From positions 1-38,934 of the IMG/VR virus record IMGVR_UViG_3300022752_000172: a stretch of DNA of 38,934 nucleotides; one strand, given 5' to 3'. Source of the DNA: a virus. This document shows positions 1-38,934 of this stretch, in pieces (the first letter of the stretch is position 1; each line of letters opens with the position of its first letter). The translations under genes and the position numbers were made by a program. The notes beneath the pieces were generated by a model. It made no database searches. It had not been told where the DNA came from and saw only the letters and a program-made list of their open reading frames with translations.

Positions 1-655
1 CAAATGATATTCCTGGGAAATAGTGCCGTAACCCGTGAGCATATTCTCCTGTATCTGTTGCAATTCCTCCCAGGAAATGTTTAGCCCATGCTTTTTGCAT
101 TCGATCGTATTCATTGTATCCATAATACAATTTACCATTATCTGACCATCCTGGTGGACCGGTATAGCCATTAAATTGTAATTGTTGTCGTTCATCTTCT
201 GTCCAGTTTATATAACAGTATCCCTTTGTGTTATAAGTAGCTCCTTGCCCTTCTAATGTTTTTTTCCATCCTAATATTGTTTTTTCGCTAAAATAATCAA
301 AAGGAGTTCCTGGTGTCCAGCCTCCTACTCCAGTAGCGTAGGTAGGATCATTCATATCTAACCAGAACATGTATTCTGATCCACGATTGATGTGTGGTTG
401 ATAAGCTTGTCTTCCGTAAAGATGATTATAATTCGATAGATCTGTTCCTGGAGATCCATCATGAAAAATCAATAAATCTGAAGTAATAGTTGGAACGTAA
501 TTTAAATCCCAAGGATTATTAACCGCACCAACACCAATAGGTAAAATTATAAACTTTAATTTATCTTTAATGTCTACTTCAAGTATACTTCTAACACCAA
601 CATATTTAAATTTTGGTGTTCCTGAATCATTATGTTCTAATATTTTTATTTTCAT
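1..655 (-). CDS. Virion-like protein of unknown function, 3' end beyond window
   Basis: The frame is open from an ATG at 655 to base 1, giving the first 218 residues; the C terminus lies outside the window. Its ATG overlaps the stop of the preceding gene (ATGA). The product starts MKIKILEHNDSGTPKFKYVG and is rich in aromatic residues, Gly, Asn and Pro, with no membrane segment or catalytic motif I recognise. Following a gene with a baseplate-type fold and lying downstream of a late promoter, it is most likely a structural or tail-associated protein, but this is inferred from position and composition only. Confidence 0.7.
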   Translation of the reverse strand, partial: MKIKILEHNDSGTPKFKYVGVRSILEVDIKDKLKFIILPIGVGAVNNPWDLNYVPTITSDLLIFHDGSPGTDLSNYNHLYGRQAYQPHINRGSEYMFWLDMNDPTYATGVGGWTPGTPFDYFSEKTILGWKKTLEGQGATYNTKGYCYINWTEDERQQLQFNGYTGPPGWSDNGKLYYGYNEYDRMQKAWAKHFLGGIATDTGEYAHGLRHYFPGISF

Positions 656-1050
656 GGGTTGATTCTAAATCTACCTTCTAGTAATTTTTGTGTAATGCTA
701 GATCCCACAATACTAAGATCATAAAAATGATTACCATATGGAAGTTGTTTGGTTGTATTGGCATTTATTTTAACAAACATACCTCCAGTTATATTGGTTA
801 GGTCGTAATATACATTCATGCTAATACCACCAACACCACGAATGCCGGTAGTTACTCCACCAGTATAACCGTATGTTAATCCGTTAGTGTCTGCTAAAAG
901 AACGGGAGTATCGTCTCCCCGATACCGCATTATTTCCATTTTTACATCATAACCGGTTAAATCAATACCAGTACCTCCATCTGAGAGGTATTGTGCCCAG
1001 AAATCAAAATTAGAATTTTTATTAACTGATAGGTCGTATTTTGCTGTCAT
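652..1050 (-). CDS. Small virion protein resembling baseplate BppU-type N-terminal domains
   Basis: A 132-residue protein. The pattern DLTGYDVKMEIMRYRG near residue 30, then a central Gly-rich strand region, then YDLSIVGSSITQKLLEGRF near the C terminus resembles small beta-sandwich domains found at the start of phage baseplate and receptor-binding proteins (BppU-like). These are attachment modules rather than enzymes. No signal peptide or membrane segment is visible. A CATAAATA late-promoter element ends five bases before the ATG and there is no Shine-Dalgarno site, so the gene looks late-expressed from a leaderless message. The family call is from remembered pattern, not a search. Confidence 0.65.
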   Translation of the reverse strand: MTAKYDLSVNKNSNFDFWAQYLSDGGTGIDLTGYDVKMEIMRYRGDDTPVLLADTNGLTYGYTGGVTTGIRGVGGISMNVYYDLTNITGGMFVKINANTTKQLPYGNHFYDLSIVGSSITQKLLEGRFRINP

Positions 1051-1055
1051 AATTG

Positions 1056-1063
1056 TATTTATG
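1056..1063 (-). promoter_or_regulatory. T4-type late promoter, leaderless spacing
   Basis: Minus strand reads CATAAATA, one base from the T4 late consensus TATAAATA. It lies in the 15-base gap between two genes and ends five bases before the ATG at 1050, so the predicted start of transcription coincides with the start codon. Confidence 0.6.
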
Positions 1064-1065
1064 AC

Positions 1066-2316
1066 TTATCTACTTACACCTTTTGCTCTTTGCTTGAACT
1101 TTTTTGGCTTCTGGGCAGGAAATAGAGCAGGTTTATACTCTTTTTTTTCACTTTGTTTTTTTGCTTGTTCGTCTAATTGTTCTATAATGTGCATCTGATT
1201 GGTTTGTTGAAAATAACGAATATATTCATTGTAGTTATTTTTTACGCGTTCTAGATGTGCCTGTGGTATAAGATTTTCTGTTAATAATTTCTTACAAGCA
1301 GCATACCCTATATGGGGCTTACCTGCGTAAAATGCGGTAGATGCTAGTTCATCTAGAACTCCATATTTATAAACATCCTCTGATACGAATAAAATATCGT
1401 CTGTTGGATATGGAATTTCAATAGCCATTTTAGCAAACAGATAAGATAGTTTAGGATGGCCCATCATACGATACACACGAGCAATTTGATATAGCGGTTC
1501 TGCTCTAAACGGACGAAGATTCCAAGCTTCTAAAAATGCTTGCTGTATCTGTTCCCATGGTTTATTTTGTAATCCTCTACACATTCCTATACGATAGGCA
1601 GAATAAAATTGCTCTTCTTCCCATCCACCCATTAGTATGCGTTTAAGGTATGCCTCTTCTGCTTTATCGTACATCTGTGCATCAAAATAACTTTGAGCAA
1701 GATAAAACTGATATCGAATATTATTAGGCTCTTCTATAAGAGCTTTTTCTAATAGTTCGGCATCTTTCTTATATTTTTCTACAGGAGTAATATCTTTATT
1801 TCTGGCTCCCAGAGTTCTAGCAATAATTTTATATGTTCCTGTCTCTATTTTTGCTAGAGCTGGTTTTTCTTTTCCTTCTACGGTTGGATATTCGTGAAGA
1901 ACACCAACATATTTCCAACCAATACCTGTTCTAAAAATTTGAGTTCTCCACCAAGAAAACTCTTCTCTTCCAAAACGTAAAGCAAAACCATCTATTTCGT
2001 TTGGTATATTTATAGGAAATTCGAACGTACCTTCAATATAGTCGTCCGCATCAATCATCCAAGCCCATGTTGCTTTGCCATCACATAAGGCTAATGCTTC
2101 TGATCTGTTGTGGCCAAATGAAACCCAAGGACGTTCGTGTAACTCACCTGGAATTCCCTTTTCAGCAAAGAATTGTTTAATTAGATCCTGAGTTCCATCT
2201 GTAGAACCGGTATCTACAATCACCCAGTAATCAATGTATTTGTAAATAGATTGTAAACACTCTTTAATAATGTGAGTTTCATTTTTTACGATCATTGACA
2301 GACATAATTTAGGCAT
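1066..2316 (-). CDS. Family 2 glycosyltransferase with C-terminal TPR-like helical repeats
   Basis: A 416-residue two-part protein. Residues 1-150 are a GT-A family 2 domain: SMIVKNE at 7-13, the nucleotide-binding motif DTGSTDGT at 35-42 and the metal-binding DADD at 89-92. Residues from about 180 to 370 are helical repeats with the TPR look (for example YQFYLAQSYFDAQMYDKAEE). It should transfer a sugar from a nucleotide donor; acceptor unknown. The last 30 residues are strongly basic. A canonical late promoter (TATAAATA at 2351-2358) and a GGAG site eight bases before ATG give it its own late expression, unlike the rest of the glycan island. Glycosylation of a virion protein or of a surface glycan are both possible. 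Confidence 0.88.
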   Translation of the reverse strand: MPKLCLSMIVKNETHIIKECLQSIYKYIDYWVIVDTGSTDGTQDLIKQFFAEKGIPGELHERPWVSFGHNRSEALALCDGKATWAWMIDADDYIEGTFEFPINIPNEIDGFALRFGREEFSWWRTQIFRTGIGWKYVGVLHEYPTVEGKEKPALAKIETGTYKIIARTLGARNKDITPVEKYKKDAELLEKALIEEPNNIRYQFYLAQSYFDAQMYDKAEEAYLKRILMGGWEEEQFYSAYRIGMCRGLQNKPWEQIQQAFLEAWNLRPFRAEPLYQIARVYRMMGHPKLSYLFAKMAIEIPYPTDDILFVSEDVYKYGVLDELASTAFYAGKPHIGYAACKKLLTENLIPQAHLERVKNNYNEYIRYFQQTNQMHIIEQLDEQAKKQSEKKEYKPALFPAQKPKKFKQRAKGVSR

Positions 2317-2318
2317 TA

Positions 2319-2687
2319 TCAGTGCTCCATGAAAAATAGTAGATCATTAGTATTTATACCAAGATTTCTTATTACAGAAAAAGAATGTGCAGTTTTATAC
2401 CCTGAAGGTTTGGTATCATTTACTAAAATTCTTGCCCCAGCTCCAGCATCAAAAATAATATGATCGTATCGTAATCCTAGATCCTTTAAATTTTTGATTG
2501 TTATATCTTTAATGGTTTCGGATCTTCCAGTAATAATAACAATCATATCTTCTTGTGGAATTCTAGAAAATAGATCTGCCACTCCTTCTAATAAAATATC
2601 AGGACCATTTTCGTATCCACGGTGTAATACAAGAGTACCGTCTAGATCAAAAATCCAAGTTTTTTTGAGTTTAGGATAATTATCCAT
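2319..2687 (-). CDS. Small HAD-superfamily phosphatase
   Basis: A 122-residue minimal HAD hydrolase. DLDGT at 14-18 supplies the nucleophile and acid-base aspartates (motif I), ITGR at 52-55 is motif II, and NDTKP at 90-94 is a plausible motif III/IV region. No cap domain fits in this length. Related phage and bacterial proteins dephosphorylate sugar phosphates or nucleotides. It overlaps the FkbM gene by eight bases and lies in a run with an isomerase and a nucleotidyltransferase-kinase, so a sugar-phosphate substrate is the likeliest reading; a polynucleotide or nucleotide phosphatase is not excluded. Confidence 0.82.
   Translation of the reverse strand: MDNYPKLKKTWIFDLDGTLVLHRGYENGPDILLEGVADLFSRIPQEDMIVIITGRSETIKDITIKNLKDLGLRYDHIIFDAGAGARILVNDTKPSGYKTAHSFSVIRNLGINTNDLLFFMEH
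2351..2358 (-). promoter_or_regulatory. T4-type late promoter for the TPR glycosyltransferase
   Basis: Exact TATAAATA on the minus strand, inside the 3' end of the HAD gene, 34 bases before the ATG at 2316. The leader contains GGAG at a normal distance from ATG. Confidence 0.7.
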
Positions 2688-3294
2688 ATTTTTTGTTTAT
2701 AAAAATAGCATTAGTTTCATAATTTTCAGCTCCTTCGTTCCAATCTTCTTGTATTAATTTAAAATTATTATTTTCTAAATAAGAGACAATATCTGCACGC
2801 GATCCTTGATTTATATAAAAATCTTTTAATATGATTTCTACTTCTATTTTTTTAACTTTTGTTATTTCTTCTCCTAGAGAAATAATAACGTCATAATCAG
2901 ATCCTTGCGTGTCAATTTTTAAATATTCTATAGAAGTTATATTGTGTTCTTTTATAAAAGAATCTAATCTAATACATTCTATATTATATGTTTTAGATTT
3001 AAATTCCATATTAAATTTTTTTTCTAATATTTTTGTAAATTCTCCAGATTTATCTATTTCTAAAAAAGAACCACAACCATGTGCTGGAGGATTTCCTATA
3101 TGATATGCATTAAATTCCTTTATTCCTGGAATTGAGCTTATTCCCACATTCAATGGTTTAACTTTTGGATTTTTTTTATTTATTAGTTCAGTATATCCGT
3201 CTGGAAATGCCTCAAATGCATATATGATTTCGCAATCTTTAAATTTATAAAGTGTACCACCATTTCCCGCTCCAACATCAATTCCTATTTTCAT
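2680..3294 (-). CDS. FkbM-type methyltransferase
   Basis: A 204-residue SAM-dependent methyltransferase. The SAM-binding motif I is GIDVGAGNG near residues 4-12, the acidic end of strand 2 is YAFEAFPDG at 25-33, and LKIDTQGSDYDVI in the second half is the FkbM-family signature (usually KiDvEG). FkbM-like enzymes O-methylate sugars of polyketides or glycans, so this is a likely glycan-tailoring enzyme. A longer frame uses GTG at 3306, but AGGTGAT lies seven bases before the ATG at 3294, so I chose 3294. It overlaps the upstream fusion gene by 17 bases. Substrate unknown. Confidence 0.85.
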   Translation of the reverse strand: MKIGIDVGAGNGGTLYKFKDCEIIYAFEAFPDGYTELINKKNPKVKPLNVGISSIPGIKEFNAYHIGNPPAHGCGSFLEIDKSGEFTKILEKKFNMEFKSKTYNIECIRLDSFIKEHNITSIEYLKIDTQGSDYDVIISLGEEITKVKKIEVEIILKDFYINQGSRADIVSYLENNNFKLIQEDWNEGAENYETNAIFINKKYG

Positions 3295-4783
3295 TGATAT
3301 AATCACCTTTTATTAATTTATTCCATAAAACTACAGCATTATAAAATGCTAGTAATACAGAACTGTAGTCTTCTTTGACGTATCCACAGAGAGAAAACCA
3401 TATCAAGACATGAAGGAGTTGTATTTCTTCTTTTGTGTATGGTATAGCATTAAAAAATGAGTCTTCGTATTTTTCCCAACCATTAGCATCAATAGAATAG
3501 GTAACACTATTTGGAGCCACTTCTAATGAATATTTTTTAGAATTAACATTATCGTAATTACCCACAAACGAATAGTATAATTTTGCCCAATCGTATCTGG
3601 GATCTCCATACAATTTATTTTTACCAAAATAGCCTCTAGGATCTATTAGATAGCATTTTTCATCCACATTAATCATATTAGAGAATGTACAATCTCCGTG
3701 TATTAGTCTGAATGACTTTACATTATATAATGATTCAATTTGTGTTTTAAATTCATCTATATGGTTACTGCTAAATGGATTTTTATATTTGTTTCCATTT
3801 ATAGTAATAAAATCATCAGTAAAGAAAGGAATTAGATCCGATACTTCGTGTACTCGTTCCAGTGTTTTTGTTAAATACACCAATCTCAATTCTTCTAAAT
3901 CTGTATTTATAAACTCGTAGTTGTGAATTGTATTAATAGTATTAATAACATCATTTAAAAAATGTTCAGATGGCTCATAACTAAAAGGATTTTTGCCGTT
4001 TAGTCTTTGAATAATAAATGGATCTTTTGAAATTAGTTTTGGCATTCTGTCAAAATTAAATGTGGTTAAATATTCATACCATCCTATTTCGTCTTTTATT
4101 AGTTTTTTGTATTCATCTACTATTGCTTCTTTTTGTACAGTGGTTTTATTAAACGTTAATTTATTAAAAAATCTATTAGTTTTATTTAGCAGATAAAATC
4201 GATCTTCGGTCCCAACATCATCAATATCTTTAATATCAAAAGATTCTACAAATACTTTGGACAAAAATGTAGTTAGAGATTGTTTTTCATCTAAACTGTC
4301 TAGATATTTCTTGTCTTTAAAGTAAAAAATACCAGCTACACCACCAATGTTAGCACTTTCTTTTAATAATTTTTGATGTCTAAAAGACCAACGACATAGA
4401 AATTTATCTTGTGGTGTAGTTACACCGATACCAATAGTATTCACATTTGGTTCTTGTATTTCTGTTTTTACCAACAGATCAGACCACAATACGAAAAAAG
4501 AACCGTCTACAGATTTGATTGCTTCTGGTATTCCTGCTGCTGTAGATTTTTCTGTAGAAATAATAAATTGCACATCTACTGATGGTCTATATTTTCTTAT
4601 ATATTTTATCAATACATCTGCATGATAATCGGTAATTACTATGAATTTACTGTTTGGATTGTTATCAAACAAATGAAATATAATAGGCTTTCCATCTATA
4701 GGAATTAATGCTTTGGGTTTCACCGAAGTGAGCCTACCCATTCTAGTACCGTAACCACCAGCTTGTATTATAAATGTTTTCAT
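3278..4783 (-). CDS. Bifunctional sugar nucleotidyltransferase / aminoglycoside-choline kinase-like fusion
   Basis: A 501-residue fusion. Residues 1-205 are a sugar-1-phosphate nucleotidyltransferase: the G-loop QAGGYGTRMGRLTSVKPKAL spans 7-26, and WSDLL at 100-104 is the usual metal-binding LGD-like aspartate. Residues about 210-501 are an APH/choline-kinase fold: HGDCTFSN at 362-369 (catalytic loop), LIDPRG at 379-384 (metal-binding Asp) and GDPRYDWAK at 393-401. The pair could phosphorylate a sugar, or another alcohol, and then couple it to a nucleotide. It follows a glycosyltransferase by TAATG overlap and lies near a KdsD-like isomerase, so it probably makes an activated donor for the neighbouring transferases. 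A LicC/LicA-like choline route is an alternative. Confidence 0.87.
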   Translation of the reverse strand: MKTFIIQAGGYGTRMGRLTSVKPKALIPIDGKPIIFHLFDNNPNSKFIVITDYHADVLIKYIRKYRPSVDVQFIISTEKSTAAGIPEAIKSVDGSFFVLWSDLLVKTEIQEPNVNTIGIGVTTPQDKFLCRWSFRHQKLLKESANIGGVAGIFYFKDKKYLDSLDEKQSLTTFLSKVFVESFDIKDIDDVGTEDRFYLLNKTNRFFNKLTFNKTTVQKEAIVDEYKKLIKDEIGWYEYLTTFNFDRMPKLISKDPFIIQRLNGKNPFSYEPSEHFLNDVINTINTIHNYEFINTDLEELRLVYLTKTLERVHEVSDLIPFFTDDFITINGNKYKNPFSSNHIDEFKTQIESLYNVKSFRLIHGDCTFSNMINVDEKCYLIDPRGYFGKNKLYGDPRYDWAKLYYSFVGNYDNVNSKKYSLEVAPNSVTYSIDANGWEKYEDSFFNAIPYTKEEIQLLHVLIWFSLCGYVKEDYSSVLLAFYNAVVLWNKLIKGDYINENRN

Positions 4784-5460
4784 TAAAATGAATATTTTAT
4801 TACTTCTTCTTGTATTGGAAATACTACTCCATTATGATCTAAATCATTTTCTGCAACTTTTATATCTCCCCATGTATGGTGTACTGTTGCGTTTTTTACA
4901 ATAAAAGTTTTTAATTTTAAAACACCAGTTTCTCGTAGCTCTGACATTTTCCAATCCATATTATAATCATTTTCGTATCGTCTTTCAAATATTAATTTGA
5001 CTATTTCTGGTTGTTTTTTTAAAAAAGCCATACCAAATGTCCAGTGTTTAATCATATCTTTAAATTTTACTCCAGGTTTAGGACCTATTTTTTCTTCTCC
5101 ACCCAATATGGATAAGTACATATCATATGAAAATCCATCGTATTCATTTGCTATGGTATCATTTTCTATTTTTATAAACAATTCACGTATTTGATCTTTG
5201 GTTATTTTATCTTCAAATTTAATATCTTCAGAATCGATAGCCCAATGATACTCTGTTTTTGTAGCTAAAAATGATGTAACATGTGAAGCAAATACTCCAC
5301 CAAATCTAGTTTTTAATATAGGATGGGCGTGAACACAATTAGGTCTATTTTCTTCTGTTAATTCATAAACTACATATCTGTTTGTATCAGAAAATATATC
5401 TTTCCAATAATCAGTATAACCACTATTGTTTGGTCTGTGCTTTAAATATACTTCAATCAT
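4783..5460 (-). CDS. Putative glycosyltransferase-like protein of the glycan island
   Basis: A 225-residue soluble protein without an assignable family. It has an acidic WAIDSEDI near residue 74, which could be a GT-A DxD-like metal site, and several conserved-looking Trp and His residues, including VHHTWGD near the C terminus. No signal peptide or membrane helix. It overlaps the isomerase gene (ATGA) and the fusion gene (TAATG), so it belongs to the same transcript. Glycosyltransferase is inferred from context plus the acidic motif; a different sugar-modifying enzyme is possible. Confidence 0.6.
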   Translation of the reverse strand: MIEVYLKHRPNNSGYTDYWKDIFSDTNRYVVYELTEENRPNCVHAHPILKTRFGGVFASHVTSFLATKTEYHWAIDSEDIKFEDKITKDQIRELFIKIENDTIANEYDGFSYDMYLSILGGEEKIGPKPGVKFKDMIKHWTFGMAFLKKQPEIVKLIFERRYENDYNMDWKMSELRETGVLKLKTFIVKNATVHHTWGDIKVAENDLDHNGVVFPIQEEVIKYSF

Positions 5461-6029
5461 TTTTGTTTTCCTATATCACCGCCTGGATGATTTTTATAAA
5501 ATTCTTCAACAGTAACTTGTCGATATTCTACAATCTTCATAGCTACACTATGTAATACTATAAGATAGCAAACTAATGAACATGTAGGAACTCTATTCCA
5601 CGGATCACACTCTTCTAAAAAGGGAATATATAAATCAAAATCACAATATTTTTTTAGTTTAGCATCATTATTGGAATGCAATAAAAATATTTTAGTACCA
5701 CAATTTCTTTTTCTTATTTTTTCGCAAAAAAATACTAATTCATCTGTATTGCCGCTCTTGGAAATAAGAATAACAGTAGAACCGTCAGATATAAGACCCA
5801 TATCTCCATGTACTGCATGTATAGGATCTACAAATATAGAACGGATTGTTAATGAATTAAAAGTAGAAGATACAATATTTGCAATGTGTGAATTTTTACC
5901 AATTCCAGAAAAATATAAAACATTAGAATCTTTTATTGATTCATAAAATGTATCTAACTCTTTGTAATTTATTTTTTGTAATAAATGCTGAATTGAGTTA
6001 TAATTTTTATTAATAATATTATCTAACAT
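5457..6029 (-). CDS. KpsF/KdsD-like SIS-domain arabinose-5-phosphate isomerase
   Basis: A 190-residue single SIS domain. SGIGKNS at 41-47, HAVHGDMG at 71-78, SKSGNTDE at 90-97 and NHPGGDIG at 180-187 reproduce the KpsF/GutQ/KdsD pattern, including the His of HPGG that is catalytic in KdsD. Family members interconvert ribulose-5-phosphate and arabinose-5-phosphate, the entry step to Kdo and capsule sugars. The CBS pair of the full bacterial enzyme (about 320 residues) is absent, as in some shorter homologues. No Kdo-8-phosphate synthase or CMP-Kdo synthetase is in the window, so the phage may divert host precursors or use a related sugar phosphate. Confidence 0.87.
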   Translation of the reverse strand: MLDNIINKNYNSIQHLLQKINYKELDTFYESIKDSNVLYFSGIGKNSHIANIVSSTFNSLTIRSIFVDPIHAVHGDMGLISDGSTVILISKSGNTDELVFFCEKIRKRNCGTKIFLLHSNNDAKLKKYCDFDLYIPFLEECDPWNRVPTCSLVCYLIVLHSVAMKIVEYRQVTVEEFYKNHPGGDIGKQK

Positions 6030-6044
6030 TTCACGTCTCGTTTA

Positions 6045-6052
6045 TATTTATC
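6045..6052 (-). promoter_or_regulatory. Possible weak late promoter before the isomerase gene
   Basis: GATAAATA on the minus strand, one base from the T4 late consensus, in the 29-base gap before the isomerase. It ends 15 bases before ATG. AT richness makes a chance match plausible. Confidence 0.3.
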
Positions 6053-6058
6053 TTAACA

Positions 6059-6697
6059 TCAAATGTTTTCAAATATCTTTTTATCGTGATTCCAATAATT
6101 ACTTCCTACTGTGTTACGATAGGTTTCATCTAGATCAGATTTGCCTGTTGTATAATGCATGTGTTCTATTATGATATTAGGATAATAGAATAGACTATTA
6201 TTTTTTATACCTAATTTCTTTATATAAGTATCACAAAATACATGATAAAATTCTGGATAAATCATGTATTCTTTAAATACATTTTTACCTCCAATAAAAG
6301 AAACCGGAAGTGCATGTCTTCGGAGTAAATCGTTTCCGTATAAAATACAATTATAATTTTCTTTTATGATTTTATCTAAGAAAATTTTATCCCATCTTGG
6401 GGTTCTAAATGCGGAATCATCTCCAACAAACATATATCCTGCATATTTTTCTTTTAATTTTTTATATCCATAATTTAAAGGATACACAAGTCCTGTTGGT
6501 TTATTTTCAGTAGTTGGAACAGTAATAAAATTTGCATTAGGATAGTCTAAAAAATCATATGAATTAACATCATCTTCATCTATAATAAAATAAAAATCAG
6601 AAACCCCAGCAGTTGTTTGTAAGAACGATTCATAACATTCTTTAGCTTTTTGGCCTCGTCTTCTAGTTGGACACAATATACTGATTTTTTCAGTCAT
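6059..6697 (-). CDS. Family 2-like glycosyltransferase
   Basis: A 212-residue GT-A protein. It opens with ISILCPTRRRGQKAKEC (residues 5-21), the usual first strand and nucleotide-binding turn of phage GT2-like proteins, then FYFIIDEDD near 36-43, and GDDSAFRTPRWD at 92-103, where the paired aspartates should bind the metal-nucleotide donor. No membrane segment. AGAGGAAA lies before the ATG, a good ribosome site, and the gene overlaps the preceding glycosyltransferase by eight bases. Donor and acceptor cannot be predicted. Confidence 0.85.
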   Translation of the reverse strand: MTEKISILCPTRRRGQKAKECYESFLQTTAGVSDFYFIIDEDDVNSYDFLDYPNANFITVPTTENKPTGLVYPLNYGYKKLKEKYAGYMFVGDDSAFRTPRWDKIFLDKIIKENYNCILYGNDLLRRHALPVSFIGGKNVFKEYMIYPEFYHVFCDTYIKKLGIKNNSLFYYPNIIIEHMHYTTGKSDLDETYRNTVGSNYWNHDKKIFENI

Positions 6698-7487
6698 GGT
6701 GATTTCCTCTCCACAAATAATAATATAAATCTTTGTTTATAAAATATTCACTCTTTACTAAATCTTTCATCTCTTCCCAATAGTTTACATCTTCACTCCA
6801 TACTAAATCTTTAAATTTAACTTGTTTTACTAAATCCATTTTAATTGGATTTAGATGGTTTAGTGTATTAAAATGCCGAGTTTTAAAAGGCTCACCTTCC
6901 CAGTGTTTAAATTGACATTGCATAGTGTGGGTGAACTTATAAAATTCATGAAGATTATTTTTTTCATCAAATCTGAAAACTATTCCACTAAATCCAATTC
7001 CATCAACCTGTATAGGATGGTTTATTTTATTTAAAATTTCTTTAAAATAATGTGGAGATACTAGGTCATCATCGTCTATAAAACAAAAATAATCAGAGTT
7101 TGCATTTTCTATAATTATATTTCTTTTTTCTCCAGTTGTTCTATCTTCTGGATCTACAAATATTAAAAATTGTATTTGCTCTTTGTTTGGTTCTTCTCTT
7201 AAATATTCATATATGTATTTTAATAATCTGAATAAATATGCTTGTCTTCTATACAGAGAACAAATACCAATTGTTAATTTTGTTTTTATTTCTGGAGCAG
7301 ATTCAGTTATTTTTACAGAATATTCTGGATCTGTAGGAGCGAAATTTACTTTCAAAAGTAAATTATTTTTCATGGGCTCTTCACGTAAAATCCACGTATA
7401 TGCACCAGACAATTCGTCGCATATTTTATTAAAATCACTATTATAATCAAAAACAAAATTTGCTATATGTATTGGTTTTGTAGTCAT
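6690..7487 (-). CDS. Family 2 glycosyltransferase
   Basis: A 265-residue protein with an N-terminal extension of about 70 residues before the GT-A core. The core starts at LTIGICSLYRR (71-81); FLIFVDPEDR (107-116) and FIDDDDLVSPHYF (136-148) supply the nucleotide- and metal-binding acids typical of family 2. WSEDVNYWEEM near 233 resembles the ED motif that often carries the catalytic base. It begins one base after the preceding gene's stop, so it is expected to be co-translated with it. Confidence 0.87.
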   Translation of the reverse strand: MTTKPIHIANFVFDYNSDFNKICDELSGAYTWILREEPMKNNLLLKVNFAPTDPEYSVKITESAPEIKTKLTIGICSLYRRQAYLFRLLKYIYEYLREEPNKEQIQFLIFVDPEDRTTGEKRNIIIENANSDYFCFIDDDDLVSPHYFKEILNKINHPIQVDGIGFSGIVFRFDEKNNLHEFYKFTHTMQCQFKHWEGEPFKTRHFNTLNHLNPIKMDLVKQVKFKDLVWSEDVNYWEEMKDLVKSEYFINKDLYYYLWRGNHHD

Positions 7488-7488
7488 G

Positions 7489-8253
7489 TTAAATTTTATC
7501 CAATAATTTTTTTAAATCTTCTAACGATTCTTCATTATACTCAACTGTTTTAGATTTTCGTTTTTTTACTAAATCAGAAACTAAATCTAGTTTGTCTGTA
7601 TTTAAAATTGATTCCTTGATCCATGTTGGATATTTAGCTGGACTAGGATATATTACATGCAATTCATTATCACATGTCGTATAAAAGAAATCACACAACC
7701 CATTTCTATAACTAATTACTCGTATATTTTTAGTATATACGTTATATAATAAATCCTGTAATGATATGTGATTGATACTATTTTTAATACCAAACTGTCT
7801 ATCGTATTTATTACTAGATACCCAATTTATTTTTTTATCGTTTAGATTATTTAATATAGAAACTATCCAATGATAATCTAAAGACATTCCTGAACCCATA
7901 TCTGTAACAAATATTGTTGTGTCTGCTTTTAATTCTGGAATATCATTTCCAGTGATATTTAATAATTTAGAAAATAATTCAGGATTATATTTTACTTGAT
8001 GATTTATAAAATAACCCCAAGGAGACCATCTACTTTTTTCTTTATATTGTTCGCTGTGTAGATGTATATCATAATCAAAATTACTATTTTCCAAACGTAT
8101 ATCTTTTATATGAGGAAACCATTCTTTTAAGAATGCGTGCTCTGGTCTTTTTATATACAAACAAACTTCTTGTGGATTACTTGCTAAAAATGTAAGCAAT
8201 CCAAGATAATAATCTCCAAAACTTATTGTTCTATTAGTTCCAAGCTTGAGCAT
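7489..8253 (-). CDS. Putative GT-B-like glycosyltransferase
   Basis: A 254-residue protein with two apparent alpha/beta halves. VTDMGSGMSLDYHW near 117-129 could begin the second Rossmann-like half, and VISYRNGLCDFF at 179-190 resembles a motif (S-x-R-x-G-x-C-D) that I associate with capsule-type sugar transferases. No DxD metal motif and no membrane segment. It overlaps the fucosyltransferase-like gene by 20 bases. Function is inferred from that motif and its neighbours; a polysaccharide-modifying enzyme of another kind remains possible. Confidence 0.6.
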   Translation of the reverse strand: MLKLGTNRTISFGDYYLGLLTFLASNPQEVCLYIKRPEHAFLKEWFPHIKDIRLENSNFDYDIHLHSEQYKEKSRWSPWGYFINHQVKYNPELFSKLLNITGNDIPELKADTTIFVTDMGSGMSLDYHWIVSILNNLNDKKINWVSSNKYDRQFGIKNSINHISLQDLLYNVYTKNIRVISYRNGLCDFFYTTCDNELHVIYPSPAKYPTWIKESILNTDKLDLVSDLVKKRKSKTVEYNEESLEDLKKLLDKI

Positions 8254-9112
8254 ACTTTAAAATTCCATCATATAGATCATCATCTGCCACATTTAATTTT
8301 TTTAATGCATTTAAATTATTTTCTATGTGTTTCTTTTTATTTATATATGTGCTTTCGTTTAATTGATCAAATATTTCTTGTTCTTTTCCAATTTCTAATC
8401 TTATTATTCCTTCTGGATCAAATATGTCTGGTAATTTATTTGTTCCCAAATATACTGGTATAGTTCCTGTTGCAAAACAATCTGTTAATTTTTCAGTATA
8501 GTATGAATCATACATTCCATTTTCTATAACTATACTAAACATATAAGAAACCAAACCTTCAAATTTTGTATCCCATGGACGGCTTGGATCTTTTACTGTT
8601 CTTTTTGTTCCATGTGCTCCACCAAATACATCAAAATGAGAATCTAAAGCTAATCTTGCTAATTGATGCCTATACACGTGCCCTTCTGTCATTAATTTAG
8701 GAGAACAGAACATGGAACATAATTTCCATTTATTATATGCAGACCATATTCCTTTTTTTATCCATGGATAATTGCTGCCATTTTGACAAAAAATAAAATT
8801 AGAATTTAGTGTTAATAATTCTGAATCACATGTAAATATTTTGTTATAGTACTTATCAAATAATACTTCATGATTATTTTTTAAAAAATCATGTACATCG
8901 GGAATTATAAATCGTGATTCGCATATCCAACCAAATCTATTATTTTTATTTTTGTTTGAAGGTTTAATAAATAAACCACGATCGATATGAACTTCTGTAT
9001 CACTATCTTGTAAAGTCCAATCAAACTTATTTGGTCTTAGATCTGAACAAGAAGAGTGTTCAATGTTGAATGGTGCACCTATTGCTTTTATTTTGTTCCT
9101 GGACTCTGCCAT
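8234..9112 (-). CDS. GT10-like (alpha-1,3-fucosyltransferase-type) glycosyltransferase
   Basis: A 292-residue GT-B protein. The C-terminal half has the donor-binding signature of GT10 fucosyltransferases: FSIVIENGMYDSYYTEKL at 192-209, then DCFATGTIPVYLG (211-223) and a downstream FDPEG (231-235). GT10 enzymes usually use GDP-fucose, and related phage and viral proteins can use other GDP-sugars. The gene overlaps the upstream transferase by 25 bases and has GAGG ten bases before ATG. No GDP-fucose synthesis genes are visible, so the donor would come from the host or from the fusion enzyme at 3278-4783. Confidence 0.85.
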   Translation of the reverse strand: MAESRNKIKAIGAPFNIEHSSCSDLRPNKFDWTLQDSDTEVHIDRGLFIKPSNKNKNNRFGWICESRFIIPDVHDFLKNNHEVLFDKYYNKIFTCDSELLTLNSNFIFCQNGSNYPWIKKGIWSAYNKWKLCSMFCSPKLMTEGHVYRHQLARLALDSHFDVFGGAHGTKRTVKDPSRPWDTKFEGLVSYMFSIVIENGMYDSYYTEKLTDCFATGTIPVYLGTNKLPDIFDPEGIIRLEIGKEQEIFDQLNESTYINKKKHIENNLNALKKLNVADDDLYDGILKYAQAWN

Positions 9113-9726
9113 TGTATAACATCCTCAGTCATTCCTAGTTCTTTTAAAGCTTCTTTTTTTGTATCAGCATCTGCTAATCCCATAACAATAACAGAATCTG
9201 ATTGTTCTTGACCTGGCCATACGCAAAACTGGGGACCAACAAATTTTATTTTAAATCCTTCTTTATTATAAAAATGATGTAAAATCCCCATCAGAGATTC
9301 GTGATCAAACCATTTACCATCTATACTTTGTTGTTTTGCAACAAAATTCCAATGTTGTAAAAATTCTAAAACTCGTTGATTATAGTTTAAGAATATGGGA
9401 GAAGCTTTAGCTCCAATTAATTGGGGCATAGAACAAGCAAATGCCAAATCGGTATCTGGTATAAATCGATCAAATATATGCAGTGGTCTTCTTACGTCAG
9501 AATCTATATCTAACCAGAGTATTGGTTTTTGTTTTTGTATTAATAATTTATAAATAAAATCTGGTTTACTTAAACAATTAGCTTGATATGTTCCTAATGA
9601 TACCTTTTCTCGTATATCATATGGAATACCAAAACTATCTAACTGTTTTTTTAATCTAACAGCATGATCACTATAATATGTTTTACCTTCTATGTCACTA
9701 TAAAAAGAAATCACTTCTGTTTGCAT
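9088..9726 (-). CDS. GT-A glycosyltransferase, nucleotide-diphospho-sugar transferase type
   Basis: A 212-residue protein. VISFYSD at the start, a central LWLDIDSDVRRPLHIF (70-85) with the DxDxD metal and nucleotide site, and a later KWFDHESLMG resemble small family 8/77-like transferases. The order (opening strand, DxD, then D-H-E acceptor-side motif) is typical of GT-A enzymes that take sugar from UDP or GDP donors. It starts only two bases after the regA stop, so the glycan island is fused directly to the end of the replication operon. Confidence 0.83.
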   Translation of the reverse strand: MQTEVISFYSDIEGKTYYSDHAVRLKKQLDSFGIPYDIREKVSLGTYQANCLSKPDFIYKLLIQKQKPILWLDIDSDVRRPLHIFDRFIPDTDLAFACSMPQLIGAKASPIFLNYNQRVLEFLQHWNFVAKQQSIDGKWFDHESLMGILHHFYNKEGFKIKFVGPQFCVWPGQEQSDSVIVMGLADADTKKEALKELGMTEDVIQWQSPGTK

Positions 9727-9728
9727 AA

Positions 9729-10133
9729 TTAAGAGTTTCCTATATGATATTTAGGAACTAGTTCCCATTCTTTCTTTTGTTTATAAGGAATAATTTTTAA
9801 TTGGGCTAGAGATAGTTGTGGTTCTTTATATTCATCTGAATCTATTGCTTCTATAAGGCCCCAATCAACTAAAAGTTTTACAATTAAATTTCTTCGTCCA
9901 ATATCAGTATCTGAAATATCTGTTTCTAATCCATCAAGATCTAGAAGTTCTTTAAAGTGCATAATTGCATATCGACCTCGTTTATGCAAAATATGACAAC
10001 TTTGATATAATTTTTTTTCTTTCTTAGACGATACTCCCATTCGTGTTAATGTTTCACAAACTTTTAGAAAATCGTCTTTATTTTTTAGTTTTACTTCTAC
10101 ACCAAGGCCATCAAAAATATCTTCGGGTTCCAT
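9729..10133 (-). CDS. regA: RegA translational repressor
   Basis: A 134-residue homologue of T4 RegA (122 residues). DDFLKVCETLTRMGVSS, KLYQSCHILHKRGRYAIMHF and the C-terminal EWELVPKYHIGN align by eye with T4 across the full length, with about ten extra N-terminal residues. RegA binds the translation start regions of early phage mRNAs, blocking ribosomes, and in T4 also represses its own message and those of 44 and 45. It follows gene 62, as in T4, but the DNA polymerase gene 43 that follows regA in T4 is replaced by a glycosyltransferase. A 38-base gap separates it from 62. Confidence 0.96.
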   Translation of the reverse strand: MEPEDIFDGLGVEVKLKNKDDFLKVCETLTRMGVSSKKEKKLYQSCHILHKRGRYAIMHFKELLDLDGLETDISDTDIGRRNLIVKLLVDWGLIEAIDSDEYKEPQLSLAQLKIIPYKQKKEWELVPKYHIGNS

Positions 10134-10171
10134 AATAATCCGCTTTCATTAAAAAATTCAGTAACACGAAA

Positions 10172-10579
10172 TTATTTAGGAATTTTGGGTTTTGTGCCGC
10201 CCGTATCCAAAAGAGCAAAAATTGCCTTCCAATCTTCTTCTGTTAGCAGATATACTACTTGTTTGGCTTTGGTGTGGGAATACCCATATAATGTCTTTAG
10301 AGCGTCTATACGCTCATTAGACTCGTCCTTGAGCCACTTACTGAATCGTTTGCGGGGACGAACTGATATTCGTAAATAATCGTATTGAAGAGGTTTTGGT
10401 AAATTCCATAATCTATTCATTTCATTTGCATAGAATATAGTGTCTGTAAAATACGACAAACACCTATTAATGAAAAATGGAATATATTCTTTTTCCGGTA
10501 CTCCATCCCGTAATAAATCTTCTTTACTTACCGATATGGAGTCTATTAATTTAAATTCTGGACGTGAATACTTTTTCAT
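10172..10579 (-). CDS. 62: Clamp loader small subunit gp62
   Basis: A 135-residue protein, shorter than T4 gp62 (187 residues). PFFINRCLSYFTDTIFYANE near residues 34-53 and the following MNRLWNLPKPLQYDYL are the recognisable gp62 core. With four gp44 subunits it forms the ATP-driven loader that opens the gp45 ring and places it on primer-template DNA. The ATG overlaps the stop of 44 (ATGA), consistent with translational coupling to fix subunit ratio. The reduced length suggests loss of the C-terminal part seen in T4. Confidence 0.93.
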   Translation of the reverse strand: MKKYSRPEFKLIDSISVSKEDLLRDGVPEKEYIPFFINRCLSYFTDTIFYANEMNRLWNLPKPLQYDYLRISVRPRKRFSKWLKDESNERIDALKTLYGYSHTKAKQVVYLLTEEDWKAIFALLDTGGTKPKIPK

Positions 10580-11532
10580 TTGAATTCACAACTCATCATT
10601 AATTCTACCATAAATGCCGATAGATTAATCTCTTGATCGGCTACAAAGGCAGTTTTATACTGGTACTCGCCTATAATAACTACTGCCTGTGGAATGCTTT
10701 TTGGGTCTACATGGTCGTATAGGCCATCATAGACCTTCCTGAACACGTCCTGTGGACTATTGTCTAGGTTGTTCGCCACCCACTTACGGATCTCTGTAAA
10801 GTTTTTAGCCTTTAAATATTCCATAAGTTCTTTAACATTCAGTTCTCCAGCTGTACTGAGAATACCAATATCAATTACCCCAGCGGCAGAGTATCGTTGG
10901 AGTTCATTCAGGGTACGCCTAAAATCTGGAAAATATTTAACTACAACCTTGGTCAAAACCTTGACATCGTATTCAATTCCCTCTTCGTCTAAGATAGCCT
11001 GACAACGAGCTAAGAACTGCTTCGCCAGTTCTGGTCGTTCCTTGGATGGAAAGTTAAAGTCAATTACTGTGCAACGAGAATGGATAGGCTCAATAATCCT
11101 GTTCTTGTAGTTGCAGGTCAGAATAAATCGACACGTCTTGGCAAACTCCTCAATCGCTCCTCGAAGGGCAGGTTGAATGCTTTGGGCATTGGAGTAGTCA
11201 AACTCGTCTAAGATTACAATCTTCTGTTTGGCATCCTCAGACAGGGATACGGTACTAGCAAACTGACGAATCTTGGTTCGCAGAGTATCGATATTACCGT
11301 CTTCAGAGCAGTTAATAATGATATAATCTGCACCCAACTGAGTGCATAGGGCTCGGGCCACTGTGGTTTTGCCCATACCGGGTTTGCCTGCCAGAAGCAA
11401 ATTGGGGCACTCTCCGCTTTGGATAATGGCATTGAACGTGTCTTTAAGATCTTGTGGAAGTACACAATGATTGATTAGTGCTGGTCGATACTTTTCAACC
11501 AACAGGCCGATTGCGTTATTTGCGGTTAGCAT
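10576..11532 (-). CDS. 44: Clamp loader AAA+ subunit gp44
   Basis: 318 residues, matching T4 gp44 (319). Walker A GKPGMGKT at 49-56, Walker B IVILDEFD at 105-112, sensor 1 LTCN at 138-141 and the SRC arginine finger at 152-154 are all intact, so this is an active RFC-type ATPase. The frame is open to 11595, but that extension lies inside 45; the ATG at 11532 follows AAGGA at the end of 45 and gives MLTANNAIGLLVEKYRP, the expected N terminus. GC content is visibly higher here (one 60-base stretch at 11101 has 28 G or C) than in the glycan island. Confidence 0.97.
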   Translation of the reverse strand: MLTANNAIGLLVEKYRPALINHCVLPQDLKDTFNAIIQSGECPNLLLAGKPGMGKTTVARALCTQLGADYIIINCSEDGNIDTLRTKIRQFASTVSLSEDAKQKIVILDEFDYSNAQSIQPALRGAIEEFAKTCRFILTCNYKNRIIEPIHSRCTVIDFNFPSKERPELAKQFLARCQAILDEEGIEYDVKVLTKVVVKYFPDFRRTLNELQRYSAAGVIDIGILSTAGELNVKELMEYLKAKNFTEIRKWVANNLDNSPQDVFRKVYDGLYDHVDPKSIPQAVVIIGEYQYKTAFVADQEINLSAFMVELMMSCEFK

Positions 11533-11533
11533 A

Positions 11534-12220
11534 TTATTCCTTGTATGTGCTGCTTGCGTCCATGGCCACCCAATACTTAAGAGGGCGGCTGGCATGGCTA
11601 AACTGACCGATCACACTCTTAGATAGAGCAATGTGGTAGTCTCCGTCCAACATCTTCATGTTTTCTAGTTTGAAATTAAACGAGAAGTCTGTTCCTGCGG
11701 TGTTGTCTCCTACTTCGATAGAGAACACGTTGCAAGTGGGATCCTTGAGATCCTTGACTACTGCTAGCACCTTGTCGTCATCCGACACAAAGCACAGATC
11801 AGGATTACCCAGAACCGCACCTGCTCGTTGTAGCTCACGGAAGTCATCGTGTGTAAGATCAAATTCCACGGCAGCATCTACTTTTTTGATGCTCTTGGTA
11901 GGATACGACAGAAGCTTAGGATCGGAATAGTAGTACTTAACCTTGGAACCACTGGCTCCGGTAATGGTTACATATTTGTCTTCAAAACTAAACTCTGGAT
12001 CTGTGAATAAAGAAATCACACCTAGCAGCTTATTCAAATCCCAGATACCAAATTCTGTATCAAATGTTTCTTCTACTTCCACCTCTGCCATAATGTTCTT
12101 GGTGGGAGACATAGTAGTAATCTTAGAACCGGGCTTTACATACAGATTAGAATTAATACCACTGAAATTCTTCAGGATATTTAAAGTGTCTTTAGAAATT
12201 GTTGTTGTCGCTTTAGTCAT
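11534..12220 (-). CDS. 45: Sliding clamp gp45
   Basis: 228 residues, the same length as T4 gp45. The early segment TISKDTLNILKNFSGINSNL and the alternating strand-helix layout fit the trimeric ring clamp, with KYWVAMD near the C terminus. The ring tethers DNA polymerase and, in T4, also acts as the sliding activator of late transcription with gp55 and gp33. The stop codon lies two bases from the start of 44, and the AAGGA at its end serves as the 44 ribosome site. Its own ATG has AAAGGA about eleven bases upstream. Confidence 0.96.
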   Translation of the reverse strand: MTKATTTISKDTLNILKNFSGINSNLYVKPGSKITTMSPTKNIMAEVEVEETFDTEFGIWDLNKLLGVISLFTDPEFSFEDKYVTITGASGSKVKYYYSDPKLLSYPTKSIKKVDAAVEFDLTHDDFRELQRAGAVLGNPDLCFVSDDDKVLAVVKDLKDPTCNVFSIEVGDNTAGTDFSFNFKLENMKMLDGDYHIALSKSVIGQFSHASRPLKYWVAMDASSTYKE

Positions 12221-12234
12221 AATATAAAAATCCT

Positions 12235-12417
12235 TTATTTGTCAAATCGTTCAAAATTTTGAAAGTCTTCATTGTCATCAACATGACCATGGCGAAGATC
12301 ATTCAGCCAGCCTTGTTGATTGGGTTTGCGGCCTCGTTTCTTTTTTCGACGGGCTGCAGCTTCTTTGTGCTCACGCTTCCAACGCTCGTATTCTGATTCT
12401 GGCTCTGGAGTATACAT
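12235..12417 (-). CDS. Small basic protein with an AT-hook-like motif
   Basis: 60 residues. The frame extends one codon to a TTG, but the ATG at 12417 overlaps the rnh stop (TGATG) and is the natural start. The centre is highly basic (EAAARRKKKRGRKPNQQG), containing KRGRKP, an AT-hook-like minor-groove binding motif. The C terminus is acidic and aromatic (DDNEDFQNFERFDK). It sits between rnh and the clamp gene, a slot occupied by the RNA polymerase-binding protein gene rpbA near 45 in T4, but I see no clear similarity to RpbA or gp33. A small DNA-binding or clamp-associated factor is plausible; not proved. Confidence 0.72.
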   Translation of the reverse strand: MYTPEPESEYERWKREHKEAAARRKKKRGRKPNQQGWLNDLRHGHVDDNEDFQNFERFDK

Positions 12418-13253
12418 CAAAATTCCTCTAAATGTGGCATTAAGGTCTTCAGTTTATGGTCAATAAAATACTGAAGCAGCTTGTCTCTGCCTTTTCCTTT
12501 CTGGGATTCGTATGTGTTTAGAATTTGATCTTGTAGATCTTGTGGTACATTACTCATATCAATCAGTGTGCTATTCCTAATATATTTAGGATTTTCATAA
12601 AATTCAGAACTTTCTGCATCTTGCTTCAAAGCCGTAATTCGTTTCTGAGTCATCGGCGTTTGTCGCTTGCCATCTTGTACAAAAGTGTCGTCATCACTAA
12701 GAATATTAGGAATTCCATCACTGGAATCGCCTCCTATAATGTGTTCAAACAGAAAACTACGGGGATCTGAACATGTAAGGTATTTATCTGTAGTGGGACT
12801 ATATTGTTCTACATTCGAGAACATTTGAAGCTGTTGAAAATCCTTATCATTAGATACAATAAGAATCTTTTCACTTTGGGAATATGTCTTGCATAAAGTG
12901 TAGATAATATCGTCTGCCTCTGCACCCTTCAAGCGAATACTGGGATATGGAAATATATCTTTAATTTCTTCACGAAGACCGTCAAGAATTCCAAATACAG
13001 CTTTCCATTCTTTAGCATTCTTAAGTTGTTGCTTTTTGCGATTGGCCTTATAATGTGGAAAGTATTGCTTTCGCCAATAATCACTTCCATCATTACAAAT
13101 AATCATTTCGCCATATGAACGAAACTTGGTGCGGTATTTTCTATACGAGTTTAGAACTGTATGACGGACGTAATCTTCGTTTAGTGGTTCGCCATCTTTA
13201 GCAGCCTGAAAAATATTAGCCAGAATAATCTGGTTGTTATCAATAAGTAGCAT
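12417..13253 (-). CDS. rnh: RNase H, T4 Rnh-type 5' nuclease
   Basis: 278 residues of the FEN-1/5'-exonuclease family (T4 Rnh is 305). Metal ligands are visible: D5 in LLIDNN, D55 in CNDGSDYWR, EADD at 112-115, SNDKDF at 134-139 and GGDSSDGIPN at 174-183. The final DKLLQYFIDHKLKTLMPHLEEF parallels the T4 C terminus, which ends in INEF. It removes RNA primers and adjacent DNA from lagging-strand fragments. A sigma70-like promoter ends six bases before its ATG with no Shine-Dalgarno site, so a leaderless message is predicted. Confidence 0.95.
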   Translation of the reverse strand: MLLIDNNQIILANIFQAAKDGEPLNEDYVRHTVLNSYRKYRTKFRSYGEMIICNDGSDYWRKQYFPHYKANRKKQQLKNAKEWKAVFGILDGLREEIKDIFPYPSIRLKGAEADDIIYTLCKTYSQSEKILIVSNDKDFQQLQMFSNVEQYSPTTDKYLTCSDPRSFLFEHIIGGDSSDGIPNILSDDDTFVQDGKRQTPMTQKRITALKQDAESSEFYENPKYIRNSTLIDMSNVPQDLQDQILNTYESQKGKGRDKLLQYFIDHKLKTLMPHLEEF

Positions 13254-13259
13254 GGATTA

Positions 13260-13287
13260 ATTGTACCACATAAAAAACAAAAGTCAA
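13260..13287 (-). promoter_or_regulatory. Sigma70-like promoter before rnh, leaderless spacing
   Basis: Minus strand carries TTGACT (13287-13282), a 16-base spacer and TACAAT (13265-13260), preceded by TGG, an extended -10. The -10 ends six bases before the rnh ATG, so transcription should start at or next to the start codon. It serves rnh and probably 45, 44, 62 and regA. Confidence 0.6.
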
Positions 13288-13604
13288 TATAATTGTACCC
13301 ATTGTTCTGAATCAGTATCAGAAATATATTTGTATAATTTTCCGGTATTTGGGTTAAACCATTCGTCTCCTGGAACAACTCGTGAAGGTGGAGTACTACC
13401 ACTAAAATATGTAACTGTTATTCCTGTTCGTTCTGAACTTAAAGGTTCCCAACCAGACCCTTTGTGCTCTGGAGATTTACAAAGATCTGGAATTCGTGTA
13501 GCAATATATGCTTCACCTTTTTTATAAACAATATCTCCCTTATTATAAGAAATACATCTACCAAAGGCATCTGCTGCTTTAAATATTGTGGGAGAACTAG
13601 CCAT
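13284..13604 (-). CDS. Small protein with fibre/carbohydrate-binding-like motif, unknown function
   Basis: 106 residues. Two segments look virion-derived: FGRCISYNKGDIVYKKGEAYIATR resembles the Y-x-x-G-D-x-V-x-x-x-G-x-x-Y-x-A core of small carbohydrate-binding modules, and GDEWFNPNTGKLYKYI ending in EQWVQLY resembles tail-fibre and collar repeats. Yet it lies inside the replication and recombination block, between an unknown gene (eight-base overlap) and rnh. No signal peptide. It could be a displaced adhesin module. The motif assignment is by eye only. Confidence 0.65.
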   Translation of the reverse strand: MASSPTIFKAADAFGRCISYNKGDIVYKKGEAYIATRIPDLCKSPEHKGSGWEPLSSERTGITVTYFSGSTPPSRVVPGDEWFNPNTGKLYKYISDTDSEQWVQLY

Positions 13605-14337
13605 TGAGTATATTTTTAAATTCCTCTAAAGTAGTTATCATTTGCTTGATCTTACGCTTTCCTAGGAACGAAAATCCTTCTTTAAGATCTTCATCTTGGC
13701 CCTTATAGGCAGTCTTTAATTCTTTGATATGGGGATCAAATACTTTAACTAAACGTTTAAAATGAACAGGCTTGATCCCCTGCATACGTAACCATTCGCT
13801 ATGATCTACATTCTTTAGGGCATCACGAACTGCAAGGCCGTATAGTTCATCAATACGACTTTCGACTGTGCCCATATATTCCACACTTTTCTTTAGAATA
13901 CGTTCTTGAACATTTATCTTTTCTTTATTTGGATCTTCGACCTTTGCTGGACGAAGTAAGCCGTGTTGGATAATTTGTTCCACATTACGCTTAATCATTT
14001 CCAAAGTTTCTGGTCGAAGTTTGGCTCCCAGATTCATGATTCGGCAGCGACTACCAATGTAGATAAATTCCATAGCATTAATATCACATGCTGCTGCGGC
14101 CTTGATGTCCTTTTTGGAGTACTGGTTCTTCATCATCCAGTCAATAACCCAAGGCTTGCACATGTTATTATCGCAAGAATAACTGTACCAATTGATTGCC
14201 TTTAGAATCTTAGTATCATACTCTTCTGGAGTTAGCTTGTCTGCATCTTTCCACACGGGCTCACTGCCCATGATTAGAGAGTCTACAGAATCGCCCCGAC
14301 CAATCCGACGAGACACTTTCTTCTTTTTCTTTTTCAT
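13597..14337 (-). CDS. Hypothetical protein of the recombination block
   Basis: 246 residues, opening with a lysine run (KKKKKK) and a basic segment (SRRIGRGD), then a mainly helical body with LKAINWYSYSCDNNMCKPWVIDWMM near residues 45-72. The NWY-containing segment recalls conserved hypothetical proteins of T4-like cyanophages, but I cannot assign a function. The ATG overlaps the stop of 46 (ATGA), so it is co-translated with the recombination nuclease. No catalytic motif, membrane helix or zinc site is obvious. Confidence 0.8.
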   Translation of the reverse strand: MKKKKKKVSRRIGRGDSVDSLIMGSEPVWKDADKLTPEEYDTKILKAINWYSYSCDNNMCKPWVIDWMMKNQYSKKDIKAAAACDINAMEFIYIGSRCRIMNLGAKLRPETLEMIKRNVEQIIQHGLLRPAKVEDPNKEKINVQERILKKSVEYMGTVESRIDELYGLAVRDALKNVDHSEWLRMQGIKPVHFKRLVKVFDPHIKELKTAYKGQDEDLKEGFSFLGKRKIKQMITTLEEFKNILNG

Positions 14338-16058
14338 ACAATCCTGCTGAAGTTCTTTTTCTTATCAAATTGAACAACGTTATTGAACCGATCCAGTAAT
14401 TGGTCTGTCTTATGGCTGATCACATAGACATTTGTACGAGCACCAAAACTGGACAGCAATTTCATCAGCTCATCCACTCCACCACTGTCTAAACTGGAAT
14501 CAAATACTTCATCCAGAATAAGCAGATTTGTATTGACACTATTCTTGAGTTTTGCGATCTCTCGCCACGTCAGAAGCAATGCCAAATCGATCCTCATCTT
14601 TTCGCCTTCGCTAAACGACTCGTAACAGAACTCGTCACGATGGCGACTCTTGATAACTTCATTAAACTCTTCGTCTAGATGAAAGTTAGCGTAAAAATCC
14701 ATACTGTTTAGATACTTGTTAACATATTTATTGATTAGTGGAATGTAGTACTTTACTATCTTTGCCTTGATACCACTATCTTTGAACAGGAATACCAGTT
14801 TATCATAAGAACGAAGAGTGTCAACACCCTTTTGTTTCTTTTCCAAAAGTTTTCCTTGTTTAGTTAACTGTTCAGACAATCGGTCTTGGGCATCTTGAAT
14901 TTTCGCCTGAGCGTCTGCAGTTTCAACAACCACAGTCATCTCTTGGTCTAATCGTTCATTCAATTTGATTAGAGATTCCATTGTTTGTTCTTTAGCAGAA
15001 CTCTTAATAATTAGATCATTAATCTTATTCTGAACAGAGGTAATCTTGTTTAGATTATTCTTAGACATATTGATGGCTTCTTTTATGCGGTCCAGAGAGC
15101 GATGCTGCTCTTGGGCCTTCTCAGACTTCTCGGCAATGACTGTCTCTTTGTGTTCTTTACTGATGGTTTGCTTGCAAGTCGGACAACTGTGGTTCTTTTC
15201 GAAGAACTTGATATCCTCTTGTACGCTTTCAATGGAGCTTTCGAGCTTGAAAAGCACAATCTGTTGCTTCTTGAGTTCCGCATTAATTTGGTCTCCCGGT
15301 TCTGTTTCTGTTTCCAGTTCTTTGATGGTCTTTTGGAGTGCTTTAATTTCTTTAGATAGAGACTTAATAGTTTCTGTGTTTTCTTCCAAAGAACGTTTAC
15401 GATCAGCAACCCGATCAGACGTATTTTGCTGGTACGAAGATACTAGTTCTTGGGTTGCACTAATCTTCTCATTTACTAAAACTAGTTCAGAATCTATGGC
15501 TTGTAGATTGCCTTTAGCTGCACCTATCTTGGTTTTTAGCACTCCGTTCATCTCTGAAAAGATACCAATGTCTAGGATATTTTCAATAACCAGTCTACGG
15601 TCTGCAGGTGTTAACTGCATAAACGGAATAAATGAAGACGAACCCAGAACAATAACTTGGGAGAATGTTTTATGATTCATTCCCAATATCTGTTCTTCTA
15701 GAACCTTTTGGTAGTCTTTACTCTTTGCGTCTTCATTTAGAAGCTCTCCGTCTTTAAAGATCTTAAACACTTTAGGAGCAAGACCACGAACAATCTTGTA
15801 TTCTGTTTTACCAACGGTAAACTCTAGTTCCACAACACAGTTCTTTTTGTTGATACTATTTACCAGTTGTGGAATATTCATGTTACGAAACGGTTTACCA
15901 AATAGGGCAAATGAGATGGAATCCAGAAAAGCAAAAGACTTTCCATTGCCGTTTGAACCACACACAAGAGTAGTATTGTTTTTATTAAGTTGAATCTCTG
16001 TAAATGTATTTCCAAAAGATCCAAAGTTTTTAAAACGAACCGTCTTGAATGTTATCAA
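14334..16058 (-). CDS. 46: Recombination endonuclease subunit gp46 (Rad50-like)
   Basis: 574 residues (T4 about 560). Walker A GSNGNGKS at 34-41, a coiled coil from about 185 to 430 with a zinc-hook CPTC at 292-295, then SFSEGEKMRID (ABC signature, near 485) and LLILDEVFD (Walker B, near 520) with an ISHK switch His near the end. With gp47 it resects double-strand ends for recombination-dependent replication. The start is a TTG at 16058, overlapping the gp47 stop, with GGAGAG six bases upstream; this gives an N terminus of T4-like length. Confidence 0.96.
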   Translation of the reverse strand: MITFKTVRFKNFGSFGNTFTEIQLNKNNTTLVCGSNGNGKSFAFLDSISFALFGKPFRNMNIPQLVNSINKKNCVVELEFTVGKTEYKIVRGLAPKVFKIFKDGELLNEDAKSKDYQKVLEEQILGMNHKTFSQVIVLGSSSFIPFMQLTPADRRLVIENILDIGIFSEMNGVLKTKIGAAKGNLQAIDSELVLVNEKISATQELVSSYQQNTSDRVADRKRSLEENTETIKSLSKEIKALQKTIKELETETEPGDQINAELKKQQIVLFKLESSIESVQEDIKFFEKNHSCPTCKQTISKEHKETVIAEKSEKAQEQHRSLDRIKEAINMSKNNLNKITSVQNKINDLIIKSSAKEQTMESLIKLNERLDQEMTVVVETADAQAKIQDAQDRLSEQLTKQGKLLEKKQKGVDTLRSYDKLVFLFKDSGIKAKIVKYYIPLINKYVNKYLNSMDFYANFHLDEEFNEVIKSRHRDEFCYESFSEGEKMRIDLALLLTWREIAKLKNSVNTNLLILDEVFDSSLDSGGVDELMKLLSSFGARTNVYVISHKTDQLLDRFNNVVQFDKKKNFSRIV

Positions 16059-17092
16059 TCTAAACTCTCCATGTATATTTCACGAACAATATTCTTTAAC
16101 TCTTCTTTATTGTCCGATTCCATACCATCGATCTCTCGATTAATTAGGGTGAGAGTATCATCAGTGATATCCAATTTTGGTTCATCTCCACCCTTTTCAC
16201 TAAGATCTTCAATAATACTAACACTGGCTGGTTCCACAGCATACAACGAATCTAAGAACTGGTCAAATTTTATTTCACTCTTTTTTTCGTAAACTATTAC
16301 CTTTACGTAAGTTCCTTTATATTTGGCCGTATCAAAATCCTGAATTAATGTACCGTTTCTCCATTCAATATTGTGAAATATTTTATTTGTGTTTTGGATA
16401 AACTGTAGTTCTCGGGTTTCTGTGTCTAGGATATGAAATCCTTTGATTTCATTCGTGTCCACGGTTGTCATCTGATATTGTGTTCCTGTGTAATGTACAT
16501 TTCCCTTAGAACTCTTTTTGTGAAAATGTCCAGACAGCACCATATCAAACTTTTCTAAGAACTTGTCATCCATTCCTTCACCAAACTTTACACCAGGCAT
16601 TACTTCATATCCAGTTAATTCCAGATGGCCTGCAAGAATGGTTGCTTTAGAATTGGCAATCTTTTGCATAAACGTCTTTTGATTTTCTTCATTAATCCAC
16701 GGCACTAGTAAAATAGACGCACCATTAATAGACAATTCGGTGACATCTTCATATAGATGAAATGATGGGTGGCATTCCCCAAGAACTTCTTTGGGCGAGT
16801 TCAGGCGATTGGTGTTCTTATAAAACACATCGTGATTACCAAGAATACAGTGAAGCTCTACATCATTTTTATCAAACCATTCAATGAATCGCTTCTTGGT
16901 GTGGTGAAGAGTATTAAAATTAATAAATTTACGCCTGTCAAATAGATCACCTAGATGAAGAACCTTGGTGATTCCATGATCTTTAAGATATGGAAAAAAT
17001 TGATCCTCAAAGAACTTTAAAAAATGATTTAAAAACAGTGGAGAGTCTCCACGTGCCCCAAAATGGGTGTCACTAATTATTGCAATTTTCAT
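16055..17092 (-). CDS. 47: Recombination endonuclease subunit gp47 (Mre11-like)
   Basis: 345 residues (T4 339). Metallophosphoesterase motifs in order: ISDTHFG at 6-12, GDLFD at 48-52, GNHD at 85-88, then AGHLE near 181 and SGHFHKK near 209, giving the two-metal nuclease site. It pairs with gp46 as the Mre11-Rad50 complex that trims broken ends for strand invasion. Its start overlaps the end of 55 (ATGA) and it overlaps 46, so 55-47-46 forms one tightly coupled unit. Confidence 0.96.
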   Translation of the reverse strand: MKIAIISDTHFGARGDSPLFLNHFLKFFEDQFFPYLKDHGITKVLHLGDLFDRRKFINFNTLHHTKKRFIEWFDKNDVELHCILGNHDVFYKNTNRLNSPKEVLGECHPSFHLYEDVTELSINGASILLVPWINEENQKTFMQKIANSKATILAGHLELTGYEVMPGVKFGEGMDDKFLEKFDMVLSGHFHKKSSKGNVHYTGTQYQMTTVDTNEIKGFHILDTETRELQFIQNTNKIFHNIEWRNGTLIQDFDTAKYKGTYVKVIVYEKKSEIKFDQFLDSLYAVEPASVSIIEDLSEKGGDEPKLDITDDTLTLINREIDGMESDNKEELKNIVREIYMESLD

Positions 17093-17676
17093 GATTTCTT
17101 ACGACGCTTTTTGCGTTTCTTTGGTTCATACTTTTCAATATCACGTTCAGAAATTTGAAACAATTCACTTAATGCTTGTCTGGGAGATTCTTTTTCTAGA
17201 TAATTTTCTTTAAACCATTTGTGTATTGTTCCGTCATCCATATTTTCAGTAACTTTTAATTTAACATATGCTTGTTTTTTTTCTCTTTCTATTCTACGCA
17301 AAAATGCATAATATATTATTTGCGTAAAATATGAAAATGGGTTCTTTGATTTTCGTGGATTGAAATTATGCGCATACATTAAACAATTTTCTATTCCGTC
17401 TCCAATCATTTCTTCTTTATATGGATAGTTAGCAAAATTGGCTTTAGATGATAAGCGTTCTGCTATCTTAAGAAAACAGTTTCCAATATAATCGGAAACT
17501 GGGGGAACATCATCTCCACTATCTTCGGCCTCACGTATTGCCTTTTTCCATTTAATCATTTCTGCTAAAAATTCTTTATTATTAATATAGTGGTCATCGT
17601 TTGTTTTGTCAACTATTTTTTCTGTAGATTTTATTTTACTTTTTTCTTTTAATTTTTTAGACTTTCCATTTGACAT
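17089..17676 (-). CDS. 55: Late-transcription sigma factor gp55
   Basis: 195 residues (T4 185). YINNKEFLAEMIKWKKAI, YPYKEEMIGDGIENCLMYAHNFNP and KSKNPFSYFTQIIYYAFLRRIEREKK line up with T4 gp55, including the helix that reads the late promoter -10 region. It directs host RNA polymerase core to TATAAATA promoters, eight or nine of which are visible in this window. The C terminus is unusual: instead of ending in the clamp-binding LDFLY-type peptide it ends in a lysine/arginine run (KKRKKRRKKS), with a possible internal substitute, ALSELFQ. AGGAA precedes the ATG. Confidence 0.93.
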   Translation of the reverse strand: MSNGKSKKLKEKSKIKSTEKIVDKTNDDHYINNKEFLAEMIKWKKAIREAEDSGDDVPPVSDYIGNCFLKIAERLSSKANFANYPYKEEMIGDGIENCLMYAHNFNPRKSKNPFSYFTQIIYYAFLRRIEREKKQAYVKLKVTENMDDGTIHKWFKENYLEKESPRQALSELFQISERDIEKYEPKKRKKRRKKS

Positions 17677-17725
17677 GATATAAAATTCCTGATATAATAT
17701 TTTGTCTGAGTTAAATAAAGAACTA

Positions 17726-18415
17726 TTACTTATAGTCCTCAGAATTGGGGTCTGAATTCCAATCTGTCCACTTATTTCCCAGATCCTTTTTATCTTTCTT
17801 ATCGCCAGTGTATTTGTTAGGATTCATTCCTTCACCATTTTCATTGGTGATCTCATTTATCATAGATCCTAATTCTTTGCGATCTATTAAGCCAGATTTT
17901 AATAGCTCAAGAATAACTTCAGGTGAAAAGATAAGATTCATAAACACCATTTTATCACCTTTTTGAGGTTTTGCAAAATCTTTTAAGTTAGATTCTTCTT
18001 CTGGGATCTTACCTGAATTTGTTGTCATTTCTTCAACAAGTCGTAATAGGTTTTTCATATCATTTACGTCATTTTCATTTGGTCCTGGCATAGGAATATC
18101 TTGTTTAACTTGTTTAGGTTTTAGTGGTTTTGTATCGTCTTTTAATTTTTCTTGTTCATATAATCTACTAACATCTTTAGATGCAGGAACTATAGTATTA
18201 ATACTGTCTTTTGATATTGCTGCTATTTTTTCTTCAGATAATAATAACCAATCTTTAAGCATAAAGACTTCTCGCATACCACCAAAAATATCTTGAGTTA
18301 CCATGGATTTAAAAACCATAGGACGATGAATTTTAATACTTCCATCCTTGGAAAGACGAACAGAACCAATCAAATCTTCACCCGATTTCAGTTTTAAAAT
18401 TTTGTAACTCTTCAT
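17726..18415 (-). CDS. Sm/LSm-like domain protein
   Basis: 229 residues. The first 75 residues (YKILKLKSGEDLIGSVRLSKDGSIKIHRPM and onward) have the five-strand pattern of an Sm-like barrel: a Sm1-type LKSGEDLIG turn, then a charged linker, then hydrophobic MVFMNLIFSPEVILELLKSG near 165 and a charged, Asn/Lys-rich tail. Sm-like proteins of putative cyanophage origin are known, and their cellular homologues bind RNA, but the phage function is unknown. The ATG overlaps uvsW by 38 bases with AAAGGAG upstream. A 49-base gap follows before 55. Confidence 0.78.
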   Translation of the reverse strand: MKSYKILKLKSGEDLIGSVRLSKDGSIKIHRPMVFKSMVTQDIFGGMREVFMLKDWLLLSEEKIAAISKDSINTIVPASKDVSRLYEQEKLKDDTKPLKPKQVKQDIPMPGPNENDVNDMKNLLRLVEEMTTNSGKIPEEESNLKDFAKPQKGDKMVFMNLIFSPEVILELLKSGLIDRKELGSMINEITNENGEGMNPNKYTGDKKDKKDLGNKWTDWNSDPNSEDYK

Positions 18416-19904
18416 TGGACTCCTTTGGTAATTGTACAGAAATCAATTTATACGGAAAGCCTTCATTAGTATATATTTTTAATCGTTCGTGTAGATGATT
18501 CATGCCGTGGTTGATTTGTTTCTTATATCGCAGATCATCTGCAATATCAATCAGTTTCATGCGAACTTTAGTATCACTCTTTCGTAATCCTCTACCTATT
18601 GATTGTAAAATTCGTATTACTGATTTGGATGGAGAGGCAAAAACAATATTATGGATATTTCTTATATTTATACCTGTGGAACATGTGCCGTATGAGGCAA
18701 TCAGTGTTGCATCCGTTCCTGAATCCATAATTTTACGAATCTGTTCACGTTCTTCTACTTCTGTAGCTCCATGAATAAAGTATACCGGTTTTTGTGAAGA
18801 CGCTTTAATTTGTTCGTATAGCGGTTTACCTTGAAGCTCCACAAAGTTAAACAGCACCAAAGTATTTCCAGTTAATTTATTACACAAGTTTTTAATAAAT
18901 GTATTGCGTCGTGGATTGCTTACAACCCAACGTATCTCATCCACATACAACATTTTTTTAGTCTGTTGTATGTCTTCTGGTGAGTATTGGAGTTGCAAGC
19001 AATCGATATTAATGTTAGATAATAATTCCTGATCAATTAATTTTTTGGTTGTGGTTGTGTGATATGTGGGACCAAACAATCCTTCAATTACTAGTTTGTG
19101 TGTTTGTGTTCCGTCCAGAGTACCTGTTGTACCAATTCTGTATTTGGTTTTTTTAGCTTTGCTCATAATTGAAGACAGAGACTTGGCTTTGAATAAGTGG
19201 CACTCATCACCAAATACTCCAATAAAATCTTCAAAATATGTAAACGGCTGGTTGTAAATACTCTGCCATGTGGATATAATAATACGCTTGGTGGAAGTCT
19301 TTTCCTTTCCGCCCATCACGGTATGAATATTTCGGTCTGCTTTCCACGAATCATTTTTAGAATACTCACGGAAATCGGCTAACATCTGGGCTACCAGACT
19401 GGTTGTAGGAACAATAATTAGTATTTTTCCAGTTGAGTTTTGGTCCAGTATCCAGCGACACAGCAGGTAGATCATCAGGGACTTACCAGAGCCTGTAGGA
19501 GACACTAGGAGGGCTCTAGAATGCTCTAGGGCGTGTTGTACGGCCTGTACCTGATAGTCATAGGGGTTGATCTGTTTACCACCTACAGATATAGGCAGAT
19601 TGGCTATAAATTGGGCTACAGATTCAGGAGTAGGCTTGTCGTATGGTAAAACAGAAAGATTCCATGTGTAACCACGATCTTTGGCAAATTTTACAACCAG
19701 ATCTGTCAACCCAGCAAATATGGTCTGGGTGTACAGATTAAACAGACGGATTTTGCCATCCCATAATTTCTTTTTAAATGCAGGAGTGTACTGGAAGTTA
19801 GGAACACTGAACGTGAAATATCCGTTCAGTTCCTTGGCAAGGGAACGATCACAATCAACTTTAATCATTACAGAATCTGGTTGAGTGATCGTCAGGTCTG
19901 CCAT
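18378..19904 (-). CDS. uvsW: UvsW helicase
   Basis: 508 residues (T4 about 500). Superfamily 2 motifs: NPYDYQVQAV (Q-like, 113-122), SPTGSGKS at 135-142 (motif I), GDECH at 232-236 (motif II), GTTGTLDG (motif III) and QSIGRGLRK near 440 (motif VI). The N-terminal 100 residues match the small UvsW substrate-binding domain. It unwinds R-loops and branch-migrates recombination intermediates, moving replication from origin-dependent to recombination-dependent mode. It is TAATG-coupled to uvsY, whose stop overlaps its start, with AAGGAG just upstream. Confidence 0.96.
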   Translation of the reverse strand: MADLTITQPDSVMIKVDCDRSLAKELNGYFTFSVPNFQYTPAFKKKLWDGKIRLFNLYTQTIFAGLTDLVVKFAKDRGYTWNLSVLPYDKPTPESVAQFIANLPISVGGKQINPYDYQVQAVQHALEHSRALLVSPTGSGKSLMIYLLCRWILDQNSTGKILIIVPTTSLVAQMLADFREYSKNDSWKADRNIHTVMGGKEKTSTKRIIISTWQSIYNQPFTYFEDFIGVFGDECHLFKAKSLSSIMSKAKKTKYRIGTTGTLDGTQTHKLVIEGLFGPTYHTTTTKKLIDQELLSNINIDCLQLQYSPEDIQQTKKMLYVDEIRWVVSNPRRNTFIKNLCNKLTGNTLVLFNFVELQGKPLYEQIKASSQKPVYFIHGATEVEEREQIRKIMDSGTDATLIASYGTCSTGINIRNIHNIVFASPSKSVIRILQSIGRGLRKSDTKVRMKLIDIADDLRYKKQINHGMNHLHERLKIYTNEGFPYKLISVQLPKESNEELQNFKTEIG

Positions 19905-20338
19905 TAAACTCCTTGGGTAAATTTATACCAGTCTATCATGGCACGAATCTGCCATTGGCGATTGTTAATTATTTTAACAACACCTTCAAGATACTCTACT
20001 TTTTCGCTTTGAAAGGTTACACGTTCATCAAGCTTAATCCAATCTGGATCAGAAGTAATGAGTTCGTCTGCTTCAGTCTTCAGAACATTTAGTTCAAATG
20101 GTTCCCAACCTAAAGTTTGAAGTTCTTCTTGACTCATACGACCAGTATAGTATAACCATTTGTTGCGACGAAGAACTGCTGCTTCGTTTTGGAGTTTTTT
20201 GAGACGCAACTTTTCATCCATATAAAAAGACAGGTACTTGTTATGCAATTGAGGAGTATCTGCAGATTCACGATCCAGAGCAGTTTCATCAATCTTAATG
20301 TCTTCTTTAACCATATTTTTAAGTTCATCAAAAGTCAT
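19904..20338 (-). CDS. uvsY: UvsY recombination mediator
   Basis: 144 residues (T4 137). The opening TFDELKNMVKEDIKIDETAL and the charged helical pattern with IINNRQWQIRAMIDWYKF at the end match UvsY across its length. It loads the UvsX recombinase on single-stranded DNA covered by gp32. Here it lies directly beside uvsW, in the order uvsY then uvsW. An extended -10 promoter (TGGTATAAT) ends seven bases before the ATG and no ribosome site precedes it, so the message should be leaderless or nearly so. Confidence 0.93.
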   Translation of the reverse strand: MTFDELKNMVKEDIKIDETALDRESADTPQLHNKYLSFYMDEKLRLKKLQNEAAVLRRNKWLYYTGRMSQEELQTLGWEPFELNVLKTEADELITSDPDWIKLDERVTFQSEKVEYLEGVVKIINNRQWQIRAMIDWYKFTQGV

Positions 20339-20345
20339 AATGCAT

Positions 20346-20373
20346 ATTATACCATAAAATTAAGAATTTACAA
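20346..20373 (-). promoter_or_regulatory. Sigma70-like promoter before uvsY, leaderless spacing
   Basis: Minus strand: TTGTAA (20373-20368), a 16-base spacer and TATAAT (20351-20346), with TGG before the -10. It matches the rnh promoter in spacer length and extended -10, and ends seven bases before the uvsY ATG. Confidence 0.6.
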
Positions 20374-20866
20374 GTTTTTCTATGCTATAATCAGAAAAAG
20401 CAAATCTAGCACTAGAAAATATTTCTTTAGAATCTGGATTTACAGTATCAAAGATTAAACTATCTAATTTTATTGGAAATAATTTTTTAAAATTTATTTT
20501 AATTTTAGGATTATACGAACTATTTAATATTAATAATTGACCATCAGTTCTTTGAGAATCCCATGGTTTTATAAATGAAGTATCATTGGTATAATTGCTC
20601 ATATCTTGTATCCATTTATGGATCTCTAACCAATTTTCTAGATTCTCATCTACTTTAAATGACATTATTAAATCGTCAAAACGAATAGCACCAACAGGAC
20701 TCCTAATAGGATGGCTTAACGTTGTGGGTTGGTCAAATTCTTGAATCACCAATCCGGGAAGATTAACAGATTGACAAAACCAAATTAAATTTGGTATTCG
20801 TTCTAGTCTAAACTGAAAATAGTTTGACAATAAACCGTTATTAGATTCTGGATAGAATGAAGGCAT
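20360..20866 (-). CDS. Tail-tube-like virion protein
   Basis: 168 residues. NYFQFRLERIPNLIWFCQSV, then LPGLVIQEFDQPTTLSHPIRS and IRFDDLIMSFKVDENLENWL, follow the strand pattern of T4 gp19-type tube folds (positions 15-34, 36-56 and 61-80). It is shorter than the two gp19 genes at 27272-28452 and much more diverged. Tube-fold baseplate proteins (gp48/gp54-like initiators) are the likely role. It stands where T4 has gene 24, after the capsid gene terminator, with its own late promoter five bases before ATG and no ribosome site. The fold is inferred by eye. Confidence 0.78.
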   Translation of the reverse strand: MPSFYPESNNGLLSNYFQFRLERIPNLIWFCQSVNLPGLVIQEFDQPTTLSHPIRSPVGAIRFDDLIMSFKVDENLENWLEIHKWIQDMSNYTNDTSFIKPWDSQRTDGQLLILNSSYNPKIKINFKKLFPIKLDSLIFDTVNPDSKEIFSSARFAFSDYSIEKLVNS

Positions 20867-20871
20867 ATTAA

Positions 20872-20879
20872 TATTTATG
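20872..20879 (-). promoter_or_regulatory. T4-type late promoter, leaderless spacing
   Basis: CATAAATA on the minus strand ends five bases before the ATG at 20866. It begins eight bases after the terminator stem of gene 23, a compact terminator-promoter boundary. Confidence 0.65.
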
Positions 20880-20887
20880 TAACGAAA

Positions 20888-20915
20888 AAGGGCTCCCTTT
20901 TTAGGGGGAGCCCTT
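20888..20915 (-). terminator. Intrinsic terminator after gene 23
   Basis: A perfect 10-base-pair stem (AAGGGCTCCC with GGGAGCCCTT, 20888-20897 and 20906-20915) with an 8-base loop, followed on the minus strand by a T tract ending TTTTTCG. It lies 24 bases after the gp23 stop and should stop the abundant capsid message. Confidence 0.9.
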
Positions 20916-20938
20916 GATCGTTAGAGTTATTAGTATTA

Positions 20939-22381
20939 TCAGAGACCGAAACCGGTGTTACCGTGTAGATTGTTGACTTGGAAGATACGGTAATATTGAT
21001 TACCACCGAGAGCATTGATATCAGTGTTCTCAGCGAATGGATTGCTTACCATTCCGTAACGAGTCTTAAATCCAATCTTTGGTTGGAAAGTATCTTGATT
21101 TACAGCTCTTACCATTTGTAGCGGTACGTATGGGCAGTAGAATACACCTGCATCGTATGGGCTAGCACCACGATAACCGACTACAGCAAAGTCTGAACCA
21201 AGCTTGGCATAAGGATCAATATAAACCTTAAACTTGCCGTTTAGAATACCAGCAAAAGTGTTGCCGGTGTCATCAACTTCTAGTTGAGTTTGAACAGCTG
21301 GAGTTAGGTTAAGAAATCCACCCATGACGAGAGCCGAAGCTACGTCGCTGGAGCAGATTACGAAATTGCCCTTACCACGGCGAGTATCCTTAGCGATGGT
21401 GTTGGCTTCACGTTCAATTTGGAACATTAGACCACGGAAGCGTTCAGCACTCCAACGACCGTCAGAGTCGGTGTTGAGATCGTATACGCCACCACCAGTG
21501 CTATAACCTGTTAGATCGGTGTGTTGTGCACCGGTCTTAGCAACGCGATAGATGGTGTACATCATTTCACGATTGATTTCGTGAAGGATTTCGGTGCTGA
21601 GTAGGTTAGCTAGTTCGCTTTCAGCGTCGAGACCGTGTACAGCCTTGAGATCTTGAGCGAGCTCAGTGGTGTACTCTGCCTTTAGGGCACGGGTCTTGGC
21701 TTCTACAGCAGTTCTTTCGATGCTGAATGCCATTTGTTGGAAAGCATTACCGCTTTCGCCTAGAGTTTCTGCACGTGCGGTTAGCATAGCACGGAAATCG
21801 TCCATACCAGCTGTGTTGCCTCTAATGCCTGTGCCGGTGTTTAGGGTTGGGTCAATACCACCGGTAGCTGAGAATGCAGCACCATCTGAAGTACCACCTG
21901 AACCACCAAACTTAGCCCAAACTTCACCGAAGAGGGCTTCACGGCCACGGCCGTTGCTATTGCCCTTTTGACGATCTAGACCGGTCCAGTTCTTATCGCC
22001 TTGATCGGTGTAGCGGCTACGCATTGCGAAGATGAGGCCGGTTGGAGCATTCATGGGTTGTACACCAGCAATGTCGTATGCCATTAGGTTAGGCATGCTA
22101 CGACGAACTAGGCTGATTAGAATTGGATCGTAACCAGCTAGTGCACTGCTGCCTGAAGGAATGCCGCTTGGGTTAGCTACGTTAAAACCACCACCACCCA
22201 TTGAGTTGGCTGGGGCTTCAACAAGATATTGCTCACGGAGAGCCTTCTCTTGGTTTTCTAGTAGTACAGCAGTAACTTTCTTACGATATTGATCTTTAAT
22301 TTCTGGAAGTTCCTCGTGACTTAGTAGAGGATTCCATTTTTCTACGAGAGTGTCGTAGGGGGTTGTGTTAGCAAAATCCAT
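20939..22381 (-). CDS. 23: Major capsid protein gp23
   Basis: 480 residues (T4 521). The N-terminal DTLVEKWNPLLSHEELPEI, the central DPILISLVRRSMPNLMAYDI and VQPMNAPTGLIFAMRSRY are the gp23 signature. A prohead-protease site (L-V-E at residues 53-55, followed by APANS) predicts removal of a 55-residue propeptide, against 65 in T4. It forms the hexagonal HK97-fold shell. A CATAAATA promoter and AAGGAG site lie upstream, and a strong terminator follows. Codons are more GC-rich than in the glycan island, consistent with high expression. Confidence 0.97.
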   Translation of the reverse strand: MDFANTTPYDTLVEKWNPLLSHEELPEIKDQYRKKVTAVLLENQEKALREQYLVEAPANSMGGGGFNVANPSGIPSGSSALAGYDPILISLVRRSMPNLMAYDIAGVQPMNAPTGLIFAMRSRYTDQGDKNWTGLDRQKGNSNGRGREALFGEVWAKFGGSGGTSDGAAFSATGGIDPTLNTGTGIRGNTAGMDDFRAMLTARAETLGESGNAFQQMAFSIERTAVEAKTRALKAEYTTELAQDLKAVHGLDAESELANLLSTEILHEINREMMYTIYRVAKTGAQHTDLTGYSTGGGVYDLNTDSDGRWSAERFRGLMFQIEREANTIAKDTRRGKGNFVICSSDVASALVMGGFLNLTPAVQTQLEVDDTGNTFAGILNGKFKVYIDPYAKLGSDFAVVGYRGASPYDAGVFYCPYVPLQMVRAVNQDTFQPKIGFKTRYGMVSNPFAENTDINALGGNQYYRIFQVNNLHGNTGFGL

Positions 22382-22405
22382 TTGTATTTCTCCTTGATTT
22401 AATGG

Positions 22406-22413
22406 TATTTATG
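22406..22413 (-). promoter_or_regulatory. T4-type late promoter for gene 23
   Basis: CATAAATA on the minus strand immediately after the gp22 stop, 24 bases before the gp23 ATG. The leader contains AAGGAG at normal spacing. Confidence 0.75.
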
Positions 22414-22415
22414 AA

Positions 22416-23330
22416 TTAAACTTTTTTGACTTGACGAGTTACGGCACTGAGATAAGCAGCCATTGGTCCTTCTGAACTTACTGGAACTTTATTTTCCAGT
22501 AGAGTTTCTGGCTCTTTGGTTGAAACAGGAGCTGCTTTGAGATAATTCTCTTTCAGAACGGTAAGTTTATTCTTAAATTCGTCAAGAGTATTATAGCTGA
22601 TATTGTTTGCTAAAGAAGCAAGACGTTCAGCATCCACACGCGAAATATCCATTGTGCTTTCTAGGAATACTTCACGAGCATTGCTTTCATTGATTTGTTT
22701 CTTTAGTGAAACATTTGTTTTAATTTCGTTGTTCAGAGATTCTTCAAGCTTTTGGTTTTCTGCAAATAGATCGTCTAGAAGGTCGTGCTTGTTTTCTGGA
22801 ACTTCAACATAGTGGGTTTCAAACAGAGTACGTAGACCATTCATGAAACTTTCTGCAATTTCTGTTCTAATTCCACTTTCTACTTGAAGTTTGTTTTCAC
22901 CCATCCATTCTTCAACAACGTATGAAATGTATTCGTCTAGTTTGGTTGCAAGTTCGTTTACAACAGAACCAATCTCTTGCTCTATTAAAGCAGCAGATTC
23001 GGTCACGAGTTGTGTGCGAATAGTTTCTACTTTATCGGCCACAGCAGCTTCAAAAAGAACAGAAACTTTATTCTTGAATTCTTCTGTTAATTCTTCACCG
23101 CTGAATAGAGATTCTAGAAGACCTTCAGCCATTGGTTTGGCTTGGCCTTGTGGTGCAGCTTCACCGGCTGGTCCGGGAGGAACACTTCCGGGAGCAAGAG
23201 TTTTCATGTTTCCTGCTGGATTGGCAGCAGAATTGTCTAGAGTGCCCAGCATAGTTCCTCGGCCAGTGGTATCAAAATCACCACGTCCGGTAGCGTCCAT
23301 AACGACAGGTTTTTGTTTTTGTTGTGCCAT
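22416..23330 (-). CDS. 22: Prohead scaffold protein gp22
   Basis: 304 residues (T4 269). A Gly/Pro-rich first 65 residues are followed by GLLESLFSGEELTEEFKNKVSVLFEAAV (about 69-96) and a long acidic helical body with coiled-coil character near 195-215, the expected shape of the T4 core scaffold. Several L-x-E sites suit digestion by the gp21 protease to small peptides once the shell is complete. It lies between protease and capsid genes as in T4, with a late promoter and AAAGGA before it. Confidence 0.9.
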   Translation of the reverse strand: MAQQKQKPVVMDATGRGDFDTTGRGTMLGTLDNSAANPAGNMKTLAPGSVPPGPAGEAAPQGQAKPMAEGLLESLFSGEELTEEFKNKVSVLFEAAVADKVETIRTQLVTESAALIEQEIGSVVNELATKLDEYISYVVEEWMGENKLQVESGIRTEIAESFMNGLRTLFETHYVEVPENKHDLLDDLFAENQKLEESLNNEIKTNVSLKKQINESNAREVFLESTMDISRVDAERLASLANNISYNTLDEFKNKLTVLKENYLKAAPVSTKEPETLLENKVPVSSEGPMAAYLSAVTRQVKKV

Positions 23331-23359
23331 ATTGGTTTCCTTTAATACTAATTCCTTAA

Positions 23360-23367
23360 TATTTATA
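23360..23367 (-). promoter_or_regulatory. T4-type late promoter for gene 22
   Basis: Exact TATAAATA on the minus strand in the 68-base gap before gene 22, 29 bases before ATG. The leader contains AAAGGA. The rest of this gap is AT-rich without a clear hairpin. Confidence 0.78.
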
Positions 23368-23398
23368 AAATTTATTTTTTTAACAAAAAAGCTTATTT

Positions 23399-24259
23399 TT
23401 AATCATACCTTACCTGAGCAGCTCGTGGGTCATATTCTGCAGCAGCTTGAGCAACCGCAAGTTCTTTCTTCAAAGCTTCAGGATCTTTTTCCTGTAATGC
23501 TTTTGGTAACCACGAACGTACAAATTCAGTACTAATTAATGGACTATAAGTATTTACTCTCTCTATAGCACCTTCTTGGGAGTAACCAGTAGTTGCTAAT
23601 CTTCCCATAGACAGAGCTGCTTTTTCTTTAGATGGAATATTTCCATATATTGGATCTCCGCCTACTTGATGAGAAGTGAATATTGTTTCCAGTGCTGCTC
23701 TTGCAGAAGGCATTGGCTGATCTCCCTGTGCGGTTCCTCTCATCGCCCATTCACTTTTACCTCTTCTAAAATCTCGTTGGCTTTTTAGATAATCTTCACC
23801 AGCATGGGCTGTATTTTGTGGGGGTAGATCTTTGGATGGGCCGGTACTTAAAACAGAACGATTAACTGGAATGTTTATTCCTTCTTTTTCTTCTTTTTCT
23901 TTTTGTAGTTGTAGTTGTTTAATTCGGTCTGCAAATGTACTATAATTGTCTGTACTAGTAGATGAAGGGTATAGAGGGTTTAGTATCCAATCTTTTAGAT
24001 TTAGAGTTTTTAGTTTTGCACGATTTATAATTTGTTGTCGGGTTGTATTTGGATCGGTAATAATTTTTGCTACTATAGCAGCACTTCTTTCTTTATTTGC
24101 TGTCTTTATTAGTGGATCATCGTTTGTTTGTATTGATACAAGTTTATCTTTCTCTTCTTTTTCTCTTCTCCTTTCTTCCTGTTTCCTCTGTATCTCTACT
24201 TGCCTATCTTGCCTCAGGTCAAAATTATCTTCATTTAAAAATTCTTTAAAGCTTTTCAT
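23399..24259 (-). CDS. Capsid-core or internal protein with a T4-like capsid-targeting leader
   Basis: 286 residues between protease and scaffold genes. It opens MKSFKEFLNE, very close to the T4 internal-protein leader MKTYQEFIAE, which targets proteins to the prohead and is cut by gp21 after the Glu. Residues 18-45 are strongly charged (RQVEIQRKQEERRREKEEK), and the C-terminal half is helical with Ala/Glu-rich segments. The natural reading is a prohead core protein whose mature part stays in the head and may be injected with DNA. T4 has no gene of this size here. Function of the mature part is unknown. Confidence 0.78.
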   Translation of the reverse strand: MKSFKEFLNEDNFDLRQDRQVEIQRKQEERRREKEEKDKLVSIQTNDDPLIKTANKERSAAIVAKIITDPNTTRQQIINRAKLKTLNLKDWILNPLYPSSTSTDNYSTFADRIKQLQLQKEKEEKEGINIPVNRSVLSTGPSKDLPPQNTAHAGEDYLKSQRDFRRGKSEWAMRGTAQGDQPMPSARAALETIFTSHQVGGDPIYGNIPSKEKAALSMGRLATTGYSQEGAIERVNTYSPLISTEFVRSWLPKALQEKDPEALKKELAVAQAAAEYDPRAAQVRYD

Positions 24260-24262
24260 ATA

Positions 24263-24903
24263 TTAGATCTTTCGTAAAAAATCTTCAAATAATTTTATAG
24301 CTTTTTGTTCTAATTTTCGTGAAGACGTTTTTTTAATTTCTTGTTTGTATTGTTCAATATACATTTCTTCTAGAATTCCGTTATTCCATACCCATTCTTT
24401 TCCTTCCATAATGCCGTTAACAAACGCACCAGGAGCAGAAGGATCTGCAACAACGTCTACAGCAGAAAGCATAAAATCTGGTTGTACTTCATTGTATCCG
24501 TTTCGTGATTTGAGTGAACCCATACCACGAGTAGATACACCTAAACGAGCACCTTCAGCAATAAGATTTTTTACAATCTCGCCCATGGGAGTACTCATAA
24601 CTTTGGCTTTACCTTGTACATCTGTTCCGTGACAATTTAATTCTTTGATTATAATACAGCAACGATCTAAATTCACAGTTGGACCAGACGGGTGATTTAG
24701 TTCACCAAATGCTCTATTATTTTGAACGTATTCACGATTATAGCGAGTAACTTCATTTAAAAGAATATGCGAAGGGTATACTCTTTTATTTCTATTGAGA
24801 GTATCGGCCTGCATGAAAGTACCTTCAATAAAGAAGTTTTTACTTCCGTCTGGAGCAGCTTCAGTTAAAAAATCTACTTGTTCTACTGTTTCAGTTATTA
24901 ACT

Positions 24904-24907
<4 letters not shown>
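24263..24907 (-). CDS. 21: Prohead core protease gp21
   Basis: 214 residues (T4 212). The herpesvirus-assemblin-like fold is recognisable from FIEGTFMQADTLNRNKRVYP (26-45), FGELNHPSG (68-75, H72), GVSTRGMGS (123-131, S125) and DVVADPSAPGAF (151-162), supplying the Ser-His pair and a possible Asp. It matures gp23, gp22 and core proteins. The frame runs on to 24952, but that part is the reverse of a poly-glutamate coding repeat in the upstream gene; the ATG at 24907 overlaps that gene's stop (ATGA) and gives MKLITETVEQVDFLTEA. Confidence 0.94.
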
Positions 24908-25294
<387 letters not shown>

Positions 25295-25305
<11 letters not shown>

Positions 25306-25696
25306 TTGTTTTCCTCTCAATTTTGGATAAATTTAGTATTCTATTAACGGCTTCTCCTGATTCGGTTAATAGTTTTAATAATCGTTCTTTACTGTTATTA
25401 TTTAGATTTTCGTATAATTTAGAAATACCGTCTACCTGTTCTGGTGTTAAATTAATAAAAATCCCATCTTTTGTTGTAAAAGATGCAGGTATATCGATAG
25501 GGACATTTTCTGGTTTTTCTTGAGTATCAGTATACTGAAAAGAAGCTAATTCTTTTAGTATATTTTTACTATTTTCTTTGTAAATCTGTTCTAAAAGACT
25601 AGAGGCTCTATCCTCTAGGGCTTCTTCCAGTATTGTTTTAAATACGTCTTTATTACCACGAAGAACCATATTTATAGCTTTAATTAAAGGATTCAT
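25295..25696 (-). CDS. Small prohead-core-like protein (gp67/gp68 position)
   Basis: 133 residues. Its N terminus, LIKAINMVLRGNKDVFKTILEEALEDRAS, has the same helical pattern as gp67 and as the next gene's product, suggesting an ancient duplication or a gp68 equivalent. The rest is polar, with VPIDIPASFTTKDGIFINLT in the middle and a helical C terminus, and no catalytic motif. The ATG overlaps the gp20 stop (ATGA). Position between portal and protease is that of T4 67 and 68. Confidence 0.72.
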
Positions 25697-27261
25697 TGTG
25701 GTGGTTCCTGTCCTTGTTGTTGTGCTTGATCTGGAGACTGTCCTGCAAGCATTTGTTGATACGCTTGAGCTTCTTGTGCTTCTAATTGTCGTTGTTGTTC
25801 ACGATTTATTTGTGCATCTATTTCTAGAATATCTTCTTCGGATTGTTTCAAGAAATTCTTTCTAACATATTCTTCAGAAAAGAAACGACCGATATAAGGA
25901 GTCACAGCTGCAATAATATTTAAACGTTCAGCAAGAATATCATTATTTTTTAATTCTGTGAAATACGAATCTTGATTATAACGGAAAGTTATATCTGGAC
26001 TAATACGATTCCAGTCCTCTTCGGTCATCAATCCTTTAAGAATAATTTGTGTTTTTAATAGATCTAAGAAAACAGTACTGAATTTTTGACGAAGACGATC
26101 AATAAATTTATTAAATTTAACTTCGTCTCTGGTTATTTCAGCAGAACGACCCATATTAAATCCACTATCTGCCATCATACGAGAAAGAGGAACACTTAAA
26201 GAACGGTACAGTTTTTGTAGCAGATACTGCACGTCTTCCATCTGGCCTAAGTTTTGTCCCCCATCTAGTGTGCTGATTTCGGTTCCACGACCGCCTTCAC
26301 GACGTGGCATCCAAAAATCTTCTAACATACTCATATGATTACGGTCGTCTTTAATTTCTCCAGTTTTAGGATCGTAAATAACTTTATTACGATAACGATT
26401 CATGATTTCACGAAGATATTGTTCTGCTTTTTGTTTAGGAAGATTACCAACGTCCACGTAAAATATACGACGTTCTGGAGCACGAGAAATGCGGTAAATA
26501 GCAACTGCATCTTCTATTTGACGAAGAAGATTTAAAGGACGAACTGCTTTTTGGAGATAACCAACTACTCGTCTTGTTGTTTGGTCTATGATTCCTGAAT
26601 GTGCATATGCGATCGTATCGGGAGCTATTTTCCAACCGGCAGTGGTTGTGGGAAACGCTGCATCTTTATCGGTGTCAGAGTAAATATAATATTCTTCTAC
26701 AGTTTTAACGGTACTAAAAGGAACCATTCCTGAATACACCTGTTTATCTTTTTCTACTTTACGAATCTTTTTAATCTTTATGGGATCTACAGGAATAAGT
26801 TCTGTTATACCTTTTCGCAGATCATTCTTATCAATTTTTTTATAGAAAAATATTTTAGAATCAATATACCATCGTCTAAAAATATCTGGAGCTTTATTTG
26901 AAAAATCTAATAATCTTAATATGTGATTAAACTCTGTATAGATTTTTGTTTTTATTGTTTCTGATAGATTAACATGATCTAGATTTAATTTTACTGGTTT
27001 TCTATCCAGATCCATTACTATTGCTTCATTTGTAATATCTTCAATTGCTGCATCTACTTCTGGATACAAAGACATTGCACGATAGTGTTGAACCATCTGA
27101 TTCTCATCGCGCATTGCTCCAGAAAAATCTACGTATGTTCCAAATACACCACCCGTTTCTAGCACGTAAGAACCATCGTATGGTTCTGGCGTAATAATAT
27201 CTTTAACAACGGGTTCTTGTTTTGTTTTTCCTAATTTAAAACCAAATAGTTCAAGGTCCAT
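25693..27261 (-). CDS. 20: Portal vertex protein gp20
   Basis: 522 residues (T4 524). YDGSYVLETGGVFGTYVDF near the start, HYRAMSLYPEVDAAIEDITN (about 59-78) and FRRWYIDSKIFFYKKID (about 128-144) are clear gp20 signatures. The C terminus is Gln-rich (QQGQEPPQ). The dodecameric portal occupies one vertex, nucleates the prohead and is the DNA channel and packaging motor dock. A TATAAATA promoter ends seven bases before ATG; its last bases double as the stop of the tail-tube gene, and no Shine-Dalgarno site exists. Confidence 0.97.
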   Translation of the reverse strand: MDLELFGFKLGKTKQEPVVKDIITPEPYDGSYVLETGGVFGTYVDFSGAMRDENQMVQHYRAMSLYPEVDAAIEDITNEAIVMDLDRKPVKLNLDHVNLSETIKTKIYTEFNHILRLLDFSNKAPDIFRRWYIDSKIFFYKKIDKNDLRKGITELIPVDPIKIKKIRKVEKDKQVYSGMVPFSTVKTVEEYYIYSDTDKDAAFPTTTAGWKIAPDTIAYAHSGIIDQTTRRVVGYLQKAVRPLNLLRQIEDAVAIYRISRAPERRIFYVDVGNLPKQKAEQYLREIMNRYRNKVIYDPKTGEIKDDRNHMSMLEDFWMPRREGGRGTEISTLDGGQNLGQMEDVQYLLQKLYRSLSVPLSRMMADSGFNMGRSAEITRDEVKFNKFIDRLRQKFSTVFLDLLKTQIILKGLMTEEDWNRISPDITFRYNQDSYFTELKNNDILAERLNIIAAVTPYIGRFFSEEYVRKNFLKQSEEDILEIDAQINREQQRQLEAQEAQAYQQMLAGQSPDQAQQQGQEPPQ

Positions 27262-27268
27262 AATATAT

Positions 27269-27276
27269 TATTTATA
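27269..27276 (-). promoter_or_regulatory. T4-type late promoter for gene 20, near-leaderless
   Basis: Exact TATAAATA on the minus strand overlapping the TAA stop of the upstream tail-tube gene and ending seven bases before the gp20 ATG. Confidence 0.65.
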
Positions 27277-27907
27277 CAGGAGTATCCATGTGAGAAAACG
27301 AAAGAAGTACACTAAAATAATTTATAGCATTATCAGTAGACATATCAAATTGAAGTGGCCCTACTTCTTTAGGCCAACAATTGTATAATTTTGTGGTTCG
27401 TGCTGTACTGGTATCTTCAACTGTTCCAAATTTATGATGGTATAATTGAGTAATTTTCCAAATATTTCCTGAACCTGAATTGCTCCACTGTGTTGCTTCA
27501 TCGAAATTTTTAGTTCCGATACCAGTATCAGTGGGGGTTATTGCTCGTGACCAATCTATAAATGCTTTATGTAAATGTTCATTTGCATTTCCTGGAATAA
27601 TGTCATCTAAAACAATAATTTCCCAATTACTAACAGCACGATCGCCAGGAAAAGAGACAGTTTTACCACGATAATTTACTGGAATAATGCCCATGTTCAT
27701 TTCTGGTAATTTTGTTGCTCGTATATGAATTGGAAATGATTTTCCAGAAGTATACGCAGGAGAACTTCTACTAGTAAAAATAGTTTTACTAGTTCCTCCT
27801 CTGTATTCCGTTTTAGGGCCAACTAAACCATCTGATTCTATTTCTACAACAAAACGATTAGTTCTGGCTCCACCAGCAAAATTAGATAAAAATGTATTAA
27901 TATCCAT
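27272..27907 (-). CDS. 19: Tail tube protein gp19
   Basis: 211 residues, longer than T4 gp19 (163). Signature: FLSNFAGGARTNRFVVEIES at the start, IHIRATKLPEMNMGIIPVNYRGKTVSFPGDR near 61-91, WEIIVLDD, and the end KLYNCWPKEVGPLQFDMSTD with FSVLLSFSHMD. It forms the inner tube through which DNA passes. About 40 extra residues lie in the first strand region (residues 27-55) and around 125-145 compared with the paralogue upstream, possibly loops on the tube surface. Confidence 0.94.
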   Translation of the reverse strand: MDINTFLSNFAGGARTNRFVVEIESDGLVGPKTEYRGGTSKTIFTSRSSPAYTSGKSFPIHIRATKLPEMNMGIIPVNYRGKTVSFPGDRAVSNWEIIVLDDIIPGNANEHLHKAFIDWSRAITPTDTGIGTKNFDEATQWSNSGSGNIWKITQLYHHKFGTVEDTSTARTTKLYNCWPKEVGPLQFDMSTDNAINYFSVLLSFSHMDTPV

Positions 27908-27921
27908 GGTAGGAAGTTCTA

Positions 27922-28452
27922 TTAAACGGGATTATAATCAAAATGAGAATACGCAAATGTTACAGTAAACTGGCATAACTGATTATCTTTACTCATATCT
28001 AATTCTATTGGTCCTACTTGTATTGGCCATACATTAAATAAAGTAAAACTTTTTTCTACAGTATCAGAATCTGTTTTATACTGTTTTACAGTAAAATTAC
28101 AAGTAAATGCTTCATCTATATTAACATAGGTTTTTAAATCTCTATTTCCTATGTTGTGTTGCCATTTTTTAAAATTATCGTATACTTTTTGAGATCCAGT
28201 ATCATCTAAAATTGTTACTTGCCATGGTTGATACACTCGTTCACCGGGAAGTTCAATTGTTCTACCAAAATAGTTTAATCCTATAGCACTTATGTACGCT
28301 CCAGGTATTTGAGCAGCACGTATGTGATACGGTCTGTTATAATCTAAACACGATGAAGTAACTTCAAAGCGATTGAGTCGCGTACCACCATTAAAACCAG
28401 AAATAAACTGGTCTATTGATGTTACTTTAGTATTAGATGTTGGTGCTGCCAT
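27922..28452 (-). CDS. Second tail tube protein, gp19 paralogue
   Basis: 176 residues, clearly homologous to the adjacent gp19: FISGFNGGTRLNRFEV, YHIRAAQIPGAYISAIGLNYFGRTIELPGER, WQVTILDD, TLFNVWPIQVGPIELDMSKD and TFAYSHFDYNPV all match position for position. Its length is closer to T4 gp19 than the 211-residue copy, so either could be the main tube subunit. It starts six bases after the sheath gene's stop. Tandem tube genes suggest specialised segments of the tube or a tube plus an initiator or terminator ring. Confidence 0.9.
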   Translation of the reverse strand: MAAPTSNTKVTSIDQFISGFNGGTRLNRFEVTSSCLDYNRPYHIRAAQIPGAYISAIGLNYFGRTIELPGERVYQPWQVTILDDTGSQKVYDNFKKWQHNIGNRDLKTYVNIDEAFTCNFTVKQYKTDSDTVEKSFTLFNVWPIQVGPIELDMSKDNQLCQFTVTFAYSHFDYNPV

Positions 28453-28458
28453 TTTAGA

Positions 28459-29733
28459 TTATAGGTTGTAGATATTTGAAGGATCTGTACTTACTGTTAT
28501 CTGGCCTGTGGTTGGATCATACATTGCTATCGATACTTGTAGACTTACAACTTCAATAAGATCTATAGGCATTAGTATAATTCTTGCATATAAAGTTTTA
28601 TTGTCCGGTTGATTTGTTGCATCACATTCAACGTTATAATAGCCTATTGCACCAGACAAAGACATGCCACTCAGCACACTTTCAGCATAAGTCTTGAATG
28701 TATCTCGTGTATTTGCTGTATTTGGCTCAAACAGATAACTTAAAGCCACTTCTTTGATTGATGAACGTATATGATTTATTGCTGCTTGGAAGTTTACTTT
28801 ACCAAACGGAGTATTAGGATTGGCCTGTGTTGCATATGAAGAAAAGAATACACCTTTACCGGAAATAACTTCTGGCATATTAATACTACCATCTGCTAAA
28901 GCATTAGCTCTTTGTGTTGGAGTAAATTCGTGTTCTAATTTAACTATATTTAAAATTCTGCCACGAACAAGACCTGCTGGTATAGACCACGGATATCCGT
29001 TAACCACAGCACGACCCATGGCTCCAGCGTAATCTGAAGCCATATTCATGGTGGTTATACCACTATAATCAAAACCAGCATTAGACCAACTCTGTAGATA
29101 CTGTTTTCTGCTGCCTACAGCAATGATTACACCCTGAGTTATGCCTTGTAGGTTTGTATAATTATTATATCTGACTGTGGCATTGTTGGTCTGTAATCCG
29201 TAAAAACTTAACATCTGAGAATATGTAAATCCGTTTGGATCCGTACCTCCAACAGATGTGTGTTTTCCATTATAATAATATCTCATATTATCCGCAACAC
29301 CGATTATTGCAAATATATTTTGTTTTTGTAGTGCAACCCAAGCAGCCATTTTTGCTGTGGATATATTACCTTGTACTTGTCCCAAACCATGATCTGTACT
29401 AAAAACACAGTTAAAGGGTTCGGTAGTGGTTTCTAAAGGACTTCCAGCTTCATAAGCATTCATAGTAAGACCCCATACAGCACCAGTTCCACCAACTAAA
29501 AGACTGCCTGCACCGTATGATAAATAGTTCCAAGCATACCACCAGTCTCTTTCCCAAGGTTCACCGGTAGGACCAGCAGGAAATAATTTTCTGGTTCTAG
29601 TTATTAAATCGTTGGAATTAGCCAGAATTAGTATTCCTGTGTCTACTTCAGAAATATTTGCAGGAAAGGTTGTTCCCAGGGCTCTGACAAGACCAGTGGG
29701 AGAAAGGAACGCTGCTGTAAATCCATTTGCCAT
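28459..29733 (-). CDS. 18: Tail sheath protein gp18, short form
   Basis: 424 residues, against 659 in T4. The C-terminal domain is recognisable: FGKVNFQAAINHIRSSIKEVALSYLFEPNTANT followed by TFKTYAESVLSGMSLSGAIGYYNVECD, as in the contractile core. The region between about residues 60 and 250 is simple compared with T4, so the outward protruding domains appear reduced or absent. The protein forms the contractile sheath around the tube. A canonical late promoter and AGAGGA precede it, and it lies between 17 and 19 as in T4. Confidence 0.9.
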   Translation of the reverse strand: MANGFTAAFLSPTGLVRALGTTFPANISEVDTGILILANSNDLITRTRKLFPAGPTGEPWERDWWYAWNYLSYGAGSLLVGGTGAVWGLTMNAYEAGSPLETTTEPFNCVFSTDHGLGQVQGNISTAKMAAWVALQKQNIFAIIGVADNMRYYYNGKHTSVGGTDPNGFTYSQMLSFYGLQTNNATVRYNNYTNLQGITQGVIIAVGSRKQYLQSWSNAGFDYSGITTMNMASDYAGAMGRAVVNGYPWSIPAGLVRGRILNIVKLEHEFTPTQRANALADGSINMPEVISGKGVFFSSYATQANPNTPFGKVNFQAAINHIRSSIKEVALSYLFEPNTANTRDTFKTYAESVLSGMSLSGAIGYYNVECDATNQPDNKTLYARIILMPIDLIEVVSLQVSIAMYDPTTGQITVSTDPSNIYNL

Positions 29734-29761
29734 ATTTTTTCCTCTATTTGCTATTCTGAAT

Positions 29762-29769
29762 TATTTATA
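29762..29769 (-). promoter_or_regulatory. T4-type late promoter for gene 18
   Basis: Exact TATAAATA on the minus strand in the 40-base gap after gene 17, 28 bases before the gp18 ATG. The leader contains AGAGGA. Confidence 0.78.
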
Positions 29770-29773
29770 TTTT

Positions 29774-31426
29774 TTACAATTTAGAAGAATCGCCGTCATC
29801 GCTATCGTAGGTACTAATAAATCCAAAACTAAACCAATCATCGTCTTCTATTTTCTTAATTTCTCCATCAAATAGTTCTTTTCTGATGTCTATATTTGTT
29901 AATTCTTTAAAATAAGATTGTTTAGTTAGCCACGAAAAAAGCACTAAACACATAACTAAATCGTCTGTATGTCCATCATCCGCTGCAAATGTATTGTATT
30001 TTGCAACAAATGAAAGTAGTTCGTTTATGGTTTCTTCGTCTTCAATTAGTAGTTTATCCTGCTCCACTAAACTTTTTAGAATAGAACACCCTAATTTTTT
30101 AACCGTAACTGTAGTACGGACACCAAATAAAGACTCGCCCTTTCCAAATCCGCCATTTAGCACCATTCCAGAACGACCTTTATTCATGCTCATAAGGATG
30201 TTGTCGTATTCTAAATCGTAATGTAAAATATCTGCAACCTGTCCTCCAATGTCGTTTACTTCTACCAAAACATAAGCATTATTGTATTTTTTTCCAAAAG
30301 CCGATATAATAGTCGGAAGCAACATAGGAGATACGATATTATTTCTATATTTGGCCACAATACGATACGGAGTTTCAGTAATATCAAACATTACGGCTGC
30401 ACTGTAATCATTTCCTTGCCCTCTAGAGGTATCTACCGTCATTACGTAGACTCTGCCCTCCCGAGGCTCTTCGTAGACTGTAAGCCCCTCCTTGGTTCTA
30501 TATTGGGGTGCTTTGGCAGATAGTATATGAAGCTTTGCAGATGATATAAGAGTATTAGAAGAACCAATAAAGTCACAATCGTATTCGCTTTGAAATTTGT
30601 GTTCTCCACCAGCCCCACCACCCAACTGCTTGATAGTGCGAAGTTTCCATTTATGATCTCGTAGAGGACCACCGGGATATAGGGGAACCTGACTCCAATG
30701 TACTTCTATAGGAACATATTCATTTTTACCTTCTTGTCCTGGTTTTTTTGTTGCTCCCTGCCATAGATTGTAAAACATATTTAATCCATTAGGAGTAGAT
30801 ACTATAAGCACTTTAGTTGTTTGGCCAGATGTAATAGTAGGATATACAGAGGTAAAAAACTCATCAGCGACATTGGGAGGAACGTGGGCAAATTCGTCTA
30901 AGAATATAACATTATATGAACCACCACGAACAGCGGATGCAGATGTTGCAGAAGCCATAACACGAGAACCGTTTTCCAGTGCTATAGAAGTTTTATTCCA
31001 TTCTACCACACCTTGTTGTAACCATTTGGGAAGATACTCATACGCTTCTTTAAGACGTTTCATAATTTCTGTTGCTGTTTTTAATTTATTAGCTAAAATA
31101 GCAACGTTTACATTTTGATTAAACACCACATAATGAACAAGCCACGCAACTATAGTTGTAGTTTTACCAGTTTGACGTGGTAATTTTGCTATTACATATC
31201 TGTTATTTTGTATTTTTTCAACAATATCTTCTTGATAATCGTATAAACCAAAAGGCTCTAGACCTTTATCTAGAGTAACAATTTTGATATATTTTTTGAT
31301 AAAATACACAGGATCTTGAGAGCATTTAATATACTCTTCTACCTGTTCCTTTGTAAATTCTATCTGTGTTCCAATTTCTTTAAGATTGGGATTTCCCAGA
31401 TATCCTGTTTTCTTTTTATAGCCCAT
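29774..31426 (-). CDS. 17: Terminase large subunit gp17
   Basis: 550 residues (T4 610). ATPase motifs: LPRQTGKTT at 82-90 (Walker A), FLDEFA at 175-180 (Walker B with catalytic Glu), VSTPNG at 209-214 (coupling). Nuclease domain: TVDTSRGQGNDY at 330-341 (D332), LVEVNDIG at 387-394 (E389) and DGHTDDL at 484-490, giving the RNase H-like two-metal site. It pumps and cuts concatemeric DNA at the portal. It overlaps the end of gene 16 by 11 bases. Confidence 0.97.
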   Translation of the reverse strand: MGYKKKTGYLGNPNLKEIGTQIEFTKEQVEEYIKCSQDPVYFIKKYIKIVTLDKGLEPFGLYDYQEDIVEKIQNNRYVIAKLPRQTGKTTTIVAWLVHYVVFNQNVNVAILANKLKTATEIMKRLKEAYEYLPKWLQQGVVEWNKTSIALENGSRVMASATSASAVRGGSYNVIFLDEFAHVPPNVADEFFTSVYPTITSGQTTKVLIVSTPNGLNMFYNLWQGATKKPGQEGKNEYVPIEVHWSQVPLYPGGPLRDHKWKLRTIKQLGGGAGGEHKFQSEYDCDFIGSSNTLISSAKLHILSAKAPQYRTKEGLTVYEEPREGRVYVMTVDTSRGQGNDYSAAVMFDITETPYRIVAKYRNNIVSPMLLPTIISAFGKKYNNAYVLVEVNDIGGQVADILHYDLEYDNILMSMNKGRSGMVLNGGFGKGESLFGVRTTVTVKKLGCSILKSLVEQDKLLIEDEETINELLSFVAKYNTFAADDGHTDDLVMCLVLFSWLTKQSYFKELTNIDIRKELFDGEIKKIEDDDWFSFGFISTYDSDDGDSSKL

Positions 31427-31859
31427 TGGTATTATCTAAAAATTTTTGACTATCTAAAGCCTTAGAACGACTACGGTCTTTATTAATCAAATCTTGTAAT
31501 TCACTTGTAGAACCAACATATATGGAATTATTGGTTGTATTTTTTACACTAACTGTTTCTTTCTTTACAGTTTTTGCACGTTGATGAAGTTCTAATAAAT
31601 CTTTATTCATGTCTGCAACAGTCTTAAGTAATTGAGACACTACTTCATATGCTCGTGGAGAATCTCCAGCTTTAGCAACTTTAAGAATTTCTTCTATGGC
31701 CTCAGAGCCATTTGCTATAAGAAGTTTTATATTATCTTTAGCATATTCAAAATCTTTATCTAAATTTTTTTCTGTAGTAGGAACGGGAATAATATTTTCT
31801 TTTATTATTTCGGGTTCAAACGGAATACCCAATGCTTTAGAAATTAGATCATCACTCAT
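31416..31859 (-). CDS. 16: Terminase small subunit gp16
   Basis: 147 residues from ATG 31859 (T4 164). MSDDLISKALGIP is typical of gp16 starts in T4-like cyanophages, and the helical YAKDNIKLLIANGSEAIEEILKVAKAGDSPRAYEVV with the following VADMNKDLLELHQRAK is the oligomerising core. The frame also has ATG at 31874, which overlaps the gp15 stop (TAATG); I prefer 31859 because GGAG lies nine bases before it. It recognises viral DNA and regulates the gp17 motor. Confidence 0.88.
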   Translation of the reverse strand: MSDDLISKALGIPFEPEIIKENIIPVPTTEKNLDKDFEYAKDNIKLLIANGSEAIEEILKVAKAGDSPRAYEVVSQLLKTVADMNKDLLELHQRAKTVKKETVSVKNTTNNSIYVGSTSELQDLINKDRSRSKALDSQKFLDNTNGL

Positions 31860-31873
31860 AGTATAATTCTCCA

Positions 31874-32602
31874 TTATTTTCTAATTGATATGCTTTGATA
31901 TGATTGTTGATATTGATCATTATTGCCTAATGTATAACCAGTTTCGTCTGTATATGTTATTCCACCTGGTAGATTATAGTCAAAATATGTTCTTTCTACA
32001 GTATCAATTGGTAATACTGGTCCATATACATAAGATTTTGCAGTAAATAGTAAAGTACTAATTATAGATCTTCTGGATGAAAAATCGCCCTCATATTCTT
32101 GAGCCATAACTGTTTTTGTTAAGTTAATAGGAACATCAATTGCTTTATGAATATTTGACATATCTAAACTAATAACAAATTCTGGGGCAAAATATGGCAA
32201 TATTTGTTCTATAATTTCAAGATTTTCTTCAATATTTCTTGTGTAGATATACAAACCAAATGTAAAATTATATGGAACTTCAGTATAAGAACCTATACGC
32301 AATCGCTCTGCTGTTTTTATTTTTTGATTTGTTTTATTTAAATGGCGTGTAGGATCGTATATGATATCAATCAATTCAAATCCCATCTGTGGTAAGGATA
32401 TCTCTACACGAGTTCTATCACTAATGGATGATGGCTGTGTTAGACGTTTATAAAATTTTTCTTTGGGAGAATATGTCAATAATACTTTTTGTTTTATATC
32501 ATTTCCATCTTTATCTTTTTGTAATATATTAATATCATTAAAAAGTGTACCAAAAGATACTACCAGTTTACGTATAGATTCATTGCTATAATATTTAAAC
32601 AT
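31874..32602 (-). CDS. 15: Tail terminator / sheath stabiliser gp15
   Basis: 242 residues (T4 272). FKYYSNESIRKLVVSFGTLFNDI at the start, YNFTFGLYIYTRNIEENLEIIEQILPYFAPEF near 111-142 and VPINLTKTV fit gp15, the hexameric ring that caps the tail tube and sheath and connects to the neck. It overlaps gp14 by one base (TAATG), with GGAAA shortly before ATG. No unusual features. Confidence 0.92.
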   Translation of the reverse strand: MFKYYSNESIRKLVVSFGTLFNDINILQKDKDGNDIKQKVLLTYSPKEKFYKRLTQPSSISDRTRVEISLPQMGFELIDIIYDPTRHLNKTNQKIKTAERLRIGSYTEVPYNFTFGLYIYTRNIEENLEIIEQILPYFAPEFVISLDMSNIHKAIDVPINLTKTVMAQEYEGDFSSRRSIISTLLFTAKSYVYGPVLPIDTVERTYFDYNLPGGITYTDETGYTLGNNDQYQQSYQSISIRK

Positions 32603-33225
32603 TAGTAGTTTCCTTCAGAAAACGGATCTATATCCGTAAAATTTATAATCTTATCTCCCTCTAATTGAATATTATTATTTTCAGTCTGAAGATCTACTAT
32701 ATTGTGTTCTTTTTGAACGTTATCTACATCAGTATTTCCTGTAGAGAATTCTTCATTGTTATACAGATATAGTTCACAAGTTAAATTATAAGAATATAAT
32801 TTTCCCAACTGATAGAAAGGATTTTCGTGCTCAACAAATGTTATTTCAAATAATGCTCTAGCTAAAGGAAAGAATATAATATCGCCTTCTTGTGGTCTAA
32901 TTATTTCAGGAAATCTAGATTGTATCTCTTCAGTAAAACGTTTTCTAGATACAGTTAATAGTATATTGTCTTTAATTTCAATACCAAACTTGCTAGCAAT
33001 ATCTCCCTGCCCTTCAAATCCTGTGCTAGAGTTTATATACATTTCTAAAGGAATTCCATCTTTATAATATACACCATCTTGTTCGCCAAATATTTCATCT
33101 TCTATAAATTTATTTCTAGGAATGTATAACATATCCCTTCCCATTGTTTTAATTATTTCAATGGTAAGTTCTTCTGTTATATCCTGTTCTCCAGAATAAT
33201 TTTTAAAATAAGGATTAGTTGCCAT
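32602..33225 (-). CDS. 14: Neck protein gp14
   Basis: 207 residues (T4 256). NPYFKNYSGEQDITEELTIEIIKTMGRDMLYIPR at the start, GDIIFFPLARALFEITFVEHENPFYQLGKLY near 118-148 and LTCELYLYNNEEFSTG are typical of gp14. With gp13 it closes the head vertex and forms the tail docking collar. It starts one base after the gp13 stop region, with AGGT before ATG. Confidence 0.93.
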   Translation of the reverse strand: MATNPYFKNYSGEQDITEELTIEIIKTMGRDMLYIPRNKFIEDEIFGEQDGVYYKDGIPLEMYINSSTGFEGQGDIASKFGIEIKDNILLTVSRKRFTEEIQSRFPEIIRPQEGDIIFFPLARALFEITFVEHENPFYQLGKLYSYNLTCELYLYNNEEFSTGNTDVDNVQKEHNIVDLQTENNNIQLEGDKIINFTDIDPFSEGNY

Positions 33226-33226
33226 A

Positions 33227-34024
33227 TTAACCTGTCATAAAATCAATTGGTAGTTCGTAATTTCTCATAAGTTCTTGTTCTATTGCAGCAATTTCATTAC
33301 TAGCTTCTGCATATATTGCTCCACCACGCATAGTAACACCACCAGGAAGTTGAACACCATCAAATTTAGACATATTAGAGCCCCATTGTCGTTTTATTAA
33401 AGCAGTAACATATTTTTTTAATAAACGATCATTAAAAATTTCAGTATAAATACTGGGATTTAATGCAGCATATGCTAAGATACAAATCCAATCTCCTGGA
33501 TTGAATTCTTTCCAATCCATATCTAATTTTAATTGATTAGTTACTTTACTAAATGTTATTGCTTTTTCTGGTTGGAACATATCTTCAATCAATTTGATAT
33601 AACGTTTAGTATTATCATAACTAGCAAGACCCATAGAATATACACCACTAAGATTTCTATTAATACCAAAATAATCTGTTAATGCCATTTGATAACGAAT
33701 ATCAAACATATTGATACTAGCAAAATTACCAAATTGATGTATACGCACTACTGAGATTATATCTTTACCACTAGGACCGTCTACACCGTTTGGTGGTCCT
33801 ATTTTTTCAGTACTAATATATTTTTTATTGATATCGTCTTCGGTTATTTGATATTTAAACCATACTTTTTCAACACCATCAAAATGGCGTTCTGTAAAGT
33901 ATTGTAGAGCTTCATCTAAACGATCTTCGCATTGCTGCCAGTCTACATTTATATCAATAACAGGTGCTCCTAAGTATCTTAGGGCATAGTTTATTAAATC
34001 TTCTCGTGATTGGATATTGGCCAT
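33227..34024 (-). CDS. 13: Neck protein gp13
   Basis: 265 residues (T4 309). REDLINYALRYLGAPVIDINV and QCEDRLDEALQYFTERHFDGVE at the N terminus, then EFNPGDWICILAYAALNPS and WGSNMSKFDGVQLPGGVTMRG match gp13. It forms a ring under the portal and with gp14 joins head and tail. A CATAAATA late promoter ends six bases before ATG with no ribosome site, so 13-14-15-16-17 probably starts from a nearly leaderless message. Confidence 0.94.
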   Translation of the reverse strand: MANIQSREDLINYALRYLGAPVIDINVDWQQCEDRLDEALQYFTERHFDGVEKVWFKYQITEDDINKKYISTEKIGPPNGVDGPSGKDIISVVRIHQFGNFASINMFDIRYQMALTDYFGINRNLSGVYSMGLASYDNTKRYIKLIEDMFQPEKAITFSKVTNQLKLDMDWKEFNPGDWICILAYAALNPSIYTEIFNDRLLKKYVTALIKRQWGSNMSKFDGVQLPGGVTMRGGAIYAEASNEIAAIEQELMRNYELPIDFMTG

Positions 34025-34030
34025 TAATAG

Positions 34031-34038
34031 TATTTATG
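34031..34038 (-). promoter_or_regulatory. T4-type late promoter for genes 13-17, near-leaderless
   Basis: CATAAATA on the minus strand in the 38-base gap before gene 13, ending six bases before ATG. A 12-base palindrome (CAAATATATTTG, 34041-34052) lies just upstream; it may be no more than AT-rich chance. Confidence 0.65.
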
Positions 34039-34062
34039 GCCAAATATATTTGATGATTTAAT

Positions 34063-34767
34063 TTATGCTGTAGGTGGAGGAGTTTCCATTTGAGGTAGTG
34101 TTACTGGAATCTTCTCTATATCAGAATAATTAATATTTTCAATATAATGCCTGCGAGATGGATTTGCTCCAGATTCTTCGGGTTTACTGTGCTCATAATT
34201 AGTAAATCCGGGCATTTTTAATGGACAACTAAGTCGTGGATAATCTAATTTACTATATTGTTCTCCTTCAGCAACTAGCCAAGTATGAGGTTTATCGCCA
34301 CAACCACATCCACCACAGAAGTGTTTTCCAGGAATTACTGTGCTATTTTTAAGGTATTCACATGGCGGTAACTGACCTCCCTGTGCTTGATTACCAAAAC
34401 AACTAAGAACTCTGAGTTGTTTTATGGGTTTATTAATTTTAGCATTTGCCAATCCTCTGGATGCTACTGCAGACGCAAAACTCTGAACCATTCCTATTTT
34501 TTTACCAATCTGTTCTTTAATACTAGTTGGAGATTCTACTTCTCTTTTTTGAAATTCTATTTGTTTAGTTTCCGGTGCTTGTTCTGGTTCTACTTTTTGT
34601 GGACCAGATTGTGTTGTTTTCATCGGAATACCAGGAACAGGAAATGGTATATACGTAACATTTGGAGGTATCGGAACACCAGGTTCAATTGATTTAGTTG
34701 GTTCTACTTTTGGGGGACTTGGTTGAATATTTTTATTTCCACATCCACAACCTTTTTTGTTTTGCAT
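34063..34767 (-). CDS. Proline-rich protein with cysteine-rich putative metal-binding domain
   Basis: 234 residues. CGCG lies at 7-10, then a Pro-rich linker (residues 15-80) with PPKVEP and IPPNVTYIPFPVPGIP, a helical part (83-110), and a cysteine domain with Cys at 123, 136, 151, 154, 156 and 181. The CGGCGC cluster with spaced Cys and His (H149, H161) could bind zinc or iron. No signal peptide, so cytoplasmic or virion. AGGAG lies ten bases before ATG. It precedes the neck genes and follows adhesin-like genes; function unknown. Confidence 0.75.
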   Translation of the reverse strand: MQNKKGCGCGNKNIQPSPPKVEPTKSIEPGVPIPPNVTYIPFPVPGIPMKTTQSGPQKVEPEQAPETKQIEFQKREVESPTSIKEQIGKKIGMVQSFASAVASRGLANAKINKPIKQLRVLSCFGNQAQGGQLPPCEYLKNSTVIPGKHFCGGCGCGDKPHTWLVAEGEQYSKLDYPRLSCPLKMPGFTNYEHSKPEESGANPSRRHYIENINYSDIEKIPVTLPQMETPPPTA

Positions 34768-34794
34768 AATGAAAAACTCCTAATATTATATATG

Positions 34795-36150
34795 TTATGT
34801 TCCCAGATAAATTCTTCGTATTAATCTGACTCTTGCATTATATTTCATACTTTGTTCTGGTATGACTAATACTTCTCCAAATCTATCTGTTGTATTCATT
34901 TGGGCATACGCAAACCCAGTACTAGAAGATATATTTAAAAAAGAAGAAGTCAAATAATAATCTGCATTTAGTGGTGTGAATCCAGATGTTGTATAATTTT
35001 GTCCTAGATTTTGAAATATAAATTCTAATTCTTGTTTGCTAGGAATATACCAATCAGTAAATCCGTTTATATTTTCTTCAGTTACATTGGGAACTGGTTG
35101 ATTGTATAGATTATAAAATCCATCATAAGTTGAAGTTCCGGTAATCCCCATAGTCAATCTTGGTAGATAAGTATCACTGGGTGCTACAATAATAATCCAA
35201 CGTCTATTTGTTGTTCCAGAACCAGATCTATTTGATTTATATACGCTGGCCTTTCCAGATATTATATTTCCAAAAATATTAGAAACACCTGGTTCAAATA
35301 TACCAGCATATAATCCACCTTGATACATGGTATATTCTGTTGGTAATTTTTCTAAAATATTAGAAGACGAAACAATAGTAGAATAACTAGCTGTAGTAGG
35401 AACAGACTTTTGATTTTCTTGATCGGGAAAATAAACACCAGAACACAGAGATCCAGAAGTGCATGATTTTATATACCCAAAATAATTCCAAAATCCATTA
35501 CAATTATTTTTAGTTGTTATACCACAAGTAACAATTTCATCAGCAGATTGTTCACAACAATTTCCTAAAATATTTTCTTCTTTAGCACATTCGGTACTGG
35601 TATCTGGTGTACATTCCGCGATTAAAGTATCTTCGGTTTTTTGTGTTCCATTACAGACGATATCGCCACCATTGGATATACAGGATCCACCACTATAAAA
35701 AGCGTATTTTAAACCAGCTGTAGTTCCTTGATGAAGAGCAACACAGTCTTCTAACTGACTTACTTGTATACATTTATTAATATAATTATCGCCTTCCAAA
35801 ACCCAATGACAGCATGCACTAGACACTAATGGAGCAGTAGTGGGGCATCCAGTTGAGTAATCCCCCCATCTAGCCTTTTTTGATCCAGCAGATTTATAAC
35901 AATTACATTCTGTAATATTACTAGTCTGTGTTATACTACCACCACCATTATACACACAACAAGTTTTTTTAGTTTGTCTAGGGCAAGGAAAAGTATCAAT
36001 AACCCAGATACCACCTTGATTTAAACATTCTCTTTGAGTTTTATTTGAAGTTGAATTACCAGAACCGTCAGCACTACAACATTTACCTATTCTAATAGGT
36101 TCATTATATTCAAACGGTTTATCTGATATTATTTTATTAAAATTTGTCAT
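34795..36150 (-). CDS. Cysteine-rich virion protein with C-terminal DUF1566/Lcl-like domain
   Basis: 451 residues. Residues 20-240 carry about four degenerate cysteine repeats, each opening with a CC pair (GKCC at 22-25, TCC at 63, ACC at 112, NCC at 197) and continuing C-x(n)-C-x-x-GG-x-W, a disulfide-type pattern. Residues 335-446 contain TYDGFYNLYN, GFTDWYIPSKQELEFIFQNL (363-382) and YNARVRLIRR, which is the DUF1566/Lcl C-terminal signature seen in adhesins. A host-binding tip or tail-fibre protein is likely. The ATG has no ribosome site but is coupled to the upstream stop one base away. Confidence 0.8.
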   Translation of the reverse strand: MTNFNKIISDKPFEYNEPIRIGKCCSADGSGNSTSNKTQRECLNQGGIWVIDTFPCPRQTKKTCCVYNGGGSITQTSNITECNCYKSAGSKKARWGDYSTGCPTTAPLVSSACCHWVLEGDNYINKCIQVSQLEDCVALHQGTTAGLKYAFYSGGSCISNGGDIVCNGTQKTEDTLIAECTPDTSTECAKEENILGNCCEQSADEIVTCGITTKNNCNGFWNYFGYIKSCTSGSLCSGVYFPDQENQKSVPTTASYSTIVSSSNILEKLPTEYTMYQGGLYAGIFEPGVSNIFGNIISGKASVYKSNRSGSGTTNRRWIIIVAPSDTYLPRLTMGITGTSTYDGFYNLYNQPVPNVTEENINGFTDWYIPSKQELEFIFQNLGQNYTTSGFTPLNADYYLTSSFLNISSSTGFAYAQMNTTDRFGEVLVIPEQSMKYNARVRLIRRIYLGT

Positions 36151-36151
36151 A

Positions 36152-38934
36152 TTAACAGTCTGTTAAATTGGAACACAGATCAGCAGCATTAGTACAATCT
36201 ATACTTACACACATATCATTAATATATTTATTCTTTATTTGAGTAAGAACAAATTCTGGAATTGTTGGAGCAGATTCTGGATCTCCCTGTATTGGAATTA
36301 GTCTTGATAGTGCATAATCTTCAAGAACTATATCATTCTGATAACAGCTGTCATACGGATAAAATTGATGATTAAATAATACTTCATCTGTACCTCCTCT
36401 TGAATCTCTATATGGGACTAATCCTTTTCTTTCCCAATCCAGATAATTAGAATACATTACTTTACCAATATCACCAGAATAATAACTTTCTCTAGCAAGA
36501 ATGTATACATTACCAGATTTTAATAAATCTCTCATGGTAAGATTTCCTGGAATACCAGAAACTATATCAGCTGTTATTTGTATTCCCGATATTTCGTGAT
36601 ATTGATATGAGCTTCCAGTAGAAACTATATTAAATATTTCTCCACTTTCTGGTGAAGGACTATATCCTAAATCTATCAAAATATAAGGAGAAGTGGTTGC
36701 ATCATATCCAAACTGCATCTTAAATGGAACTGTTATATCGTATATAATAGTACCATCAGTCCACAGTACTTTAATAGCACAGCGTTTTGTGATTTGTCCT
36801 AGAAAAGCGGATGTTAAAAATCTAATTCTAAACGAATAATCAAGACCTCCTGTGGCTGGATCTGGATAATAAACATTTGAATAACCAATTTTAGTAACTG
36901 GTCTTAGATTATTGAGATCTACTTTAGGAACATATTTTCCAACTAATACTGGACCGCATTGTGTACCAAAATCTGTAAAGGTTCTTTGATTTAATAAATC
37001 TGGATCACTTGGATTTATAGAACAAGAATCAAAATAAGTATTACAATTACTCCAACCACCAAGACCACTTAAATTTCTAACAGTTTGACCAGTTTTTGAA
37101 GAACCACATTTATCATTAAAAACAAAACCATACATGGTCAATCCAGCACCAGGAGATTGAAAAATTGTTTTCGTTTTAAATATTTTTCCATCTTTTACTT
37201 CTAAATACGAAATATTATTATTTTTCAACCATCTATTATCGATAGAATCAACCCGCAATTCACATTTTTGATTGTTACTGTTTGCATATTTATCTCCACC
37301 TTTCCACATATTATGAACTGGTGTTGACGAGGCACGAGATAAATCCCAAGACAATTGATTTGGTTGTCCGTATTGTCTGAAGTTTCCTTCAGTTAACCAA
37401 ATTACATTTTTATTAACACCATTATTTTGAAGAGTTACTGTGTTTATATTATCAGTATTATCATATACTAGTGTACTTGTATTAAATGCACCACCATCAA
37501 ATCCTGATACAAAACAATCTTTTCCTATAAACTCTAAAAGTTCTGGAATCACATTAGCACTGCAACCTTTTTCTCCAATTTGAGCAGTTTCAGAACACGG
37601 AATACATATTTTATTTAAATAATCTGTTGGTTTTTCTTTATTGAAAATATTTTTTAATATATTTCCAAGATTGGTAAGTTTTGCTGGTTCTGAACCACTA
37701 GTATCAACAGACGTAAATTCAATAATATCATTTAAAGAATATAATCCAGTTCCTGGCTTTGCTATACCAGATAAATCTTTCTTTATTGTGTATGGAACTT
37801 GTTTGCTAAGAGTGCAGAATCCTGGCATATAAGAACCAGGATTGGTAGTATTAAGAGTTCCAAACCATTTAACTTCTTTTAATTGTGCTCCATTCCCACA
37901 ATCGGTATTACAGAATATAGATCCACCTCCACAACCAGCCAAATAATTACTACTTCCTATATCTCTATAAATTTCACTTGTAGTACCAATATTATACACA
38001 TTCATACATTCACTGTTATTTTTTACTATTATTGTATAATATTTGTATTCATATTCAGTAGTAGAAATAGGAGGACAAGAACCAAATCCTGCAGGAGTAT
38101 TTAATCCACTACCATTACATCGACCACTGCCAACACAGCCTGCTTGTGCATCTTTACCAGAAAAATAAGAACCAGTCTGTGTGCATGTAGTTTCTTTGGC
38201 AAGAACTATTCCGTATACATCATATGTTGTATTTTGAAAAGTTATATCATTTGTATACGGAACTTGTATTACTTTATCTTTATTAAATTTATCTTTACAT
38301 TGCTCACAACTTGCTTTTGCTAAATTATCAGGATCAAGAGCATCGGTTCCTAAAACAGGACCACTTATAGTTTGTTTATTTTGCATAAGTGGATTAAATA
38401 GTTGTGACATTCTTGCTACTACTACTTCTCCCTGTTTTTGAATATAATTTTGTAATCTATTTTGAAGAGTAACTTGTAGTAATCCGGCATCAATGCCATG
38501 TGTTTGTGCTACTGCATTAATAACATTTTTATCTAAACTTACAATATTAAAATACGGCTGATAATCTTGACAGATCCATCCATCACACACCTCAGGATTA
38601 TCAGCAACAGCAACAGGATCACTAACAAATAAAGGAGTTCCTGGACAAGTTCTACAACAGGTAGTAAAAAAATCGTCTGCAGCTTCAATTATACCACATA
38701 TATCTGGTGATATGGCACAAGTACTATACGGAACTTTAACTCTACATTCTGGTCTACATGGTCTTAAATTATTTTTAGATTTACTGTCTGCACTATTAAT
38801 ATCAACATAATCCCAATCTCCACTAAACCAATATGTTGTTCCTGCTCCCGGTTCATTGTATTCTGCATGATAGCACGGAGGAGTTGCAGTAGGTATATTT
38901 GTGTCGGCAAAAAGTGGAGTATTGTCAAAATTAG
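36152..38934 (-). CDS. Very large cysteine-rich virion protein, 5' end beyond window
   Basis: The frame is open from the stop at 36152 through the window edge, at least 927 codons. An internal GTG at 38590 begins a shorter reading, but in-frame coding continues upstream without stops and with the same composition (CYHAEYNEPGAGTTYWFSG, PCRPECRVKVPYSTC, FFTTCCRTCPG), so the true start lies beyond 38934. It is rich in Cys, Gly, Asn, Ser and Tyr, with Cys pairs throughout (CEQCKD, CVGSGRCNG, ending CTNAADLCSNLTDC) and no membrane segment. A tail-tip or fibre-like structural protein is the likely role; no catalytic motif recognised. Confidence 0.82.
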   Translation of the reverse strand, partial: NFDNTPLFADTNIPTATPPCYHAEYNEPGAGTTYWFSGDWDYVDINSADSKSKNNLRPCRPECRVKVPYSTCAISPDICGIIEAADDFFTTCCRTCPGTPLFVSDPVAVADNPEVCDGWICQDYQPYFNIVSLDKNVINAVAQTHGIDAGLLQVTLQNRLQNYIQKQGEVVVARMSQLFNPLMQNKQTISGPVLGTDALDPDNLAKASCEQCKDKFNKDKVIQVPYTNDITFQNTTYDVYGIVLAKETTCTQTGSYFSGKDAQAGCVGSGRCNGSGLNTPAGFGSCPPISTTEYEYKYYTIIVKNNSECMNVYNIGTTSEIYRDIGSSNYLAGCGGGSIFCNTDCGNGAQLKEVKWFGTLNTTNPGSYMPGFCTLSKQVPYTIKKDLSGIAKPGTGLYSLNDIIEFTSVDTSGSEPAKLTNLGNILKNIFNKEKPTDYLNKICIPCSETAQIGEKGCSANVIPELLEFIGKDCFVSGFDGGAFNTSTLVYDNTDNINTVTLQNNGVNKNVIWLTEGNFRQYGQPNQLSWDLSRASSTPVHNMWKGGDKYANSNNQKCELRVDSIDNRWLKNNNISYLEVKDGKIFKTKTIFQSPGAGLTMYGFVFNDKCGSSKTGQTVRNLSGLGGWSNCNTYFDSCSINPSDPDLLNQRTFTDFGTQCGPVLVGKYVPKVDLNNLRPVTKIGYSNVYYPDPATGGLDYSFRIRFLTSAFLGQITKRCAIKVLWTDGTIIYDITVPFKMQFGYDATTSPYILIDLGYSPSPESGEIFNIVSTGSSYQYHEISGIQITADIVSGIPGNLTMRDLLKSGNVYILARESYYSGDIGKVMYSNYLDWERKGLVPYRDSRGGTDEVLFNHQFYPYDSCYQNDIVLEDYALSRLIPIQGDPESAPTIPEFVLTQIKNKYINDMCVSIDCTNAADLCSNLTDC

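Follow-up and report, generated by a model that had tools for sequence, protein, structure and literature searches.

A predicted packaged internal head protein in a variable slot between the prohead protease and scaffold genes of a T4-like phage

The window, the whole 38,934-nt stretch of viral DNA that was analysed, is an IMG/VR-type contig of an uncultivated T4-like phage and carries a head-gene cluster in which an additional gene (hereafter, gene X) lies between those for the prohead protease and the scaffold.

20939..22381, minus strand: gp23, major capsid protein (Gp23, 2e-136), with the propeptide site YLVE/APA (slashes mark cut sites)
22416..23330, minus strand: gp22, scaffold and presumed docking partner (T4_CASP, 3e-57), with 12 L/I-x-E sites
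23399..24259, minus strand: gene X, encoding a basic protein of 286 aa (pI 9.0) that is predicted to be packaged as an internal head protein (ORF and coding statistics)
24263..24907, minus strand: gp21, prohead protease and presumed processing enzyme (Pfam Peptidase_S77, 9e-38)
24904..25305, minus strand: acidic core protein at the gp67/68 position, pI 4.2, with a poly-Glu tail
25295..25696, minus strand: second small core-type ORF at the gp67/68 position, rich in L/I-x-E sites
25693..27261, minus strand: gp20, portal (Portal_T4, 8e-171)

The gp21 stop codon is followed after 3 bp by the start of X, and gp22 is the next gene downstream. The translation of window positions 23399-24259 (minus strand) begins with MKSFKEFLNEDNF, and its coding status is supported by a codon-usage log-likelihood per codon of +0.18 in frame versus about -0.65 in the other two frames. 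The coordinates, the length and the flanking genes 21 and 22 that a sequence-only reading had given for this ORF were confirmed by the ORF analysis and the Pfam assignments of the neighbours. Its label of an "extra gene" holds insofar as an additional gene is present, but X is not merely extra, as the slot is occupied in every close relative examined.

In an alignment with T4 gp21, the positions of His72, Ser125 and Asp151, which we take to be the catalytic residues, are conserved in the window gp21, which also has a cleavage site of its own (FLTE/A). The conserved start of gp21 is the ATG at 24907, and a TTG upstream of it would add an Arg/Gly-rich extension. A poly-Glu tract (window 24904-24960), encoded by a GAA/GAG repeat that overlaps the gp21 start, closes the acidic core ORF. 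Compared with 50,697 phage records, the window gp23 had identities of at most ~57%, with marine T4-like phages the nearest. Away from the head genes, a sugar/surface cluster (window 1066-6029) has nearly consecutive genes for a family 2 glycosyltransferase, a HAD phosphatase, an FkbM methyltransferase, a nucleotidyl transferase and a SIS-domain protein.

The product of X was divided as follows.

24230..24259, minus strand: predicted capsid-targeting leader MKSFKEFLNE, residues 1-10 (T4 ip leader match), with a predicted gp21 cut after Glu10
23402..24229, minus strand: predicted mature protein, residues 11-286, helical and largely disordered (AlphaFold2)
23402..23647, minus strand: C-terminal domain, residues ~205-286, IPSKEKAALSMGRLATTGYSQEGAIERVNTY ... 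AEYDPRA (blastp and alignments with slot proteins)

The T4 leaders (NC_000866) are MKTFKEFTSTTTPVSTITE/A (MKTFKEF...) in ipI and MKTYQEFIAE/A in ipII and ipIII, and each of these proteins has one L/I-x-E site. In T4, leader residues 4 and 7 are the main determinants of targeting and residues 8 and 10 those of processing, the gp21 cut falling after L/I-x-E (PMC9026906). At these residues X has F4, F7, L8 and E10, that is, aromatic residues at positions 4 and 7 and an LNE ending at residue 10, within the 10-19-residue range for a leader-end gp21 motif. The predicted cut is followed by Asp in X (MKSFKEFLNE/DNFDLRQ) and by Ala in all three T4 internal proteins. The X leader scored 31 against MKTYQEFIAE (BLOSUM62), bearing out the likeness at key positions that had been noted from the letters alone. 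As high a score was reached by only 4 of 3840 ORF N termini in related loci (mean -1.5, SD 6.9), all of them located between gp20 and gp22, and leader-like N termini of accessory ORFs were enriched in the gp20-gp22 interval (14/353 vs 4/902 elsewhere, p=1.5e-5). The leader match thus exceeds what chance would give and is linked to the region of the head genes. The search for the leader in other genes that had been suggested alongside this likeness gave a split result: no second copy was found elsewhere in the window, where the leader is unique to X, and leader-like starts were found in the related loci, with the enrichment just given.

As a direct search of viral contigs turned up no relative of X, relatives were gathered via gp21 and gp22. 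A slot ORF was present in 21/21 related contigs that span gp21-gp22 and have a gp23 at least 67% identical to that of the window (a few contigs are redundant), and in only 1/116 more distant T4-like loci (gp23 <62%). With gp23 at least 67% identical, genes 21 and 22 are 570-2450 bp apart and a main ORF fills the space; below 62%, the gap is typically ~40 bp and empty. Complete slot ORFs in the clade range from 174 to 800 residues, and their mean pairwise identity is 26%, versus 80% for gp20, 76% for gp21, 59% for gp22 and 79% for gp23. For two of the loci (L005 and L102; L numbers denote loci), nucleotide identity is 95-100% across gp20-gp21 and most of gp22, 56-67% within the slot, and high again at the 3' end of the slot gene. 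Judged from this alignment, the pattern is a cassette replacement signature, in which the conserved C-terminal end would be one homology arm. The gp23 genes of the same pair diverge too, which places recombination outside the slot as well.

The slot proteins have several features in common. An L/I-x-E site lies within the first 20 residues in 12/14 independent slot leaders vs 6/55 background ORFs (p=1.6e-7), for example in MKLQFKQLLNE/A, MLSFKQYLRE/A, MKIKLVNLIE/G and MKLSGLKQLVE/A. Their bodies have 0.27 such sites per 100 aa (observed/expected 0.61), in comparison with 4.2 in gp22 and 2.1-4.7 in the ORFs at the gp67/68 position, as expected for products that survive the gp21 protease. X itself has two sites, LNE10 and LQE257 (3.4 expected), the latter being the only one in the 276-residue body and near its end. 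Every one of the 24 slot proteins has a basic pI (8.9-11.3; X, 9.0), whereas that of the acidic core ORF at the gp67/68 position is 4.1-4.4.

The C-terminal domain of X matched slot proteins of relatives by blastp (L003, E=4e-9; L082, 4e-6; L084, 7e-4), and the pattern P..E.AA...GRL...GYS..G...R...Y ... YDPRA is found in X and several relatives. The slot proteins of L004, L110 and L113 have another C-terminal type instead of the usual domain (around AAAFDP....HY, with a final DDWR). Searches of X against Pfam, PHROGs, NCBIfam, PADLOC and PDB gave no credible family or structure match. No homology to mature T4 IPI, IPII or IPIII was detected by tblastn against the 50,697 phage records or through a PHROG; the sole tblastn match, to an Erwinia phage (E=0.5), was non-significant and dismissed as noise. 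The AlphaFold2 model of X has low confidence (pLDDT 62, pTM 0.28), with a helix at residues 11-44 and long disordered stretches, and a second model was also of low confidence (pTM 0.37).

Leader-like elements recur inside the longer slot proteins. The motif F(K/R)..(A/S/T)LK.LL.E stands at the start of two short alleles, L005 and L106, and reappears within long alleles; it was defined post hoc, after the sequences had been seen, and the contrast between 10/24 slot proteins and ~5150 other ORFs, among which only a duplicate record of L005 has it, is therefore descriptive. In L107, L110, L112 and L113, the internal motif is flanked by two L/I-x-E sites 14-18 residues apart, and in L003 a looser motif is flanked by sites 12 apart. 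Five such internal site pairs compare with 0.35 expected for random placement (p=5e-5) and, more modestly, with 1.4 expected under residue shuffling (p=0.023). The later-fetched L193 and L194/L195 have the same layout, with an N-terminal leader and an internal LKSLLND/A element. In T4, Asp at the acidic leader position allows targeting and inhibits processing (PMC9026906), and by this precedent these proteins may dock twice and stay uncut at the internal element. The internal leaders are read most simply as the result of two leader-bearing cargo genes having fused to encode a predicted polyprotein. The start of L102 coincides with that of the second module of L193, and X has the N-terminal leader and no internal one. 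A wider proposal takes the 21-22 junction as a dedicated hypervariable cargo slot, in which long alleles would be polyproteins whose internal targeting element is excised by the protease, freeing two delivered proteins, short alleles would be the downstream module alone (L102 vs L193), and module shuffling would give rise to new injected effectors; we hold it tentatively and regard it as on balance somewhat doubtful.

Taken on the sequence evidence, X is likely to be a T4-internal-protein-like capsid cargo that docks by its leader, is cut by gp21 after Glu10 and is delivered as the remainder, and the 21-22 junction, with the same joint likelihood, an exchange site at which the leader type and the C-terminal domain are retained and the rest is swapped. 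The sequence-only reading had already proposed a packaged protein with a mature start after residue 10. Its packaged-cargo part is supported by the leader positions, the adjacent protease, the recurrence of leaders in otherwise unrelated slot proteins, the site-poor bodies, the basic charge and the cassette turnover; cutting after residue 10, retention in the virion and injection are steps that we infer. During prohead assembly, the 10-residue leader would dock X on the gp22 scaffold core, gp21, encoded immediately upstream, would cut after Leu-Asn-Glu10, and the basic 276-residue remainder would stay with the DNA and enter the host with the genome. Weighing against this explanation are the Asp after the predicted cut and the further L/I-x-E site LQE257 near the end of X, and neither a structure nor a family points to a biochemical role. 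The swapping of the slot would most simply arise from arms-race selection on the delivered protein. A host-directed role is suggested by the hypervariability, by analogy with T4 Ip1-3, which have only the leader in common and each block a different GmrSD restriction enzyme (PMC12373910). For Ip2 and Ip3, injection and inhibition of host restriction enzymes were demonstrated in 2025, after the same had been done for Ip1, and the genes of these proteins are hot spots (PMC12373910). By this analogy, anti-defence has close to, though not quite, an even chance of being the main function of X, with ejection or DNA-binding roles as the alternative.

Within the packaged-cargo explanation, X could act in the virion or at ejection, through DNA condensation or membrane passage, instead of against host defences. 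The basic charge of all slot proteins fits such a role, as do Gly/Ala-rich hydrophobic stretches in several C-terminal domains (e.g., L109), but X has no such stretch and rapid replacement better fits an interaction with the host, and we consider this role rather unlikely. More improbable is that X is a structural prohead-core component like gp67/gp68, needed for head assembly and trimmed or destroyed by gp21 instead of being delivered. X does belong by position to the core-gene cluster, the slot is filled in every close relative, T4 IPIII likewise affects head assembly (PMC9026906), and the shared C-terminal domain might reflect a conserved structural function. Against this, the gp67/68 position is already taken by two ORFs, which have 5-6 L/I-x-E sites in 133 aa each vs 2 in the 286 aa of X; X thus lacks the many gp21 sites of gp67/gp68 core proteins and does not resemble a protein that is chopped up, and a mean identity as low as 26%, when gp22 stays at 59%, is not expected of structural core parts. 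Coincidental likeness of the leader, with X an ordinary accessory gene of unrelated function in the head operon, is very improbable: ten residues are short and leader searches always give some matches, as the 4 in 3840 illustrate, but those 4 and the significant enrichment fall between gp20 and gp22, leader and cut site are repeated in independent slot proteins, and a reversed-pattern control gave 0 matches vs 11 with the real pattern in 21 contigs.

As capsid cargo, X most resembles T4 IPI, IPII and IPIII, which are basic and have an M-K-x-(F/Y)-x-x-F leader ending in a gp21 site, with a single early cut site; like the slot proteins, they are hypervariable among relatives, with homology limited to the leader. 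The differences are that X lies between 21 and 22 whereas the T4 ip genes are far from that junction, that X has 286 aa vs 95-193 aa, that Asp follows its predicted cut, and that, unlike them, it has a C-terminal domain in common with its counterparts, some of which also have a second, internal leader. T4 Alt, a packaged ADP-ribosyltransferase, is packaged, trimmed by gp21 and ejected (PMC9026906), as proposed for X, and was compared only via X having no Pfam family. The inner-head proteins of phiKZ and SPN3US are carried in the head, as proposed for the slot proteins, and have propeptides and in some cases more than one cut site, but their propeptides are mostly long, their protease motif is different and a gp22 counterpart is unconfirmed (PMC5694885). 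T4 gp67 and gp68 are encoded by adjacent genes and are gp21 substrates, as proposed for X, but have several cut sites in short proteins.

Leader-bearing ORFs were also observed outside the slot. L180 (88-4760) and L181, both from the 153,850-bp relative behind L086, and L182, from the contig behind L117, have clusters of them with the leaders MLSFIQYLAE, MKPFIEYLRE, MKTFIEYIQE, MKRFTQYLTE and MKSFREYLKE. Their products are candidate packaged cargo, and among them are a nucleotidyltransferase-like protein (phrog_36119) and a HELVHA metallopeptidase-like protein. The leader-bearing nucleotidyltransferase genes in relatives were considered as proof of portable cargo and dropped to a lead, given that homologues in isolates start with weaker or altered sequences and that a Maribacter phage (Molycolviridae) also has L-x-E at this place. 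DUF6267 proteins of T4-like phages (L183 3771-4922, L184 3227-4459, L201 and L202), isolates included (Methylophilales and Stenotrophomonas phages), have leader-like starts (MKKFVEFLSE, MKKFTSYLAE, LINFSKYITE and MMKFTQFLAE) and are a possible virion cargo family. In other T4-like groups (L095-L100, L090-L092 and L185), leader-bearing ORFs lie between gp20 and gp21 (MKSFKQMMAE, MKSFKQFITE), so the location of cargo slots within the head cluster may vary.

T-even phages are already known to have internal proteins that are directed by a leader and are hypervariable. As far as the open-access literature shows, the slot dedicated to such genes at the 21-22 junction, the C-terminal domain common to X and several relatives, and the arrangement with internal leaders appear to be new, and an earlier description elsewhere is possible. 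An always-filled and rapidly swapped slot beside the protease suggests that uncultivated T4-like phages hold many unexplored candidates for injected effectors, which could be found by position and leader instead of by homology. The internal excisable targeting element, if true, would be a new way of loading two cargoes from one gene.
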